From: Pseudotabrizicola sediminis | Lineage (GTDB): Bacteria > Pseudomonadota > Alphaproteobacteria > Rhodobacterales > Rhodobacteraceae | Length of the DNA: 64,000 nucleotides | Reading direction: 5' to 3' | NCBI RefSeq assembly: GCF_004745575.1 | Contig: NZ_RPEM01000004.1 | Coordinates: forward strand, 62,001-126,000 | The notes under the pieces: generated by a model | The model's database searches: none | The model's input: the letters and a program-made list of their open reading frames with translations, nothing else | What the model was told of the DNA's origin: nothing | In this document: in pieces, positions 1 through 64,000 of the stretch | Layout of the letters: every line of letters begins with the position of its first letter | Numbering within the stretch: the first letter of the stretch is position 1 | Position numbers and translations under genes: made by a program

Positions 1-1
1 C

Positions 2-598
2 TTTCAGGGCGCGGTGCCGGGATCGGAAATCAAGAAATTCATCGATCGGATCAAGGCCCTTGGTGGCGATGGTGGTCTGGCCGAAGCGATCGAGGCGGCA
101 GAGCAGATGCTGACCGAAGGCGCTGCGGTGGATGCGGCCGAGACTTTCGCCGCCATCCTCGAGGAAGAGCCGGAAAATGCCGCCGCCTATGGCGGGCTGA
201 TCCGCACCCATCTGGCGCTTGGCAATCTGGAACAGGCCGAGGTGCTGGCCGCCAATGCCCCCAAAGCCATCGCCACCGCCAAAGAGGTTGAAGCGGCCCG
301 CGCCCAGATCGAACTGGCCAAACAGGCGGCGAATGCCGGCCCGGAACAAGATCTGCAAAACGCGGTCGAGGCGGACCCCGCCGATCATCAGGCCCGGTTC
401 GACTATGCCGCTGCGCTGCTGGCGGCAGGCAAGACCGAAGCCGCGGTCGATCAGTTGCTGGAACTGTTCCGGCGTGACCGCGAATGGAATGACGGCGCGG
501 CCCGCACCCAGCTTTTCACTATTTTCGATGCGCTGGCGGCCAAAGATCCCATCGTCATGAAAGGGCGGCGCAAACTGTCGTCGATGATATTTGCCTGA
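2..598 (+). CDS. CnoX/YbbN-like thioredoxin-TPR co-chaperone, C-terminal part only
   Basis: The reading frame is already open at the left edge, so the N-terminal thioredoxin domain lies outside the window; the first visible residues (FQGAVPGSEIKKFID) look like the end of that domain. The remaining ~198 residues are alanine-rich paired helices of TPR type, with an NAAAYGGLIRTHLALG segment and the C-terminal KGRRKLSSMIFA. This matches the C-terminal half of the CnoX (YbbN) family, cytosolic holdases that protect proteins from oxidation and pass them to GroEL or DnaK. A GTG at 14 is internal and not the true start. The next gene follows after 27 nt on the same strand, so these probably form an operon. 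Family assignment is fairly sure; function is by homology. Confidence 0.75.
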   Translation, partial: FQGAVPGSEIKKFIDRIKALGGDGGLAEAIEAAEQMLTEGAAVDAAETFAAILEEEPENAAAYGGLIRTHLALGNLEQAEVLAANAPKAIATAKEVEAARAQIELAKQAANAGPEQDLQNAVEADPADHQARFDYAAALLAAGKTEAAVDQLLELFRRDREWNDGAARTQLFTIFDALAAKDPIVMKGRRKLSSMIFA

Positions 599-625
599 CG
601 CCGTTTCCGGCCTAGGTGGAAAGAC

Positions 626-1270
626 ATGATGAACGCATCTGACTTGCCCGACACAATTCCGGTTTTCCCGCTGCCAGGTGCCCTGATGCTGCCCCGGGCG
701 CGGCTGCCGCTGCACATCTTTGAACCGCGCTATCTGGCGATGGTGGAAGACTGCATGAAAACCAAAACGCGGCTGATCGGCATGATCCAGACGCGCGAAA
801 CGCCGGGTGGGGAAAAGCGCCTGCAGTCCATTGGCTGTGCGGGCCGGTTGACGGGGTTTTCGGAAACCGAAGACGGGCGCTACATGATCACACTGTCGGG
901 CATGTCGCGGTTCCGGGTGCGCGAAGAGGTGCAGGGTTTTGCCCCCTATCGCCGCTGTCTGGTCGACTGGTCGTCATTCGGCAGCGACCTGAACCGCGAG
1001 GATGAAAGTGATCCGGGTTTTGACCGCCCGGCCTTTCTGGCGGTTCTGGGGCGGTATCTGACCACGCTGAACCTTGCCACCGACTGGGACAGCCTGAAAG
1101 AGGCCGAAGCCGAACTGTTGATCAACTCGCTGTCGATGCTGTGCCCCTTCACACCCGAAGACAAGCAGGCCCTGCTGGAGGCTCCGTCGCTGTCCACCCG
1201 GCGCGAAACGCTGGTGACGCTGATCGAATTCGCCTTGCGGGGCGGCGCTGATGACGAGGTGATGCAATGA
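626..1270 (+). CDS. LON peptidase substrate-binding domain protein
   Basis: A 214-residue protein made almost entirely of a Lon N-terminal (substrate-binding) domain, opening with [26 protein letters not shown]-type sequence at residues ~10-36. It lacks the AAA ATPase and Ser-Lys protease domains of true Lon, so it cannot be a protease; such stand-alone proteins are cytosolic and of unknown role, possibly substrate or partner recognition. GGAAAG precedes the ATG by 5-6 nt. The stop overlaps the start of the next gene (ATGA), giving translational coupling. The order cnoX-like / Lon-like / Trm112-like is, from memory, a familiar alphaproteobacterial arrangement. Confidence 0.85.
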
Positions 1271-1479
1271 CCGAAACAACCGCGCGTGAAGGTGCCGCCG
1301 GCACCGCGCAGACCGTGGACCCGCGCATGCTGGAAAGTCTGATCTGCCCGGTCAGCCATGCCGTGCTGACCTATGACGCCGCCGCGCAGGAGCTGGTGTC
1401 CAAAGCGGCCCGTCTGGCGTTTCCGATCCGCAACGGCATTCCGGTGATGCTGCTGAGCGAAGCCCGCGCGCTGGAGTGA
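1267..1479 (+). CDS. Trm112 family protein
   Basis: A 70-residue protein with the compact Trm112/YcaR pattern: LICPVSH near residues 24-30 and a C-terminal [15 protein letters not shown]. Eukaryotic Trm112 is a zinc-binding activator of methyltransferases. The bacterial short forms usually retain a single Cys in the CPV segment, as here, so zinc binding is unlikely. The biochemical role in bacteria is not settled. Start ATG overlaps the stop of the Lon-like gene by four bases, so the pair is translationally coupled. Roughly 115 nt of non-coding sequence separates it from the cytochrome gene, which has its own ribosome-binding site. Confidence 0.85.
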
Positions 1480-1597
1480 CGGCAGACTGGCCCTGATGAC
1501 GTTCTCGTGATCTGCAAGCGATCTACGACAACGTCACTTCCGCGATGCAAACCTGCACATATACTGCGCCGGAAGTATCAGCCAGGAGCCAGAATCC

Positions 1598-2032
1598 ATG
1601 AAATTAATCTCGAAAAGCCTGATTGCCGGACTTTTGCTTGTTGCCGGTGTCGCTGTCGCCAAAGAGGGCGTGCAGGACCCGACCGTGAAGGCCCGGATGG
1701 ACCTGATGAGCACCATTGGCATGAACGTCAAGGTTCTGGGCGACATGGCGACCGACAAGGTGGCTTTTGACGCCACCGCCGCCGCCGCCGCACAAGTGGC
1801 TCTGGTCGCCGCTACGGCCGATATCGCCGCGAAGTTTGAACCGCAGGCGACCGACCCGGTGGCCGAAGCCAAACCCGAGGTCTGGACCAACTGGGATGAT
1901 TTCGTAGCCAAGGCCGAGGTGCTGGAAGCCGCTGCAACCGCGCTGGACCCAAGCTCGCTTGACGGGGTTAAGGCCGGGATGGGGGCCGTCGGTGGCACCT
2001 GCCGCGACTGCCATTCCACATACCGGATGTAA
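1598..2032 (+). CDS. Class II c-type cytochrome (cytochrome c'/c554-like)
   Basis: A 144-residue periplasmic monoheme cytochrome. Residues 1-21 form a Sec signal peptide (lysine start, hydrophobic GLLLVAGVAV, AKE cleavage region). The heme motif CRDCH sits at residues 135-139, only five residues from the C-terminus, which is the hallmark of the four-helix class II cytochromes; the rest is helical and alanine-rich. Start ATG is preceded by AGGAG at about 1582. Rhodobacter sphaeroides has a class II cytochrome c554 (CycF), and formaldehyde oxidation there is linked to cytochrome genes, so the nearby formaldehyde dehydrogenase may be relevant. Direct redox partner unknown. Confidence 0.9.
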   Translation: MKLISKSLIAGLLLVAGVAVAKEGVQDPTVKARMDLMSTIGMNVKVLGDMATDKVAFDATAAAAAQVALVAATADIAAKFEPQATDPVAEAKPEVWTNWDDFVAKAEVLEAAATALDPSSLDGVKAGMGAVGGTCRDCHSTYRM

Positions 2033-2053
2033 GTCAGTCCCGTCTGTTCAAGG

Positions 2054-2080
2054 AAAGGCCCCCTTTTGTCGGGGGCCTTT
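2054..2080. terminator. Bidirectional terminator between convergent genes
   Basis: Perfect 10-bp inverted repeat AAAGGCCCCC (2054-2063) / GGGGGCCTTT (2071-2080) with a 7-nt loop, flanked by A and T tracts on both sides. It lies between the cytochrome gene (+) and the I78 inhibitor gene (-), so it can end both transcripts. Confidence 0.85.
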
Positions 2081-2100
2081 TGCCACTCAAATCCGCCCGT

Positions 2101-2370
2101 TCAGCTGCAATGCACGCGCGAGATCCGCTCGGTGCGGTCAATCTCGATGTTCAGCCGGTCAACCCGGTAATCCATCGTTACCGCCGTATCCGGGCGGATG
2201 ATCCGGGTTTGCTGACCGAACTTCATCGTTTCCAGAACCGAGGCTGGCTGGCCCACCAGCCCCTGCAGCGCATTTGCACCACAGCTGGAAAGGTCAGGGC
2301 CATCCGGCACGACGGGCTGGCACGCTGCCAGAGCGGCCACAATACATCCTGCAAAGGCTGCGTGTTTCAT
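2101..2370 (-). CDS. I78 family peptidase inhibitor, putative lipoprotein
   Basis: An 89-residue protein. The N-terminus is a lipoprotein signal with lipobox LAAC (Cys17), so it is probably anchored in the outer membrane or periplasm. The body carries the I78 pattern: CGA near residue 30, LVGQPASVL, RIIRPDTAVTMDYR and a final RVHC. I78 inhibitors block serine peptidases with a surface loop and are compact, about 60-70 residues after processing. The start is placed at ATG 2370 because GGAG lies 7 nt upstream; an in-frame ATG four codons earlier has no such site. It converges on the cytochrome gene and starts divergently from the dehydrogenase gene. Confidence 0.85.
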   Translation of the reverse strand: MKHAAFAGCIVAALAACQPVVPDGPDLSSCGANALQGLVGQPASVLETMKFGQQTRIIRPDTAVTMDYRVDRLNIEIDRTERISRVHCS

Positions 2371-2593
2371 ACTGGTCTCCATTCTTCGGCGGCAGCTTGG
2401 GTGCCGGGCCGCACCTGCCCAAGCATTTGGCCATTCCCGCTGCCCGTCTTCAACCCCTGCCGTGCGCACAGGCGAAAGCCTGCGCAGCCATGGCTTTACG
2501 GCCTTGGACAGAAGTGGAAATTCCCGACGCAGGGTCTTGCCTTGGCAGGCAGTTTCCCGCAGCCTGTCGCCAAACCGAAACAGGAGAATACCC

Positions 2594-3724
2594 ATGCGCA
2601 CCCGTGCCGCCGTTGCCCTTGCCCCCGGCAAACCGCTGACCGTGATGGAGGTCAATCTGGCCGACCCCAAAGAGGGTGAGGTGTTGGTGGAAATCAAGGC
2701 GACCGGCATCTGCCACACCGATGAATTCACCCTGTCGGGTGCCGACCCCGAAGGGCTGTTCCCCGCCATTCTGGGGCATGAAGGTGCCGGCGTGGTCATT
2801 GCCTGCGGACCGGGGGTGAAAAGCCTGAAGCCCGGCGACCATGTCATCCCGCTCTACACCCCCGAATGCCGCCAGTGCCCCAGCTGTCTGAGCCAGAAGA
2901 CCAACCTGTGCACCGCGATCCGTTCCACCCAAGGCCAGGGGTTGCTGCCCGATGGCACCACGCGGTTTTCCATGCTGGATGGCACGCCAATCCATCACTA
3001 CATGGGCTGCTCGACCTTCGCCAACCACACCGTGGTGCCGGAAATCGCGCTGGCAAAGGTGCGCAAGGATGCGCCGTTTGACAAGATCTGCTACATCGGT
3101 TGTGGCGTCACCACAGGCATCGGCGCCGTGATCAACACCGCCAAGGTGGAGATCGGGGCCAAGGCGGTGGTGTTCGGTCTGGGCGGCATCGGGCTGAACG
3201 TGTTGCAGGGGCTGCGGCTGGCCGGGGCCGACATGATCATCGGGGTCGACATCAACAATGACCGCAAGGAATGGGGCGAGCGGTTCGGGATGACGCATTT
3301 CGTCAACCCCAAAGAGATCGAAGGCTCGGTCGTCCAGCACATCGTCGATCTGACCAAGACGCCCTTCGACCAGATCGGCGGCGCGGATTATTCGTTCGAC
3401 TGCACCGGCAATGTGAAGGTGATGCGCGACGCGCTGGAATGCACCCACCGCGGCTGGGGCCAAAGCATCATCATCGGCGTCGCCCCGGCGGGCGCCGTGA
3501 TCGAGACGCGCCCCTTCCAGCTGGTGACCGGGCGGGTCTGGAAAGGCACTGCCTTTGGCGGCGCGCGCGGGCGCACGGATGTGCCGACGATTGTGGACTG
3601 GTACATGGATGGCAAGATCCAGATCGACCCGATGATCACGCATACGCTGGCACTGGAGGACATCAACAAAGGGTTTGACCTGATGCATTCCGGCGAAAGC
3701 ATCCGGTCTGTCGTGATCTACTAA
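2594..3724 (+). CDS. adhI: S-(hydroxymethyl)glutathione dehydrogenase / class III alcohol dehydrogenase
   Basis: 376 residues, the usual length. It oxidises S-hydroxymethylglutathione (formaldehyde plus glutathione) to S-formylglutathione with NAD+ in the cytosol, detoxifying formaldehyde. Catalytic zinc ligands are visible as C40 and H62 in the GHEGAG motif; the structural-zinc Cys cluster is C92, C95, C98 and C106. A Rossmann motif GLGGIGLNVLQG binds NAD. The start at 2594 is chosen for AGGAG at 2582-2586; upstream in-frame codons do not resemble the family. The partner S-formylglutathione hydrolase gene is not adjacent here. The symbol follows Rhodobacter usage; frmA, flhA and adhC are equivalent. 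Confidence 0.95.
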   Translation: MRTRAAVALAPGKPLTVMEVNLADPKEGEVLVEIKATGICHTDEFTLSGADPEGLFPAILGHEGAGVVIACGPGVKSLKPGDHVIPLYTPECRQCPSCLSQKTNLCTAIRSTQGQGLLPDGTTRFSMLDGTPIHHYMGCSTFANHTVVPEIALAKVRKDAPFDKICYIGCGVTTGIGAVINTAKVEIGAKAVVFGLGGIGLNVLQGLRLAGADMIIGVDINNDRKEWGERFGMTHFVNPKEIEGSVVQHIVDLTKTPFDQIGGADYSFDCTGNVKVMRDALECTHRGWGQSIIIGVAPAGAVIETRPFQLVTGRVWKGTAFGGARGRTDVPTIVDWYMDGKIQIDPMITHTLALEDINKGFDLMHSGESIRSVVIY

Positions 3725-3738
3725 GGCTGACGTTGACC

Positions 3739-3778
3739 GGGGGGTTTCACACCCCCCGGCCCCCCGTGGGATATTTTT
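3739..3778 (+). terminator. G/C-run hairpin terminator of adhI
   Basis: Six G (3739-3744), a TTTCACA loop, six C (3752-3757), then CCCCCCGTGGGATATTTTT ending in five T. The sequence CCCCGTGGGATATTTTT after genes recalls, from memory, a dispersed 3'-end motif in Rhodobacteraceae genomes; only one copy was seen in this window. Confidence 0.65.
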
Positions 3779-3896
3779 CAACAGGTAATAAGAAGTGACG
3801 GGATGGTGGGACTCCCGATGCGCTGGCACTGGCCTGTCAGCTTGAGGCTTTCCATGGGCGGGCCAAAATGCGACAAGCGGCGGAATGGAGAGACCA

Positions 3897-4646
3897 ATGC
3901 CTGAAACCCGTACCCCCCGCCTTTGCGTTCTGATCGACGCCGACAATGTTCCCGCCAGCTATGCCGAGGCGATCTTTGAAGAGATCGCCGCGCTGGGTGA
4001 AGCGTCCGTCCGCCGGATCTATGGCGACTGGTCGGCGCAGCGATTGGGCGGCTGGGCCAAGAAGGTCGCGGCGCTTGGTCTGGTGGCAGATCAGCAGTTT
4101 TCCAACACCAAGGGCAAGAATGCGTCAGACATCGGGCTGGTGATCGCCGCGATGGATTTCCTCCATTCCGGCCTATTCGATGGCTTTGTGCTGGTATCGT
4201 CAGACAGTGATTTCACCCGGCTTGCCGCACGCATCCGCGAGCAGGGTCTGGACGTTTATGGCATCGGCGAGAAAAAGACGCCTGAGGCATTCCGCATGGC
4301 CTGCAAGCGGTTCATCTATGTGGAAAACCTGAACACCCCTGCCGAGGAAGCGCCGCGCAGCATGTTCCGCAGCGAGACAGTGGAAGATGCCCCGCCACCA
4401 CGCCCCGGCACCAAGGAAGCCCCGTCCGGGGCCATTCCGCTGATCGTCGCCGCGATGCGGGCCATCGACCCGGATGGCGAATGGTATACGCTGGGGCCTT
4501 TGGGCCAGTTCATCACCCAGGCCAACCCGGATTTCGACACCCGCACCTATGGCGCGGCCAAGCTGTCAGATCTGGTGCGCCGCCTGCCCCGGTTCGAGGT
4601 GCGGCAAAGCCCGAGTGGCCAGCTGGAACTGCGCGACCTGTCCTGA
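3897..4646 (+). CDS. NYN domain protein with C-terminal OST-HTH/LOTUS domain
   Basis: About 249 residues. The N-terminal ~150 residues are a PIN-like NYN (LabA/DUF88) nuclease fold: the first acidic motif is VLIDADNVPASY (D14, D16), and a central SSDSDFTRLA carries further metal-binding aspartates. The C-terminal ~75 residues (from SGAIPLIVAAMRAI through QLELRDLS) match an OST-HTH/LOTUS winged-helix RNA-binding domain. Together this suggests an RNA-directed nuclease, but substrate is unknown. ATG 3897 is preferred because GGAG ends 6 nt upstream; ATG 3885 is an in-frame alternative adding four residues. It stands alone between adhI and the flavin oxidoreductase gene. Confidence 0.85.
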   Translation: MPETRTPRLCVLIDADNVPASYAEAIFEEIAALGEASVRRIYGDWSAQRLGGWAKKVAALGLVADQQFSNTKGKNASDIGLVIAAMDFLHSGLFDGFVLVSSDSDFTRLAARIREQGLDVYGIGEKKTPEAFRMACKRFIYVENLNTPAEEAPRSMFRSETVEDAPPPRPGTKEAPSGAIPLIVAAMRAIDPDGEWYTLGPLGQFITQANPDFDTRTYGAAKLSDLVRRLPRFEVRQSPSGQLELRDLS

Positions 4647-4727
4647 CGCGCACAGCTGCCGTGCGGGCCGGCACCTTTGCACCGACTGCGGCCTTGCCTA
4701 TGGTGATGCAAAGAGCAGGAGGCCGGT

Positions 4728-5774
4728 ATGGGCGAGATTTCCTTGGGGCTGGACACGTTCGGCGATGTGAACCGTGGCGCGGACGGGCAGATGTTGCCGA
4801 TGGCCCAAGTGCTGCGCGACGTGGTGGAACAGGCGGTGCTGGCTGATCAGGTGGGCATTGACTTCATCGGGCTTGGCGAACACCACCGCGATGATTTCGC
4901 CATTTCTGCGCCCGAGATTGTGCTGGCCACCATTGCGGGGCGCACCAGCCGCATTCATCTTGGCACCGCCGTGACCGTGCTGTCGTCGGATGACCCGGTG
5001 CGGGCGTTCCAGCGGTTTTCCACCCTGAATGCTGTGTCGAATGGCCGGGCCGAGGCCATTCTGGGCCGTGGATCGTTCAGCGAAAGCTATGCGTTGTTTG
5101 GCTATGACATGGCCAATTACGATCAGCTGTTCGAGGAAAAGCTGGACCTGTTCGCGCGTCTGGTGCGCGAGAAAAAGGTCAGCTGGAAGGGCGAAACCCG
5201 CGCCCCGCTGAAAAATCAGGTGGTCTACCCGCCATTGGGGCCAAAGGGGCTGACCACATGGGTCGGTGTTGGCGGCAGCCCGGAGTCGGTGGTGCGGGTG
5301 GTGCGGCAGGATCTGCAGCTGATGCTGGCGATCATTGGCGGCGATCCGGCGCGGTTTGTGCCCTATATCGATCTGTATCACCGCGCTGTGGCGTCGATGG
5401 ATGCAAAGGTGCGCCCGATTGGTGTGCATTCCCCCGGTTTTGTCGCCGCGACGGACGGGGTGGCGCAAGAGGCGCTGTGGCCGCATTACCGCGAGATGTT
5501 CGGCCGCATCGGGCGAGAACGGGGCTGGCCGCCGGTCACCAAGGACAAGTATCTGGCCGAGATCGAGCATGGCTCGCTGTATGTCGGCAGTCCGGAGACG
5601 GTCGCGCGCAAGATCGCAAAGACGGTGCGGACATTGAAGATTCAGCGCTTTGACATGAAATACGCGACCGGCCCGCAGCCGCATGGCGATCTGATGGCGT
5701 GTATCCGGCTGTATGGTCAGACCGTCATTCCGATGGTGCGCGACATGCTGGCCAGCGACCGCGCGGTAGCCTGA
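4728..5774 (+). CDS. LLM class flavin-dependent oxidoreductase
   Basis: A 348-residue luciferase-like monooxygenase-fold protein. Typical segments are QAVLADQVGIDFIGLGEHH near residues 36-54, IHLGTAVTVLSSDDPVR, then RAEAILGRGSF and a C-terminal part with VGSPETVARKI. These enzymes use reduced FMN or F420 to oxidise small organic substrates; this subgroup (LLM oxidoreductase, putative) has no assigned substrate. AGGAGG is 5-6 nt before the ATG. It converges with the GNAT gene on the opposite strand with a 14-nt gap, leaving no room for a separate terminator. Confidence 0.88.
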   Translation: MGEISLGLDTFGDVNRGADGQMLPMAQVLRDVVEQAVLADQVGIDFIGLGEHHRDDFAISAPEIVLATIAGRTSRIHLGTAVTVLSSDDPVRAFQRFSTLNAVSNGRAEAILGRGSFSESYALFGYDMANYDQLFEEKLDLFARLVREKKVSWKGETRAPLKNQVVYPPLGPKGLTTWVGVGGSPESVVRVVRQDLQLMLAIIGGDPARFVPYIDLYHRAVASMDAKVRPIGVHSPGFVAATDGVAQEALWPHYREMFGRIGRERGWPPVTKDKYLAEIEHGSLYVGSPETVARKIAKTVRTLKIQRFDMKYATGPQPHGDLMACIRLYGQTVIPMVRDMLASDRAVA

Positions 5775-5788
5775 AGGCAAGTCTGCCG

Positions 5789-6208
5789 CTACAGCGCCAG
5801 TACCATGTCGCGGTGCGGGATGCCCGCGTCGTCGTAAACCGGGCCTTCGGCGGTGAAGCCCAGGCGTTCGTAGAAACCCAGAGCATGTGTCTGCGCGCCG
5901 AGTTTGGCGCGGCTTATCCCGGGCCAGCGGCGGAGTTCCTCTACCGCGCCCCTTACAAGGGCCGCGCCGAGACCGGTGCCGCGTGCGGCAGGCAGAACGC
6001 AGACGCGGCCGATCTTGCCGGTGTCGCCGGACAGCAGCAGCCGGGCAGAGCCCATGGGGATGCCATCGACCATCGCAAGCAAATGAATGGCCTCGTCATC
6101 CTTGTCGTCCACCTCGTCTGCCTCGGACACGCCCTGTTCCTCGATGAACACGGTGCGGCGCAACTGGCGGCAGGTGGCGATGTCGCGGGTGGGGGCGATG
6201 TGGATCAT
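5789..6208 (-). CDS. GNAT family N-acetyltransferase
   Basis: A 139-residue single-domain acetyltransferase of the ElaA/YjcF-like type. The acetyl-CoA pyrophosphate loop is the [17 protein letters not shown] segment near residues 70-86, and a C-terminal [10 protein letters not shown] motif matches motif B. The start codon overlaps the stop of dapE by four bases (ATGA on the minus strand), so it is co-translated with dapE. Acceptor substrate unknown; the coupling suggests, but does not prove, a role near lysine or cell-wall precursor metabolism. Confidence 0.88.
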
Positions 6209-7353
6209 GCGAAGTAGTCCTGCAGGATGCGGGTGTAGATGGTCTTGAGCTGGTGGATCTGCGCGACCTCTACCCGTTCATCGACCTGATGCATGGTCTT
6301 GCCCACCAGACCGAATTCCACCACCGGGCAATGGTTTTTGACAAAACGCGCGTCCGACGTGCCGCCAGAGGTAGAGGCCACGGGCGTGCGCCCGGTGATC
6401 GCCTGCACGGCGTGGGCGATCAGGGCCGAGAAATCTCCGGGCGGGGTCAGGAAACTTTCGCCCGAAATCTGCACCCGAAGGTCAATCTGCACCCCGGTTT
6501 CCTGCGCCACGGCCTGCGCATGATCTTGCAGCCAGCGGGTCAGGCTTTCCCCGGTATGCAGGTCGTTGAAGCGGATGTTCACAGTGGCCGAGCCCCGCGC
6601 CGGGATCACGTTATTGGCCGGATTGCCGCAGTCGATGGTGGTGATCGCCAGCGTTGAGGCGTCGAAATGGGCGCTGCCTTGGTCCAGCGGTTTTTCCTCC
6701 AGCCGGGAAAGCAGCCTGACCAGCGCCGACATCGGGTTCTTGGCCCGGTGCGGATAGGCCGAATGGCCCTGCACCCCGGTGGCGGTGATAAAGGCGGTCA
6801 TGCTGCCGCGGCGGCCGATCTTCATCATTTCGCCCATGTCATTCGGGCAGGTCGGCTCGCCCACAAGGCAATGTGTCATCCGTTCGCCCTGCCCGGCCAT
6901 CCAGTCCAGCAGGGCCATGGTGCCATCAACCCCCACCCCTTCCTCATCGCCGGTGATGGTCAGGATCACCGCGCCATCTGGCGGGGTATCGCGCACGAAA
7001 TCCACCGCTGCCGCGACAAAGGCCGCCACGCCGGATTTCATGTCAGTCGTGCCCCGGCCATACATCCAGCCATCGACCACTTTGGCCCCGAACGGGTCTT
7101 GCGTCCAGGCGGCGGCGTCGCCCACCGGCACCACATCGGTGTGACCGTTGAAGCCGAAACTGCGGTTGGCCCCGCGTGTGCCCCAGCGGGCGAACAGGTT
7201 GGGCACGCCGCCCCGGTCCACCCGGGTGCAGGTGAAACCTGCTTCGGTCAGCACACCTTCGAGCAAGACCAGCGCGCCCCCCTCTGCCGGGGTCACCGAA
7301 GGGCAACGCACCAGATCGGCGGTCAGGGCAACAGGGTCAATGGGACTGGTCAT
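6205..7353 (-). CDS. dapE: Succinyl-diaminopimelate desuccinylase
   Basis: 382 residues, M20 metallopeptidase family. It removes succinate from N-succinyl-LL-diaminopimelate in the succinylase branch of lysine/meso-diaminopimelate synthesis, in the cytosol. Metal ligands and catalytic residues are visible: H71 and D73 in [13 protein letters not shown]105 in [10 protein letters not shown], and E138-E139 in ITGDEEG. The start is set at MTSPIDP (7353), because the 30 codons upstream look non-coding and the family begins here. Its pathway partner dapD lies 3.3 kb away on the same strand, with two unrelated plus-strand genes between them. Confidence 0.95.
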
Positions 7354-7518
7354 CTTGGCTCTCCGGCAGCGGTGATGCAGGCATACCCACAGGGCGCGCG
7401 CGCTGCAACTGTCTGCAGCGCGGCCACCTATTGTTGCCGCCAAGACACGTTCGGCCCCAGCCCCACGGGCCTGCCATTCTTGCGGGCAGAAATGTGGATG
7501 ACTTGCGGCAGGACTCTG

Positions 7519-7532
7519 TTAACCTTCGTTAA
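7519..7532. promoter_or_regulatory. TTAA-N6-TTAA motif upstream of the choice-of-anchor L gene
   Basis: TTAACC-TTCG-TTAA lies about 118 nt before the start at 7650. It resembles a CtrA site (TTAA-N7-TTAA) but the spacer is one base short, so it may be a weak site or chance. Confidence 0.25.
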
Positions 7533-7649
7533 AATTTAGATCCCAGAGGCAGGGCAGAGCAGGGTCAACGTACCCATTCACGACAAACGCTCCGGCAGGC
7601 ATTCGCCTGACCGCTTACAATGCTCTGTCTCCAACGGGGGGAGGCAGTC

Positions 7650-9230
7650 TTGGCGACAGGCGCAGAACTGAACTACAACGTCAACGCAAACGCAATGGCG
7701 ATGGCGAATGCAATGTTCGGCGATGGTGTGACCGTCGTGGGAGCAAGCTATACCGGGCCGCGCGAAAGTTCGGCCACCTTTACCAATGGCGACCTGTCCC
7801 CCGGCGTGCTGCCATCCTCTTCCGGGGTGATCCTGTCGACCGGCAACGTGCGGGATTTCACCCAGTCCGGCGGCGACCCCAACCGCGCCACCGACACCTC
7901 GACCGACACGTCGGGCATAGACAACAACAGCCAGTTCAATGCCATCGCGGGGGCTCGCACCTTTGATGCCGTCTGGATTGATGTGGACTTCATCCCCGCC
8001 GGCGATGTCATGACCATGCGGTTCGTCTTCAGCTCGGAAGAATACCCGGAATACGTGAACTCGGCGTTCAACGATGTGATGGGCGTCTGGGCCAACGGCA
8101 CCTATGTGCCGATCGCGATAGGGAACGGCACCTCGTCGATCAACAACATCAACCCGATGACCCAGCCGAACCTGTTCATCAGCAACCTGAACGACGAGTA
8201 CAACACGGAAATGGACGGGTTCACGGTCACCATGACCCTGACCATTCCGGTGCAGGCCGGGGTGGTGAATTCGCTGCGCATCGGAATCGCCGACACCGGC
8301 GATGCGCGATACGATTCAAACCTGATCATTGTGGGCGACAGCATCCAGACCACGCTGGTCGCCCGCGACGATGAAGACACCATGTTTGCCACCGGCGAGA
8401 AGACTTTCGACATTTTGGCCAATGATCATTACAGCGGCGCGGGAACATTGAACGTCACCCAGATCAACGGTGCCAACGTGTCGCCCGGGCAGGTTGTGAC
8501 ATTGGCATCTGGTCAGCAGGTGCAGCTGAATGCCGATGGCACCATCACGGTGATCGGCAATGGCGACAGCGAGCAGGTGAATTTCACCTATACCGTCGCC
8601 TCGACCATTGGCGGCCATGTCGACACCGGGATCGTCAAGATCACCACGATTCCCTGCTTTGTCGCGGGCACGATGATCCTGACCGACAAAGGGGAATGCC
8701 CGGTTGAGTCGCTGCGCCCCGGCGATCTGGTGATGACAAAGGATGACGGCCCCCAACCGCTGCGCTGGACCGGGCGGCGGCAAGTGGCTGCAGTGGGGGC
8801 ACTGGCACCCATCGAGATCAGGGCCGGCACCTTTGGCAACCATCGCCGGCTGCTGGTGTCGCCGCAGCACCGGGTGCTGGTGCATGACCCGCTGGCCGAA
8901 CTGCTGTTTGGCGAAACCGAGGTGCTGGTCGCGGCGCGCGATCTGGTCAACGGTCGGGCGGTGCGGGTGATGGAGGGGGGCGCGGTAGACTATGTGCACC
9001 TGCTGTTTGACCGACATCAGATCGTCTCTTCCGAAGGGTTGGCGACCGAGAGCTTTTTGCCCGGGCCGCAATCGACGCGGATGTTCGAGGCCGAGATCAT
9101 CGAAGAAATCTGCAGCCTGTTCCCCGAGCTGAACCCGCAGACCGGTGGCGGCTACAGCCCGGCGGCCCGGCGGACGCTGCGGCCGTTCGAGGCGCAGCTG
9201 CTGTTTGCAGCGGCGGAAAAGGCGGCGTGA
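7650..9230 (+). CDS. Choice-of-anchor L domain protein with C-terminal Hint domain
   Basis: 526 residues from a TTG start. GGGGGAGG at 7636-7643 sits 6 nt before TTG 7650, and the resulting N-terminus (ATGAELNYNVNANAM) looks like relatives; an in-frame ATG at 7620 is the alternative. Domains: choice-of-anchor L, residues ~5-235, with FVFSSEEYPEYVN and FNDVMGVW; a beta-sandwich linker, ~240-330; then a Hint (intein/hedgehog) domain starting at C336 (CFVAGTMILT) with SPQHRVLV and ending near residue 485. No signal peptide, as is usual for substrates of type I secretion. No extein follows, so self-cleavage or ester formation is possible but unproven. Likely extracellular adhesin or matrix protein. 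Confidence 0.85.
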   Translation: MATGAELNYNVNANAMAMANAMFGDGVTVVGASYTGPRESSATFTNGDLSPGVLPSSSGVILSTGNVRDFTQSGGDPNRATDTSTDTSGIDNNSQFNAIAGARTFDAVWIDVDFIPAGDVMTMRFVFSSEEYPEYVNSAFNDVMGVWANGTYVPIAIGNGTSSINNINPMTQPNLFISNLNDEYNTEMDGFTVTMTLTIPVQAGVVNSLRIGIADTGDARYDSNLIIVGDSIQTTLVARDDEDTMFATGEKTFDILANDHYSGAGTLNVTQINGANVSPGQVVTLASGQQVQLNADGTITVIGNGDSEQVNFTYTVASTIGGHVDTGIVKITTIPCFVAGTMILTDKGECPVESLRPGDLVMTKDDGPQPLRWTGRRQVAAVGALAPIEIRAGTFGNHRRLLVSPQHRVLVHDPLAELLFGETEVLVAARDLVNGRAVRVMEGGAVDYVHLLFDRHQIVSSEGLATESFLPGPQSTRMFEAEIIEEICSLFPELNPQTGGGYSPAARRTLRPFEAQLLFAAAEKAA

Positions 9231-9233
9231 TCC

Positions 9234-10214
9234 ATGGGTGACTGGCTGGCGCTGTCTGATCTGGCCCTGCCCGGGGGCGATACCCGCCCGCTGGAACAGG
9301 GGCTGTTCATCTGCGAGACAGCCCTGCCGCTGGGCGAGGGCTCTGTCTTGCTGCAATGGCAGGACGGCCCACAGCGCAGTTTTTCAATCTTTGCCGATCC
9401 GCGGGCCGGAATTGTGGTGCTGCACCGCGCGGGGCAGTTGGTGCGGCGGCACGTTTTGCCGGGGCCTTTGCCGTTCGGGCAAGGCAGCGCGCGGATCACC
9501 TATGGCTGGAGCCGCCACACCGGCGCGTGGCGGCTGAGTTACGGGCGGATCGGACTGGGCGAGGAGTGCACCATCGCGGGTGTCGGACCAATTGCGCTGT
9601 CACCACACGAACTGGCGGGGCTGTGCCGGCGTGACGGCGCCGCGCTGCGGCACCGGTCGCTGCTGTGGTTCGGGGTGACGCAAGGTGCCCGCCCGCCGGA
9701 ACGCGCGCCGTGGCTGGGCCTGCGCACGCCGGTTCAGACCGCGCGGGGGCCGGTGGCGGCGGGGGCGCTGCGGGTGGGGGAACTGGTGCGGACGGCGGAC
9801 AGCGGGTTGCAGCCGGTCTTGCGGGTGAACCGGCTGCGGCTGCCCAGCCGGGGCAGCTTTGCCCCGGTGATCCTGCGCGCACCCTTTCTGGGTCAGGGCA
9901 GCGATGTGCTGCTGTCGGCAGACCAGCTTGTCGTGCTGAGCGGGGCCGAGGTGGAGTATATGTTTGGGGTCGAAGAGGTGCTGGTCAGCGCCGGGGCGTT
10001 GGCGAACGGCACCATCGGGCGGCTGGACGGGCGGCAGGCGGCGATTGATTGCGTGGCGCTGGACCTTGGTCTGCCCGAACTGCTGCTGGTGGACGGCCTG
10101 AGGCTGCTGAGCCACGGGGCGCTGGCCGAGCCGCCGCTGCAGGTGCTGCTGCCCTATGAGGCGCAGCAACTGGTCAGCCTGATGGCCCGGCGGAGCCTGT
10201 TTGGGGCCGCCTAA
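9234..10214 (+). CDS. Hint domain-containing protein (Cys-less Hint)
   Basis: A 326-residue protein starting 3 nt after the previous stop, so clearly in the same operon. The N-terminal ~150 residues are a beta-rich domain I do not recognise. Residues ~160-310 align by eye to the Hint domain of the upstream protein (TPVQTARGPVAAGALRVGELV, SADQLVVLSG, EEVLVSAGAL), but the first-position Cys is replaced (LGLRTPV), which should abolish the thioester step of autoprocessing. It may be a decoy, a scaffold, or a degenerated paralogue. The stop overlaps the convergent 111-residue gene by four bases. Confidence 0.8.
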   Translation: MGDWLALSDLALPGGDTRPLEQGLFICETALPLGEGSVLLQWQDGPQRSFSIFADPRAGIVVLHRAGQLVRRHVLPGPLPFGQGSARITYGWSRHTGAWRLSYGRIGLGEECTIAGVGPIALSPHELAGLCRRDGAALRHRSLLWFGVTQGARPPERAPWLGLRTPVQTARGPVAAGALRVGELVRTADSGLQPVLRVNRLRLPSRGSFAPVILRAPFLGQGSDVLLSADQLVVLSGAEVEYMFGVEEVLVSAGALANGTIGRLDGRQAAIDCVALDLGLPELLLVDGLRLLSHGALAEPPLQVLLPYEAQQLVSLMARRSLFGAA

Positions 10215-10546
10215 TCGTAAAGGGCGGTCATCTGGGCCACGATGACCGAGTTTTCTTCCAGCGCGCGCAGCATCAGCGCCTCTTCTTCGGGCGGGATTTC
10301 GGCCCCGGCCTCTTTTTGTTCATCCAGCGAGCCGTGGCCTTCCACCTCCAGCACGGCAAGGTCGGCCTGTTTGAGGATGGCCACGGTTTCACGCACCGCC
10401 TCAGCCTCGTCGACGCCACTGGCATAGCACATAAGCGCCCCGCCGGTGGCCTTGGCGGGCAGGTCGTCGCCGGGCTTGCGGCCGACCTGAACCAGCAAGG
10501 TATAGACCTGCTGGCGGCTGGTCTTGGCGGGTTTATCGTCAGTCAT
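10211..10546 (-). CDS. Conserved hypothetical protein downstream of dapD
   Basis: 111 residues from MTDDKPAKTSRQ; an upstream extension of the frame has no ribosome-binding site and unlike composition. The protein is acidic and probably soluble, with segments VYTLLVQVGRKPGDDLP, GALMCYASGVDEAEAVRETV and a C-terminal IPPEEEALMLRALEENSVIVAQM. I recognise no catalytic motif. It follows dapD after a hairpin terminator, so it is probably transcribed separately or by readthrough. Similar small proteins next to dapD are common in Rhodobacteraceae as far as I recall; function unknown. Confidence 0.75.
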   Translation of the reverse strand: MTDDKPAKTSRQQVYTLLVQVGRKPGDDLPAKATGGALMCYASGVDEAEAVRETVAILKQADLAVLEVEGHGSLDEQKEAGAEIPPEEEALMLRALEENSVIVAQMTALYD

Positions 10547-10640
10547 GGCAGGGCCTTTCGGGGATGCGCACACAGGGGAAAACCTGTCATATCCAATGAT
10601 ATCAATATATTGAATCTGACACTTCAACCAGATCTCAACA

Positions 10641-10668
10641 TTTCCCACAGCCCGAAGGCTGGGGGAAA
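10641..10668 (-). terminator. dapD terminator
   Basis: On the minus strand TTTCCC-C-CAGCC-TTCG-GGCTG-T-GGGAAA: 11 paired bases with one mismatch and a stable TTCG tetraloop, beginning 8 nt after the dapD stop. There is no long T run. It separates dapD from the 111-residue gene. Confidence 0.7.
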
Positions 10669-10676
10669 CAGAAAGA

Positions 10677-11504
10677 TCAGTCGCGCAGCAGTTCGTTGAT
10701 GCTGGTCTTGCTGCGGGTCTGGGCGTCGACCTTCTTCACGATCACGGCGCAATAGAGGCTGATGCCGTTCTTTGATGGCATCGATCCGGCCACCACCACC
10801 GACCCGGCGGGCACTTCGCCGTACATCACTTCACCCGATTCACGGTCGACGATCTTGGTCGATTTGCCGATGAACACGCCCATGCCGAGCACCGAGCCTT
10901 CGCGGATGATGCAGCCTTCGACCACTTCCGACCGCGCGCCGATAAAGCAGTTGTCTTCGATGATGGTGGGGCCGGCCTGCATCGGTTCCAGCACGCCGCC
11001 GATGCCGACGCCGCCAGACAGGTGCACGTTCTTGCCGATCTGCGCGCACGACCCCACGGTGGCCCAGCCATCGACCATGGTGCCTTCATCGACAAAGGCG
11101 CCGATGTTCACGAAAGAAGGCATCAGCACCACGTTTCTGGCGATATAGGCCGACCGGCGGACGATGGCACCGGGCACGGCGCGAAAGCCTGCGGCGCGCC
11201 AGTCGGCCTCGGTCCAGCCCTGCCATTTCGACGGCACCTTGTCCCACCAGTTGGACCCGCCGTTGCTGCCCGAAATTTCGTGCATGTCGGTCAGGCGGAA
11301 CGACAGGAGCACCGCCTTTTTCGCCCATTGGTTCACGTGCCAGTCACCGTTGTCGCGCTTTTCCGCGACCCGCAGCGTGCCTGCGTCAAGCGCTGTCAGC
11401 GTCGCCTCGATGGCATCGCGCGTCTCGCCCTTTGTGTCGGGGGTAATGCTGTCGCGGGTTTCCCATGCGGCTTCGATGGCGGCTTCCAGAGCGGCGTTTG
11501 ACAT
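10677..11504 (-). CDS. dapD: 2,3,4,5-tetrahydropyridine-2,6-dicarboxylate N-succinyltransferase
   Basis: 275 residues, the family's usual size. It transfers succinate from succinyl-CoA to tetrahydrodipicolinate in lysine/diaminopimelate synthesis, acting as a cytosolic trimer. The C-terminal half is a left-handed beta-helix of hexapeptide repeats ([21 protein letters not shown] onward), and the N-terminal helical domain includes [20 protein letters not shown]. The start is placed at [18 protein letters not shown] (11504), with AAGGG upstream. Divergent from the LOG-family gene; followed by a hairpin terminator. Confidence 0.96.
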
Positions 11505-11584
11505 GCTGTCACCCTTTTTCGGTTGGTCCTGTTGCGCCCTGCCTATAAGGCTTGGATCACCCTCACGCAATGCAAGAGCACCTT

Positions 11585-12391
11585 ATGAAAGACGAACCCC
11601 GCGCCCACCCGTTCCGCGACTCGGTCGAGGATGTGAAAGCGGCTGACCTGTGCCCCGACACCATCCAGACCCGCGCCCCTGCCTACCGGCTGGCCTTTGC
11701 CGACCCGGATTTCATGACGCGCGAGGAATTGCGCCCGGTGCGATTGCAGCTGGAACTTCTGAAACCTCAGGTGGTGATGGACGAACGTGGCATTGAATCG
11801 ACCATCGTGCTGTTCGGCGGCGCACGGATTCCAGCCACCCCTGAGTTGGGGCGCACGCCCGCGCTGTCGGCGCTGTCGGCCTATTATGACGAGGCGCGGC
11901 GGTTTTCCAAGCTGATGACCGAGCGCAGCATGGAAAGCTATGGCCGGGAAAACGTGATCATAACCGGCGGCGGGCCGGGGGTGATGGAGGCGGGCAATCT
12001 GGGCGCGCATGAGGCCGGGGGCCAGTCGATTGGCCTGAACATCGTGCTGCCGCATGAACAGGCACCGAATGCCTATGTGACACCGGACCTGTGTTTCAAC
12101 TTCCACTACTTCGCCATCCGCAAGATGCATTTCCTGATGCGGGCCAAGGCAATCTGCGTGTTTCCGGGTGGCTTCGGCACGCTGGACGAGATGTTCGAGG
12201 CGCTGACACTGATTCAAACCCGGCGGATGAAGCCGATCCCGTTCTTGCTTTTCGGCCGGGCGTTCTGGGAAAAGATCATCAACTGGGATGCGCTGGCCGA
12301 GGCCGGCACGATCAGCCCCGAGGATCTGGCGCTGTTCCGCTTTGTGGAAACCGCAGAAGAGGCGGTGGCGGCGATCGATGGCTGGATTTAG
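11585..12391 (+). CDS. LOG family protein (TIGR00730 Rossmann fold)
   Basis: About 268 residues. The signature PGGFGTLDE near the C-terminal half and GGGPGVMEAGN are the nucleotide-binding motifs of the LOG/YgdH family: cytokinin riboside 5'-monophosphate phosphoribohydrolases and related nucleosidases, often mislabelled lysine decarboxylases. This member has an extra ~100-residue N-terminal part, as in the longer bacterial YgdH-type proteins, which may act on purine nucleotides. The start is uncertain: ATG 11585 follows AAGAG, while ATG 11570 and 11552 are in frame. It ends 24 nt from the convergent tamB stop. Confidence 0.85.
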   Translation: MKDEPRAHPFRDSVEDVKAADLCPDTIQTRAPAYRLAFADPDFMTREELRPVRLQLELLKPQVVMDERGIESTIVLFGGARIPATPELGRTPALSALSAYYDEARRFSKLMTERSMESYGRENVIITGGGPGVMEAGNLGAHEAGGQSIGLNIVLPHEQAPNAYVTPDLCFNFHYFAIRKMHFLMRAKAICVFPGGFGTLDEMFEALTLIQTRRMKPIPFLLFGRAFWEKIINWDALAEAGTISPEDLALFRFVETAEEAVAAIDGWI

Positions 12392-12415
12392 GCACAGCCT
12401 TCACTCGTCGCGCCG

Positions 12416-15400
12416 TCAATAATCGCGTTCATAAAACAGGCCGATGCCGGTGTTGCCATCGGCCCCGACCCTGCCCTTGAGCGTGACCGTGTCGCTGATA
12501 TCAAGGTTCAGGTTGATCTGGCTTTTGCCGTCCTGATCGACCACAACTTCGGAATAGACGTTTTCCGACAGGTACTTGCCCGCGGTCAGCTGTGCCGCAC
12601 CTTCGGCATCGGTCTGCACGTCCAGATCGTCGAGGCCAAAGCCCTGACGCAGCCGGCTGATCAGCCCTTCGCCGCTGCGGCCGGCGAGGGTGGCAACCGC
12701 ATTGGCCAGTTGCAGCCCTTGCAGCGCCGACAGCGAGTCGAGGCGGCGGCCGAACAGAAGCTGCGACAGCGCCTCTTCCTGCGGGAGTTGCGGGTTGGAG
12801 GTGAAGCTGACCTGCGGATCGCTGGCCGAGCCGTCGATCACCACCGAACTGGTCACGTTGTCATTCACGCTGCTGGCCACCACGCGCAGGCGGGGGTCGA
12901 AATTTCCTTCCAGCTGCAAGGAGGCTTCGGAGAGGTCGAGGCGGCGGCCCAGAATATCGAGGCGGCCGCGGATCAGGTCGAACGAGCCTGCGGGGATGAT
13001 GTCGGTGGTGGTGCCGGTCAGGCGCAGGGTGCCGCCCAGTTCGGCATCCAGCCCCCTGCCCCGGATGAACAGCTGGTTCGGGGCCGAAATTTCGATGTCC
13101 AGATCGAAGGGGCGGGCGGCGCTGCGGCGGGCGGCTTCCCCCGGGTCGGCAATAAGGCCCGCGCGGCGGCGGGTTTCTCGCACGGGGGCGGGTTCGCCGA
13201 TGTGCTGCAACCCATCGATCAGTTCCTGCCCGCCAAGGCCGGTGGCGGCGATGCGGATCTCGGTCTGCGGCAGGGCGATCCGGCCAGCGATCAGCGCGCC
13301 GCCCGCAAGCGGCCCGGTGAGGCTGAGCTGGCCATTGGCGAGGGTCTGGTACAGCTGCGGATCGCGCAAGGTGACGCTGGACAGCGCCAGGCCAAGGTCG
13401 GCCCGGTAGGGGGCGGTAAGGTTTATGGGGCCAGTCAGGCTGACCCGCCCGCCGGTGGAGACGGCGGCGGCGGCACTGATCTGGGCAGAGCCGCCCGACA
13501 GGGTGGCGGTGGCGTCGATGGCCTGCAGAGAGAACGGCAGGGACGGGTCGGCAAGGGTGCCGCCCGACAGGCTGACGCGGCCTGCCAGTGAGGACAGTAC
13601 GAAGGGACCGCTGAGCCTCAGGTCGATGGCCAGCGGACCGGAGATGACACGGCTGCCGAGGAAGGGATTGGCGAGACCAGCCTGCGACGTGCCTTGCACG
13701 GTCAGGTTGGCGGTAGCGAAATCGCTGGCGATCTGGCCTGCGACGCGGGCGTTGATGCTGCCGGGACCGGTGCCGGTCAGCGCGAGGGTATAGCCGCTGC
13801 CGCCATCAACCGCGGTGCCCGACAGGGTGACGGGGCCGGGGAATTCCGGCAGCAGGGCGCCAAGGTTGGCCAGCCGCGCCGACAGGTCGATCTGACGCTG
13901 TGTGCCGGTCAGGCGGCCCGTGGCATTGGCGGTGATCTGCGGGCTGGTGAGGGTAAGGCTGTCAAGCCGGACCAGACCATCTTCCAGCCGCAGGGCGGCG
14001 TTGAAGGTCGAATCGCCCGCCAGCAAACGGTCGGCCTGCGCCTGCCCGGTGCGCAGGGCATTTGTAGTGGCGTCGAGGGTGAGGGTGGCGGTTTCAGCGG
14101 TGCCGGCGAAGGTGGCGTTGGCGGCCATGCTGCCGCCAAAGCCGTCGCGCAGTCGGGCCAGATCCTGCACGGTCAGCTGGGCGGTCACATCACTGCCGGT
14201 GGTGGCAAGGGTTCCGGTGGCGGCGATGGCGGCGCCGGGGGCGGTGACATTCAGCTGTTCGACAACCAGCGTGGAGTCGACCAGATCGGCGACAAGCGAA
14301 AGCTGCGATGCACCGTTCAGCAGGCGGTCCACCTCGGGCTGACCGATGCGCAGCGAGGTGGCTTCCAGATCGGTGACGATCCGGGCCTGACCGCTGGTCA
14401 GCGGGCCGGACAGCCGCATGTCGCCACTGATGGCACCGCCGTACTCAGACCCAAGCCGGGACAGATCATCCATCCGCAGGGTCAGGGTCAGGTCGGCGAG
14501 GTCAGAGGTAAGGGTGCCAGAGCCATCGGCCGCAAGCGCCGGTGCGCGGATGGCAAAGCTGCGCAGCACGGTGCCGGTGGTGTCGCGGCGGACATCGAGC
14601 GCGATGCTGGACGGGCCTTGCAGCAGATTGTCGGCTTGCGGGATATCCAAGGTAAGGTTCTGGCCGTCGATCCGGGCCTGAACGTCGAAATCGCCGCCCA
14701 GCGGGCTACCCTGCCCCGACGCGGTGATGGTGCCGCGCCCCGACAAAGGCCGACCGGCGAGGCCCGACAGCGGGGCCAGATCGGTGGCGTCGATGCGCAG
14801 GCGGCCACTCGTGCGGAAGCCATCTTCCAGCCCGGAAATTTCTCCGCCTGCCGACAGGGTGACCGGCCCGGCGGCCAGGTCAAGTACGCCGATCTGGGTA
14901 ACGCCGGTGCCTTCCTGCCAGAACAGGCGGGTCGATGCGGTGATGGTGTCACCAATCGCCATCGACAGGCCGGGGTCTTGCAAGGCTATGCCGGTGCCGT
15001 TGAGCGTGAAGGTGCCGCCGATCACCCGGCCCTGCGCCCCGCGCGCGATCCGGCCAGAGCCGCGCAGGTCGGCCCGCGCGATCTGCGCCTCGGGGGTCAC
15101 CACATCTTCGGCGTCAATCACCACGCGCCATGTCTCATCCGTTCGGGCATCGTAAGTGACTTCCAGCCTTGCGGCGCGGAGCGAGACCCCGGCATCAAAG
15201 CCGGGGATGACAACGGCGTTTCCATCGGGGTCGCGCAGAAAACCGTTGAGCATGATCACCTCGGGCAGGCCATCGGCGGCGATGCTGGTCTGGCCGCGCA
15301 GCTCAACGGACCGGGCGCGCAGATCAAGCGCGGACAGATCGAGGCGACCGGTCGCACTGCGCTGGCCAGTGACGTTCAGCGTGAGCGCGTCACCAAGGAA

Positions 15401-16267
15401 ACCGGCATACTGGGGCAGGAACAGCGGGGCCAGATCGCCGCCCAGATCGGCGTTGAACCTGGTGCCGCCATCCTCGGTGCCCAGCAGGGTGACCGTTCCG
15501 GCCAGCCGCTGGGCATTATCACTGGTCAGGTTGACCTTGGCGGCGAAGTTGTTCAGCGGGCCTGCGCCGTTGATCTGAAGCCCCACGGCAGGCGCGCCGG
15601 GCAGGTCGAGCAGCGTGGCCGCGATGCCGCCTGCCTCTTCCACCACGTTCAGATCAAGCGAGAGCCGGGTGGTTGCATTGGCGTAAGAGGCCGAAAGCTC
15701 GATCAACCCCTCTGGGCCGCTGTCGGTGCGGGTAATGGTCAGGTCTGCCGCGCCTTCGCCCCCCGCGAGCGATACCGACGCCTGAATGCTGCCTTCAACA
15801 GGTTGACCCAGCAGCGATTCCCCCAGCACCACGCGGTCAGCCGCGAGGCTGGAGATGTTGACCGACACCGGCAGGTCGGGCAGGGCAAAGCCCGATGCCT
15901 CGGGATTGGCCATCGACTCATCCGCCAGCGGCGCGCGGGCGACGATGATTTCGCCTGCCGTCAGTTCGGTGATCTGGACCCGACCGGCCAGCAGCGACGA
16001 GCGGGACCAGTCCAGCACGATATCGTTCAGCGTCAGCCAGACGCCATCATCATCGGCGATGGTCAGTTGGGTGGCGGTGGCGCGCGATGACAGGGCACCT
16101 TCGAACCCGCGCAGGGTGATCTGGCGGCCCGCGCCGGACAGGTTGTCTTCCAGAAAGGCGACGATCGTGCCGCGATCGGTGCGTTCGGCCTCGGTCAGCG
16201 GTTCATCATCCTGGGCGAAGGCCATGCAGGGCGCGACGATCAGGGCAAGGGGAAGGAGCCAGCGCAT
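12416..16267 (-). CDS. tamB: Translocation and assembly module subunit TamB
   Basis: 1283 residues. TamB spans the periplasm as a long beta-taco/AsmA-like bridge and works with TamA to insert outer-membrane proteins or move phospholipid. The body is repetitive beta structure with many 'SLxGxxxL'-type segments. The last ~300 residues form the conserved TamB (DUF490) C-terminal domain with PQVSFTSNPQLPQEEALSQL, AGKYLSENVYSEVVVD and final GIGLFYERDY. The N-terminus (MRWLLPLALIVAPCMAFAQ) reads as a signal or anchor segment. The start overlaps the tamA stop by one base (TGATG), so the pair is coupled. Confidence 0.93.
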   Translation of the reverse strand: MRWLLPLALIVAPCMAFAQDDEPLTEAERTDRGTIVAFLEDNLSGAGRQITLRGFEGALSSRATATQLTIADDDGVWLTLNDIVLDWSRSSLLAGRVQITELTAGEIIVARAPLADESMANPEASGFALPDLPVSVNISSLAADRVVLGESLLGQPVEGSIQASVSLAGGEGAADLTITRTDSGPEGLIELSASYANATTRLSLDLNVVEEAGGIAATLLDLPGAPAVGLQINGAGPLNNFAAKVNLTSDNAQRLAGTVTLLGTEDGGTRFNADLGGDLAPLFLPQYAGFLGDALTLNVTGQRSATGRLDLSALDLRARSVELRGQTSIAADGLPEVIMLNGFLRDPDGNAVVIPGFDAGVSLRAARLEVTYDARTDETWRVVIDAEDVVTPEAQIARADLRGSGRIARGAQGRVIGGTFTLNGTGIALQDPGLSMAIGDTITASTRLFWQEGTGVTQIGVLDLAAGPVTLSAGGEISGLEDGFRTSGRLRIDATDLAPLSGLAGRPLSGRGTITASGQGSPLGGDFDVQARIDGQNLTLDIPQADNLLQGPSSIALDVRRDTTGTVLRSFAIRAPALAADGSGTLTSDLADLTLTLRMDDLSRLGSEYGGAISGDMRLSGPLTSGQARIVTDLEATSLRIGQPEVDRLLNGASQLSLVADLVDSTLVVEQLNVTAPGAAIAATGTLATTGSDVTAQLTVQDLARLRDGFGGSMAANATFAGTAETATLTLDATTNALRTGQAQADRLLAGDSTFNAALRLEDGLVRLDSLTLTSPQITANATGRLTGTQRQIDLSARLANLGALLPEFPGPVTLSGTAVDGGSGYTLALTGTGPGSINARVAGQIASDFATANLTVQGTSQAGLANPFLGSRVISGPLAIDLRLSGPFVLSSLAGRVSLSGGTLADPSLPFSLQAIDATATLSGGSAQISAAAAVSTGGRVSLTGPINLTAPYRADLGLALSSVTLRDPQLYQTLANGQLSLTGPLAGGALIAGRIALPQTEIRIAATGLGGQELIDGLQHIGEPAPVRETRRRAGLIADPGEAARRSAARPFDLDIEISAPNQLFIRGRGLDAELGGTLRLTGTTTDIIPAGSFDLIRGRLDILGRRLDLSEASLQLEGNFDPRLRVVASSVNDNVTSSVVIDGSASDPQVSFTSNPQLPQEEALSQLLFGRRLDSLSALQGLQLANAVATLAGRSGEGLISRLRQGFGLDDLDVQTDAEGAAQLTAGKYLSENVYSEVVVDQDGKSQINLNLDISDTVTLKGRVGADGNTGIGLFYERDY

Positions 16268-18117
16268 CAGAATGCCTGCCCCAGACCGACGTAGATCTGC
16301 ACGCCCTTGCCGGTATTGCCACCGACCGGGGCAGCGACATCCAGCCGGATCGGGCCGAAGCCGGTGGCATAGCGCACACCCAGCCCGGCCCCGGCGTGCC
16401 AGTCGCCCGCCGGATTCAAAAAGCTGTTGAAGTCCACCCGGCCCGCATCGACAAATCCGACCAGACCGATGTTGCCCGACACCTTGGCGCGCAGTTCGAG
16501 CGAACTGCCCACGAAATGTGTACCGCCGATCTTGAAGGTATTGCCGTCGAGCTGGATGTTCACGCCCAGCGCCTGAAATGGCTGGCCCCGCACCGTGCCG
16601 CCACCGCCCGAATAAAACAGATCGTCGCGCGGCGTGTCCGAAATGCCCGCGCCAGAGACGATGCCCGCCTGTATCCGGGCGGCAACAACAAAGCGGTCAT
16701 CCTCGCCAAAGCCGCGATAGCCGCGCAAATCGGCGGTGGCGCGCACGCCTGACCCGGTGGTGCCGAAGCCAAGGAAAGGTTTTACCTCTGCCTCGATGAA
16801 ATAGCCGCGCGTGGCATCGTTCTTGTCGTTGCGGCGATCCCATGTCAGGGCGACCGGCAGCGACAGGCTGCGGAAGCGGAAATCGTTGAAACTGCTGCGG
16901 TCGTCTGAAATTTCGGTGCCGTCGATGATGCTGTATGCCAAGTCAACGCGACCGGTCAGGCTGTCGGAAAACACATGAGTAAAGCCAATGCCAAGCCGGG
17001 CCAGATCGGCGCGGAAATCCGGTTCGTCCAGATGGCGGATTTCGCTGGAAAAACGCGCAGTGGTATCGGGGGTCAGGGTGGCGGGCCGGTCGATGGTCAG
17101 TTTCAGACCATAGTCCATGCCATTGCCACTGGCCCCGATGTTGGTGACCGAGCCTTCGAGGCGCAGCCGTTCTGCCCCGCCCAGAAGGTTGCGGTGCATG
17201 AAGGCGGCGGACAGATCCAGCCCTTCGAGGCTGGACACTTCCGCCCCGAAGCTGAGGTTGCGGGGCTTTTCCTCGACCACGGTGATGGTGGTGCCCAACA
17301 GGTCGGGGCGGGTGATGCCTTCGTCTTCGGTAATGGTGACGGAAGCGAAGGTGCCGGTGCGGCGCAGCCGGCTTTCGGCGCGGGCCACTTCGGCGGGGTC
17401 ATAGGTTTCACCCTGCGGGATGCCGGCGATCTTGCGCACGCGGTTTTCGCGGGTGCGGCTCTGGCCGGTGACATCGACAGGTCCAAAGCGCAGGCGCGGG
17501 CCGGGGTCGATGCCGACGCGGGCCGACAGGGTGCGGTTGGGGTGGTCGGCCACAACATCCTGACCGGTGACGCGGGCCTTGGCGTGGCCCCGCCCCCGCC
17601 AGCCATCCATGCCCGCAGTCACGGCCTGACGCACCAGCCCGCTCTGCGCGGGTTCGCCCGGGGCGAAGCCATCGGGAAGCTCGGTTTCCGGGGCCAGCGG
17701 GACAATGGCGGTCTGGCCAAAGCGGAACTGCGGGCCGGGATCAACCCGCACCACAATGCTTGAGACACGCTGCGGGGCATCAAGGGGCGCGATCCCCGCC
17801 GCCTCGCGCCCGTCGAGCAGGACGGACACCACGGCGGAGTAGTGGCCTTGGGCATAAAGCGCGCCGACAAGGCGGCCATATTCGGCACGGGCGGCGGCAA
17901 GCACCTGATCGGGCCGGTCTTCTTCATTTTCGAGGGCCAACAGGCCGGACGCCGCGCGCAATGCATCATTCAGATTGTCAGACGCGGCGGAGACCTGAAA
18001 CTGCACCCGATCCAGCGCGTGGCCGGTCTGCCCCAGCGTCAGCGCGACAGCAAGGAAGGCCACAAAGGGCAGGCGGGACAGGGCGTGTCTGCGCTTTGGA
18101 TATCTGCACTGTGTCAC
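16267..18117 (-). CDS. tamA: Autotransporter assembly factor TamA (BamA/TamA family outer membrane protein)
   Basis: About 616 residues. N-terminal signal segment (LPFVAFLAVALTLGQTGHA), then POTRA-type domains to roughly residue 270 (one ends with ARVGIDPGPRLRFGPVDVTG), then a 16-strand Omp85 barrel whose lid motif VRGQPFQALG is present as GGGGTVRGQPF, ending in IYVGLGQAF with terminal Phe. It is the outer-membrane partner of TamB. Start is uncertain: GTG 18117 has AGG 6 nt upstream; GTG 18129 would add four residues. The gene is followed immediately by tamB. Confidence 0.92.
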   Translation of the reverse strand: MTQCRYPKRRHALSRLPFVAFLAVALTLGQTGHALDRVQFQVSAASDNLNDALRAASGLLALENEEDRPDQVLAAARAEYGRLVGALYAQGHYSAVVSVLLDGREAAGIAPLDAPQRVSSIVVRVDPGPQFRFGQTAIVPLAPETELPDGFAPGEPAQSGLVRQAVTAGMDGWRGRGHAKARVTGQDVVADHPNRTLSARVGIDPGPRLRFGPVDVTGQSRTRENRVRKIAGIPQGETYDPAEVARAESRLRRTGTFASVTITEDEGITRPDLLGTTITVVEEKPRNLSFGAEVSSLEGLDLSAAFMHRNLLGGAERLRLEGSVTNIGASGNGMDYGLKLTIDRPATLTPDTTARFSSEIRHLDEPDFRADLARLGIGFTHVFSDSLTGRVDLAYSIIDGTEISDDRSSFNDFRFRSLSLPVALTWDRRNDKNDATRGYFIEAEVKPFLGFGTTGSGVRATADLRGYRGFGEDDRFVVAARIQAGIVSGAGISDTPRDDLFYSGGGGTVRGQPFQALGVNIQLDGNTFKIGGTHFVGSSLELRAKVSGNIGLVGFVDAGRVDFNSFLNPAGDWHAGAGLGVRYATGFGPIRLDVAAPVGGNTGKGVQIYVGLGQAF

Positions 18118-18281
18118 TGGAAACCTCACGCGTGGTTAGCGCGACTATCGCAACAGCCGCAGCGATGTGCAATCAAGCGCTTGTCTTGCGCAGGTTTTGA
18201 CGCATCACATTTTGCGTGAATCGGAGGGTATTGCATAAATGACGCGGGTCGTTTGTCCTGCGACAACCGGGGTCGGGCGGG

Positions 18282-19562
18282 CTATTGCGCCGCAATCTCG
18301 CGGTTGGCGGACAGCAGGCTTTCGCTGACCGCCGACAGCGCCAATGCCGCCGCACCATGCGCCCAAAGCCGGACGCCCCAGGCGTGAATCTCGATCGGCG
18401 GACGGGGGCGGCCGGTGTTGATCATCAGGTTGTCCATCTCGGCCAGCGTTTCGGCGGCGTAGAGATAGTCATAGCGCATCCGTTCTCCCGACAGGATGAT
18501 CAGCGCGGGGTCGAACAGGTTGACGACATTGGAAAGACCCACCGCCAGATAGCGCCCGGCGCGGCGAAAGATGCTGCGCGCGGTGGCATTGCCGGCCTTG
18601 GCGTGGTCATACAGGCTTTCGAGCAGGACGGCGATGCTTTGGCCTTCCTTGTGGCCCCAATTCAGCGCCGTGGTCGCCTCGCGCGCAAGGGCATAGTCGG
18701 CCACGTAAGCTTCCAGACAGCCGCGCTGGCCGCAGCGGCACAGCGCACCGTCAAGCTGCACCTTGGTGTGGCCCAGTTCAAGCCCGACCCGCTGCGCGCC
18801 GCGATAGATGCGGTGGTTCATCACAAAGCCCATGCCGACGCCGTGTTCGATGGTGACCACGGCAAAATCGGACAGGCCCCGCCCCGCGCCGAACCACAAC
18901 TCGGCCATGGCGACGAGGTTGGTTTCATTGTCGACCCAGACCGGCAGGCACAGCCGCGCGCTGGCAAGTGCCGCCAGCGCCACATTGCGGGTGTCGAGCA
19001 GCGGGGTCCACAGCACGACACCTTCGGCACTGTCGACAAAGCCCGGAATGCCCATCCCGACGCCCGACAGATCGGCCCGGCGGATGCCGGCCTTGTCGCA
19101 GGCGCGGTCCAGAAGGGTTTCGATCACGACCAGCAATTCGGCCACGGTCATCGGGCCAGGGCGACGGGGGATCGATTCTTCGGCGATCAGCTTGCCTGCG
19201 AAATCCACGATCACAGCGGTCTGCTCGCGGTCTGAGATCTTCATCCCCGCAACCCGGTGCGCCGAGGCACGCACGCCAAGCGCCACGGCAGGACGGCCGC
19301 GCACGGTTTCGCCATCGCGTGGCGGGGTGGCCACCTCTTCGATCAGGCCCGATTCGATCAGTTCAGAGGTGATCGTGGTCACAGAAGCCGGGCTGACACC
19401 CAGATCTTTCGCCACCTGCACACGCGCAATCAGCCCGGCGGCACGGACACATTCGAACACCTGCTGACGCAAAGGCCGCAGCGCATCGGACAGGGGCGGG
19501 ATCAGCGGCCCCACGCCCTTGCGTCCGTCGCCCGTGTCGCCCCCAGCATATTGCGTGAACAT
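18282..19562 (-). CDS. xylR: ROK family transcriptional regulator, xylose repressor type
   Basis: 426 residues. A winged helix-turn-helix at ~35-85 (VAKDLGVSPASVTTITSELIESGLI) precedes a ROK sugar-kinase-like domain (~100-400). The ROK zinc site is visible as CRCGQRGCLEAY, and the phosphate-binding loop region VGMGIPGFVDS is present. ROK repressors of this layout bind xylose and release operators in front of xylose genes. Divergent placement from xylF-H-G-B-A supports that role; the regulator type is by context. Two palindromic candidates lie in the 213-nt divergent gap, one covering this gene's start codon, which would allow autorepression. Confidence 0.88.
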   Translation of the reverse strand: MFTQYAGGDTGDGRKGVGPLIPPLSDALRPLRQQVFECVRAAGLIARVQVAKDLGVSPASVTTITSELIESGLIEEVATPPRDGETVRGRPAVALGVRASAHRVAGMKISDREQTAVIVDFAGKLIAEESIPRRPGPMTVAELLVVIETLLDRACDKAGIRRADLSGVGMGIPGFVDSAEGVVLWTPLLDTRNVALAALASARLCLPVWVDNETNLVAMAELWFGAGRGLSDFAVVTIEHGVGMGFVMNHRIYRGAQRVGLELGHTKVQLDGALCRCGQRGCLEAYVADYALAREATTALNWGHKEGQSIAVLLESLYDHAKAGNATARSIFRRAGRYLAVGLSNVVNLFDPALIILSGERMRYDYLYAAETLAEMDNLMINTGRPRPPIEIHAWGVRLWAHGAAALALSAVSESLLSANREIAAQ

Positions 19563-19775
19563 TTATTCGATACCCTAACTAAATCGCACCAAGATGGTCC
19601 ATGTACCGTCCGGAAGTTGCTGCATAGCAGCAATCGAAGGCCAGATGTTTGTATATCGCCAGCTTTGAATACTATTTTTATTTTGACAACTGAAATTAAT
19701 AAGGGCAATTTTCGCCCGTATCGACGAATCCGTCGAACCAGCCATACGCTGGCTGCATCCATAGGGAGGATACAC
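19563..19775. promoter_or_regulatory. xylR-xylF divergent control region
   Basis: An AT-rich gap unlike its surroundings. Candidate operators: ATTTA-N14-TAAAT at 19561-19584, overlapping the xylR start, and TTATT-N15-AATAA at 19678-19702, which covers a TTGACA -35-like hexamer at 19683-19688. A perfect TTGCTG-CATAG-CAGCAA repeat lies at 19617-19633. The xylF leader then holds three small hairpins in a row: GGGC/GCCC (19703-19717), CGACG/CGTCG (19722-19735) and CCAGC/GCTGG (19738-19752), just before the AGGGAGGA ribosome-binding site (19763-19770). Confidence 0.55.
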
Positions 19776-20801
19776 ATGCGTAATGCAATCGTGCTCGCCG
19801 TGATCGCGGCGACAGGATTTTCGTCCGCTGCATTGGCAGAGGGCAAAAAGATCGGCGTTTCCTGGGGGAGCTTTCAGGAGGAGCGCTGGAAGATTGATGA
19901 AGCGGCTGTCAAAGCTGCGCTGGAAGCCGCTGGCAACGAATACGTCTCGGCCGATGCTGAATCGTCTTCCGCCAAGCAGTTGACTGATGTGGAAGCGCTG
20001 ATCGCGCAGGGCGTTGACGCCCTGATCATCAACGCCTGGGACAAGGACGCGATTGCGCCCGCAATCGAGAACGCCGCCAACGAGGGCATTCCGGTTGTCG
20101 GCTATGACCGCCTGATCGAAGACGACCGCACGTTCTATCTGACGTTCGACAACGTCGGGGTGGGCCGGATCATTGCCGAAAGCGTCAAGGCCGCGGCCCC
20201 CGAAGGCAATTACGCCATCATCAAAGGCGACCCCGGCGACACCAACACCAGCTTCCTGCTGCAAGGGATGATGGAAGTGATCGGGGCCGACGTTGAGGCG
20301 GGCAAGATCACGATTGTAGGCGAAAACTTCTCCGAAGGCTGGAAGCCGGAAAACGCCCAGAAGAACATGGAACAGATCCTGACCGCTAACAACAACGACG
20401 TTGATGCGGTCCTGAGCCAGAATGACGGCATGGCCAGCGGCATCGTTGCCGCGCTGCAAGGCCAAGGGATCGTGATTCCGGTCGGCGGGCAGGACGGCGA
20501 TCACGCCGCCATCAACCGGGTGGCACGCGGCACCCAGACCGTTTCGGTCTGGAAGGACGCGCGCGCACTGGGCAAGGCGGCAGGCGAAATCGCATCGGCG
20601 CTGGCAGACGGGGCCTCGCTTGACTCGATCGAGGGTGCGGGCAAGTTTTCTGGCGGGGAAAAGGGCATCGAACTGAATGCCATCCTGCTGGACCCGACCC
20701 CGCTGACCAAAGACAACCTGAATGTGGCAATTGATGCGGGCCACATCACCAAAGCCGCCGCCTGCGAAGGCGCTGTGGCTGGCGTGGTTGGCTGCGAATA
20801 A
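19776..20801 (+). CDS. xylF: D-xylose ABC transporter substrate-binding protein
   Basis: 341 residues. A signal peptide ending ALA-E (residues ~1-22) directs it to the periplasm, where it captures xylose for the XylGH transporter. The fold is a periplasmic-binding-protein type I (sugar) domain: IGVSWGSFQEERW, ALIAQGVDALIINAWDKDAI, GYDRLIEDD, SQNDGMASGIVAALQGQG. The start is ATG 19776 with a strong AGGGAGGA site 6 nt upstream. A 13-bp hairpin follows 7 nt after the stop and probably sets a high xylF-to-xylH expression ratio. Confidence 0.94.
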   Translation: MRNAIVLAVIAATGFSSAALAEGKKIGVSWGSFQEERWKIDEAAVKAALEAAGNEYVSADAESSSAKQLTDVEALIAQGVDALIINAWDKDAIAPAIENAANEGIPVVGYDRLIEDDRTFYLTFDNVGVGRIIAESVKAAAPEGNYAIIKGDPGDTNTSFLLQGMMEVIGADVEAGKITIVGENFSEGWKPENAQKNMEQILTANNNDVDAVLSQNDGMASGIVAALQGQGIVIPVGGQDGDHAAINRVARGTQTVSVWKDARALGKAAGEIASALADGASLDSIEGAGKFSGGEKGIELNAILLDPTPLTKDNLNVAIDAGHITKAAACEGAVAGVVGCE

Positions 20802-20808
20802 GCATGGG

Positions 20809-20838
20809 GCGGCGCGGCACCTTCGGGTGCCGCGCCGC
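20809..20838 (+). terminator. Intercistronic hairpin between xylF and xylH
   Basis: Perfect 13-bp stem GCGGCGCGGCACC (20809-20821) / GGTGCCGCGCCGC (20826-20838) closed by a TTCG tetraloop, followed by ACTTTTGATTTT. It may stop most transcripts after xylF or protect the xylF mRNA 3' end. Confidence 0.8.
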
Positions 20839-20959
20839 ACTTTTGATTTTCCGGCATCTTGCGGGCTTTGGGTGGCCCGGTGGTTGATCCGTGGCATGTG
20901 CCATACGGGGCTGCCTTTGCAGGGTGTCGCTGTCCCCCCCCTCAGCGTTGGACGATGCC

Positions 20960-22273
20960 ATGACCAATACACCTCTTTCCGCGCCACCCACTGCGCCAAG
21001 CCACACGGCGAACGGCGGCAACCCGATCAAGCGGTTTCTGACCGCGACCGAGATTGACACCCGCCTGCTGGGCATGCTTGCCGCGCTGCTGCTGATCTGG
21101 GGCGGCTTCCACTTCTACGGGGCCGTCGTGAACGGCAACGGTGCCTTTCTGACGCCGCGCAACCTGTGGAACCTGTCGGTGCAGACATCGAGCATCGGGA
21201 TCATGGCCACGGGCATGGTTCTGGTCATCGTCACCCGCAACATCGACCTGTCGGTGGGGTCGATGATCGGCGTGACCGGGATGGCAATGGGGATCTTGCA
21301 GGTGGAAATACTGCCGCCGATTCTGGGGCTGGGGCATTGGTCGATCTGGATTATCACCTGCATCGTCGGGATTATCGTGGGCACTATCATCGGCTCGCTG
21401 CATGGCTGGCTGATCGCCTATCGCGGGATACCGTCTTTCATCGTGACCTTGGGTGGGCTGATGGTCTGGCGCGGGATGGCGTTCATCTCCAACGGCGGGC
21501 GGACGATTTCGCCGGTCGACAGCACCTTTGCACTGCTGGGCGGCGGGCCGGGCGGCAGCATCGGGGCCTACGGCAGCTGGATTGTCGGGGCGGTTGCCTG
21601 CGCCGGAGTCTTGTGGCTGCTGATCAAGGGGCGCCAACAACGGATCAAGCATGAATTCCCGCTGCGCCCGATGTGGGCCGAGGTGACGCTGGGCGTGATC
21701 GGCTTTGCCGCGATCATCGGGGCGGTCTTGCTGATGAACGCCTATCCGCTGCCGCGCGGTATCCTGCGCCAGATGGATCTGCCCGACGATGCCTTTGTCT
21801 CGCACGGGTTTGCCATTCCAGTGCTGATCATGATTGGCGTGGCGATTTTGATGACCATTCTGATGACCCGCACCCGCTTTGGCCGCTATGTCTTTGCCAT
21901 CGGCGGCAACCCCGAGGCGGCGGCGCTGGCGGGGATCAACACCCGCTGGATGACGATGAAGATCTTTGCGCTGATGGGGGCGCTGACCGGGCTTGCGGCG
22001 ATCATCGCTTCGGCCCGTCTGAACTCGGCCACCAATGCACTGGGCACGCTGGACGAGCTCTACGTGATTGCGGCGGCGGTGATCGGCGGTACGTCATTGG
22101 CCGGGGGGGTTGGCACGATCTATGGGGCCATCCTTGGCGCGCTGGTGATGCAGTCCTTGCAATCGGGGATGGTGCTGATCGGCTTTGATGCCGCTATCCA
22201 GCGGATCGTGGTGGGCATGGTTCTGGTGCTCGCCGTTTATCTCGACAACCTTTACCGCGCCCGCACGAAGTGA
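20960..22273 (+). CDS. xylH: Sugar (D-xylose) ABC transporter permease
   Basis: 437 residues, an inner-membrane permease of the BPD_transp_2 (ribose/xylose) family with about ten to twelve hydrophobic spans. Characteristic sequence includes [50 protein letters not shown] and [17 protein letters not shown]. The start ATG 20960 is chosen by fit to the family; no strong ribosome-binding site is visible, though GGACGATGCC precedes it. An alternative longer frame upstream is unlike the family. It is separated from xylF by 158 nt containing a hairpin, and xylG follows after 10 nt. Confidence 0.92.
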
Positions 22274-22283
22274 GGAGGCAGAC

Positions 22284-23045
22284 ATGACCACGAACACAGG
22301 AACCCCGCTGGTCGAGATGCGCGACATCTCGATTTCCTTCGGCGGAATCAAGGCTGTCGATCACGTCAGCATCGACCTGCACCCGGGTGAGGTTGTCGGC
22401 CTGCTGGGCCACAACGGGGCCGGCAAATCCACACTGATCAAATGCCTGTCGGGCGCCTATCAGAAGGACGCCGGCGAGATCTATATCAACGGCGAGAAGG
22501 CCGAGATCAGCAATCCGCGCGACGCCCGGCATTACAATATCGAAACGATCTATCAGACGCTGGCCTTGGCCGACAATCTGGATGCGGCATCGAACCTGTT
22601 TCTGGGGCGCGAGTTGGTGACGGCGGCTGGCTTTGTCGATGACGCGCAGATGGAGGCCGAGACGCGCAAGATCATGGCGCGGCTGAACCCGAACTTCCGC
22701 AAGTTCAACGTGCCGGTGTCGGCGCTGTCAGGCGGGCAGCGGCAGTCGGTGGCCATTGCGCGCGCGGTGTATTTCAACGCCAAGATCCTGATCATGGATG
22801 AACCGACAGCGGCGCTTGGCCCGCAGGAAACCCAGATGGTGGCAGAGCTGATCCAGGAGCTGAAGCGGCAGGGCCTGGGGATTTTCCTGATCGAGCATGA
22901 CATTCATGCCGTGATGGACCTGTGCGACCGCGCCGTGGTGATGAAGAACGGCCAGCGCGTGGGCACGGTGAATGTGGGCGATGTGACCGATGACGACATT
23001 CTGGGCATGATCATCATGGGTAAGAAACCTGCAAAGGCCTACTGA
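22284..23045 (+). CDS. xylG: Sugar ABC transporter ATP-binding protein, single nucleotide-binding domain
   Basis: 253 residues. It powers xylose import through XylH. Walker A is GHNGAGKST (residues 42-50), the signature is SGGQRQ, Walker B is ILIMDEP, and the switch His is in IEHDIHAV. E. coli XylG has two fused ABC domains (about 510 residues); this one has a single domain and must act as a homodimer, as in the FrcA-type transporters of alphaproteobacteria. The ribosome-binding site GAGGAGG overlaps the xylH stop. Its own stop overlaps the xylB start (TGATG). Confidence 0.92.
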
Positions 23046-24481
23046 TGTATATCGGGCTGGATCTGGGCACATCGGGGCTGAAGGGCATTCTGATGTCCGA
23101 CACGCAGCAGGTGGTGGCCGAAGCCACTGCCCGCCTGACCGTGCAGCGCCCCCATGAAGGGTGGAGCGAGCAATCGCCGAACGACTGGATTGCAGCGGCA
23201 GAAACCGTGATGGATGCGCTGGCGGCGCATGGTCTGGGTTCTGTGCGCGGCATTGGCCTGTCAGGGCATATGCACGGGGCCACGCTGCTGGACGCGTCCG
23301 ATCAGGTGCTGCGGCCCTGCATCCTGTGGAACGACAGCCGCAGCCATCTGGAAGCGTCGGAACTGGACGATGACCCGATGTTCCGGCGACTGACCGGCAA
23401 TATTGTCTTTCCCGGCTTTACCGCGCCAAAATTGATGTGGGTGCAGACGCATGAGCCAGCCCTGTGGGCCAAGGTGGCAAAGGTGCTGCTGCCCAAGGAT
23501 TACCTGCGCCTTTGGCTGACCGGCGATCATGTGAGCGAGATGTCGGATGCGGCAGGCACCTCCTGGCTGGATACAGGCGCGCGTGACTGGTCAGATGAAC
23601 TGCTGACCGCCACCGGGTTGTCGCGTGACCACATGCCAAGGCTGGTAGAGGGGTCTGAGGTGTCGGGCACCCTGCGCGCAGGCCTTGCGGCGCGCTGGGG
23701 GCTGACTGGCAGCGTGGTGGTTGCGGGCGGCGGCGGCGACAATGCGGCCTCGGGCGTCGGCGTCGGCGTGGTGCGCGCAGGCGAGGCCTTTGTGTCGCTG
23801 GGCACGAGCGGAGTGCTGTTTGCGGCCAATGACGGGTATCAGCCCGACCCGGCGACGGCGGTGCATACCTTCTGCCACGCGCTGCCCGGCACCTGGCATC
23901 AAATGGGGGTGATCCTCGCCTGTACCGATGCGCTGAACTGGTTTGCGAACCTGACCGGCAGCGATGCTGCCAGCCTGACCGGCGATCTGGGGGCGTTGCA
24001 GGCCCCCGGCAGGACGCTGTTCCTGCCCTATCTGGGCGGCGAGCGGACGCCGCTGAACTCGGCTTCGGTGCGCGGGGCCTTTGTGGGCCTTGAGCATGCG
24101 ACCGACCGGCAGGCGGCGACGCGGGCCATTCTGGAAGGCGTGACATTCGCCTTCCGCGATTGCCGCGATGCGCTGGCTGCCACGGGCACCAAGCTGGACT
24201 CTCTGCTGGCGGTGGGCGGCGGGTCGAAGTCCGACTACTGGCTGCGCTGCATTGCCACCGCGCTGGACTGCCCGGTGCAGGTGCCGGTAGCGGGCGATTT
24301 CGGCGGGGCGTTCGGGGCGGCGCGGCTGGCGCTGATGGCGGCCACCGGGGCCGGGGCCGAGGTGGCCACCCTGCCCGCCATCGCCCGCGTCATCGACCCC
24401 GACCCGGGCCTGAAGGACGCCTTCGAAGCGGGCCATGCCCGCCACCTTACTGCTCAATCTGCCATCAAAGGCCTGACATGA
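23045..24481 (+). CDS. xylB: Xylulokinase
   Basis: 478 residues, FGGY carbohydrate kinase family. It phosphorylates D-xylulose to xylulose 5-phosphate for entry to the pentose phosphate pathway. The N-terminal phosphate loop is [11 protein letters not shown] (residues ~3-13); HGATLLD and LWNDSR follow; the C-terminal ATPase half carries [12 protein letters not shown] and [11 protein letters not shown]. The start overlaps xylG by one base and the stop overlaps xylA by four (ATGA), so the three genes are translated together. Confidence 0.95.
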
Positions 24482-25779
24482 CCGAATTTTTCAAAGACAT
24501 CCCAGCTGTCAAATATGAGGGCGAAGCTGCAACCAGCGAATTCGCCTTCCGCCATTACAACCCCGACGAGGTGGTGCTGGGCAAGCGGATGGAAGACCAC
24601 CTGCGCTTTGCGGTGGCCTATTGGCACAGCTTTGCCTGGCCCGGCGGCGACCCGTTCGGCGGCCAGACGTTCGAGCGCCCCTGGTTCGGCGACAGCATGG
24701 ATCTGGCGCGGCTGAAGGCCGATGTGGCGTTCGAGATGTTCGATATTCTGGGCGTGCCGTTCTATTGCTTCCACGACGCCGATGTGCGGCCCGAAGGGGC
24801 GACCTTTGCCGAGAGCAAACGCAATCTGGATGCGATGGTCGACTACCTTGGCCAAAAGCAGGAAAGCCACAAGGCAAAGCTGCTGTGGGGCACCGCCAAC
24901 CTGTTTTCCAACCGCCGCTGGATGAGCGGGGCGGCCACCAACCCCGACCCCGATGTCTATGCCTATGCCGCCGCCACGGTGAAGGCCAATATGGACGCCA
25001 CCATGAAGCTGGGCGGCCAGAACTATGTGCTGTGGGGCGGGCGTGAAGGGTATGAGACGCTGCTGAACACCGACCTGGCAGCGGAACGCGCCCATGCGGG
25101 GCGCTTCCTGCAGCAGGTGGTGGAATACAAGCACAAGATCGGGTTCAAAGGCGCGATCCTGATCGAGCCAAAGCCGCAGGAACCCAGCAAGCACCAGTAT
25201 GATTACGACGTGGCCACGGTCTACGGCTTCCTGAAGGATTTCGGGCTGGAGGGTGAGGTGCAGACCAACATCGAACAGGGCCATGCCATTCTGGCCGGGC
25301 ATTCGTTCGAGCATGAGATTGCGATGGCGGCCAGCCTTGGGATCTTCGGGTCGATCGACATGAACCGCAACGATTACCAGTCAGGCTGGGATACCGACCA
25401 GTTCCCGAACAACCATGCCGAAAAGGCGGTGGCCTTCTATGAAATTCTGCGCGCGGGCGGCTATACCACCGGCGGCACCAATTTCGACGCCAAGATCCGG
25501 CGGCAAAGCCTTGACCCCGAAGATCTGATCCTTGCCCATGTCGGCGGGATGGACACGTGCGCGCGGGCGCTGAAATGTGCCGCGGCGATGCTGGAGTCGG
25601 ACGAGATGGAGGCCAACCGCCGCACCCGCTATGCTGGGTGGGAGACCCCCGCCGCGCAGGCCATGCTGGAGGGCGGGCTGGAGGCTGCGGCGGCGCGGGT
25701 GACTGCCGAAAGGCTGGAACCACAGCCGAAATCGGGCCGGCAGGAGCGGCTGGAGAACCTGTGGAACAAATACATCTGA
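24478..25779 (+). CDS. xylA: Xylose isomerase
   Basis: 433 residues. It converts D-xylose to D-xylulose in the cytosol using two divalent metals. Motifs: FCFHDAD-type sequence with H99 and D102, [28 protein letters not shown] (metal Glu), and [19 protein letters not shown] with metal-binding Asp residues. Length and motifs fit class II xylose isomerases. Start ATG overlaps the xylB stop. The haloperoxidase-like gene begins 10 nt downstream with its GAGGAGGG site on the xylA stop, so the transcript appears to continue. Confidence 0.97.
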
Positions 25780-25789
25780 GGAGGGACTG

Positions 25790-27097
25790 ATGCACCGGCG
25801 TAGGGTATTGGCTTGGGGCGCGTCGGCAGGAATTGCCGCGCTGCTGCCGGGGCGGGCGATGGCCGCCGCTGACCCGGTGCCGGTTCTGACGAACTGGACA
25901 AAGCTGACCCTGCAACTGGTGCGGCACACCGCCACCTATTCGCCCCCTGTGGCCGCGCGGGCCTTTGGCTATCTGGGCGTGACGGGGTACGAGGCGGTGG
26001 CGGCCTGTGACCCCGCGATGACCAGCCTTGCCCGGCAACTGAACGGGCTGACGCTCCTGCCATCGCCAGAGCCGGGCGCGCATGATGCGGCGGCGGTGCT
26101 GCAAGCGGCGCTGTCGGCAGCGGTGGCGCATTTCTTTGCCAACACCGGCCCGTCGGGCCAGCGGGCAATGGCGGCCATGACCCGCAGCCTGGATGCGAAG
26201 GTGACCCAAGGGCTGCCGCCCGATGTGGCCGCGCGCAGTGCAGCTCTGGGCCGAGCGATTGCCGCGCATGTCTGCGGCTGGGCCGATGGCGACGGCGGTG
26301 CGGTGGTGGAAAACATGGGCTTTCCGCAAAGCTACACGGCGGTGGATGATCCTTCGGCCTGGGTGCCGACCTCACTGGTGCGCCAGCAGCAAGCGCCCCT
26401 GTTGCCCGACTGGGGAAATGTACGGCCCTTTGCCATGCCGGCGGGCAATGCTTGCGCCCTGCCCCCGCCGCCCGCCTATAGCGAAGACCCGGGATCGGCG
26501 TTTTATGCCGAGGCGATGGAGGTCTACACGGTGACGAAGGCGCTGACCGACGAACAGGCGCTGATCGCGCGGTTCTGGTCGGATGACCCGATGCTGTCTT
26601 CGACCCCGCCGGGGCACTGGATTTTCATCGCCAATGACCTGATCACCCGGCGGCAGCTGCCGCTGGCGGTGGGGGCAGATCTGATGGCGCGGCTGGGCAT
26701 CGCGATGGCCGATGCCTTCATCGGCTGCTGGCATGACAAGACCGCGTATAACCTGCTGCGCCCGGTCACCTACATTAACCGCGTGATCGACCCCGCGTGG
26801 AAGCCCTTGCTGATCACGCCGCCGTTCCCGGAATACCCTTCGGGCCATTCCACAGTATCGGGCGCGGCGGCGACCGCTTTGACTGCGGCCTTGGGGGAAG
26901 ACTACACTTACGAGGACTTCACGCATGAGCGTGAGGGGCTGGACGGGCGGGCCTATGGCAGCTTCTGGCAAGCCGCCGATGAGGCGGGGATTTCGCGGCT
27001 GTATGGCGGGATTCACTTCCGGTCGGCCATCGAGCAGGGCTTGGATCAGGGCCGCTGCATCGGGGCTTATTCGGTGGCGTTAAGGACATTGGCATGA
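25790..27097 (+). CDS. Vanadium-dependent haloperoxidase / PAP2 superfamily protein, exported
   Basis: 435 residues with a twin-arginine-like signal (HRRRVLAWGASAGIAALLPGRAMA, cleavage near residue 26), so it is probably folded before export to the periplasm. All parts of the vanadate/phosphate site are present: K317 and R324-P325 (KX6RP), P350-S351-G352-H353 (PSGH), and S402-R403 with H409 (SRX5H). The position that is often acidic three residues after this His is Ala413. It could be a haloperoxidase or an acid phosphatase; sequence alone cannot decide. It follows xylA by 10 nt and overlaps the next gene by four bases, an unusual extension of a xylose operon. Confidence 0.85.
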   Translation: MHRRRVLAWGASAGIAALLPGRAMAAADPVPVLTNWTKLTLQLVRHTATYSPPVAARAFGYLGVTGYEAVAACDPAMTSLARQLNGLTLLPSPEPGAHDAAAVLQAALSAAVAHFFANTGPSGQRAMAAMTRSLDAKVTQGLPPDVAARSAALGRAIAAHVCGWADGDGGAVVENMGFPQSYTAVDDPSAWVPTSLVRQQQAPLLPDWGNVRPFAMPAGNACALPPPPAYSEDPGSAFYAEAMEVYTVTKALTDEQALIARFWSDDPMLSSTPPGHWIFIANDLITRRQLPLAVGADLMARLGIAMADAFIGCWHDKTAYNLLRPVTYINRVIDPAWKPLLITPPFPEYPSGHSTVSGAAATALTAALGEDYTYEDFTHEREGLDGRAYGSFWQAADEAGISRLYGGIHFRSAIEQGLDQGRCIGAYSVALRTLA

Positions 27098-28635
27098 CAG
27101 GCGGACTGTTCCGGGTGCTGGGTCTTGTGCTGTTGGCAGCGCCTGTTGCCGCGCAGAGCGTACTGCAGTTTGTGGAGGAAACCGGGGTTTCGGGTCTGGC
27201 ACACCAGTTCACTGGCGAGTGGGAATATATGGTCGGCGGCGGGTTGGCGGCGTTTGACTGCAACGGCGATGCGCTGCCCGATCTGGCGCTGTCGGGCGGC
27301 ACCGCGCCTGCGGCTTTGTTCGTGAACGAAAGCTCTGCGGGCGGGGCATTGGCCTTTGCGCCCGTTGAGTCAGGGATCGAGCTTGAGGCGGTAACGGGCA
27401 CCTATCCCATCGACATCGACAGCGACGGAATCACCGATCTGGTGCTGCTGCGCGTGGGCGAGAATGTGGTGATGCGCGGGCTTGGGAACTGCCGGTTCGA
27501 GCGCGCAAATGAGGCTTGGGGCTTTGACGGTGGCGATGCATGGTCCACCGCCTTTGCCGCGATGTGGGAAACGGGGGCAACTTTGCCCACGCTGGCCATC
27601 GGCAATTACATCAACCAGCGCGAAGAGGCGTATCCTTGGGGGTCGTGCACCGACAACTGGCTGCACCGCCCGTCGGGGGCCGCTTATGCGCCCCCCCTGC
27701 CCCTGACGCCCAGCTTTTGTGCGCTGTCGATGCTGTTCACCGACTGGAACGGATCGGGGAGAAAGTCGCTGCGGGTGTCGAACGACCGCGAGTATTACGA
27801 GGGTGGAGAGGAACAGATGTGGCATCTGGACCCGGGCCAGCCGCCGCGCCTGTACACCGCCGAGGAAGGCTGGCAACGGCTGCGGATCTGGGGCATGGGC
27901 ATCGCCAGCACCGATCTGGATGCCGATGGCTACCCCGAGTTTTACCTGACCAGCATGGCGGACAACAAGCTGCAACGGCTTGTCACCCCCGCCCCGGATG
28001 CCGTGCCGGAGTATACCGATGTGGCTTGGGCCAAGGGTGTGACGGCGCATCGGCCCTTCATGGGGGATGATCTGCGGCCATCAACCGGCTGGCATGCGCA
28101 GTTTGCCGATGTGAACAATGACGGGCGGGCCGATCTGTTCGTGGCCAAGGGCAATGTCTGGGAAATGCCTGATTTTGCCATGGCGGACCCCAACAATCTG
28201 CTGTTGCAGGGCGCGGATGGGGTGTTTGTGGAAAGCGCAGACACGGCGGGCGTGGCCAGCACGCAGGCCGCGCGCGGCGGCGCTGTGGTCGATCTGAACG
28301 GCGACGGTGCGCTGGATCTGGTGGTGGTCAACCGCAACGCGCCCGCACAGGTCTGGCGCAACATTGGGCAGGTCGGCAACTGGACCCGCATCGATCTGCG
28401 CCAGCCGGGGCCGAACCCCACCGGAATCGGGGCTTGGGTCGAGGTGCGGACAGGGGATCATCTGCAACGGCACGAGATCACCTCGGGCGGCGGGCATGTC
28501 AGCGGCATCTGGGGGCCGCAGCATTTTGGGCTGGGCGAGGCGGATCGGGCCGAGGTGCGGGTGATCTGGCCGGATGGGCGGATTTCCGACTGGCGCGAGG
28601 TGACCGCGAATGCGGAGGTGACGGTCAGTCCTTGA
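27094..28635 (+). CDS. FG-GAP/VCBS repeat protein with ASPIC/UnbV C-terminus (CRTAC1-like)
   Basis: 513 residues with a signal peptide (LFRVLGLVLLAAPVAAQ). Repeats of the FG-GAP calcium-loop type are visible: DCNGDALPDLAL, DIDSDGITDLVLL, DLDADGYPEFYL, DVNNDGRADLFVA, DLNGDGALDLVVV, spaced to make a beta-propeller. The C-terminal ~100 residues (NWTRIDLRQPGPNPTGIGAWVEVR through EVRVIWPDG) are an ASPIC/UnbV domain. Cell-surface or periplasmic, role unknown. The start overlaps the haloperoxidase-like stop (ATGA), implying that the two exported proteins are made together. The 3' end overlaps the convergent yihY-like gene by 11 bp. Confidence 0.85.
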   Translation: MTGGLFRVLGLVLLAAPVAAQSVLQFVEETGVSGLAHQFTGEWEYMVGGGLAAFDCNGDALPDLALSGGTAPAALFVNESSAGGALAFAPVESGIELEAVTGTYPIDIDSDGITDLVLLRVGENVVMRGLGNCRFERANEAWGFDGGDAWSTAFAAMWETGATLPTLAIGNYINQREEAYPWGSCTDNWLHRPSGAAYAPPLPLTPSFCALSMLFTDWNGSGRKSLRVSNDREYYEGGEEQMWHLDPGQPPRLYTAEEGWQRLRIWGMGIASTDLDADGYPEFYLTSMADNKLQRLVTPAPDAVPEYTDVAWAKGVTAHRPFMGDDLRPSTGWHAQFADVNNDGRADLFVAKGNVWEMPDFAMADPNNLLLQGADGVFVESADTAGVASTQAARGGAVVDLNGDGALDLVVVNRNAPAQVWRNIGQVGNWTRIDLRQPGPNPTGIGAWVEVRTGDHLQRHEITSGGGHVSGIWGPQHFGLGEADRAEVRVIWPDGRISDWREVTANAEVTVSP

Positions 28636-29494
28636 GCTCCGGGGCCGTGAGTTTTTGGGTTCTGATCTTGGGCGACGTCAGTTCGGCGTTAACCGCACCG
28701 CCGAGCAACACCGCCAGCACGCCAAGATACAGCCACATCAAAAGCGCCACCACGGCACCGATGGAGCCATATATCCGGTTGTAACTGTCAAAATTGGCCA
28801 GATAGGCCGAAAACGCAAAGCTGACTGCCGACCATGTCAGCGCCGCCACCACCACGCCGACCGACACCCGGGGCCGCCCGTTGCCCGAGGGCAGGTTGGG
28901 ACCAAAGTGATACAGGATCGACAGGCAGCTGAGCACCAGCACAAACATGGCGACCCATGGCAAGATACCCAGAAACCACTCTTCCGCCGGACCGAGATTG
29001 ATATAGTTCAACGCCAGCGGCACCAGAACGATGGTGGCCAGCCCAACGACGATAGCAAAAATCAGCGCCAGCGTCAGCCCGATATCGGCCACCCAGCCCC
29101 AGACCCAGCCGCGCGACGTGGCGCGGTTTACCACGTCAAGCCCGGTGATCAGCGCCGAAACTCCGGCACGTGCAGAGTAAAGCGCGATCATCAGCGAGAC
29201 AAAGGTGGCCCAACCCAGCGTTGTGCGGGGTGTCGACAGCAGGCCCATGACCTGATTGTGGATCAGAAGCGCGGCATCGGTGGGCAGGAACTGCTCACCC
29301 ACGTCCAGATACTCTTCAATCACCTTGGGGTCGGCCATCAGGCTGAAGATCGCGACGCTGGCGGCAAGGCCGGGAAACACCGCGAACATGGCATAAAACG
29401 CCACGCCGGCGGCAATCAGGCCGAAATGGCCGTCATTGATCCGGCCCCAGACCGCCGACAGAAAGTAAAATCCTGATACCAACCGCTGTTTCAT
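28625..29494 (-). CDS. YihY/virulence factor BrkB family membrane protein
   Basis: 289 residues, inner-membrane protein with about six hydrophobic spans. YihY-type features: DGHFGLIAAGVAFYAMFAVFPGLAA near residues 18-42, YSARAGVSALITGLDVVNR, and a C-terminal YGSIGAVVALLMWLYLGVLAVLLGGAVNAEL. Despite early labels as ribonuclease BN or a virulence factor, the role of this family is unclear; some are proposed transporters. The start is MKQRLVSGFY (29494); the longer upstream frame is unsupported. It overlaps the UnbV gene by 11 bp in convergent orientation. Confidence 0.88.
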   Translation of the reverse strand: MKQRLVSGFYFLSAVWGRINDGHFGLIAAGVAFYAMFAVFPGLAASVAIFSLMADPKVIEEYLDVGEQFLPTDAALLIHNQVMGLLSTPRTTLGWATFVSLMIALYSARAGVSALITGLDVVNRATSRGWVWGWVADIGLTLALIFAIVVGLATIVLVPLALNYINLGPAEEWFLGILPWVAMFVLVLSCLSILYHFGPNLPSGNGRPRVSVGVVVAALTWSAVSFAFSAYLANFDSYNRIYGSIGAVVALLMWLYLGVLAVLLGGAVNAELTSPKIRTQKLTAPELKD

Positions 29495-29581
29495 GCGCCC
29501 ATCTATGCCCGTTGTCCACCTGTGTGCAACTTGCAGAACCTGTCCTGGGGTGAAATGATAACGCCAACAGAAGGATTTCCC

Positions 29582-30610
29582 ATGACTTACACCGCACATC
29601 CCGACCGTTATTCGCGCATGTCATATCGCCGCTGTGGCGCGTCCGGGCTGACACTGCCTGCCATCAGCCTTGGGCTATGGCACAATTTCGGGCATGACAC
29701 CCCACATCAGACCAAGCGCGACATCTGCCGCACGGCCTTTGACCACGGGATCACGCATTTCGACCTGGCCAACAATTACGGCCCGCCCCCCGGCAGTGCC
29801 GAAGAGGCGTTCGGCGAGATTTTGCGGACTGACTTTGCCGGACACCGGGATGAGTTGATCATCAGCTCGAAGGCGGGCTATCTGATGTGGCAGGGGCCTT
29901 ATGGCGAATGGGGCAGCCGGAAAAATCTGATCGCATCCTGTGATCAGAGCCTGAAGCGGATGGGGCTGGAGTATGTGGATATCTTCTATTCGCACCGCTT
30001 TGACCCCGACACGCCGCTGGAGGAAACCATGGGCGCGCTGGACCAGATCGTGCGGTCAGGCCGGGCGCTGTATGTAGGAATTTCCAGCTATTCCAGCGCG
30101 AAGACGCGTGAGGCGGCGGCGCTTCTGAAATCGCTTGGAACGCCCTGCGTGATCCATCAGCCCAGCTATAACATTCTGAACCGCTGGGTGGAAAAAGACG
30201 GGTTGCGCGAAACGCTGCAGGAGCTGGGAATCGGATCGATCGCCTTTACCCCGCTGGCGCAGGGGATTCTGACCAAGAAATATCTGGGCGGCATTCCGGA
30301 TGGCAGCCGCGCCGCGCAAGGCAAAAGCCTGAACCCCGGCACCATCACCCCACGCGCGATTGAAAGTGTGAAAGCACTGGATGCCATCGCGCAGGCCCGC
30401 GGGCAGACGCTGGCGCAGATGGCGATTGCCTGGGTGCTGCGCGAAGAAAAGATCACCACGGCACTGATCGGCGCGTCAAAGCCGGAACAGGTGGTGGATT
30501 GCGTGGGGGCCATCCATAACCTGACCTTCACCGCCGGGGAACTGGCGCAGATTGACCAGGTGGCGGCGGAAGAAGACATCAATCTGTGGGCGCGGTCTTC
30601 GGCGGACTAA
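29582..30610 (+). CDS. Aldo/keto reductase, L-glyceraldehyde 3-phosphate reductase type
   Basis: 342 residues, NADPH-dependent aldo/keto reductase of the YghZ/MgrA subfamily (L-glyceraldehyde 3-phosphate, methylglyoxal). The catalytic tetrad is readable: Asp in HFDLANNYGPPPGSAEEAFG, Tyr in the same segment, Lys in IISSKAGYLMW, and His in IFYSHRFDPDTP. C-terminal coenzyme motif TTALIGASKPEQVVD. Start ATG 29582 follows AGAAGGA. Stands alone; reading detoxification into it is by family only. Confidence 0.92.
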   Translation: MTYTAHPDRYSRMSYRRCGASGLTLPAISLGLWHNFGHDTPHQTKRDICRTAFDHGITHFDLANNYGPPPGSAEEAFGEILRTDFAGHRDELIISSKAGYLMWQGPYGEWGSRKNLIASCDQSLKRMGLEYVDIFYSHRFDPDTPLEETMGALDQIVRSGRALYVGISSYSSAKTREAAALLKSLGTPCVIHQPSYNILNRWVEKDGLRETLQELGIGSIAFTPLAQGILTKKYLGGIPDGSRAAQGKSLNPGTITPRAIESVKALDAIAQARGQTLAQMAIAWVLREEKITTALIGASKPEQVVDCVGAIHNLTFTAGELAQIDQVAAEEDINLWARSSAD

Positions 30611-30638
30611 GGTCCGGAAATACCTAAAACACCAATCT

Positions 30639-30653
30639 TTAAGCCCCGGTTTA
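30639..30653 (+). promoter_or_regulatory. CtrA-like box upstream of motB
   Basis: TTAA-GCCCCGG-TTTA, 46 nt before the motB start: 7 of 8 bases of the CtrA consensus TTAA-N7-TTAA with the exact spacer. CtrA is known to control flagellar genes in several Rhodobacterales. Confidence 0.45.
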
Positions 30654-30698
30654 CCGCGCCCGTGTAGACCGGGGACGGGTGTAAAAAATGGGTGTGTG

Positions 30699-31538
30699 AT
30701 GGCAGGGCAAGCAAATGCCGCGCCAGTCATCATCAAGCGGAAGAAGAAAGTTATCGGCGGTGGCCACCACGGGGGTGCGTGGAAGGTTGCCTATGCTGAT
30801 TTCGTGACGGCCATGATGGCCTTCTTCATGCTGATGTGGCTGCTGAACGCAACGACTGATCAACAACGAAAGGGAATTTCGGACTATTTCAGTCCGGTTA
30901 TTCCGCTAAGCCGGGTCTCTGGCGGCGGGGATGGTGCCTTTGGTGGCGATTCCATCATGTCCGAAGATACGCTGACCCAAAGCGGCACCGGAGCGGCACC
31001 GGGCGCACCTACAAAGCAGGAAAAGGCAAAAGGTGAGTCCGGGGAAGCCGGTGAGGCGGCCGAGGCCGAGGAAGAACGGCTGGCGCAGGCGCAAAAGGCC
31101 CTTATGGCCCGCAGTGGCGAAAGCATGACGATGGAACGTTTGCTGCGCCATGTGGTCACCCGGGTGACCGACGAAGGGCTGGTGATCGAGATGTTCGATC
31201 TAGAGCAGGCCCCGTTGTTCGACGCCGAAACCGCCAATCCGACGCAGACCCTGCGCGATCTGTCACAGGTGCTGGCCGAGGTGTTGCAGGCCACCCGCAA
31301 TGATCTGGCTGTGGGCGGGCATGTGCGCAGCTATCCGATGATGTTGCGCGAAAATCCGGTCTGGCCGCTGTCTGCGGCCCGGGCACAGGCGGGCCGCACG
31401 CTGTTGCAGGGCCAAGGAGTACAAGACAGCCGCTTTGCCCGCGTCACCGGTTTTGCCGACCGCAAACCGCTGACCCCGGACCCGTCGGTGATCCGAAACA
31501 ACCGGCTGGAGGTGATCTTGCTGCGAAACGACCGCTAG
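30699..31538 (+). CDS. motB: Flagellar motor protein MotB
   Basis: 279 residues. MotB forms the proton channel with MotA in the inner membrane and anchors the stator to peptidoglycan. N-terminal KRKKK stretch, then one membrane span WKVAYADFVTAMMAFFMLMWLL, with the proton-accepting Asp at residue 34. A Gly/Ala/Glu linker (~65-140) precedes an OmpA-like peptidoglycan-binding domain at the C-terminus (VGGHVRSYPM, NNRLEVILL). It is the first of a motB-flgE-flgK-flgL-flgI run; motA is not in the window. A CtrA-like box lies upstream. Confidence 0.9.
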   Translation: MAGQANAAPVIIKRKKKVIGGGHHGGAWKVAYADFVTAMMAFFMLMWLLNATTDQQRKGISDYFSPVIPLSRVSGGGDGAFGGDSIMSEDTLTQSGTGAAPGAPTKQEKAKGESGEAGEAAEAEEERLAQAQKALMARSGESMTMERLLRHVVTRVTDEGLVIEMFDLEQAPLFDAETANPTQTLRDLSQVLAEVLQATRNDLAVGGHVRSYPMMLRENPVWPLSAARAQAGRTLLQGQGVQDSRFARVTGFADRKPLTPDPSVIRNNRLEVILLRNDR

Positions 31539-31561
31539 CCGGTTTCGTCAAACTGTCGATA

Positions 31562-31576
31562 TTAGCTGGCTGTTAA
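31562..31576 (+). promoter_or_regulatory. CtrA-like box upstream of flgE
   Basis: TTAG-CTGGCTG-TTAA, 60 nt before the flgE start: 7 of 8 consensus bases with a seven-base spacer. Together with the similar box before motB this points to shared control. Confidence 0.45.
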
Positions 31577-31635
31577 TCGCCATGTTGCAGGGTGCGAGGC
31601 ACATAGAGGCATCGACCTGTAGAAAGGCGGCATTG

Positions 31636-32961
31636 ATGACTATTTCTTCCTCGCTGAACGCGGGCGTTGCAGGCTTGAGCGCGAATGCGACCAGGCTTGC
31701 AACCATTTCTGACAACATCGCCAACGCGTCGACCTTTGGCTACAAACGGGCCGCGACCGAATTTGAAAGCATGGTGCTTTCGGCAGGCGGCGGCGGCGGC
31801 AAATACTCGGCCGGCGGCGTGCGCGCATCCAGCCAACGGCTGATTGATGAACAGGGCGGCCTTGTCGGCACGTCTAACGCGCTGGATATTGCCGTGGCGG
31901 GGCGTGGCATGCTGCCGGTGATGCCTGCCGTGCGGCTGACCGGAAACGCCACTGGCGCGCAACCCATGCTGATGACCACGACCGGGTCGTTCCGGATGGA
32001 CAAGGATGGCGTTCTGCGCACCGATTCCGGGCTGGTGCTGATGGGCGTGCCCGCTGACCGCAACGGCAACATCCCGGATTTCTCACGCGATACGACATCG
32101 GGACTGCGGCCGGTGGTGATTGCCACCAACCAAACCGCCGCCGATCCGACCACGACCGTCAGCCTTGCCGTCAACCTTCCTGCAGCAGAAACCAACGTCG
32201 GGTCGCCGGGGGGCGAGATTCCACTGCGGGTGGAGTATTACACCAATACCGGCACCGCGCAGTCGCTGGGGCTCAGCTTTACGCCGGTCGTACCGGTAGC
32301 CCCTGCCACCGCCGCATCCAACAGCTGGACGCTTGAAGTCACCGACAGCGCCCTCGGCGGGGCAGTCATTGGAACATATACGCTGGTATTTGATACCACC
32401 GGCACGGCTGGCGGCACGTTGGCATCGGTCACCACCGTGACAGGCGGTGCCTATGATCCGGCCACAGGCGCGATGACTCTTCCTGTTGCCGCAACCGGCG
32501 GCCCCATCGCGCTGACCATCGGCCGCATTGGCGAGCCGGGAGGGCTGACCCAGTTGGGTGACAAGTTTGTGCCCGGCAATGTGTCGAAAAACGGCTCGCC
32601 CACCGGCACTTTGACCGGGCTTGAAATTGACGAGAATGGCTATCTGATGGCAAGTTTTGACACCGGCTTCATACGCCGGGTGTACCAGATTCCGCTGGTC
32701 GATGTGCCCAATCTGAACGGGTTGACCGCGCTCAGCGCCCAGACCTTCGAAATCTCTTCTGCCTCTGGGGCCTTTTTCCTGTGGAACGCTGGCGAAGGGC
32801 CGACCGGCAGTATTCAGGGCTTTGCCCGCGAAGGATCGACCACTGATATCGCCGCGGAACTGACCGCGCTGATCACCACCCAGCGGGCCTATTCGTCAAA
32901 CGCCAAGGTAATCCAGACGGTTGATGAAATGCTGCAGGAAACCACCAATATCAAACGGTAA
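31636..32961 (+). CDS. flgE: Flagellar hook protein FlgE
   Basis: 441 residues. It polymerises into the hook outside the cell, exported by the flagellar type III apparatus with no cleaved signal. The N-terminal rod/hook helix is SSSLNAGVAGLSANATRLATISDNIANASTFGYK; the C-terminal helix AELTALITTQRAYSSNAKVIQTVDEMLQ pairs with it. The central domain is beta-rich and low in charged residues. Start ATG 31636 is preceded by GAAAGG. Followed by flgK after 10 nt. Confidence 0.93.
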   Translation: MTISSSLNAGVAGLSANATRLATISDNIANASTFGYKRAATEFESMVLSAGGGGGKYSAGGVRASSQRLIDEQGGLVGTSNALDIAVAGRGMLPVMPAVRLTGNATGAQPMLMTTTGSFRMDKDGVLRTDSGLVLMGVPADRNGNIPDFSRDTTSGLRPVVIATNQTAADPTTTVSLAVNLPAAETNVGSPGGEIPLRVEYYTNTGTAQSLGLSFTPVVPVAPATAASNSWTLEVTDSALGGAVIGTYTLVFDTTGTAGGTLASVTTVTGGAYDPATGAMTLPVAATGGPIALTIGRIGEPGGLTQLGDKFVPGNVSKNGSPTGTLTGLEIDENGYLMASFDTGFIRRVYQIPLVDVPNLNGLTALSAQTFEISSASGAFFLWNAGEGPTGSIQGFAREGSTTDIAAELTALITTQRAYSSNAKVIQTVDEMLQETTNIKR

Positions 32962-32971
32962 GGGTCGATAG

Positions 32972-34402
32972 ATGAGCATTGCATCTGCGCTAAACTCGGC
33001 CCTGTCCGGGCTGTCCGCTACATCACGGATGGCCGATGTCACCGCCAACAACGTCTCGAACGCCCTGACCGAAGGCTATGCCCGGCGCGAGGTGCAGCTT
33101 TCGGCCAGCAGTCGTGGTCTGGGCGGTGGCGGGGTTTCGGTCACCGGGATTGCCCGACAGATCGACAGCTTGCTGTTGCAGGATCTGCGGCTGGCGTCGG
33201 CGGCCATGGGCGGACGCGCCACGGCATCTGCGTTCCTGTCACGCATGGATCAGGTGATGGGAACCGCTGATCAGGACGGGTCCCTGTCGGCGCGGATTGC
33301 CACCTTTGAACGCAGCCTGGTCGAGGCGGCGGCCCGGCCAGAGGTGGATGCACGGCTTGCCTCGGTGGTCGACGCTGCCCGCAGCCTGACCCAAGAGCTT
33401 GGTCAGATTGCCGAGGCGATCCAGACCGAACGGCAGGCCGCCGATACAAAGATCGCGCTGGATGTCAGGCGGCTGAATGATGCGCTGGCCGGGGTGGCGG
33501 AACTGAACACCCGCATTCAGACTTTTGCTGCATCCGGGCGTGAGACCAGTGCGCTGAAAGACCAGCGCCAGCAGTTGGTCGATTCGATTTCTGCCATCGT
33601 CCCGGTGCGCGAAGCGCTGCGCGAAAATGACAAGATCGCGCTTTACACCACCGGCGGCACAATCCTGCTGGAAGGGCAGCCGGTTCAGATCGTCTTTTCG
33701 GCGACTGCGATGATCACGCCCGAGCTGTCACTGGCCGCTGGCACCCTGTCGGGCCTGACGGTGAACGGCAAGCCCCTGACCACAACGCCGGCGGGTGGCA
33801 GGCTGGGCGAAGGGCGGCTGTCGGCGCTGTTCGATCTGCGCGACCGGCAGGCTCCGGAGGCTCAGGCCAATCTGGATGCGTTGGCCCGCGACCTGATCGA
33901 GCGGGTGGCTGATCCCGCTGTTGACCCCACCCGCGCGCCCGGCGCGCCAGCCCTGTTCACCGACAACGGCAGCGCTTTTGTCCCGCTGAACGAGATCGGG
34001 CTGGCCGGGCGCATCACGCTGAACCCGCTGGTCGAGCCGGACTCGGGCGGTGCCCTGTGGCGGTTGCGCGATGGCCTGGGTGCGGCGGCACCCGGCCCCG
34101 TAGGCTTTGAAGGGCGACTGACTGCAGTGTCTGGCGCGCTGAGCGCGGTGCGGGTGCAGGCCTCGGGCGGCCTGTCGCCCGGCGCACGCAGCCTGGCGGG
34201 CTTTGCGTCCGACATTGCATCAATGCAAGCGGTCAACCGGTTGAGCGCAGAATCCGGCACCGCCTTTGCCGGTGCCCGCGCCGAGGGTCTGAGATCCGCG
34301 CTGCTGCGCGATGGGGTCGATACCGATCAGGAAATGCAGAACTTGCTGATGATCGAACAGGCCTATGCCGCGAATGCAAAGGTCATCCAGACAGTCGACT
34401 AA
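32972..34402 (+). CDS. flgK: Flagellar hook-associated protein 1, apparently truncated by an in-frame stop
   Basis: 476 residues as read. FlgK is the first hook-filament junction protein. The N-terminus (SIASALNSALSGLSATSRMADVTANNVSNALTEGY) and the C-terminal EQAYAANAKVIQTVD helix are typical. The frame stops at TAA 34400-34402, in the middle of the conserved terminal helix. Beyond it the same frame continues LIKILLGL to TGA 34427-34429, exactly where a normal C-terminus should end and one base before the flgL ATG. A single change (GAA or CAA to TAA) would explain this. The missing nine residues belong to the D0 coiled coil, so assembly may be impaired; a sequencing error or readthrough is also possible. 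Confidence 0.88.
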   Translation: MSIASALNSALSGLSATSRMADVTANNVSNALTEGYARREVQLSASSRGLGGGGVSVTGIARQIDSLLLQDLRLASAAMGGRATASAFLSRMDQVMGTADQDGSLSARIATFERSLVEAAARPEVDARLASVVDAARSLTQELGQIAEAIQTERQAADTKIALDVRRLNDALAGVAELNTRIQTFAASGRETSALKDQRQQLVDSISAIVPVREALRENDKIALYTTGGTILLEGQPVQIVFSATAMITPELSLAAGTLSGLTVNGKPLTTTPAGGRLGEGRLSALFDLRDRQAPEAQANLDALARDLIERVADPAVDPTRAPGAPALFTDNGSAFVPLNEIGLAGRITLNPLVEPDSGGALWRLRDGLGAAAPGPVGFEGRLTAVSGALSAVRVQASGGLSPGARSLAGFASDIASMQAVNRLSAESGTAFAGARAEGLRSALLRDGVDTDQEMQNLLMIEQAYAANAKVIQTVD

Positions 34403-34430
34403 CTGATCAAAATTCTGCTGGGGTTGTGAC

Positions 34431-35435
34431 ATGACGATGATATCTGCCGGCGATCTGGCCCAGTCCCTGCTGCTGAAATCGCAGACGTCCCGCCTGAAGG
34501 GCGACCTGGGTCGTCTGACCGAGGAATTCGCCTCCGGCCGCATCAGCGATGTCGCGGCCACGCTGAACGGCGATCTTACCCGCCTGACATCGGTGTCGCG
34601 CGACCGCACAATGACCAAAGGCTATCAATCCGCCGCGCGCGAGGCGGCAGCGCACAGTGCCGCGATGCAATCGGCGCTGGCCACGGTAGCCGCCACGACA
34701 AAGGCGATGGTGGCCCCCTTGCTGACGGCCTCGCAGTTGAGCACCGAAGACAACGTCGCCCTGACCGGCGTGGATGCGCGCGGACGACTGGATACGGTTC
34801 TGGCAAGCATGAACGTGACGTCGGGCGGGCGGTCACTGTTTTCCGGACAGGCGATAAATCAGCCTTCGGTCGCCGGGGCCGACACGATCCTGCCCGCGCT
34901 GCGCGCCGAGTTGGTTGGGGCCACCACCGCGCAAGAGGCGATGGACCGGATTTCCAATTGGTTTGATGACCCCGCAGGCTATCGCGCTCTGGCTTATCAG
35001 GGCGGCGTGCCGCTGGGATCGGTGGCCGTGTCGGCGACCGACCGGGTCTGGCTGGCAGTCACCGCCGAAGATCCGGCCTTCCGCGCCATGCTCAAGGGCA
35101 TGACTGCGGCGGCGCTGCTGGGTGACCCTGCCTCTCCCCTGCCCGCAACCGAGACGAAGAAGCTTGCGCGCCTTTCAGCCGAAGCGCTGCTGACCGGAAA
35201 TGATGACATGACCACCCTTGCCGCGCAGCTTGGCATTTCCGAGGGTCGGATCGAGGCCGCGCAAAGCCGCAATGCGGTGGATCTGTTGGCGCAGGAAATG
35301 GCGCAAGGCGATCTGGTCCGCAGCGACCCCGAACGTCTGGCAATCGAGCTGGAAGCGGTACAGACCAATCTGGAATCGCTTTATGCGATCACGGCGCGGC
35401 TGTCGCGCATGTCGCTGACGGATTTCCTGCGATGA
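34431..35435 (+). CDS. flgL: Flagellar hook-associated protein 3 / flagellin-like FlgL
   Basis: 334 residues. FlgL is the second junction protein between hook and filament. The N-terminal part has the flagellin-like helix (QSLLLKSQTSRLKGDLGRLTEEFASGRISDV), and the C-terminal helix is VQTNLESLYAITARLSRMSLTDFLR. Annotated flagellin-like in some relatives, but position after flgK supports FlgL. The stop overlaps the flgI start by four bases (ATGA). Confidence 0.85.
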   Translation: MTMISAGDLAQSLLLKSQTSRLKGDLGRLTEEFASGRISDVAATLNGDLTRLTSVSRDRTMTKGYQSAAREAAAHSAAMQSALATVAATTKAMVAPLLTASQLSTEDNVALTGVDARGRLDTVLASMNVTSGGRSLFSGQAINQPSVAGADTILPALRAELVGATTAQEAMDRISNWFDDPAGYRALAYQGGVPLGSVAVSATDRVWLAVTAEDPAFRAMLKGMTAAALLGDPASPLPATETKKLARLSAEALLTGNDDMTTLAAQLGISEGRIEAAQSRNAVDLLAQEMAQGDLVRSDPERLAIELEAVQTNLESLYAITARLSRMSLTDFLR

Positions 35436-36550
35436 TCCGCCGGCTGGTCATTGTCCTGCTCGCACTGTGCTGTGGCCCGGCGCTGGCAGACGAGATCCGG
35501 TTAACGGATCAAGTGCGGATCAAGGATCTTGTCGAATTCGACGGGGTGCGGGGCAATGATCTGGTGGGATACGGTCTGGTTGTCGGGCTCAATGGCACCG
35601 GTGACGGGATCCGCAATGCGCCCTTTACCGAAGAGATCATGTCGAACCTCCTGGAACGGCTGGGCGTGAACGTGGCCGGTGAGGCGTATCGTCCAAGGAA
35701 CGTGGCCGCAGTCTTTGTTACCGCAAGCCTGCCGCCCTTTGCCCGGGCCGGCGGGCGGATCGACGTGACGGTTTCGGCCATCGGCGATTCCAAAAGTCTG
35801 CTGGGCGGCACCCTGGTGATGACCCCGCTGAACGGCGCGGATGGTCAGATCTATGCCGTGGCGCAGGGCACGATCATTGCCGGCGGCATCGCCGCCGAAG
35901 GGGAGGCCGCGCGGGTGGTGCAAGGTGTGCCAACCGCCGGGGTCATCCCCTCTGGCGCACGGGTGGAGCGGGAGATTGATTTTGACTTCACCATGTTGCA
36001 GTCAATCCGGCTGGCATTGCGTAACCCGGACTTCACCACCGCCTCGCGAATTGAAACGGTACTGAACCGCGAATTCGGGCCGCGCTTTGCGGTAATGCTG
36101 GATTCCGGCACGGTGGAGATGAATGTAGCAGTGGCAGGCATGCGCTCGCCTGCGCATGTCATCGGGCAGATCGAGAATCTGACCATTTCGCCCGAAACCC
36201 GCGCGCGGGTGGTGGTCGACCAACGGTCGGGCACCATTGTGATCGGGCAAGATGTGCGGATCAGCCGGGTCGCAGTGGCGCAGGGCAACCTGGCCGTGCG
36301 GATTGAAGAAGCACCGATGGTGGTTCAGCCCAACCCCTTTGCCGAAGGGGAAACGATGGTGGTTCCGCGCACGAATGTCGAGATAAACCGCGATCCAGGC
36401 AACGGGCTGGCCGAAGTCTCTGGCGGCACGTCCCTGTCTGAACTGGTGACCGGGCTGAACGCGCTCGGCGTGGCCCCGCATGACATGATCGACATCCTGA
36501 AAAGCATCAAGGCAGCCGGGGCATTGCACGCGGACTTTGTGGTGAACTGA
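35432..36550 (+). CDS. flgI: Flagellar P-ring protein FlgI
   Basis: 372 residues. FlgI is secreted by Sec (signal peptide LVIVLLALCCGPALA) and forms the periplasmic P-ring around the rod. Family motifs: RIKDLVEFDGVRGNDLVGYGLVVGLNGTGDG at the mature N-terminus, VTVSAIGDSKSLLGGTLVMTPL, and C-terminal DMIDILKSIKAAGALHADFVV. It is translationally coupled to flgL. The 163 nt between its stop and the convergent map gene holds no feature I can support. Confidence 0.95.
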   Translation: MIRRLVIVLLALCCGPALADEIRLTDQVRIKDLVEFDGVRGNDLVGYGLVVGLNGTGDGIRNAPFTEEIMSNLLERLGVNVAGEAYRPRNVAAVFVTASLPPFARAGGRIDVTVSAIGDSKSLLGGTLVMTPLNGADGQIYAVAQGTIIAGGIAAEGEAARVVQGVPTAGVIPSGARVEREIDFDFTMLQSIRLALRNPDFTTASRIETVLNREFGPRFAVMLDSGTVEMNVAVAGMRSPAHVIGQIENLTISPETRARVVVDQRSGTIVIGQDVRISRVAVAQGNLAVRIEEAPMVVQPNPFAEGETMVVPRTNVEINRDPGNGLAEVSGGTSLSELVTGLNALGVAPHDMIDILKSIKAAGALHADFVVN

Positions 36551-36713
36551 ATGCACCCTATCAGGTTCGAAGACGCTTGTTCCGGCAAACACTTGCGCGG
36601 TGCCAATAGACCGGCGGGTCTGTGGTCACACGCCAGACAAAGGTGGCTTGCCGTCACAGGCGGCGGAGTGGGGTGCGATCCGCCTGCGCTTGCCCCCGTG
36701 CTGGCCCGGACGT

Positions 36714-37523
36714 TCAGCCCCAGGTCGGGTGAAAGCGGCCTGCGGGGGACAGGGTGAAGATCTCGCAGCCCGTGGCGGTGACGCCGACCGAATGCTCGAA
36801 CTGCGCCGACAGCGATCTGTCACGGGTCACCGCAGTCCAGTCATCAGCAAGAACCTTGGTTTCGGGACGGCCAAGGTTCACCATCGGCTCGATGGTGAAG
36901 AACATGCCTTTTTCCAACACCGCGCCACCACCGGGGCGGCCATAGTGCAGCACATTGGGGGGCGCGTGGAACACCCGGCCCAAACCATGGCCGCAGAAAT
37001 CGCGCACCACCGACATGCGGTTCGCCTCGACATAGGTTTGAATCGCATGACCGATATCACCAAAGGTGTTGCCCGGCATCACGGTGGCAATGCCGCGCAT
37101 CAGGCCTTCATGGGTCACGTCGATCAGCCGTTCGGCCTTGCGCGGCAGATTGCCGGCGACATACATCCGACTGGTATCGCCGAACCAGCCATCAACGATC
37201 ACCGTCACATCAACGTTGAGGATATCGCCATCGGCCAGCAACTTGCCACCCGGAATGCCATGGCAAACCACATGATTGACCGAGATGCAGGACGCGTGCC
37301 GATACCCTTTGTAGCCGATCGTGGCCGAGGTCACGCCACGCCGTTCGATGTCTTGGCGGATGAAATCATCCAGCTCTGCCGTGGTCGCCCCCGGTTTGAC
37401 CAGCTCGGCCACCGCGTCAAGGATCTCGGCCGCGACCTGTCCTGCGGCGCGCATTCCGGCGAAATCGGCATCTTCATAGATGCGGATTCCGTCTTTGGTG
37501 ATGCGCCCGGCTGTATCGTGCAT
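36714..37523 (-). CDS. map: Type I methionine aminopeptidase
   Basis: 269 residues. It removes the initiator Met from nascent proteins. Metal ligands are in conserved segments: the first Asp in NVDVTVIVDGWFGDTSRMYV, His in FCGHGLGRVFHAPP, and Glu in MFFTIEPMVNLG and SAQFEHSVGVT; the substrate His is in NHVVCHGIP. The start is set at MHDTAGRI (37523) because AAGGA lies 8 nt upstream; a second in-frame ATG at 37541 would precede that site. Monocistronic on the minus strand, divergent from the CinA-like gene. Confidence 0.95.
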   Translation of the reverse strand: MHDTAGRITKDGIRIYEDADFAGMRAAGQVAAEILDAVAELVKPGATTAELDDFIRQDIERRGVTSATIGYKGYRHASCISVNHVVCHGIPGGKLLADGDILNVDVTVIVDGWFGDTSRMYVAGNLPRKAERLIDVTHEGLMRGIATVMPGNTFGDIGHAIQTYVEANRMSVVRDFCGHGLGRVFHAPPNVLHYGRPGGGAVLEKGMFFTIEPMVNLGRPETKVLADDWTAVTRDRSLSAQFEHSVGVTATGCEIFTLSPAGRFHPTWG

Positions 37524-37660
37524 GTCATATGTCCTTTGCATGCTGCCCTAAATAGGCAAATCGGTACTGCTTGACCAGAGGGGCACAAGACCGCAGAGCA
37601 GGGTTTGAAACGCGACCCGCCCGGCCTATACCCGGACAGGATCAAGAAAAGGAAAATGTG

Positions 37661-38404
37661 ATGGAAAATCGGGCGACACATCCTTCTGGAAATCCTTCTG
37701 CCGCAATGCTGGTGATTGGCGATGAAATCCTGTCGGGCCGCACCCGCGACTCGAACATGCACTACCTTGCAGGCGAGCTGACCCGCCACGGCATCCGCCT
37801 GATGGAGGTGAGGGTGGTGGCCGATGATCACGACACCATCGTGTCGGCCGTCAATGCGCTGCGCGCCGGGTATGATCATCTGTTCACCAGCGGCGGCATC
37901 GGGCCGACGCATGATGACATCACGGCTGAGGCGATTGCCGCGGCCTTTGGCGTGGACATCAGCCAGCGCGCTGATGCGCTGGCGCTGCTGGCCGCACATT
38001 ATGACCGCGCAGGGCTGGAGTTCAACGAAGCCCGCAGGCGCATGGCCCGCATTCCCGATGGCGCGGCACTCATCGACAACCCGGTCAGCACGGCGCCGGG
38101 GTTCAGCATCGGCAATGTGCATGTGATGGCGGGGGTGCCCAATATCTTTCAGGCGATGGTGGCCAGCGTGCTGCCAACCCTGACCGGCGGCGCGCCCTTG
38201 CTGAGCCAGTCTCTGCGCGTCAACCGTGGCGAGGGTGAGGTGGCGGGGCCGTTTGGTCAGCTTGCGGCAGAGTTTCCCGACCTGAGCATGGGGTCGTATC
38301 CCTTCATTCAGAATGGCGCGCATGGCACAAATCTGGTGATCCGGGGCATCGATGCCGGGCAGATCGACACCGCGATGACCCGGCTGGCGGCGCTGTTCGG
38401 ATGA
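37661..38404 (+). CDS. CinA-like molybdopterin-binding domain protein
   Basis: 247 residues. A MoCF_biosynth (MoaB/MogA fold) domain covers residues ~12-180: AAMLVIGDEILSGRTRDSNMHYLAGEL and FTSGGIGPTHDDITAEAIAAAFG are diagnostic. It corresponds to the N-terminal half of CinA without the C-terminal nicotinamide-mononucleotide deamidase domain; short forms are usual in alphaproteobacteria, with a role in pyrophosphohydrolysis of ADP-ribose or similar nucleotides proposed. AAGGA precedes the start. The stop overlaps the GNAT start (ATGA). Confidence 0.87.
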   Translation: MENRATHPSGNPSAAMLVIGDEILSGRTRDSNMHYLAGELTRHGIRLMEVRVVADDHDTIVSAVNALRAGYDHLFTSGGIGPTHDDITAEAIAAAFGVDISQRADALALLAAHYDRAGLEFNEARRRMARIPDGAALIDNPVSTAPGFSIGNVHVMAGVPNIFQAMVASVLPTLTGGAPLLSQSLRVNRGEGEVAGPFGQLAAEFPDLSMGSYPFIQNGAHGTNLVIRGIDAGQIDTAMTRLAALFG

Positions 38405-39111
38405 CACCCGAGACGCTGGCGGATGTGATGGAACAGACCTGGCCCCCTGCGCGGGCCTTCCCGGTCGGGCCATGGTGCATCCGCGATGGGCAAGGCGGCG
38501 GCAAGCGGGTGTGTGCGGCAACCGCCGGGCCGGGCTGGAGCGATGAGGCGATCCCGGAAGCCGAAGCGGCGATGGCAGCGCTGGGACAGGAGGCACTGTT
38601 TCTGATCCGGCAAGGCGATGATGGGCTGGATCAGGCATTGCAGTCGCGCGGCTACCGGGTGGTCGATCCGGTGGTGGCCTATGCAGCCCCCTGCGCCCTG
38701 CTGGCTGACCCCGCCCCACCGCCGATGGCGGCCTTTGCGCATTGGCCGCCGTTGGCGATATGCGCCGAAATCTGGCGCGATGGCGGCATCGGGCCGGCAC
38801 GGCTGGCGGTTATGCAACGGGCTTTGGCACCGAAATGCGTTGTTCTAGGGCGGGTCAATGACCAGCCCACCGGCGTTGCTTTTGTGGCGATCCATCAGGG
38901 GGTGGCGATGTTGCATGCGTTAGAGGTGCGCAGCAAAGCCCGTCGGCAGGGTTCCGCGCACCATATCCTGCGGGCAGCGGCAGGCTGGGCGCAACAGAAC
39001 GGGGCGGACAGTCTGACGATGGTGGTCACGGTCGCGAACAGCCCGGCGCGCAACCTCTATGCTTCCCTTGGGATGGGGGTTGTGGGACAGTATCATTATC
39101 GGCAGCGATAA
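38401..39111 (+). CDS. GNAT family N-acetyltransferase
   Basis: 236 residues. The C-terminal ~90 residues hold the acetyl-CoA-binding motif (LHALEVRSKARRQGSAHHILRAAAGWAQ) and NSPARNLYASLGM. The N-terminal half is a divergent GNAT-like part without an obvious motif. Substrate unknown. It is translationally coupled to the CinA-like gene by a four-base overlap and followed 20 nt later by the OmpA-like gene. Confidence 0.83.
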   Translation: MTPETLADVMEQTWPPARAFPVGPWCIRDGQGGGKRVCAATAGPGWSDEAIPEAEAAMAALGQEALFLIRQGDDGLDQALQSRGYRVVDPVVAYAAPCALLADPAPPPMAAFAHWPPLAICAEIWRDGGIGPARLAVMQRALAPKCVVLGRVNDQPTGVAFVAIHQGVAMLHALEVRSKARRQGSAHHILRAAAGWAQQNGADSLTMVVTVANSPARNLYASLGMGVVGQYHYRQR

Positions 39112-39131
39112 GCCCGAAGAGGCGACGGCAG

Positions 39132-40118
39132 GTGAAACAGACCCGAAACACCTTTCTTGCAGCGCTTGCGCTGACGCTTGTGGCACCCATCGGGCTGGCA
39201 CAGGGAGTTACGCTGGACATGCCCTTTGCGGCGGTGCCGAGCGTGGACAAGACTGAAACGCTGACCTCTTACGCCCTGCCGGTTGCGGCCTTTTCAAATG
39301 GCGCTGTGCCCACCCGCACGGTCGAAGGCCCGCTGCGACAGACCGCATGGCGGATCGATGCGGCTGGGGCCACGACACTGGAACTGCTGGCCCCCCTGCG
39401 CACACAGCTGACCACAGCAGGTTTCAAAACGGTCTTTGAATGCGAAGCGGCGGCGTGTGGCGGCTTTGATTTCCGCTATGGTACGCAGATCCTGCCGGAA
39501 CCCGAGATGCATGTCGATCTGGGCGATTACCGATTTTTCGCGGCAGCGCGGGGGGACGAGGTGGTCAGCCTGATCGTCAGCCGGACGGCGGCAGCGGGTT
39601 TTGTGCAGCTGATCCATGTCGGCGGGCCGGTCAGCGCAACCCCCTTGCTGACCAAATCGACCAAGGCTCCGGATGGCAGCGCGCAGGTGACAGCGCAGCC
39701 CGCTGCCGCTGCACAGGCCCCTTTCGGGGAACGTCTGATGTCAGGTGGTGCGGTCGCGCTGGAGGATCTGGTGTTTACCTCCGGCTCTTCGACGCTAGCC
39801 GAAGGGCCGTTTGCGTCGCTTACCGCCTTGGCCAACTGGTTGCGCCAGAACCCCGAAACGACCGTCGCGCTGGTGGGACATACCGATGCGTCAGGCGGGT
39901 TGGAGGGCAATATCGCCCTGTCGCGCAAACGCGCCGAGGCGGCTCGGCAGGTTCTGATCGGCACCGAGGACATTCCGGCCGCACAGTTGGAAGCGCAGGG
40001 CGTGGGCTATCTGGCCCCACGCAGCAGCAACCTGACCGAACACGGTCGTGAGAGAAACCGAAGGGTCGAAGTCATCGTGACCTCGACCCTGATGCCGTCA
40101 CCGGAAAACGATCAGTAG
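39132..40118 (+). CDS. OmpA family protein
   Basis: 328 residues from a GTG start. A signal peptide (KQTRNTFLAALALTLVAPIGLAQG) is followed by a ~180-residue region of unknown fold with two Cys (FECEAAACGG) that may form a disulfide. The last ~110 residues are an OmpA-like peptidoglycan-binding domain (LANWLRQNPETTVALVGHTDASG, ALSRKRAEAARQVL, NRRVEVIV). Probably periplasmic or outer-membrane attached and bound to peptidoglycan. It ends 4 nt from the convergent LysR gene. Confidence 0.87.
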   Translation: MKQTRNTFLAALALTLVAPIGLAQGVTLDMPFAAVPSVDKTETLTSYALPVAAFSNGAVPTRTVEGPLRQTAWRIDAAGATTLELLAPLRTQLTTAGFKTVFECEAAACGGFDFRYGTQILPEPEMHVDLGDYRFFAAARGDEVVSLIVSRTAAAGFVQLIHVGGPVSATPLLTKSTKAPDGSAQVTAQPAAAAQAPFGERLMSGGAVALEDLVFTSGSSTLAEGPFASLTALANWLRQNPETTVALVGHTDASGGLEGNIALSRKRAEAARQVLIGTEDIPAAQLEAQGVGYLAPRSSNLTEHGRERNRRVEVIVTSTLMPSPENDQ

Positions 40119-40122
40119 TGGG

Positions 40123-41028
40123 TCACCACTTGTCAGGGCCTTTGTCCGAATATCGGCGGGCCAGAAAGTCGATAAAGGCTCGCACCTTGGGCTGGGTAAA
40201 GCGACCCGGCGGGTAGACGGCATAGATGCCCAGAACCTCGGTCGGCAGACCGGGCAGCGCCTCTTCGATCTGGCCGGCCTTCATCGCTTCGGCGTACAGA
40301 AAGCTGGGCAGATAGGCGATGCCAAGGCCGGAGATTGCCGCATTCAGCAGCGACTGGCCGTCATTGACCGTCAGCCAGCCTGCCGTGCGGACCTGACGCT
40401 TTTCGCCTGACGGAGCGGTGATCTTCCACACATTGCCATTGGCCTGATTCGAATAGTGCAGCAGTTTGTGTTCGTTCAGGTCATCGATCTTGAGCGGACG
40501 GCCATAGCGCTGGAAATAGCTGGGCGACGCGATCATCCGCTTGGTCGTGTCCGTCAGCTTGCGGGCGCGCAGGGAGCTGTCTTCCAGCTCACCCACGCGG
40601 ATTGCCATGTCAAAACCTTCGCTGATCAGTTCGACGTAGCGATTGTTCAGCACCATATTCACGGTGATATCGGGGTATTCCAGCAGGAAATCACCCAGAA
40701 TGGGCGACAGCAGGTTGACCCCGAAATCGGTGGCCACGCTGATGCGCAACAATCCCGATGGTGCCGATTGCATCGAGGTGACCAGTGCATCCGCCTCTCC
40801 GGCGTCGTTCAGAACCCGGCGGGCGCGGTCGTAATAGGCAAGGCCGATCTCGGTGGGGCTGACGCGCCGGGTGGTCCGGTTCAACAGTCGCGCGCCAAGC
40901 CGCGCTTCGAGGGCCGAGACGTGCTTTGACACGGCAGATTTGGAGATACCCATTTTTTTTGCCGCATCGGTGAAGCCGCCCTGGTCAACGACCGTCGCGA
41001 AGGCTTCCATTTCAGTCAATCGGTCCAT
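40123..41028 (-). CDS. LysR family transcriptional regulator
   Basis: 301 residues. N-terminal winged helix (MDRLTEMEAFATVVDQGGFTDAAKKMGISKSAVSKHVSALEARLGARLLNRTTR) and a C-terminal effector domain starting near residue 90. It resembles the large CrgA/PecT-like group (ISVATDFGVNLL, DMAIRVGELEDSSLRARKL). Target unknown. It is divergent from the transglutaminase operon across 291 nt that contain a near-perfect inverted repeat, so that operon is a plausible target, though this is inference. Confidence 0.9.
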   Translation of the reverse strand: MDRLTEMEAFATVVDQGGFTDAAKKMGISKSAVSKHVSALEARLGARLLNRTTRRVSPTEIGLAYYDRARRVLNDAGEADALVTSMQSAPSGLLRISVATDFGVNLLSPILGDFLLEYPDITVNMVLNNRYVELISEGFDMAIRVGELEDSSLRARKLTDTTKRMIASPSYFQRYGRPLKIDDLNEHKLLHYSNQANGNVWKITAPSGEKRQVRTAGWLTVNDGQSLLNAAISGLGIAYLPSFLYAEAMKAGQIEEALPGLPTEVLGIYAVYPPGRFTQPKVRAFIDFLARRYSDKGPDKW

Positions 41029-41178
41029 TTTTATCCCCAGCAGGCAGCAATACGGGTTCGTAGGTTGGTAGTGATCCCGAAATCAGGCAGGATCACGGCA
41101 CTCGTGCGTCCTATCCGGGGAATTCCCGCGCACCGTTCCGGAAGGGGAAACAAACGATCGCCGCGCAAAGTTCCGCAT

Positions 41179-41227
41179 TTGCACAATCCCTGCGCAGTCA
41201 TTTTGGAAACGATTGGGATTTGTGCAA
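41179..41227. promoter_or_regulatory. Inverted repeat between lysR-type gene and transglutaminase operon
   Basis: TTGCACAATCCC (41179-41190) and GGGATTTGTGCAA (41215-41227) are complementary apart from one extra base, separated by 24 nt. This could be a paired operator for the divergent LysR-type protein. The rest of the 291-nt gap shows only an AT-rich CATATATAAA stretch near 41264. Confidence 0.45.
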
Positions 41228-41319
41228 CAGTAAGGCGGCAAACGTGACATACAGGGCTATCTACATATATAAACCGATGCTGCTGCTATGCAGAACCTGA
41301 CCTCACGAGAAGTAACCGA

Positions 41320-44300
41320 ATGTCGATCAAGGCCGCGATTCATCATCTGACGCATTACAAATATGACCGTCCGGTCACGCTGGGGCCGCAGGTCATTCGT
41401 CTGCGCCCTGCCCCGCACAGCCGGACCCGGGTGATCTCACATTCGCTCAAGGTCAGTCCGGGCGGGCATTTCGTGAACCACCAGCAGGATCCGTTCGGCA
41501 ACTGGCTGGCGCGCTTCGTGTTTCCCGAGCCGGTGCGCGAGTTCAAGATTGAGGTCGATCTGGTCGCCGACATGGCGATCTACAACCCGTTCGATTTCTT
41601 TGTCGAAGAGGCGGCGGAAACATGGCCGTTCGAGTATCCGATCGATCTGACAGATGATCTGGAAATTTACCGACGGGCCGAGCCTGCAGGGCCGCTGTTG
41701 CAGGCGTTTCTGGCTTCGGTGCCGAAAGACCGGGTGCGCAGCGTCGATTTCGTGGTGAACCTGAATGCGCAGGTGGCAGGACACTTGCGCTATACCATCC
41801 GGATGGAGCCCGGCGTGCAGACGCCCGAGGAAACGCTGGGTGTGCAAAGCGGGTCGTGCCGTGATTCCAGCTGGCTTCTGGTGCAGGCGCTGCGGCATCT
41901 GGGCTTTGCCGCGCGGTTTGTGTCGGGCTATCTGATCCAGCTGAAACCAGATCTGAAGGCGCTGGACGGCCCATCGGGCACCGAAGTAGACTTCACCGAT
42001 CTGCACGCGTGGTGCGAGGTGTATCTGCCGGGTGCGGGCTGGGTGGGCCTTGACCCGACCAGCGGCCTTTTGGCCGGCGAAAGCCATATCCCGCTGGCCG
42101 CGACCCCGCATTACCGCAACGCTGCCCCGATTTCAGGCATGGCGAGCTTTGCCGAGGTCGATTTCGCGTTTGACATGACTGTGGCCCGCGTGGCCGAACA
42201 TCCGCGCATCACCAAACCGTTCAGCGATGAGGCCTGGGATCAGCTGAATGCGCTGGGGCAAAAGGTGGATTCAGCCCTTGATGCGGGGGATGTGCGCCTG
42301 ACAATGGGCGGCGAGCCAACCTTTGTTTCCATTGACGATTTCGAGGCGGAAGAGTGGAATACCGCCGCAGTCGGCCCCACCAAGCGCGTGCTGGCCGACC
42401 AGTTGATCCGCCGCCTGCGCGACCGTTTTGCGCCAGGCGGGTTTTTGCATTACGGGCAGGGCAAATGGTATCCCGGCGAAACGCTGCCGCGCTGGACGTT
42501 CTCGCTGTACTGGCGCACCGATGGTCAGCCGATCTGGTCCGACCCCGCCCTGATCGCCGAAGAGGGCGCGCAGACAGGGGTGACCACAGAGGATGCCCAG
42601 CGTCTGCTGGCACAGATCGCCGAGGATCTGGCGCTGGAGGCCGACTGCATCGTGCCCGCCTATGAGGACCCGGCGCAATGGCTGGTCAAAGAGGCCAACC
42701 TGCCCGACAATGTGACCCCGGCCAATTCCAAGCTGAAAGACCCCGAGGAACGGCATCGTCTGGCCACCGTGTTCAACCGCGGGCTGACCAACCCTTCGGG
42801 CTTTGTGCTGCCGGTGCAAAGCTGGCAATCACAGGCCTCGGGCCGCCGCTGGCGGACCGAAAAATGGAAGCTGCGGCGCGGGCACATGTTCCTGGTGCCC
42901 GGTGACAGCCCGGTGGGCTACCGTCTGCCGCTGGAAAGCCTGCCTTGGCTGCCGCCGTCGCAATACCCCTATATCAACCCGGTTGATCCCACGGTTGACC
43001 GCGCACCGCTGCCCACCCCGAACAGCCCGGACGTGACCGAACAGCGCCCGCAAGCCTCTGCCAGCTTTACCGCCGGGGGCGCGCAGGGCGCGATGGTTGA
43101 ACAAGGCTCTGGCGAAAAGGAGTTGGATGGCCACATCCGCACTGCCCTGTCGGTGGAACCGCGCGACGGGCGGCTGTGCGTGTTCATGCCGCCGGTGGTA
43201 TCGGTGGAGGATTACCTTGAACTGGTGCGCGCCGCGGAAGAGGCGGCGAAAAAGCTGGGCCTTCAGGTCCATATCGAAGGTTATGCCCCACCGCATGACC
43301 CGCGCCTGAACGTGATCCGCGTCGCCCCCGATCCGGGCGTGATCGAGGTGAACGTGCATCCCGCCCACAACTGGCAGGACTGCGTCGATATCACGAGCGC
43401 CGTCTATGAAGAGGCGCGCCAGTGCCGCCTTGGTGCCGACAAGTTCATGATCGACGGCAAGCATGCCGGAACGGGGGGCGGCAACCATGTGGTCGTCGGC
43501 GGGGCCACACCCAATGACAGCCCCTTCCTGCGCCGGCCTGACCTGCTTCGCAGCCTGATCCTGCACTGGAACCGGCACCCATCGCTGTCTTACCTGTTTT
43601 CGGGCCTGTTCATCGGGCCAACAAGCCAAGCCCCGCGCATGGACGAGGCGCGGCACGATGCGCTGTATGAAATGGAAATCGCGCTGGCGCAGATCCCCGC
43701 CCCCGGGCAGGGTGCCGCCCCGATGCCATGGCTGGTGGACCGGCTGCTGCGCAACATGCTGACCGATGTCACCGGCAACACCCACCGGGCCGAGATCTGC
43801 ATCGACAAGCTGTTCTCGCCTGACGGCCCCACCGGGCGCCTCGGTCTGGTCGAATTCCGCGGCTTCGAGATGCCGCCAGACCCACGCATGAGCCTGTCGC
43901 AGCAACTGCTGATCCGCGCGCTGATCGCCCGGTTCTGGGCCAGCCCGGCGCAGGGGGAAATGACCCGCTGGGGCACCGCCCTGCACGACCGTTTCATGCT
44001 GCCGCACCATGTCTGGCAGGATTTCCGCGATGTGCTGGCCGACCTTGCGCAACACGGCTTCGCGCTCGATGAGGCCTGGTTCAAGGCGCAGGCCGAATTC
44101 CGCTTCCCGTTCTGCGGCGAGGTGGAATACGAAGGCGTACATCTGGAACTGCGTCAGGCGCTGGAACCCTGGCATGTGCTTGGCGAGACCGGGGCCATCG
44201 GCGGCACCGTGCGCTACACCGACAGTTCGACCGAACGGTTGCAGGTCAAGCTGACCGCGCCCGACCCGTCACGGTATCAGGTGCTGTGCAACGGTCGCAT

Positions 44301-44652
44301 GATGCCGCTGACCGGTGTGGGGGCTGGTGAGGCTGTGGCGGGCCTGCGCTACAAGGCGTGGCAGCCGTCATCGGCGATCCACCCAGTGCTGCCGGTCGAT
44401 GCGCCGCTGACCTTTGACATTTATGATACATGGTCAGCGCGCCCGCTTGGCGGCTGCGTCTATCATGTCGCCCATCCGGGCGGGCGCAACTACGACACCT
44501 TCCCCGTCAACGGCAATGAGGCCGAGGCGCGGCGGCTGGCGCGGTTCGAGGCGGGCGGCCATCGCCCCGGTCATCATCCGCGCCCCATTCCGGAACGCCC
44601 GCACCGGGAATTCCCGCTGACGCTTGACCTGAGGCGGCCCATAGGTCTCTAG
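41320..44652 (+). CDS. Transglutaminase-like domain fused to DUF2126 putative amidoligase
   Basis: 1110 residues. The N-terminal ~270 residues are a transglutaminase-like cysteine peptidase/transferase fold with complete triad: C180 ([10 protein letters not shown]), H229 (DLHAWCEVY) and D245 (GLDPTSG). The remaining ~830 residues match DUF2126, a putative glutamine-synthetase-like amidoligase, with ACID/basic segments such as [39 protein letters not shown] and [10 protein letters not shown]. The family is thought to form or break amide/isopeptide bonds, substrates unknown. It leads a three-gene operon: 7 nt to the next gene, which overlaps the third. Confidence 0.88.
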
Positions 44653-44659
44653 TCCGGCG

Positions 44660-47071
44660 ATGGACAGTGCAGCGACGGCAAATGTGAAGACAACGGGAAC
44701 CGGCAAGACGCGGGATCGCGGCCTGTCGGCCTACCGCGCCTTGCCCGGTGTGCCGGATGAGCTGGTGACGGCAGACGGCACGCTGCGGCCCCTTTGGCAG
44801 CCGCTGATCGACCATCTGCAAAGCCTGACCGACGAAGGGCTTACCCGCGCCACCGGCCGTGCCGATCAGTACCTGCGCGATTCGGGCGTGTTCTACCGGC
44901 AATATGGCTCCGGCCAGTCGGTTGAACGGCCCTGGCCCCTGAGCCATGTTCCCGTACTGATCGACGAGGCCGACTGGGCCGAGCTGACCCCCGCCCTGAT
45001 CCAGCGGGCCGATCTGCTGGAAAAGGTGATGGCGGATCTGTATGGCGACAACCGGCTGGTGGCCGAGGGGCATCTGCCTGCGGCACTGGTTGCAGGCAAC
45101 CCGGAATGGCTTCGGCCCCTTGTGGGTGTGCGCCCGGCCTCGGGGCATTTTCTGCACTTTGTGGCGTTCGAGATCGGGCGCGGGCCGGATGGCCGCTGGT
45201 GGGTACTGGCCGATCGCACACAGGCCCCCTCGGGCGCGGGCTATGCGCTGGAAAATCGGGTGGCCACCTCGCGCGCCTATACGGATGTGTTTGCCGGCCA
45301 GAACATCCACCGCCTTGCCGCGTTTTTCCGCGAATTCCGCGATGCCCTGCTGGGCCTGCGCGGCGCGCGCGATGGTCGGGTGGCGATCATGACACCCGGC
45401 CCGTTGAACGAGACCTATTTCGAGCAGGCGTGGATCGCGCGCTATATGGGCGTCTCTCTTGTGCAGGGCGAAGACCTGACCGTGGCTGATGGCCGGCTGA
45501 TGGTGCGCACGGTATCCGGCCTGCGCGCACTGGATGTGCTTTGGCGGCGATTGGACGGCAGCTACGCCGACCCGCTGGAGCTTGACCCAGCGTCGCGCAT
45601 CGGCACGCCGGGCATGGTGGCGGTGCTGCGTCAGGGCGGGCTGACCATGGTGAATTCACTGGGGTCCGGCGTGCTGGAAACCCGGGCGCTGATGGCGTTT
45701 TTGCCCAAACTGTCGCTGCATCTGACCGGCACAAAGCTGGCCATGCCCAATATCGCGACCTGGTGGTGCGGCAGCCGCGCCGAGCAGGCGCAGGTAATGG
45801 CAGCGCGCGCGCGTCTGGTGCTGTCACCTGCACTTGGCACCGGCCTGCCCTTCGACCGGCAGGGCGAAAGCATCCCTGGCGCGACGCTGACCCCGGAAGA
45901 ACTGGCGCAGCGGTTGGCACAGGAGGGGCCTGATCTGGTGGCGCAAGAGGCCGTTACCCTTTCGACCACACCTGCGCTGATCGACGGCAGGATCGTGCCG
46001 CGTCCGATGAGCCTGCGGGTGTTTCTGGCCCGCACGCCCACCGGCTGGCAGGTGATGCAGGGCGGTTTTGCCCGGATCGGGGCCTCGACCGACCCGACCG
46101 CGCTTGCGATGCAACGCGGGGGCAGTGCAGCGGATGTCTGGATCGTCAGCAAAGATGAAGTGCCCGCAATCAGCATGGTCCCCCCGGCAGATGCGCCCGA
46201 CCGGCGTTCGGTACCCGGCGCGCTGCCAACGCGGGCGGCGGACAACCTGTATTGGCTGGGCCGCTATGTCGAACGGACCGAAGGCATCATCCGTCTGCTC
46301 CGCGCCCGGCATATCCGGCTGGCCGAAGGCGGGCGCGCGGCGTTGCCGCTGCAAAAGCTGATGGATGCGGTGCTCAAAGGCTATGGCGTCGATGGCGCAG
46401 CCGGATTGCCGCCGGGACTGCTGGACACGTTGGGCGCGGCCGTGGCCACCGCCGGGCAGGTGCGCGACCGCTTTTCCCCCGATGGCTGGTCGGCGCTGAA
46501 TGATCTGGACAAGACTGCGCGGCGCATGGCCGGCAATGTGACCCCCGGCGATGATGCCGCCCGCGCCCTGTCGGCGCTGCTGCGCAAGCTGGCGGGTTTT
46601 TCCGGTCTGGTGCATGAAAACATGTACCGCTTTTTCGGCTGGCGATTCCTGTCGATCGGGCGGCAGCTGGAGCGGTCTTCTTCGCTGACCGGCGCATTGG
46701 CGGCCTTTGCAGATACCAAGGCGGCGGCTGGCGGCCTTGATCTGTGCATCGAGTTGGGCGACTCTGTGCTGACCCACCGCCGCCGCTTCAGCGTGGCGTC
46801 TTCGCGCGAGTCGGTGATCGAACTTCTGGCGCTCGACCCGATGAACCCCCGCTCGCTGCGCCATCTGTTCGACGGGCTGAACGAACAGGTGCAGACCCTG
46901 CCGGGCGCGGCCACCCATGGGCAACTGTCGCCACTAGGCCGCGCCATGCTGCGCTGTCAGGTCGATATTGCCACCGCCACGCCCGACACGCTGACCACCG
47001 CCGCGCTGCAGGATATGCGCGGCAAGATCGCCGGGATCTCTGATCTGCTGACCGAGGCCTACTTGCGGTGA
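44660..47071 (+). CDS. Circularly permuted ATP-grasp type 2 / alpha-E domain fusion
   Basis: 803 residues. The N-terminal ~480 residues are a circularly permuted type 2 ATP-grasp ligase (TPGPLNETYFEQAWIARYMGVSLVQGEDL, LPKLSLHLTG, ATWWCGSRAEQAQV). From about residue 523 (RAADNLYWLGRYVERTEGIIRLLRARH) the protein is an alpha-E helical domain to the end. In many bacteria these two domains are separate neighbouring genes; here they are one chain. ATP-grasp enzymes ligate carboxylates to amines, suggesting peptide tagging or synthesis together with the flanking transglutaminase-like proteins. Stop overlaps the next start. Confidence 0.9.
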   Translation: MDSAATANVKTTGTGKTRDRGLSAYRALPGVPDELVTADGTLRPLWQPLIDHLQSLTDEGLTRATGRADQYLRDSGVFYRQYGSGQSVERPWPLSHVPVLIDEADWAELTPALIQRADLLEKVMADLYGDNRLVAEGHLPAALVAGNPEWLRPLVGVRPASGHFLHFVAFEIGRGPDGRWWVLADRTQAPSGAGYALENRVATSRAYTDVFAGQNIHRLAAFFREFRDALLGLRGARDGRVAIMTPGPLNETYFEQAWIARYMGVSLVQGEDLTVADGRLMVRTVSGLRALDVLWRRLDGSYADPLELDPASRIGTPGMVAVLRQGGLTMVNSLGSGVLETRALMAFLPKLSLHLTGTKLAMPNIATWWCGSRAEQAQVMAARARLVLSPALGTGLPFDRQGESIPGATLTPEELAQRLAQEGPDLVAQEAVTLSTTPALIDGRIVPRPMSLRVFLARTPTGWQVMQGGFARIGASTDPTALAMQRGGSAADVWIVSKDEVPAISMVPPADAPDRRSVPGALPTRAADNLYWLGRYVERTEGIIRLLRARHIRLAEGGRAALPLQKLMDAVLKGYGVDGAAGLPPGLLDTLGAAVATAGQVRDRFSPDGWSALNDLDKTARRMAGNVTPGDDAARALSALLRKLAGFSGLVHENMYRFFGWRFLSIGRQLERSSSLTGALAAFADTKAAAGGLDLCIELGDSVLTHRRRFSVASSRESVIELLALDPMNPRSLRHLFDGLNEQVQTLPGAATHGQLSPLGRAMLRCQVDIATATPDTLTTAALQDMRGKIAGISDLLTEAYLR

Positions 47072-47952
47072 CGCTGTACGCCGTTCGCCAATCCATACGC
47101 TATGATTTCGCACGCCCCACCGGCGCGGGGCGGCAACTGTTCCGCATCCTGCCGGCCGATATTCCTGGGCGACAACAGGTGCGCGAGTCGGGCTATGCGT
47201 TTCAACCCGATGTGGGGGAACGCGGCGAGTTTCGCGACTTTTTCGGCACCAATGTGATCGAAGCCGCAATGCCCCCCGGCCTGACCCGTCTGGCGCTGAC
47301 GATGCACTCGGTGGTCGAACGCACCGCAGATGACAGTTTGCTGGATCTGTCGCCGCCCTTGCCGGGTCTGGCGGCAGAGCTTGCGGCCCATCGCAGTGTG
47401 GGGTCGCACGCGCCGCATCACTTTACCCTGCCGTCCCGCCGTATTGCGGCCACGCCCCGGATTGCCGCCTTTGCGCAGGATCTGCGCAACGACCAACGCA
47501 CGGTGCGCGATATGGTGGAAACGCTGGGCCGGGCCTTGCACGACCACATGATCTTTGATTCCAAGGCCACCAGCGTCAACACTACCCCCGAGGATGCCTT
47601 TGTTCAGGGCCGGGGCGTCTGTCAGGATTTTGCGCAGATCATGGTCGGGGCGTTGCGCAGGCTGGGCGTGCCCGCCGCCTATGTCGCGGGCTATCTGCGC
47701 ACCCTGCCGCCGCCGGGCAAGCCACGCCTGGTCGGGGCCGACGCGATGCATGCCTGGGTCCGCGCCTGGACGGGCGAGGAAATGGGCTGGGTCGATTACG
47801 ACCCGACCAATGCCTGCTTTGCCCGCAATGACCACATCGACGTGGGCTTTGGCCGCGATTACGACGATGTGGCCCCGGTAACAGGGCGGCTGCGGCTGGA
47901 CGGACGCCAGTCTGGCAGCCACAGCGTTGATATTGAAGAAATCACTTCCTAA
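47068..47952 (+). CDS. Transglutaminase family protein
   Basis: 294 residues from GTG, overlapping the ATP-grasp gene by four bases. N-terminal beta domain (SIRYDFARPTGAGRQLFRILP) of bacterial transglutaminase type, then the catalytic domain with C185 (GRGVCQDFAQ), H228 (DAMHAWVRAW) and D245 (YDPTNAC). No signal peptide, so cytosolic. It probably acts as peptidase or transferase on products of the ATP-grasp/amidoligase pair. The proteasome-like peptidase gene sometimes found next to this set is not present here. Confidence 0.9.
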   Translation: MTLYAVRQSIRYDFARPTGAGRQLFRILPADIPGRQQVRESGYAFQPDVGERGEFRDFFGTNVIEAAMPPGLTRLALTMHSVVERTADDSLLDLSPPLPGLAAELAAHRSVGSHAPHHFTLPSRRIAATPRIAAFAQDLRNDQRTVRDMVETLGRALHDHMIFDSKATSVNTTPEDAFVQGRGVCQDFAQIMVGALRRLGVPAAYVAGYLRTLPPPGKPRLVGADAMHAWVRAWTGEEMGWVDYDPTNACFARNDHIDVGFGRDYDDVAPVTGRLRLDGRQSGSHSVDIEEITS

Positions 47953-48044
47953 GCGCAGGTCCCGCATCGGCGGTGCGCCGGGTCGCTGAAGCCTTTGGCT
48001 GACGCTGCCCGGTTGCGCAGAATGCCGATGATATTGGGTGATCG

Positions 48045-48070
48045 GGAACCTGATGGCTGGTCCGGTCGTT
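48045..48070 (+). promoter_or_regulatory. EcfG-type promoter upstream of the coiled-coil membrane protein
   Basis: GGAAC (48045-48049), 17-nt spacer, CGTT (48067-48070): an exact match to the alphaproteobacterial general stress response consensus GGAAC-N16/17-CGTT, 118 nt before the next start codon. Confidence 0.65.
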
Positions 48071-48188
48071 GCTTTACCAAGTGCCGGGTCGTCCGACCTG
48101 ACTGACCTGCGGCCTTGGGCCGTCCTACCGGTCGGCCCAATCTGGACGGACATTCAGAGAGATTTTTCAAAAGGGGGCAAGCCACACA

Positions 48189-49628
48189 ATGGCCAATGAC
48201 ACGAAAAGCGGACTGAACACGACAACCAGCGTCATTGCGATTGCAGCCGTGATCGGCTGGATCGGCACCATTTATTTCTTCACCCAGCAACGCGACATGG
48301 CCGACCAGCTGGAAACAGCGGTCGCGGAGCGCACAACCCTGCAGCAAGACCTTGAAGCCCAGCGCACCGCGTCAGCGACGCTGTCGGAGTTGAACGCCTC
48401 AATCGCGCAGCTCTCCCCCGAAGTGGACGACAGAACGGCACAACTGGCTGCCGTGCAGGCCGAACTGGATCAGCTGACCCTTCAGCGTGACGAAGCACAG
48501 GCAGTGCTGACCGGGATCACCGCCGAGCAGGAGGCTGGTCAGAGCGCCCTGGGTGAACTGGAGGCGCAGGTTCAGCCGTTGCGCGACGAACTCGCAGGGT
48601 ATGAACAGCGCCGCGCTGATCTGGAAGCCCAGGTTGCAACGCAGACGGAAGAGATGGCGCTGGTCGGATCACGGTTGGAAGATGCGCGCGCGCGCGAAGC
48701 CGAGGTGCGCCAGGTGCTGTCTGATCTGACAGCCGAGTCGGCCACGCTCAGCGAGACGGCGGCCGAGGCAGAGACCCGCCTGCAAACCGTATTGCAAGAA
48801 GCGGCAGCGACCGAGGAAGCGACGGCGCAGTTGCGTGAAGAGTCGATCCGGCTTGAGGAACAGTCACGCAGCCTGACCGATGAGGTTGCGCGGCTGGGCG
48901 GTTTGCAGGCCACGCTGACCGAAGATGTGGCAGCCATTCAGGCGCAGCGAGAGGAGCGGCAGGCCGTGCTGAGCAGCCTGACCGAAGATGTGTCCACCCG
49001 GTCGCAAGACCTGTTGCGGATCGAGCAGCAGCTGGAAGAACGGATGGCGCAGCAGAACGCGCTGATCGCGAGTGAGGCCGAAGACTTCGGGCGCATGGCG
49101 ACGGAACAGGCGGGTGAAACGTCTGATGCGCCTGACGGCGAGGCGGGCGCAGCGGCGGCACCGGAGACAGAAGCACGGGCTGATACACCGGTTGGGTCAG
49201 ACCCAGAAGCTGGCGACCAAGACACCTCAGCAGAGCCGCAGAATGACACGCCACCTGAAGAGGATGAGGCTGGCGCGTCAGATCAGGATGCCCCCACCCA
49301 AAGCAACGCTGCCGACGAAGACGTGACTGCGACAAACCAGCCGTCGCCGTTGCTTCAGGCTGGCGAATACAATTCCGAAGACATGACCCTGGTTTTGACC
49401 GACGCAGGTACGTTTGAGATTACAGGCGACGCCCAAGCCCTGTCCGGCCAGTACACTGTAGAAGACGGTACCTTGCGGCTGGAAGCGTCGACGGATGCCG
49501 AGGCGACCGATGCCCTTCCCATGGACTGCGACTTTACCATGGGTGACACAGATGGCTTTGATGTGACCGCTGACCAAGCGACCTGCGATTTGCTGGCAGG
49601 GCGGAGCTTTTCCGCCACACAGAACTAG
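48189..49628 (+). CDS. Membrane-anchored coiled-coil protein of unknown function
   Basis: 479 residues. One N-terminal membrane span (TTSVIAIAAVIGWIGTIYFF, residues ~12-31), then ~260 residues of Glu/Gln/Ala/Leu-rich heptads forming a long coiled coil (~33-295), an acidic low-complexity linker (~300-390, rich in E, D, A, T), and a C-terminal ~90-residue beta-like domain (MTLVLTDAGTFEITGDAQALSGQYTVEDG) with two Cys. It likely projects into the periplasm like a spacer. No family recognised. GGGGGCAAG precedes the start. An exact EcfG-type promoter lies upstream, so it is a candidate stress gene. Confidence 0.8.
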   Translation: MANDTKSGLNTTTSVIAIAAVIGWIGTIYFFTQQRDMADQLETAVAERTTLQQDLEAQRTASATLSELNASIAQLSPEVDDRTAQLAAVQAELDQLTLQRDEAQAVLTGITAEQEAGQSALGELEAQVQPLRDELAGYEQRRADLEAQVATQTEEMALVGSRLEDARAREAEVRQVLSDLTAESATLSETAAEAETRLQTVLQEAAATEEATAQLREESIRLEEQSRSLTDEVARLGGLQATLTEDVAAIQAQREERQAVLSSLTEDVSTRSQDLLRIEQQLEERMAQQNALIASEAEDFGRMATEQAGETSDAPDGEAGAAAAPETEARADTPVGSDPEAGDQDTSAEPQNDTPPEEDEAGASDQDAPTQSNAADEDVTATNQPSPLLQAGEYNSEDMTLVLTDAGTFEITGDAQALSGQYTVEDGTLRLEASTDAEATDALPMDCDFTMGDTDGFDVTADQATCDLLAGRSFSATQN

Positions 49629-49640
49629 GCCGTGACGAAC

Positions 49641-49668
49641 GGGCGGCATCGTCGGAACGAAGCCGCCC
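49641..49668. terminator. Bidirectional hairpin between convergent genes
   Basis: GGGCGGC-A-TCG / CGA-A-GCCGCCC (49641-49651 and 49658-49668): 10 pairs around a short loop, between the coiled-coil gene (+) and the giant CheB/CheR hybrid (-). Confidence 0.6.
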
Positions 49669-49679
49669 CCACCCTGATT

Positions 49680-52600
49680 TCAGCGTATCGGCACCTCTGC
49701 CGCGAGGGCGAGGCGGACAAGCTCTGGCAAAGACACCGCGCGCGTCTTGCGCATCACTGAAGCGCGATGGTTCTCGACCGTGCGCTGGTTGATGCCAAGG
49801 TCATGCGCGATGATCTTGTTGGGCGCGCCCGACAGAACCAGGGTCAGAACTTCCCGCTCACGCTCGGTCAGGCCGGAAAACCGCTGCTGGGCGGCCTTGC
49901 GCGTTTCCGTCATCGGATGCGCCTTGGTGCCCGCCTTGATGGCATGCCGGATACTGGCCAGCAGATCGGCGGCACTGGCCGGCTTTTCAATCAAATCGGT
50001 TGCTCCCGCCCGCAGCGCCGCCACCGCCGTCGCGGCGTCGCCGTGGCCGGTCAGCATGACGGCGGGCAGGTCCGACTGCCGTTCGCGCAGCAGGGTGATC
50101 AGAGCGACCCCGTCCATGCCGGGCAGCAGGTTGTCCACCAGCAGGCAGGCATTGCCGCCAAGACACGGGGCGGCCAGAAAACCTTCGGCCGATTTGTAGA
50201 TGAAAACCCGCCACCCCTCGGCCTCGAACAGCCGGCGCATGGTTTCGCGGATCATCGGATCATCGTCGACGACATGCACTGTCGGCACATCCGCTTCCGG
50301 CGGCCGGGTACTCTTGCCCGCCTTGACGCGCGCCTTTCGCATCAGATCGGATATCAGCGCCAGCAGCACTTCGGGCATCACCGGTTTTGTGATCTGGTGA
50401 TGGGGCGACGCCGCAATGCGCTTCAGCGTCGACGTGGTGATATCGCCGGTCAGGATGATGGTCGGAACCGCACAGCCCAGAACATCGGGCAGATCCTGCG
50501 CCAGGGACAGCCCATTGGTCCCGCCATACAGATCGAAATCAGCCAGAAGCAGATCCGGCGGCAGCACATCGCCGCTGGCCCAGTTCAGCGCGTCCTGCGC
50601 ACTCGACTTGGCCACAACGGTATGACCCTCTCTCGTCAGAAACTCGGCCAGAAGGTCGCGCAGCGGCTCTTCATCCTCGACCACGAGAATCGTCCCGATC
50701 TGGCTCGCAACCCTTATGTGTTCTGGCACGGACTGCGCTGATGGCAATGTATCGGGTATCGGATCGGCAACCGGCAGCGTGATCATGAACGCCGATCCCT
50801 TGCCGGGGGTCGAACGGACAGTGACCGGGTGATCCATCAAATCGGCCAACCGTTGCACGATCGACAATCCCAGCCCCAGCCCCTGTCCGAAGGCCCCGGC
50901 TGGCTTGGTGGCGGTAGAATAGGCGTCAAAGATGGTTTTGGTATCCTGCGCTGCCACACCTATCCCGGTGTCACAGACAAGAAGGTTCAACACCCCGCCG
51001 CGCCGGCGGCAGCCCAGCAGGATGCCACCTTTTGGCGTATACTTCAGCGCGTTGGACAGAAGATTGCGCAGCATCTGTTCCAGAAGCTGCGGATCGGTCC
51101 GCACCCAGGCCTTGCAGGACACCGCGCGCAGCTTCAGCCCCTTTATCTTGCACTGCGGGCCGAATTCATCGGCAAGGCGCTGTATCAACGTCGCAATCGC
51201 CACCGGCCGCATCGCGGGCCGCACGATCCCGGATTCAATCCGGTTCACGTCCAGCATCGAATCCAGCATTGCGGTCATCGAGCCAAGCGTCTGATCCAGC
51301 AGCGCGGCCAGCCGTGCGCCTTCGGTTGACCGTTTGTGCGGGGCCAGCAGCTTGTGCAGCAGCGCCATGGATTGCAGCGGCTGGCGCAGATCATGGCTGG
51401 CCGAGGCGAGAAACCGCGACTTGGCTTTGGTCGCCCGCTCCGCCTCGCTCATGGCAGCCTCAAGGGCTGCATTGCTCCGTTTGCGATCCGTGATGTCGAC
51501 ATATGTGATCACCACGCCCTCGACCCGTCCGCCTTCGGCGCGATAGGGCTGGATGCGGCGCAGGAAATACTTGCCATCGGCACCTACCGTTTCACGCTCA
51601 CTGGGGTCGCCATCCGTCAGAACGGCGCGCGCATCTGCCGCCAGATCGTCATCTTTCGACACGGCAGCCAGATCGGCAATCGGCCGGCCGACATCCGTCG
51701 GGATCACCCGAAAGATTGCACGGGCGGCGGGCGTGAAAAAGCGGATGTTCAGGTCTGGGTCCAGAAACAGGGTGGCCACATCGGTGCTGAACAGCACGTT
51801 CTGCAGGTCATTCGCGGTGGTGCGGTGACGTTCCAGTGTTTCCTGCAGCTGGCTGTTCAGCGCTGTCAGCTCTTCGTTGAGCGATTGCAGCTCTTCTTTC
51901 GACGCCAGCAACTCCTCATTCGTGGACTGAAACTCTTCGTTGACCGACAGCGCCTCGGCCGCGTCCATGCCATGGGCCTCGACCTCTTCCTCCAGATCAC
52001 GCAAGGCAGCGGACAGGTCGCTGCGTGCGGCTTTCAGATCCGCTTCCAGATCGCCGGTGCGGCCATCCTGCCCGTCGGCCTCCTGTTCATCGCCCTTTGG
52101 CTGCTGACCGGAGGCGTTGACAAAACAGGCAAGCATCAACGGTTCGGTTCCGGTCGATACGGCGTGCAAGACGATGTTGAAATTGCCGGTGCCCGGCAAG
52201 CGCCCGCCCGAAACGGTCACCAAAGGGTTCTCTGGCGTGCAGGTTGCCGCAGCGGTGCGGAACCGCAGCCGCAGCGATTTCGGCAACATGCCCACAATGC
52301 CGGGGTCATGATGCCCTTGCGTGACCTTCAGATATGTTTCGGTCTCGCCAAGCAGATACAGGCATTCGAGCCGGCTGTTCAACAAAACGGCAGCGGGGGT
52401 GTAGATCTCGAACACGATGCGGCGGCACAGATCTGCCAGTTCGGTCCGGCGGACCGGGCTTTGCCCGAGAACCGATGGCAGCTCTTCGCGCTTGCCCAAC
52501 GAAAAGTTCAGATCGCCGGGCAGGCCTTTGCCAACCCTGCGCCACAGACGCGCGGCCTTGTCCTCCACGGCAAAGCTCCCGTCGCTGTGGCCCGGCATTT

Positions 52601-53996
52601 CAGCCGCCCCCAGCAACAACAGCCCGCCGGGCCGCAGGGCAAAGCAGCAGCGCGCGATCACCCGCTTTTGCGCTTCGGGGCCCAGATAGATCAGGACATT
52701 GCGGCAGGACACCAGATCGATTTTTGAAAACGGCGGGTCAGACAGCAGATCTGCCACGGTGAACACGATCAGATCTCGCAGCGCCGACGTCACGCGCCAA
52801 CCGCCGTCTGCAGGCACAAAGAATCGGGCCAGACGTTCCGGCGACACCGAGTCTTCGATGTCCCGCGCATAGAACCCCGCCCGCGCCGTGGCGATCGATT
52901 CCGGGTCAACATCCGATGCCAGGATCTGCAACCGCGCGCCCGACCCTGCGGCCTCCATTTCCTCAAGACAGGTTATGGCCAGACTATACGCCTCTTCCCC
53001 TGTGCTGCACCCGGCAACCCAGACCCGCAAGGGCCGGTCAGCCGGCATGGCCGCCAACAGATCGGGAATGGCTTTTGCAGACAGATGCTCAAACACCAAC
53101 GGATCGCGGAAAAAGCTGGTGACGTGGATCAACAGATCGGCGGACAGCTGGCTGCGTTCGTCAGGGTCAGACCGCAGAATGGCAAGATATTGCGCTGTCT
53201 TGTCTGCCCCAAGACCAATGCGCGCCATTCTGCGGGCGATCCGCCGCTCCAGCGTTCCGCGCTTGTAAAGCGAAATGTCCTGCGCGGAATGCTCGCCCAC
53301 AAAGGACAGGATCGCATCATAGCCGATGGCGGATTGATCATCCGCACGCGCAACCCCGGTTTTGCGACTCTCTGTCGGGGCAATGGCGGTGTCTGGTGCT
53401 GACAAATGTTCGGCCAGAAAGGCTTCCAGCACGCCCCGCATGGCCCCCGTTGGCAGAACGTGCGCCACAAACCCGGTCCTGATGGCACTGTCCGGCATCC
53501 CGGCCTGCCCCGCCTCGGCCGGGTCCTGCGCGATGACCAGGCCGCCTGCGGCATGAATATGGGCCAGACCATGGCTGCCGTCGGTTCCGGTGCCTGACAG
53601 GACGATACAAGCCGATGCAGGCCCCCCCTCTTCGGCTATGGAAGACAGCAGCCTGTCAAACGGCATCCGCACCGCTTTGCCGCCCCCCGGCTCTTGAAGG
53701 TGTATGACACCCAGCGACACCGTCAGAAACACGCCCGGCGGAATCACATGGACCACCCCGGCCCGCAGGGCCAGCCCTTCGGTGGCCTGAACCACCTTCA
53801 ACCCGGTATGATGTGCCAGCAGCTCGACCATCATGCTGTCATGCGACGGATCAAGATGCAGGATCAGGATGAACGCCGCGGGCATTGCATCCGGCATGGT
53901 TTTCAGCAGCGCGCGACAGGCCTCCAGCCCACCGGCAGAGGCCCCGATGGCAATGACCGGCAATACGGTGCCTGATCCTTGGTCCGACATGGTCAC
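49680..53996 (-). CDS. CheB-CheR-PAS-histidine kinase-REC-REC-LuxR multidomain protein
   Basis: 1438 residues. CheB methylesterase ~10-200 with S20 (GASAGG), H47 and D139 (GTGTDG); CheR methyltransferase ~225-490 with SAM motif AGCSTGEEAYSLA (328-340); coiled coil ~650-735; PAS ~735-840; HisKA with H868 (ASHDLRQPL); HATPase with N978/N982, CDTGIG (1008-1013) and GLGLGLS; REC1 ~1102-1220 (D1153, K1204); REC2 ~1239-1355 (D1288, K1338); LuxR-type HTH 1376-1432 (LTEREREVLTLV, RTVENHR). Every catalytic residue looks intact. Hybrid kinases and FixJ-type regulators are usually separate proteins, so one chain could sense, phosphorelay and bind DNA. No membrane span: cytosolic. The N-terminal methionine follows GGAGGT. 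Confidence 0.9.
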   Translation of the reverse strand: MTMSDQGSGTVLPVIAIGASAGGLEACRALLKTMPDAMPAAFILILHLDPSHDSMMVELLAHHTGLKVVQATEGLALRAGVVHVIPPGVFLTVSLGVIHLQEPGGGKAVRMPFDRLLSSIAEEGGPASACIVLSGTGTDGSHGLAHIHAAGGLVIAQDPAEAGQAGMPDSAIRTGFVAHVLPTGAMRGVLEAFLAEHLSAPDTAIAPTESRKTGVARADDQSAIGYDAILSFVGEHSAQDISLYKRGTLERRIARRMARIGLGADKTAQYLAILRSDPDERSQLSADLLIHVTSFFRDPLVFEHLSAKAIPDLLAAMPADRPLRVWVAGCSTGEEAYSLAITCLEEMEAAGSGARLQILASDVDPESIATARAGFYARDIEDSVSPERLARFFVPADGGWRVTSALRDLIVFTVADLLSDPPFSKIDLVSCRNVLIYLGPEAQKRVIARCCFALRPGGLLLLGAAEMPGHSDGSFAVEDKAARLWRRVGKGLPGDLNFSLGKREELPSVLGQSPVRRTELADLCRRIVFEIYTPAAVLLNSRLECLYLLGETETYLKVTQGHHDPGIVGMLPKSLRLRFRTAAATCTPENPLVTVSGGRLPGTGNFNIVLHAVSTGTEPLMLACFVNASGQQPKGDEQEADGQDGRTGDLEADLKAARSDLSAALRDLEEEVEAHGMDAAEALSVNEEFQSTNEELLASKEELQSLNEELTALNSQLQETLERHRTTANDLQNVLFSTDVATLFLDPDLNIRFFTPAARAIFRVIPTDVGRPIADLAAVSKDDDLAADARAVLTDGDPSERETVGADGKYFLRRIQPYRAEGGRVEGVVITYVDITDRKRSNAALEAAMSEAERATKAKSRFLASASHDLRQPLQSMALLHKLLAPHKRSTEGARLAALLDQTLGSMTAMLDSMLDVNRIESGIVRPAMRPVAIATLIQRLADEFGPQCKIKGLKLRAVSCKAWVRTDPQLLEQMLRNLLSNALKYTPKGGILLGCRRRGGVLNLLVCDTGIGVAAQDTKTIFDAYSTATKPAGAFGQGLGLGLSIVQRLADLMDHPVTVRSTPGKGSAFMITLPVADPIPDTLPSAQSVPEHIRVASQIGTILVVEDEEPLRDLLAEFLTREGHTVVAKSSAQDALNWASGDVLPPDLLLADFDLYGGTNGLSLAQDLPDVLGCAVPTIILTGDITTSTLKRIAASPHHQITKPVMPEVLLALISDLMRKARVKAGKSTRPPEADVPTVHVVDDDPMIRETMRRLFEAEGWRVFIYKSAEGFLAAPCLGGNACLLVDNLLPGMDGVALITLLRERQSDLPAVMLTGHGDAATAVAALRAGATDLIEKPASAADLLASIRHAIKAGTKAHPMTETRKAAQQRFSGLTEREREVLTLVLSGAPNKIIAHDLGINQRTVENHRASVMRKTRAVSLPELVRLALAAEVPIR

Positions 53997-54210
53997 CTCC
54001 GAAATTGGTCTGACTGTCGGCGGCTGGATCGGTCGCAGCTCCGGCGGGCCACGATGATCTTCACCATAAAGTTAACAGGTCTTACCAAAGATTGATGCGG
54101 CCCGATACGACTTTTTCCGCCCCGGGTCGGTCGCCGCCTATGTCCTGAGACTGCGTAGATTCCGACGCTGCACAGATCGCGCCCGGTCAGGCAAAAAGAG
54201 ACCACGACCT

Positions 54211-54234
54211 GTTGCGAATAGTGAGTGTTGCGAA
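54211..54234. repeat. Tandem direct repeat GTTGCGAA, 16-nt period
   Basis: GTTGCGAA occurs at 54211-54218 and 54227-54234, 16 nt apart (about 1.5 helical turns). A possible binding site, for example for the LuxR-type output of the divergent giant regulator. Confidence 0.5.
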
Positions 54235-54334
54235 AAACCGGGCGGCTGGGTGTAGCCACGACGGGGCGGTGCGCAAGTCCCCTGCCGAACCGAACCGTTT
54301 TGTGCTGGAAATTCTGGCTTCCCGGTTTTTCGCA
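54229..54334. repeat. 106-bp element with 14-bp perfect inverted ends
   Basis: TGCGAAAAACCGGG (54229-54242) and its exact complement CCCGGTTTTTCGCA (54321-54334) enclose 78 bp. TGT stands immediately outside both ends (54226-54228 and 54335-54337), like a 3-bp target duplication. This looks like a MITE-type remnant; a long-range RNA stem is the other reading. Confidence 0.5.
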
Positions 54335-54457
54335 TGTCCCCAAGGTTTCACGTCCCCCGCGGACGGCGTCCGTTTGCGGCGTGACCTGCCTTGCCGATGG
54401 CAAACCTGCATCGCCCCTTTGGGGGCGTGCTTTACGACCAACCGAAGGAAAAACCTT

Positions 54458-54532
54458 ATGAACCAGATCATCTACATCGTCGGCGCAGTTGTGATCGTGC
54501 TGGCACTGCTCAGCTTTGTGGGCCTGCGCTGA
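54458..54532 (+). CDS. 24-residue single-span membrane peptide
   Basis: MNQIIYIVGAVVIVLALLSF-VGLR: almost the entire peptide is one hydrophobic span with a C-terminal Arg. GAAGGA (54444-54449) precedes the ATG by 8 nt and the stop is TGA. It is too short for standard gene callers. Peptides of this MNQIIY-IVGAVVIV type recur in alphaproteobacteria as far as I recall. It is followed after 31 nt by a larger membrane protein on the same strand. Function unknown; a stabilising subunit or stress peptide is conceivable. Confidence 0.7.
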   Translation: MNQIIYIVGAVVIVLALLSFVGLR

Positions 54533-54563
54533 TTACGCGCAATAATAAAAGGAAACCGAATAA

Positions 54564-55478
54564 ATGATGTCAGACACCGTGCCCCCCCGTCAGGTCGCCA
54601 GCACAACACCCGCACCCGCCGAAGGGTCTTATGTGGACTGGGCCGCCATTCTTGCCGGAGGTATCTTTGCGCTCGCAATTTCGCTTTTGCTGCTCACCTT
54701 CGGGGCCGGCCTGGGGCTTTCGCTGACCTCTCCCTACAGTGGTGAAGGTGTATCAGCGGCCTGGGTCGCCATCGCGGCGGGCATCTGGTTTGCCTGGGTC
54801 ATGGTGACCGGCTTCGGGGCTGGCGGCTATATTGCTGGCCGCATGCGCCGCAAGGCAGGCGACGCCACAGCATCAGAGGTAGAAGCGCGCGACGGTATGC
54901 ACGGGCTACTGGTCTGGGCGACAGGCGCGCTGATCAGCACCATTCTGGCGACGTTTGGCGTTGGCGGATTGTTGAACGCCGGTGCAGCGACAACCGTCAC
55001 AGCGGTAGAGGCAGCCAGCGAAGCGACATCGTCGGATTACTTCGCGGACCTCATGCTGCGCGACACGCCGGTGGCGCCACCTGCAGACACCACTGCCACG
55101 GAAGCCACCGGAACCGCTGCCATAACCACCGACCCCGCCCTTCAGCGGCAGGTTGCCGCCATCCTGGCACAGAGTGCGATGGACGGAGAAATGGCCGAAC
55201 GTGACAGCGCCTATCTGGCCCAGATCGTGGCGGCCAACAGTGACCTTGACGAAGGTGCCGCACGCACGCGGGTCGACGAGGTCAATGCCGAGATTGCCCA
55301 GGCCCGTGCCGAGGCTGTTGCCGCCGTCGAAACAGCCCGTGTGACCGGAGTGGTCTTTGGCTTCATTGCCGCAGCCACCCTGTTGATTGGCGCTGTCGCG
55401 GCCTTCTTTGCCGCTGCAGCCGGTGGACGTCATCGTGACGAAGGACTGGGGCTGGACGTTCTGGTGGCGCGCCGCTGA
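54564..55478 (+). CDS. PhnA-like / conserved hypothetical membrane protein
   Basis: 304 residues. About four hydrophobic spans: ~25-52 (WAAILAGGIFALAISLLLLTFGAGLGL), ~65-92, ~113-135, and ~262-288 near the C-terminus. The middle is a helical charged stretch (residues ~185-260, QVAAILAQSAMDGEMAERDS to ARAEAVAAVETA) probably in the periplasm or cytosol. A segment YVDWAAILAGG...YIAGRMR is typical of alphaproteobacterial proteins annotated PhnA-like without biochemical support. AAAGGAAA precedes the start. It sits between two genes for tiny membrane peptides. Confidence 0.75.
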   Translation: MMSDTVPPRQVASTTPAPAEGSYVDWAAILAGGIFALAISLLLLTFGAGLGLSLTSPYSGEGVSAAWVAIAAGIWFAWVMVTGFGAGGYIAGRMRRKAGDATASEVEARDGMHGLLVWATGALISTILATFGVGGLLNAGAATTVTAVEAASEATSSDYFADLMLRDTPVAPPADTTATEATGTAAITTDPALQRQVAAILAQSAMDGEMAERDSAYLAQIVAANSDLDEGAARTRVDEVNAEIAQARAEAVAAVETARVTGVVFGFIAAATLLIGAVAAFFAAAAGGRHRDEGLGLDVLVARR

Positions 55479-55518
55479 GGCAGCGCCGCCCGTTCCCCCG
55501 ATACAGAAAGGAAAGATC

Positions 55519-55590
55519 ATGGCCGCACTTATCGCTTGGCTGCTCGGAGCGCCGCTCCTCGTCGTCATCATCATCGCACTACTGCTCTGA
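55519..55590 (+). CDS. 23-residue hydrophobic peptide
   Basis: MAALIAWLLGAPLLVVIIIA-LLL: a single hydrophobic helix, ending directly at TGA. AAAGGAAAG lies 6-7 nt before ATG 55519. It begins 40 nt after the PhnA-like gene and ends 34 nt before the next gene, which fits an operon. It resembles very short transmembrane peptides encoded near stress genes; function unknown. A chance frame cannot be excluded, but start context, length and position are all favourable. Confidence 0.6.
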   Translation: MAALIAWLLGAPLLVVIIIALLL

Positions 55591-55624
55591 GCCCACCCTG
55601 CTCCCGACTGCACAGGAGGACCCC

Positions 55625-55852
55625 ATGTCCAGCGAACCCACAGTCAACGTCTTCATCAAGACCCTCGCCGAGATGCTGGAAAGCCAGCGCGAACGCCGCA
55701 CGGTCCGAATGCGCCGTCAGCACAAGGCCCAGGCCGAACGGTTCCTGCAGACCTACCGGGCCGGTCCGGACGGTGAATTGCAACCGCTGAGCTGGACGCA
55801 GGAAAGGCGCCAGGGCGAAAGCGGATTGCAGGGCCAGACCTGGGCCGACTGA
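55625..55852 (+). CDS. Small hypothetical protein, 75 residues
   Basis: Highly charged and helical: N-terminal SEPTVNVFIKTLAEMLESQ, then an Arg-rich core (RERRTVRMRRQHKAQAERF) and a polar C-terminus. No family recognised; the basic core could bind nucleic acid or acidic lipids. The start has AGGAGGA 5-6 nt upstream, one of the strongest sites in the region. It lies in the same direction and close spacing as the neighbouring stress-type genes. Confidence 0.7.
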   Translation: MSSEPTVNVFIKTLAEMLESQRERRTVRMRRQHKAQAERFLQTYRAGPDGELQPLSWTQERRQGESGLQGQTWAD

Positions 55853-55898
55853 GACTCTTCCTTGTAGCCCGACCGTACCATTTTAAGGAGTATCCCCG

Positions 55899-56390
55899 AT
55901 GACCATCGAAACCCTAGACGATCTGTTCCTTCACACGTTGAAAGACGTGCTGTACGCCGAGCGAAAGATCCTGAAGGCGCTGCCAAAGATGGAGCGAAAG
56001 GCGACCGATCCGAAGCTCAAGGCGGCCCTGTCATCGCACCGTGACGAGACCGAAGAGCATATTGTGCGGCTGGAAGAGGTTTTCGACAGCCTTGGAAAAC
56101 CGGCCCGCGGCGCGAAATGCGACGCGATGGTCGGGCTGATCGAAGAAGCCGAGGGCCTTATGGCAGACATCAATGATCCAGAGACAATGGATGCCGCGTT
56201 GATCTCGCTGGCCCAAGCGGTCGAACACTATGAAATCGCGCGCTATGGCACGCTGATCGCATGGGCAAAACAGCTGGGCCATCCGCAGGCGGCGAGCCTG
56301 CTCAAATCAACTCTGGACGAAGAATACGGGGCCGACAAAGCCCTTTCCAAGCTGGCAGAACAGCGCCTGAACGCCGCCGCTGCGGCATAG
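55899..56390 (+). CDS. YciE/YciF ferritin-like family protein (DUF892)
   Basis: 163 residues, all helical. The pattern TLDDLFLHTLKDVLYAERKILKALPKM, followed by ALSSHRDETEEHIVRLEEVFDSLG, then VEHYEIARYGTLIAWAKQLG and LKSTLDEEYGADKALSKLAE, gives the ferritin-like four-helix bundle with its Glu/His metal residues. Members of this family are induced by osmotic and general stress in several bacteria; activity is unproven. TTAAGGAG precedes the start. Two hairpins follow the stop. Confidence 0.92.
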   Translation: MTIETLDDLFLHTLKDVLYAERKILKALPKMERKATDPKLKAALSSHRDETEEHIVRLEEVFDSLGKPARGAKCDAMVGLIEEAEGLMADINDPETMDAALISLAQAVEHYEIARYGTLIAWAKQLGHPQAASLLKSTLDEEYGADKALSKLAEQRLNAAAAA

Positions 56391-56394
56391 CGCC

Positions 56395-56445
56395 GGAAAG
56401 GGGGCACCTCCCCTCCCTTTCCATGCCCGCCCGGACCCGGTCCGG
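56395..56445 (+). terminator. Two successive hairpins after the DUF892 gene
   Basis: GGAAAGGG (56395-56402) / CCCTTTCC (56415-56422), an 8-bp stem, then CCGGAC-CCG-GTCCGG (56431-56445), a 6-bp stem. Neither has a T run; together they may terminate or stabilise the upstream transcript. Confidence 0.5.
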
Positions 56446-56540
56446 ACCAATGCGATCACACAGACATCAGACGCCGCAGCCTGCCGTTCCTTGGACAAGG
56501 ACGAAGGCATGCCTGGTCTTACCGAAAGCGAGACGCATCC

Positions 56541-57137
56541 ATGACACAGCAACATCCTTTCCACGAACTTTTGCCCCTGCAAGCGGTGTCCCTGCGCCGC
56601 CGCGCGCTCAAGCTGACCTCGAACCCGCATCGCGCCGAAGATCTGGTGCAGACAACCCTTCTCAAGGCCTGGAGCAGCCGTGACAGCTTCCGGCCTGAAA
56701 CGAACCTGCGGGCCTGGTTGTTCACCATCCTGCGCAACACCTTCTTTTCCGAGATCCGGAAATTCCGCCGGGAAGTCGAAGATGTTGACGGGTTGCGCGC
56801 CGAAGCCCTGTTTGAAGAGCCCAGACAGGAACACGCAGTGGCGCTGAACGAATTGCTGGCGGTGATTGCCCGGCTGCCCCATGACCAGCGTCGCCCGCTG
56901 GTGTTGATGGGGGTGCTTGGGTTTTCGCAACTGCAGGCGGCACAGGCCTGCGGCTGCACGGTCGGCACAATCAAAAGCAGGGTGAGCCGCAGCAGAGCCG
57001 CGCTGGAACGGTTGATGACGCAAGACGATATGATGCGTTTGAACCGGGTGCCGCATACAGGCGTAACCCTGCAGGGGTCAACAATACCGCCCGCGTATAT
57101 CGCTGCAAAGATGAATGAGCCCGCCAGTGTGGACTGA
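56541..57137 (+). CDS. EcfG-like ECF sigma factor
   Basis: 198 residues. Sigma-2 region: ALKLTSNPHRAEDLVQTTLLKAW and the conserved LRAWLFTILRNTFFSEIRKFRRE; sigma-4 region: LPHDQRRPLVLMGVLGFSQLQAAQACGCTVGTIKSRVSRSRAALE. This matches the EcfG/SigT group that directs the alphaproteobacterial general stress response; it may be a second, orphan copy, because nepR and phyR are not adjacent. A C-terminal tail of ~35 residues (after LERLM) is longer than usual. No strong ribosome-binding site is seen before ATG 56541. EcfG-type boxes occur near three genes of this region. Confidence 0.87.
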   Translation: MTQQHPFHELLPLQAVSLRRRALKLTSNPHRAEDLVQTTLLKAWSSRDSFRPETNLRAWLFTILRNTFFSEIRKFRREVEDVDGLRAEALFEEPRQEHAVALNELLAVIARLPHDQRRPLVLMGVLGFSQLQAAQACGCTVGTIKSRVSRSRAALERLMTQDDMMRLNRVPHTGVTLQGSTIPPAYIAAKMNEPASVD

Positions 57138-57472
57138 CCTGCCCCGGCACTGCGCTGAACACCACCCCGCTTGATGACATCACTAAGGTCCGGGCGTGCT
57201 CCCGCGCGGCCGGTCTTCCCAATGGCGGCACTGCCATGGCCTCTATGCCCTGTGCAGCCGACACCCCGATAGAACGCATTGGCCGTTGTCGCGCAAAGGC
57301 GCGGCACCGCGATTTGCAACCCCATGTGGCGTTGAAGCAGGCGGGTGCCCCGCTTGCCGGCCAAGGTCTGCCATCACTCGTGACCGGCGCGTCACCTCCG
57401 TTTCACACCCCACGGAACGAAGCGGCAAATCAATTGTTTAACTGGTAATAACCCCGCCCTTGGAGGCACCCC
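57138..57472 (+). other. 335-nt non-coding stretch before the glycan cluster
   Basis: No gene recognised. It contains the palindrome GTGAC-CGGCGC-GTCAC at 57380-57395 and an EcfG-type promoter at 57414-57438. A 70-codon frame at 57236-57448 reads through the promoter and is not credible. Confidence 0.55.
57414..57438 (+). promoter_or_regulatory. EcfG-type promoter of the glycan cluster
   Basis: GGAAC (57414-57418), 16-nt spacer, TGTT (57435-57438): one base off GGAAC-N16-CGTT, ending 34 nt before the glycosyltransferase ATG. A palindrome GTGAC-N6-GTCAC lies 18 nt upstream. Confidence 0.6.
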
Positions 57473-58633
57473 ATGAACACGCAGTCATCCCTTTTTCGGA
57501 CCAGCCTCCGCCCAAAGACCGAAAAGCCCGCCGCCCGCCGCCCTGCACTGCTGTGTTTTTCGCATCTGCGGTGGGAGTTTGTGCATCAGCGACCGCAACA
57601 CCTGCTGAACGAGGCGGCCAGCGACTACCGGATCTACTTTGTTGAAGAGCCGGAGTTCGCTCAAGGCGCTGCGCATTTCCGGATACGGACCGTGGCATCG
57701 GGGGTCACGGTGCTGACACCAGTTTTTGACGCCGCCTGCGACTCTCTGCGCGAACAGCGCCTGTTGGTGGAAGAGTTGCAGGCCTTGCTGGACGGGTCGC
57801 CGGTTGTTCACTGGTACTACACACCGATGGCCTTGCAGTTTACCCGCAATCTGCCCTGTGACCTGTGCGTCTATGACTGCATGGATGAGCTGTCGGCCTT
57901 CCGCTTTGCCCCGGCCGAGCTTGCCGCGTTGGAGGCCGAGCTTTTGGAACGCGCCCAGCTTGTGTTTACTGGCGGCCAAAGCCTTTTCGCGGCGAAGCGC
58001 CGGTTGCACGCGGATGTTCACTGCTTTCCCAGCAGTGTTGACACTAAACATTTTGCCAGCGCCCGGGTGCACAGCGAAGATCCGCTGGATCAGGCGTGGA
58101 TCCCTGAGCCACGCATTGGCTATGTGGGTGTGATCGACGAACGCATCGATCTGGATCTGATCGCCGCCGCCGCTAAGGCGCTGCCGTTGATCCAGTTCGT
58201 GATGATTGGCCCGATTGCCAAGATCAGCCCGGACGATCTGCCACAAGCGCCCAACATCCACTGGCTGGGGCGCAAGACCTATGACCAGTTGCCCGGCTAT
58301 ATGGCCAATTGGCAGGCCGCCTGGATGCCCTTTGCGCTGAACGATGCGACCCGGTTCATCAGCCCGACCAAGACTCCCGAATATCTGGCCGCCGGTCTGC
58401 GGGTCACGGCGACAGCGGTGGTTGACGTTGTGGAAACCTACGGCAAAAAGGGTCTGGTCTCGATTGCCGATGCCCAGACCATTGTGCCCACCCTGAAAAC
58501 CACCCTTGGCATTCCCCCCGAAGGCTGGCGCCAGGCGGTCGACCAGCATCTTGCCCTGATGTCATGGGAGGGCACATGGGATGCGATGCAAAGCCTGATT
58601 CAGGCGCGGCTGCGCGTCGGACAGGAGGCCTAG
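57473..58633 (+). CDS. Glycosyltransferase (GT-B type)
   Basis: 386 residues. Segments LCFSHLRWEFVHQRPQHLLNE near residues 27-47, then HWYYTPMALQF, VYDCMDELSAF, and a C-terminal Rossmann half IGYVGVIDERIDLDLI, FVMIGPIAKISPDDLPQAPNIHWLGRKTYDQLPGYMANW and SPTKTPEYLAAG give a GT-B fold glycosyltransferase. It would add a sugar in the cytosol; the next gene makes UDP-galactofuranose, so galactofuranose-containing glycan is possible. GGAGGCACCCC precedes the start. Spacing to glf is 2 nt, so the two are co-expressed. Confidence 0.87.
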   Translation: MNTQSSLFRTSLRPKTEKPAARRPALLCFSHLRWEFVHQRPQHLLNEAASDYRIYFVEEPEFAQGAAHFRIRTVASGVTVLTPVFDAACDSLREQRLLVEELQALLDGSPVVHWYYTPMALQFTRNLPCDLCVYDCMDELSAFRFAPAELAALEAELLERAQLVFTGGQSLFAAKRRLHADVHCFPSSVDTKHFASARVHSEDPLDQAWIPEPRIGYVGVIDERIDLDLIAAAAKALPLIQFVMIGPIAKISPDDLPQAPNIHWLGRKTYDQLPGYMANWQAAWMPFALNDATRFISPTKTPEYLAAGLRVTATAVVDVVETYGKKGLVSIADAQTIVPTLKTTLGIPPEGWRQAVDQHLALMSWEGTWDAMQSLIQARLRVGQEA

Positions 58634-58635
58634 AC

Positions 58636-59760
58636 ATGTTCGACTGGATGATCGTTGGCGCAGGGTTTGCCGGGTCTGTGCTGGCCGAACGGATTGCCTC
58701 GCAGCGCAATGAATCTGTGCTGGTGATGGATACGCGCGACCACATTGGTGGCAACGCCCATGACTACAAGGATGAGGCCGGCATTCTGGTGCACCGCTAC
58801 GGCCCCCATATCTTTCACACCAATGCCGCGTCGGTTGTCGACTATCTGTCACAGTTCACCGGCTGGCGGCCCTACGAGCACCGGGTTCTCGCAAATGTCG
58901 ACGGCATGTTGCTGCCCATTCCCATCAATCTGGATACGGTAAATCGGCTGTACGGGCTCGACCTCGACTCGGCCGGGATGGAGGCCTTTCTGGCCACCCG
59001 GCGAGAGGCGATCGACAACATTCAGACATCGGAAGATGTGGTGGTCTCGACGGTTGGCCGTGATCTCTATGAAAAGTTCTTTCAAGGCTACACCCGCAAG
59101 CAATGGGGCCTTGATCCGTCGCAGCTGTCGCGGATCGTGACGGCCCGCATTCCCACGCGGACAAACCGGGATGACCGCTACTTCACCGATACGTTTCAGA
59201 AGATGCCTTCTGACGGGTACACGGCGATGTTTGCCAATATTCTGGATCATCCCAATATCCGTCTGGAGCTTGGCCAGAAATGGAACCCCGCACGCGACCG
59301 GCCACGCGCCCGCCGCCTGATTTTCACCGGTCCGATCGACGAGTACTTTGATCACCGCTTCGGGGCGCTGCCATATCGGTCCTTGCGTTTCGCGCACGAA
59401 ACATTGGACGTCGAATGGGCACAGCCCGTTGCAACCATCAACTATCCACAGACCGAAGAGTACACGCGGATCACCGAATACAAGCACCTGACCGGCCAGA
59501 CCCATCCCAAAACCAGCCTGACCTATGAATACCCCACCAACGAAGGCGATCCTTATTACCCGATCCCCCGACCGGAAAATCAGGCGCTCTACAAACAGTA
59601 TCGCACGGTGGCAGAAGGCTTGTCGGACGTGTGGTTCGTGGGCAGGCTGGGGGCCTATCAATACCTGAACATGGATCAGGTGATCGGTCAGGCGCTTGCG
59701 ACATTCGCTCGGATCAACTCTGATCGCGCGCCGACCGCGATGGTGCGTGCTGCCGAATGA
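58636..59760 (+). CDS. glf: UDP-galactopyranose mutase
   Basis: 374 residues, flavoenzyme converting UDP-galactopyranose to UDP-galactofuranose in the cytosol. The FAD-binding motif is VGAGFAGSVLAERIA (residues 7-21), followed by DTRDHIGGNAHDYKDEAGI and YGPHIFHTN; conserved TRKQWG, IDEYFDHRFG, RSLRFAHE and the C-terminal VGRLGAYQYLNMDQVIGQAL are all present. The start at 58636 fits the family (an upstream extension does not), with AGGAGG on the end of the preceding gene. The short frame at 59757 overlaps its stop. Confidence 0.95.
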   Translation: MFDWMIVGAGFAGSVLAERIASQRNESVLVMDTRDHIGGNAHDYKDEAGILVHRYGPHIFHTNAASVVDYLSQFTGWRPYEHRVLANVDGMLLPIPINLDTVNRLYGLDLDSAGMEAFLATRREAIDNIQTSEDVVVSTVGRDLYEKFFQGYTRKQWGLDPSQLSRIVTARIPTRTNRDDRYFTDTFQKMPSDGYTAMFANILDHPNIRLELGQKWNPARDRPRARRLIFTGPIDEYFDHRFGALPYRSLRFAHETLDVEWAQPVATINYPQTEEYTRITEYKHLTGQTHPKTSLTYEYPTNEGDPYYPIPRPENQALYKQYRTVAEGLSDVWFVGRLGAYQYLNMDQVIGQALATFARINSDRAPTAMVRAAE

Positions 59761-59852
59761 CCCCGCACACCCCAGCGGCGCTGTGGCATCTGCCCTACCA
59801 CCAAGCGGTCAGCGTGGCCGCGCGTGATCGCGAACCGCACGCTGTCGGCTGA
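59757..59852 (+). CDS. Possible 31-residue leader peptide joining glf to the chimeric gene
   Basis: ATG overlaps the glf stop (ATGA) and the TGA overlaps the next ATG (TGATG at 59850-59854), so ribosomes could pass from glf to the chimeric gene. The peptide is MTPHTPAALWHLPYHQAVSV plus eleven more residues, rich in His and Arg and with no recognised family. It may be a real coupling frame or only residue of an altered junction. Confidence 0.3.
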   Translation: MTPHTPAALWHLPYHQAVSVAARDREPHAVG

Positions 59853-61627
59853 TGCCCTTCGCCCTGCCCCATCCGGATGACCGCCCGGTGCGGATTCTGT
59901 TTGTCTTTGCGTGGCTGGCAGGGGGGGAGGAAGAGGCCGAAATCCGGCTCTTGGCGCAATCGCTGGACCCTGCCCGCTTTCGCATTGACGCGCTGCCTTG
60001 CGCGCGGTCGGCGACGGTGCATGATCCGGCATTCCGGTCGCTCCGGAACACCGGTGTCAATGTCGATGACACAGCGCTGGACTATGCGTTCGCCGACACG
60101 GTGACCTATTTGGCCAAGAAGATCACCGGGTATGAGATCATCATCTCCTGTCAGGATGTTGCCGACATCTACCCGGCACTGGACCGGCTGCAGCATCACC
60201 CGCCGCTGATCGAACGGGGCCGCAGCGTGCCCGAGGCGATGGTCGGGCCAAAGCACCTGACCACGCGTTATGTCGGTGCATCGGAAGATGTGCGGACAGC
60301 TGCCGCAGACCGCATGCCGGGCCGCGCGCAACACGCGCGCACCATTCCGCTGCCAGAAATGTCTGCGCAGCGATGTAGGCGATTGTGGAATTGGCTCCGC
60401 ACCAGACTGGGGATTGCACCGGCGGTGCCGCCCTCAGACCCCGTCCTGCCGCTATGGCAATCGCTGTTCGACGAGGTGCTGGCCGAAACGGCCGCCCCCC
60501 CGCCGCGCCTGTTTCGCAGCTTTGTGCAAGGCGGGTTCGAATGCGCCAGCCAAAGACTGCAGACCGGGCGGCGGCTGGATGTGATCGCGGCGACCCGACA
60601 TGATACGCATGCCGGTGGCGACTATTCCCAGTTGGCGCAGATGGGCCTGCGCACTGTGCGGGATGGGGCACGCTGGCACCTGATTGAACGCCAGCCGGGA
60701 GTTTATGACTTCAGCAGCTTTCTGCCCATGGCCCATGCCGCAAATCAGGCCGGGACGCAGGTGCTGTGGGATCTGCTGCACTATGGCTGGCCCGATGATA
60801 TCGACATCTGGCATCCGGAATTCGTCATCCGGTTTGCGGGTTTTGCCCGGGCCATAGCACAGGCTCTGCGCACTGTTTCGGATGAGGTGCCGTTCTGGTG
60901 CCCGGTCAATGAAATATCATTCTTTGCCTGGGCGGGGGGCGATGTGCGCTATCTAAATCCCTTTGCTACAGGCCGGGGGATGGAGCTCAAAGTACAACTG
61001 GCGCGCGCGAGCATTGCCGCAATGCATGCCTTGCGCGACGTGGACCCCCGGGCGCGGTTCGTCCATTGTGAACCGTTGATCGCCATTCACCCCGATCCGG
61101 GGGCTGACCTTCCGCGATCCGTGGCGGAACGTCTGGATCAGGCCCAGTTCGAGGCGTTCGATCTGCTGTCGGGGCAGATCTGGCCACAGATCGGCGGCGA
61201 TCCGTCTTTGCTTGATATCATCGGGGTCAATTATTATCCGCGCAATCAGTGGCTGCATGGCGGTCCGGGCACCGGGACCGGCATCGACGTGGATCACCCG
61301 ACCTATCGCCCGCTGTCGGACCTGCTGTTCGCCACCTATGCGCGTTACCATCGGCCGTTGTTCATTGCGGAAACCGGGGTCGAAGATAACAGGCGTGCGC
61401 CCTGGCTGCGCTATGTGGCGGGTGAAGTGTCCCGTGCCCGGGCGCGGGGTGTTCCCGTCGATGGCCTGTGCCTGTATCCGGTGATGAACCACCCCGGCTG
61501 GGACGATGACCGCGCTTGCCAGAACGGCCTTCTGACCCAACAGTTCATCGGGGGCCAGCGTGGGGTTGACGCACCCCTGTCGGTGGCCGTCGCAAAGGCC
61601 GTCACGGATTTTGCGCTGCCCCGGTGA
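59852..61627 (+). CDS. Chimera: N-terminal glycosyltransferase half fused to a GH1-like glycosidase
   Basis: 591 residues. Residues ~1-170 read as the N-terminal lobe of a GT4-type glycosyltransferase (RILFVFAWLAGGEEEAEIRLL, SCQDVADIYPALDRL, RYVGASEDVR), but the nucleotide-sugar-binding C-terminal lobe is missing. A ~45-residue linker follows, then a family 1-like TIM-barrel glycosidase from ~220 with acid/base E354 (CPVNEISFF) and nucleophile E507 (FIAETGVED), plus LGLRTVRDGARWHL. The glycosidase looks complete; the transferase half cannot be catalytic alone. No signal peptide. The chimera may come from an internal deletion or be a designed tether. Start ATG is preceded only by a weak site. 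Confidence 0.8.
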   Translation: MPFALPHPDDRPVRILFVFAWLAGGEEEAEIRLLAQSLDPARFRIDALPCARSATVHDPAFRSLRNTGVNVDDTALDYAFADTVTYLAKKITGYEIIISCQDVADIYPALDRLQHHPPLIERGRSVPEAMVGPKHLTTRYVGASEDVRTAAADRMPGRAQHARTIPLPEMSAQRCRRLWNWLRTRLGIAPAVPPSDPVLPLWQSLFDEVLAETAAPPPRLFRSFVQGGFECASQRLQTGRRLDVIAATRHDTHAGGDYSQLAQMGLRTVRDGARWHLIERQPGVYDFSSFLPMAHAANQAGTQVLWDLLHYGWPDDIDIWHPEFVIRFAGFARAIAQALRTVSDEVPFWCPVNEISFFAWAGGDVRYLNPFATGRGMELKVQLARASIAAMHALRDVDPRARFVHCEPLIAIHPDPGADLPRSVAERLDQAQFEAFDLLSGQIWPQIGGDPSLLDIIGVNYYPRNQWLHGGPGTGTGIDVDHPTYRPLSDLLFATYARYHRPLFIAETGVEDNRRAPWLRYVAGEVSRARARGVPVDGLCLYPVMNHPGWDDDRACQNGLLTQQFIGGQRGVDAPLSVAVAKAVTDFALPR

Positions 61628-61653
61628 TCCTTGGAGGCGGAGGCATCCGCAAA

Positions 61654-61669
61654 GCACCAAGCTTGGTGC
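61654..61669. repeat. Perfect 16-bp palindrome
   Basis: GCACCAAGCTTGGTGC, self-complementary, 26 nt after the chimera stop. Could be an operator or part of a terminator together with the hairpin at 61637-61650. Confidence 0.5.
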
Positions 61670-61788
61670 GCCGCCGACGATAATCGCCGTCATCGACCGT
61701 TCCATGCCAGGGGTGCTGCGCCTGGCAGGCCCTGTGCGGCTTTCGGGCGATCTTTCGCCGACTGCCGGTAAAGCAGCCCTTCTGCCAA

Positions 61789-61813
61789 GGAACACGGCGG
61801 GATGCGAACGGTT
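61789..61813 (+). promoter_or_regulatory. EcfG-type promoter of the secreted protein gene
   Basis: GGAAC (61789-61793), 16-nt spacer, GGTT (61810-61813), one base off the consensus, about 200 nt before the ATG at 62017. Confidence 0.5.
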
Positions 61814-62016
61814 GTATCCATGTGGGCCGGGTCAAATTCAGATCCCCGGCACTGGCCAGAAAATAATGTTCCGGTGGCCTGTGAAAACGACAATGCGACA
61901 AGCCCCTGAGACTGGGGGCAACCCAGAAAAAAACCTTTCGCATCAGTCGCGCACCCACCAGCTGCGGGCACTTTGCCGGGCTGGACATCGCAACCCCCTT
62001 CCCCTTGGAGACAAAC

Positions 62017-62496
62017 ATGAACCGCACGATCATCACCCTTTCCATTGCTTCCCAACTGCTCGCTTTCGGTGCCTTCGCACAAACCACCGGCACGTCCGAC
62101 ATGGCATCCTCGTCCAGCTTCGGCAGTGACTGGTCAACATCGCTTGGGTTGGCAATGTTCGGCGAAGATGGAACCTCTGTCCGTCCATCGGCTGAGCTGT
62201 CCTCGCAGTGGGCCACCCTGTCGGAAGAAGACAAAGGCATGCTCCAGCGCGACTGCGCGGCGTATATGCAGCAATCCGAAGGGTCTACTGATGCCACCGG
62301 GGCCGCAACAGGCACAACCGACGGTGCTGCCGCTGGAACCACCGGGACAGCTGAAGGCGCTGGCACGACGGGCACTGCCGGGACCAGCATGGACACCACC
62401 GCCGGCACGGCCACGGATACGACAACGGCAGGCATCCCGATCACCGTGTCGATGGATCAGATGGAAGAAATCTGCGCTGCAACCAGCGACATGTGA
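62017..62496 (+). CDS. Secreted Thr/Ala/Gly-rich hypothetical protein
   Basis: 159 residues with a signal peptide (NRTIITLSIASQLLAFGAFAQ). After a short folded-looking part (SDWSTSLGLAMFGEDG, LSSQWATLSEEDKGMLQRDCAAYM), residues ~90-140 are low complexity, built of TG, TA, TD and AG units, and the C-terminus (ITVSMDQMEEICAATSDM) repeats the acidic, Cys-containing style; the two Cys may pair. No family recognised. ATG 62017 is preferred over TTG 62005 because GGAG lies 6 nt upstream. An EcfG-type box lies about 200 nt upstream. Confidence 0.7.
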   Translation: MNRTIITLSIASQLLAFGAFAQTTGTSDMASSSSFGSDWSTSLGLAMFGEDGTSVRPSAELSSQWATLSEEDKGMLQRDCAAYMQQSEGSTDATGAATGTTDGAAAGTTGTAEGAGTTGTAGTSMDTTAGTATDTTTAGIPITVSMDQMEEICAATSDM

Positions 62497-62502
62497 AACA
62501 AA

Positions 62503-62528
62503 GGAAGGCGCTCTTGCGTGCGCCTTCC
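62503..62528 (+). terminator. Terminator of the secreted protein gene
   Basis: GGAAGGCGC (62503-62511) / GCGCCTTCC (62520-62528), a 9-bp perfect stem with an 8-nt loop, beginning 7 nt after the stop codon. No T run. Confidence 0.7.
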
Positions 62529-63057
62529 CATTCAACCCGGATGCAGGCGTTGACAACCCGTGAGATTTGCCTGCCACGCAGCAATGGGCACATCTGATTC
62601 AGATCTGCGTTCAATGTACCCTTCAGCTCTTTTCGGGCGCGCGGTCCGTATTATGCCAGCACCCGTACTCTGGCATCACGGCCGCCTGTGGCGAAAAAGC
62701 CGAAATCCCACCATTTCCAGTTCTGCAGGAACCGTTTCAGCATCTGATGACCTTGCAGCAGATGATGGTTGATCAGCCCTTCAATCAGGTTGCACACCGC
62801 GAACCTGGTCCGCAATCTGCCGACAAAATGCCTGGGGCAGAACCAGCGAGCGCTAGATCCGGCAGGGAATATGCACCGCTTTTTCGGTGGACCGGGGTCC
62901 GAGGAAAAAGGCAATGCCCGCGGGACATCGGCAGTCTGTTGCGTTGCACCTCATGTCGATCGGCGCAAGACGCTCTCGGCCGACCGAGCGGGCTACTGGA
63001 AATTTGGCCTAGCAGCGGCAGGCACCATGGTTTGGGTCGGCTCTCGCCAGGCAGGTC

Positions 63058-63086
63058 GACGCGGCCCTGAGGCGCAGGGCCGCGTC
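63058..63086 (+). terminator. Perfect 12-bp hairpin in the gene-free region
   Basis: GACGCGGCCCTG (63058-63069) / CAGGGCCGCGTC (63075-63086) with a 5-nt AGGCG loop, followed by TATCTTGG. Either the end of an unannotated plus-strand RNA or a terminator region beyond the DUF3618-type gene coming from the right. Confidence 0.5.
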
Positions 63087-63136
63087 TATCTTGGTGGGGT
63101 AACGGGCGGGGGCATACAGACCGCCCTGAGTTTCGT

Positions 63137-64000
63137 TCAGGTCGCAGATTTGTCTGTTGCCTGACGCTCGCCATCACCCGTCGCGTGGTCATAGATCCGT
63201 GTGGCAGCTCCGGCGGCGCGGTCAACGATGACTTCTCCGGCAGATTTTCCCTCGGGCAGCAAGTTGGCAAGATCCGATCCTGCCTCCTTGAGTTCGTCCT
63301 TCACATCCGCCGCTGCAGTTCTGGCCATTGCCATGGCCTTTTCCCGCTCGACGTAGAACAGGTCCTGCGCCTCGGCAAACAGCCGGTCGCTGCTGTCGCC
63401 CATGGCATCGTCTTCCAGCTTGCTGTGCGGCAGAACCCCACCGATCGCAGCGCCCAGGGCTACGGCAAGAGCACCGACCACCAAAGGCTGATCTTCAAAG
63501 AAGCCGGTTGCGGCCTGTGCGCCTTTTTGCATGGCTTCACCCGATGCAACCCGCGCGTCATGCGCAGCACGACGGGCGGCAACCACGCGGGCACGCGCCT
63601 CTTCCGACAGATCATCCAGACCATGGGATAGCCGGTCCGTCAGGTCAGATGCGGCGGTGCCGACATCGTCGGCCATATCCGACACGGCAGACCGCATGGA
63701 ACTGGCAGCGCCGTGCATGCCGCCAGAAACTTCACCCTGCCGGTAGCCGCCGGTCCTGCGCCCTTGGGTGCGGCCCCGGTCCATTTGATGCGTGCCATAC
63801 CAATGCTGGTCTGACGCGTCAGTGTCTTCATTGCCGGATCGGATGGTCGGCCCAACCTCGCCCTGCCATGGGTCATGCCGCCCACGGGCACGGTCATGCG
63901 CCGACGCATTGCCCCATTGCTCGTCGTTGCGGTCGGTGGACCGGTTCTGGCCAAGGAACAGCCAGGCAAGGCCGACCCCGACCAGCGCCACTGCAGCCGG
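63137..64000 (-). CDS. DUF3618-type / nutrient-deprivation-induced membrane protein, N-terminus beyond window
   Basis: The frame is open to the right edge, so the start is missing; 288 residues are visible. The visible N-terminal part (ALVGVGLAWLFLGQNR) matches the end of the DUF3618 hydrophobic segment. Then a hydrophilic linker rich in Asp, Arg, Gly and Gln, and a helical amphipathic stretch (DMADDVGTAASDLTDRLSHGLDDLSEE). A second membrane span (PLVVGALAVALGAAIGGVLP) comes next, and a C-terminal charged helix. Such proteins are annotated as nutrient-deprivation- or stress-induced envelope proteins. A GTG at 63991 is probably internal. Confidence 0.72.
   Translation of the reverse strand, partial: PAAVALVGVGLAWLFLGQNRSTDRNDEQWGNASAHDRARGRHDPWQGEVGPTIRSGNEDTDASDQHWYGTHQMDRGRTQGRRTGGYRQGEVSGGMHGAASSMRSAVSDMADDVGTAASDLTDRLSHGLDDLSEEARARVVAARRAAHDARVASGEAMQKGAQAATGFFEDQPLVVGALAVALGAAIGGVLPHSKLEDDAMGDSSDRLFAEAQDLFYVEREKAMAMARTAAADVKDELKEAGSDLANLLPEGKSAGEVIVDRAAGAATRIYDHATGDGERQATDKSAT

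Follow-up and report, generated by a model that had tools for sequence, protein, structure and literature searches.

Domain architecture

CheR methyltransferases and CheB methylesterases are known as chemotaxis adaptation enzymes. In the 64,000-nucleotide stretch of Pseudotabrizicola sediminis DNA analysed here (the window), both are fused to a histidine kinase. Positions 53996–49680 of the minus strand form a real open reading frame of 1438 codons, counted from a GTG at 53996. A GGAGG motif shares one base with this GTG and is placed 5 nt upstream of an in-frame ATG at 53990. Due to this position the ATG is the probable start, and the protein likely comprises 1436 residues.

Table 1. Features of the fusion gene and its divergent neighbours (positions in the window).
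Feature	Residues	Position	Strand	Remarks
Whole ORF, CheB-CheR-PAS-helix-PAS-HK-REC-REC-LuxR		49680..53996	-	Likely start ATG at 53990
CheB methylesterase domain	15–187	53436..53954	-	Pfam; S20/H47/D139
CheR_N helical domain	226–278	53163..53321	-	Pfam; basic stretch at 244–257
CheR SAM-binding methyltransferase domain	292–475	52572..53123	-	Pfam; T293/R297/E334/D362
Second PAS-fold domain, unannotated	about 514–627	52116..52457	-	AF2, Foldseek, VIA-align
Continuous signalling helix	647–737	51786..52058	-	AF2 prediction
Four glutamate-pair heptads	686–713	51858..51941	-	Candidate methylation sites E688/E695/E702/E709
PAS_10	731–836	51489..51806	-	Pfam
HisKA	858–923	51228..51425	-	Pfam; phosphoacceptor H868
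HATPase_c	968–1077	50766..51095	-	Pfam
Receiver 1 (limits set by hand)	about 1105–1225	50322..50684	-	Pfam; D1153
Receiver 2	1240–1349	49950..50279	-	Pfam; D1288
GerE/LuxR, FixJ-type DNA-binding domain	1375–1430	49707..49874	-	Pfam; NCBIfam/phmmer resemblance to FixJ
Conserved hypothetical protein, 304 aa		54564..55478	+	At 5/14 orthologue loci
DUF892 protein		55899..56390	+	At 8/14 loci; Pfam PF05974
ECF sigma factor similar to the EcfG/PhyR sigma domain		56541..57137	+	At 10/14 loci; Pfam PhyR_sigma2

The first-pass annotation had described a single protein with CheB, CheR, PAS, histidine kinase, two receivers and a LuxR domain. All of these were found by Pfam, and each named domain scored above its own curated cut-off (CheB 159.5 bits against 24, CheR_N 37.2 against 27 and CheR 164.2 against 27). 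The receiver that typically precedes CheB in chemotaxis was not found by Pfam N-terminal to this CheB, which begins at residue 15. Pfam also shows no CHASE3, HAMP or GAF domain in the protein. No strongly hydrophobic 19-residue window is present by hydropathy; the maximum Kyte-Doolittle mean of 1.87 lies within the CheB domain.

The catalytic and phosphoacceptor residues listed at first pass (S20, H47, D139, AGCSTGEEAYS at 328, H868, D1153 and D1288) are all in place. Counting the window's own, 66 rows have HATPase-REC-REC-LuxR; of these, 63 keep H868 (one Leu and two fragments without the domain), and D1153 and D1288 are kept in 65 each. The Ser-His-Asp residues of CheB are present in 119 of the 124 rows in which CheB is aligned. 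Of 59 fusion-type rows in which CheR was matched, 54 keep its key residues (Thr, Arg, Glu or Gln, and Asp); the remainder comprises four cut or unaligned rows and one degenerate row. In the basic stretch of CheR_N, Arg251 and Arg256 are found in 125/125 aligned homologues.

A receptor domain had been reported as missing. This does not hold, since the protein has two PAS domains, PAS_10 and a PAS fold at residues ~514–627. The AF2 core blocks of the latter have pLDDT values of 77–91 with a single dip to 64, its best Foldseek match is a PAS domain (E = 6e-4), and it aligns with the PAS domain of TraJ by VIA-align (Z 10.2, 110 aligned residues, r.m.s. deviation 3.5). According to the predicted model, this region is a second PAS-fold sensory domain. 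Between the PAS domains AF2 predicts one long helix (model residues 639–729, block pLDDT 36–77, and 65–74 over the glutamate pairs described below). The interdomain geometry of the model was set aside as uninformative (pTM 0.32).

Integrity and distribution of the fusion

The REC-LuxR part might be a separate gene joined to the kinase by a lost stop codon. Shorter, split or broken forms do exist. A Methylocystis bryophila form stops at query residue 1225, with a transposase gene ~290 bp past its end, L154 ends at query residue 1225, L153 has CheB split from CheR, and L191, L114 and L103 are broken. Nine relatives (L005–L013, 58–73% identity) cross the same region with an uninterrupted single ORF, as do many others. 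A lost stop or frameshift near the junction was thus ruled out, and an artefact of this kind is extremely improbable. The fused form prevails among the relatives seen, which does not fit a separate REC-LuxR gene whose stop was lost in the window.

Thirteen further genomes in a 385-genome sample of the class carry the fusion, and it is also found on plasmids of many genera, including two Caballeronia plasmids. In a 398-genome sample of the phylum, full-length matches were found in two genomes only (G000 and G235), at two candidates scored per genome, so that copies may be missed in such large samples. Rarity of the fusion was rejected in view of its spread over Alphaproteobacteria and on plasmids. 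The usual public annotation is 'chemotaxis protein CheB'.

Glutamate pairs on the signalling helix

The predicted helix carries glutamate pairs at a spacing of seven residues (687/688, 694/695, 701/702 and 708/709). Chemoreceptor methylation sites follow the consensus EExxA[S/T] (excerpt of PMC1079850). The match is exact at 694/695, Ser replaces Ala at 687, and the pairs at 701 and 708 match partially. Pairs one to three are invariant across 129 CheR-bearing homologues. In 130 proteins the relaxed motif EExx[AST][ST] occurs 297 times in the 13,000 residues directly before PAS versus 18 times in the remaining 158,748 residues, and none was found in 21 kinase ORFs without CheR. The relaxed form is present in 128/130 proteins, whereas only 43/130 have at least one pair with the exact, Ala-containing consensus.

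With L115 set aside, the entropy is 0.03 and 0.02 bits at f and g, the heptad positions facing outward, versus 0.83 and 1.42 bits at a and d. In the aligned sequences f and g are more conserved than a and d, opposite to what an ordinary coiled coil shows. In two chemoreceptors of the window's genome, sites were seen with the pattern used here but none are seven residues apart; the motif comparison consequently rests on the published Tsr and FrzCD.

Co-occurrence of the glutamate pairs with CheR

Rows were admitted to this comparison if CheR Arg297 was aligned or if they were among eight CheR-minus ORFs listed by hand. With the CheR state assigned by hand, the motif being in view, and a run of three or more pairs counted as presence, 136 rows have both CheR and the pairs, eight have neither and none is discordant. 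Intact helices without CheR were sought among the matches in short ORFs only. In four CheR-minus rows (L188, L183, L193 and L260) most of the helix is missing too, and hence erosion in place is confined to L115, L161, L259 and L266. The supported branches of the tree force only four changes of CheR, for which a sign test yields p = 0.125, with 0.05 out of its reach.

Individual rows give more detail. L115, a sister of L109, has lost the key Arg of CheR; helix identity is down to 15/39 versus 31/40 for L109 and L110, and other parts of L115 are conserved (HisKA 67/85, HTH 56/70). In L113 CheB is dead (F-S-T), and CheR and the glutamate pairs are intact. In L266 the Ser-His-Asp residues of CheB are present, CheR is absent and the pairs are eroded. 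Some 7 kb away from L161/L117, which is a CheR-minus row, there is a stand-alone CheR, and a free CheR is also possible in other CheR-minus genomes.

Some rows were left out of this comparison. L268 and L269 have no such helix, and L174, L175 and L187 are locus-truncated copies. L179, L192, L015 and L103 retain runs of 4–6 pairs; in the tree they stand outside the CheR counts together with L191 and L016, their CheR state being left unassigned because a contig end cuts the row or CheR lies on a broken or neighbouring ORF. The pairs are intact in L258, where a transposase-like ORF separates CheB-CheR from the helix, and in L267, where CheB-CheR and helix-PAS lie on two overlapping ORFs. The excluded L262, a broken fragment of 252 residues by a contig end, has three glutamate heptads, and its 3.8 kb show no CheR. 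This fragment is a possible counter-example to the link between CheR and the pairs.

Chemoreceptors in carrier genomes

MCP domains were found in 27 of 32 searched genomes, a set that takes in G334 and G353 (here only CheR-less forms are known) and G474 (broken fusion). The other five have none, and no CheW was found in them either; one of the five is G474, in which the fusion is broken in its CheR part. No CheR other than the fusion was found in G026 and G244. The genome from which the window comes encodes MCPs and CheW, as well as CheB and CheR separate from the fusion. A chemotaxis adaptation enzyme would be expected alongside chemoreceptors; not every genome with the fusion has them. The sequence patterns suggest that the methylation enzymes tune the fused kinase and not chemotaxis.

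Proposed mechanism and alternatives

The protein may act in the cytoplasm as a stress signalling system in a single chain, with adaptation built in. An internal cue would be sensed by the two PAS domains, and the long helix between them would couple to the kinase. Phosphate would pass from H868 to REC1 and/or to the fused REC2-LuxR module, whose resemblance to FixJ makes a FixJ-like output likely. This output may control nearby stress genes, namely those of the DUF892 protein and the EcfG-like sigma factor. The sigma factor scores 39.3 bits with PhyR_sigma2 (Pfam cut-off 27), and a single NCBIfam model, that for sigma70-ECF factors in general, exceeds its cut-off among the best 25 of 75 matches. 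Conservation of these divergent neighbours was seen among close relatives only. CheR would methylate and CheB demethylate the glutamates of the helix, in cis or within a dimer, and methylation would set kinase gain as it does in chemoreceptors. Sensing, modification of the protein itself or a partner, phosphate relay and gene regulation had been suggested for this chain at first pass. The overall scheme fits, and its self-modification part agrees with the tracking of CheR by the glutamate pairs and with the chemoreceptor-free carriers. A multi-step relay within the chain is not supported, because Pfam shows no HPt domain and a full His-Asp-His-Asp relay is therefore not encoded.

The enzymes could instead act in trans on chemoreceptors and tie chemotaxis adaptation to gene control. 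The public annotation, the MCP domains in most carrier genomes and the chemotaxis proteins of the window's genome agree with this. The genomes without MCP and CheW (G474 with its broken fusion among them) and those in which the fusion is the only CheR found argue against it, and it leaves the absence of the pairs from the protein's own helix upon CheR loss unexplained; it is considered improbable. That the pairs merely stabilise the helix, with a structural conservation independent of CheR, is less probable still. Kinases often have long signalling helices, the AF2 model shows a single helix, and L262 keeps the pairs with no CheR seen, but positions a and d vary more than the outward f and g, the pattern is absent from the matching kinase ORFs without CheR, and loss of the pairs accompanies loss of CheR.

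A stronger competitor, though an unlikely one, is that the heptads form a docking surface or rigid lever and that the CheR and CheB domains sense SAM or other ligands, the helix being unmethylated. Joint loss of the pairs and CheR is predicted here as well, co-conservation alone cannot separate binding from catalysis, and only one of the four pairs in the window's protein has the exact consensus. On the other hand, the catalytic residues of both enzymes are conserved, the seven-residue spacing is that of chemoreceptor sites, RsbK provides a precedent, and CheB would serve no use without a methyl ester. The intact enzyme sites, the glutamate pairs and their link to CheR, the chemoreceptor-free carriers and the RsbK/RsbM precedent favour self-methylation. 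Accordingly, reversible methylation of the signalling helix by the protein's own CheR and CheB, tuning a PAS-kinase-receiver-FixJ stress regulator, is put at a probability of roughly 0.57 from sequence patterns, a value set slightly lower on account of the few proteins with an exact-consensus pair. The broader proposal is a self-adapting histidine kinase in which one chain serves as sensor, kinase and transcription factor and keeps a reversible memory by methylation, with the CheB-CheR-PAS superfamily, by extension, performing non-chemotactic adaptation of its own helix across Pseudomonadota; its chances are judged to be just short of even. If true, chemotaxis adaptation chemistry also operates inside single-chain stress kinases, and many 'chemotaxis protein CheB' entries are misnamed.

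Comparison with known systems

The fusion shares the seven-residue spacing, at least one consensus pair and the enzyme residues with the adaptation of chemoreceptors (Tsr/Tar acted on by CheR and CheB, FrzCD by FrzF). It differs in that its chain has no receptor, CheA or CheW domain, and enzyme and presumed substrate are one protein. CheB-CheR-PAS (PAS_10) proteins of many Pseudomonadota share its N-terminal half, including the glutamate helix, but most of these matches lose similarity near residue 850, ahead of the kinase. Azospirillum kinases with CheB and methyltransferase domains are counted in an excerpt of PMC4618731. In the excerpts of open-licence literature consulted, no description of this architecture or of helix self-methylation in CheB-CheR-PAS proteins was met; a prior proposal in de Been 2011 is possible.

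Kinase and REC1 resemble NahK/ErcS and the C-terminus resembles FixJ, here fused in one chain. The top NCBIfam match overall is NahK/ErcS near_NosP_CTERM (residues 853–1218, 315 bits, below the cut-off of 400), FixJ (NF006900) covers residues 1238–1434 with 219.6 bits (below the cut-off of 255), and the best phmmer match is FixJ 5xso. Bacteroides hybrid two-component systems likewise combine a kinase with a receiver and a DNA-binding domain in a single chain, but they are membrane-spanning, have AraC-type outputs and are not known to contain methylation enzymes.

The closest functional parallel may be Bacillus cereus RsbM, which methylates the signalling helix of the hybrid kinase RsbK in trans in sigma-B stress control. 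RsbM is a free-standing protein and lacks a methylesterase counterpart; RsbK, a kinase of the CHASE3-HAMP-GAF type, spans the membrane and sends its signal to a phosphatase, its receiver modulating the output (PMC4574943). In both cases a CheR-type enzyme is paired with a hybrid kinase that has a signalling helix and a receiver (Pfam, AF2). The fusion differs in carrying both CheR and CheB in the chain, in PAS sensing and in its fused FixJ-type DNA-binding output. As CHASE3, HAMP and GAF are absent, it is RsbK-like in its proposed working and is not classed as an RsbK. The predicted substrate is specified to the residue (E688, E695, E702 and E709). Thus, the question raised by RsbK and RsbM, how methylation of the helix governs kinase output and how it is undone, becomes testable with one purified protein.

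Domain architecture of the fusion

The first-pass annotation had described one chain joining CheB, CheR, PAS, histidine kinase, two receivers and LuxR. This list is borne out: CheB, CheR_N, CheR, PAS_10, HisKA, HATPase_c, two receiver stretches and LuxR all match Pfam models above the curated cut-offs, and every residue it had named is present. The signalling residues are near-invariant across 66 homologue rows. An in-frame ATG is a more plausible start than the GTG (see table).

The top NCBIfam match of the kinase part is the NahK/ErcS hybrid kinase model and the C-terminal part matches the FixJ model, both below cut-off. A free response regulator of the same genome shares 52% identity with the second receiver (REC2) and LuxR domain of the fusion. 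In the chain, a NahK-like hybrid kinase thus follows a CheB-CheR-PAS front and precedes an entire FixJ-like regulator.

The structure of residues 484-660 was predicted alone, with ten relatives in the input. The predicted fold is strand-strand-helix-helix-three-strand (pLDDT 65 on average; 77-91 in the core blocks except for one dip to 64). Foldseek ranks a PAS domain first (E 6e-4), as its only match below 0.001; the list also contains some MglB chains. VIA-align gave Z 10.2 against the TraJ PAS domain and a list of mostly PAS domains. The model thus indicates a hidden PAS domain in this region.

Positions of the fusion ORF, its parts and associated features (nucleotides in the window or in homologue loci (L-numbers); residues of the fusion counted from the GTG)
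Sequence	Position	Feature
Window	53996 to 49680, minus strand	Fusion ORF, 1438 codons from GTG
Window	53990	In-frame ATG, GGAGG 5 nt upstream
Window	48189-49628	479-aa protein, convergent to the fusion and adjoining its 3' end
Window	41320-47952	Three-gene run: transglutaminase/DUF2126 amidoligase protein; circularly permuted ATP-grasp plus Alpha-E protein; second transglutaminase-like protein
Fusion	484-660	Region of the predicted hidden PAS domain
Fusion	647-737	Predicted continuous helix
Fusion	687/688, 694/695, 701/702, 708/709	Glutamate pairs, candidate methylation sites
Fusion	853-1218	NahK/ErcS model match
Fusion	1238-1434	FixJ model match
L064	7985-8716	Free response regulator (FixJ-like) with 52% identity to the fused REC2-LuxR; window's genome
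L064	8738-9739	Adjoining ORF, PAS-containing by eye; possible kinase of this regulator
L115	7813-11415	CheB-less relative, degenerate CheR, Asn for the REC2 phosphoacceptor Asp
L258	2573-4465	Transposase-like ORF (IS66-like by eye) splitting the CheB-CheR half of a homologue from its helix-PAS half

Distribution in relatives

The ORF could have arisen from a lost stop codon, the outcome that the first-pass annotation had named as fatal to its claim. One scan of named genomes yielded 16 loci, 12 of them (L005-L016) from close relatives. Nine of these 12 are full length (58-73% identity, best segment) and each is a single ORF; an artefact is therefore ruled out.

Full-length matches occur in 4 of 295 genomes of the family sample, the window's genome counted; beyond those, G012 has a diverged single ORF with unchanged domain order. 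Near-full-length matches (41-54% identity) were found in 13 other genomes of 385 in the class sample, one of them (G641) with an internal stop, and G000 and G235 have the only full-length matches among 398 genomes of the phylum sample. Matches spanning at least 80% of the query occur in 26 plasmid records. Among the matches listed, at least 18 rows reach 98-100% coverage, including Roseicitreum, Methylocystis, Novosphingobium, Phyllobacterium, Sphingomonas, Acidiphilium, Agrobacterium and the betaproteobacterium Caballeronia; these 18 genes are named 'chemotaxis protein CheB', 'CheR family methyltransferase', 'histidine kinase' or not at all. CheB is a separate ORF in Methylocapsa, and a Methylocystis bryophila relative lacks REC2-LuxR. 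The architecture is confirmed and ordinary in distribution.

Some relatives are longer. L189 and L190 (1593 and 1631 aa) have, by eye, an extra PAS-like stretch between PAS_10 and kinase, as does L195 (1598 aa, cut at the locus end), which carries Leu at the phosphoacceptor His position.

Signalling helix and glutamate pairs

The model of residues 9-860 contains one continuous helix (block pLDDT 36-77; 65-74 over the glutamate pairs). Its overall pTM is 0.32, so domain placement is uninformative. The helix includes EEFQST-N-EELLAS-K-EELQSL-N-EELTAL. Compared with the chemoreceptor consensus EExxA[S/T], the pair at 694 is exact, that at 687 has Ser for Ala, and 701 and 708 are partial. The methylation sites given for FrzCD are E168, E175 and E182 (PMC2535941).

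Distinct homologues that have both CheR and this PAS number 130. All but one (129) carry at least four pairs at seven-residue spacing; the exception, L115, has lost key CheR residues. At least one exact consensus pair occurs in 43/130 and the relaxed EExx[AST][ST] in 128/130. Glu occupies positions 687, 688, 694, 695, 701 and 702 in every one of the 129 homologues, with mean heptad entropies of 0.03 (f) and 0.02 (g) versus 0.83 (a) and 1.42 bits (d). The motif was found in none of 21 CheR-less kinase ORFs matching the same kinase region.

Natural losses of CheR were compared over 144 rows, with CheR state assigned non-blind and the motif scored as a run of at least three pairs. Both are present in 136 rows, both absent in eight, and no row is discordant. 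On the PAS tree each requires seven changes, four forced by supported branches. The kinase-to-LuxR tree (66 rows) has four CheR changes, which we infer to be losses, and the motif changes alongside in all four. With so few supported changes, sign tests reach only p 0.125. Most of the helix is absent from L188, L183, L193 and L260; L115, L161, L259 and L266 retain it with eroded pairs. L266 keeps the CheB S-H-D residues without CheR, and L113 has a CheB dead by alignment with CheR and motif intact. From these two sequences, the motif appears to follow CheR rather than CheB. L262 is a possible counter-example to the CheR link.

Chemotaxis and stress

Among 32 genomes carrying the fusion or its CheR-less form, neither an MCP signalling domain (E 0.001) nor CheW was found in five (G026, G244, G617, G474, G1104). 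The fusion, whose orthologue is 77% identical in G026 and 73% in G244, is the sole CheR found in those two genomes; it is broken within CheR in G474 and intact in the sister G1104. Its role is probably not confined to chemotaxis. In classical CheR a basic helix binds receptors; the corresponding stretch is kept here, with R251 and R256 in all 125 aligned homologues.

Genes on the divergent side encode a conserved 304-aa protein (recurring in 5 of 14 orthologue loci), a DUF892 protein (8) and an EcfG-like sigma factor (10); contig ends cut some of these loci. Individual distant relatives have PRC-barrel, OmpA-like, Dps-like, slipin, universal stress or cardiolipin synthase genes nearby, several of these names being a reading of the sequences. 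Together, these neighbours point to stress control, with a putative regulon.

The convergent 479-aa protein has, by eye, an N-terminal hydrophobic stretch and a long coiled-coil-like middle; its domain-model matches are generic coiled-coil only, all below cut-off. In plasmid relatives a divergent gene lies directly upstream of the fusion, encoding a response regulator of about 120 aa (L147, L149, L155, L156) or a response regulator transcription factor (L148, L152); in L155 a stand-alone 201-aa CheB adjoins it. This regulator, absent from the window, is possibly an extra partner.

Comparison with known systems

The fusion is probably a self-adapting kinase-regulator, in which CheR and CheB would reversibly methylate the protein's own signalling helix and tune the kinase. 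We put this slightly above even odds (about 0.57), a little lowered because just 43 of 130 proteins, and one of the four pairs here, have the exact consensus. Methylation and phosphate flow are putative, as are the signal and the DNA targets. The mechanism exposed by the fusion is more interesting than the version first proposed.

The closest known counterpart is Bacillus cereus RsbM, which methylates the hybrid kinase RsbK on its signalling helix and represses sigma-B (PMC4574943, PMC12848376); RsbM is described as an orphan without methylesterase (PMC4574943). CheB and methyltransferase domains have been counted within kinases of Azospirillum (PMC4618731). Whereas RsbM acts on a separate RsbK and has no methylesterase, enzyme, eraser and substrate would here be one chain.
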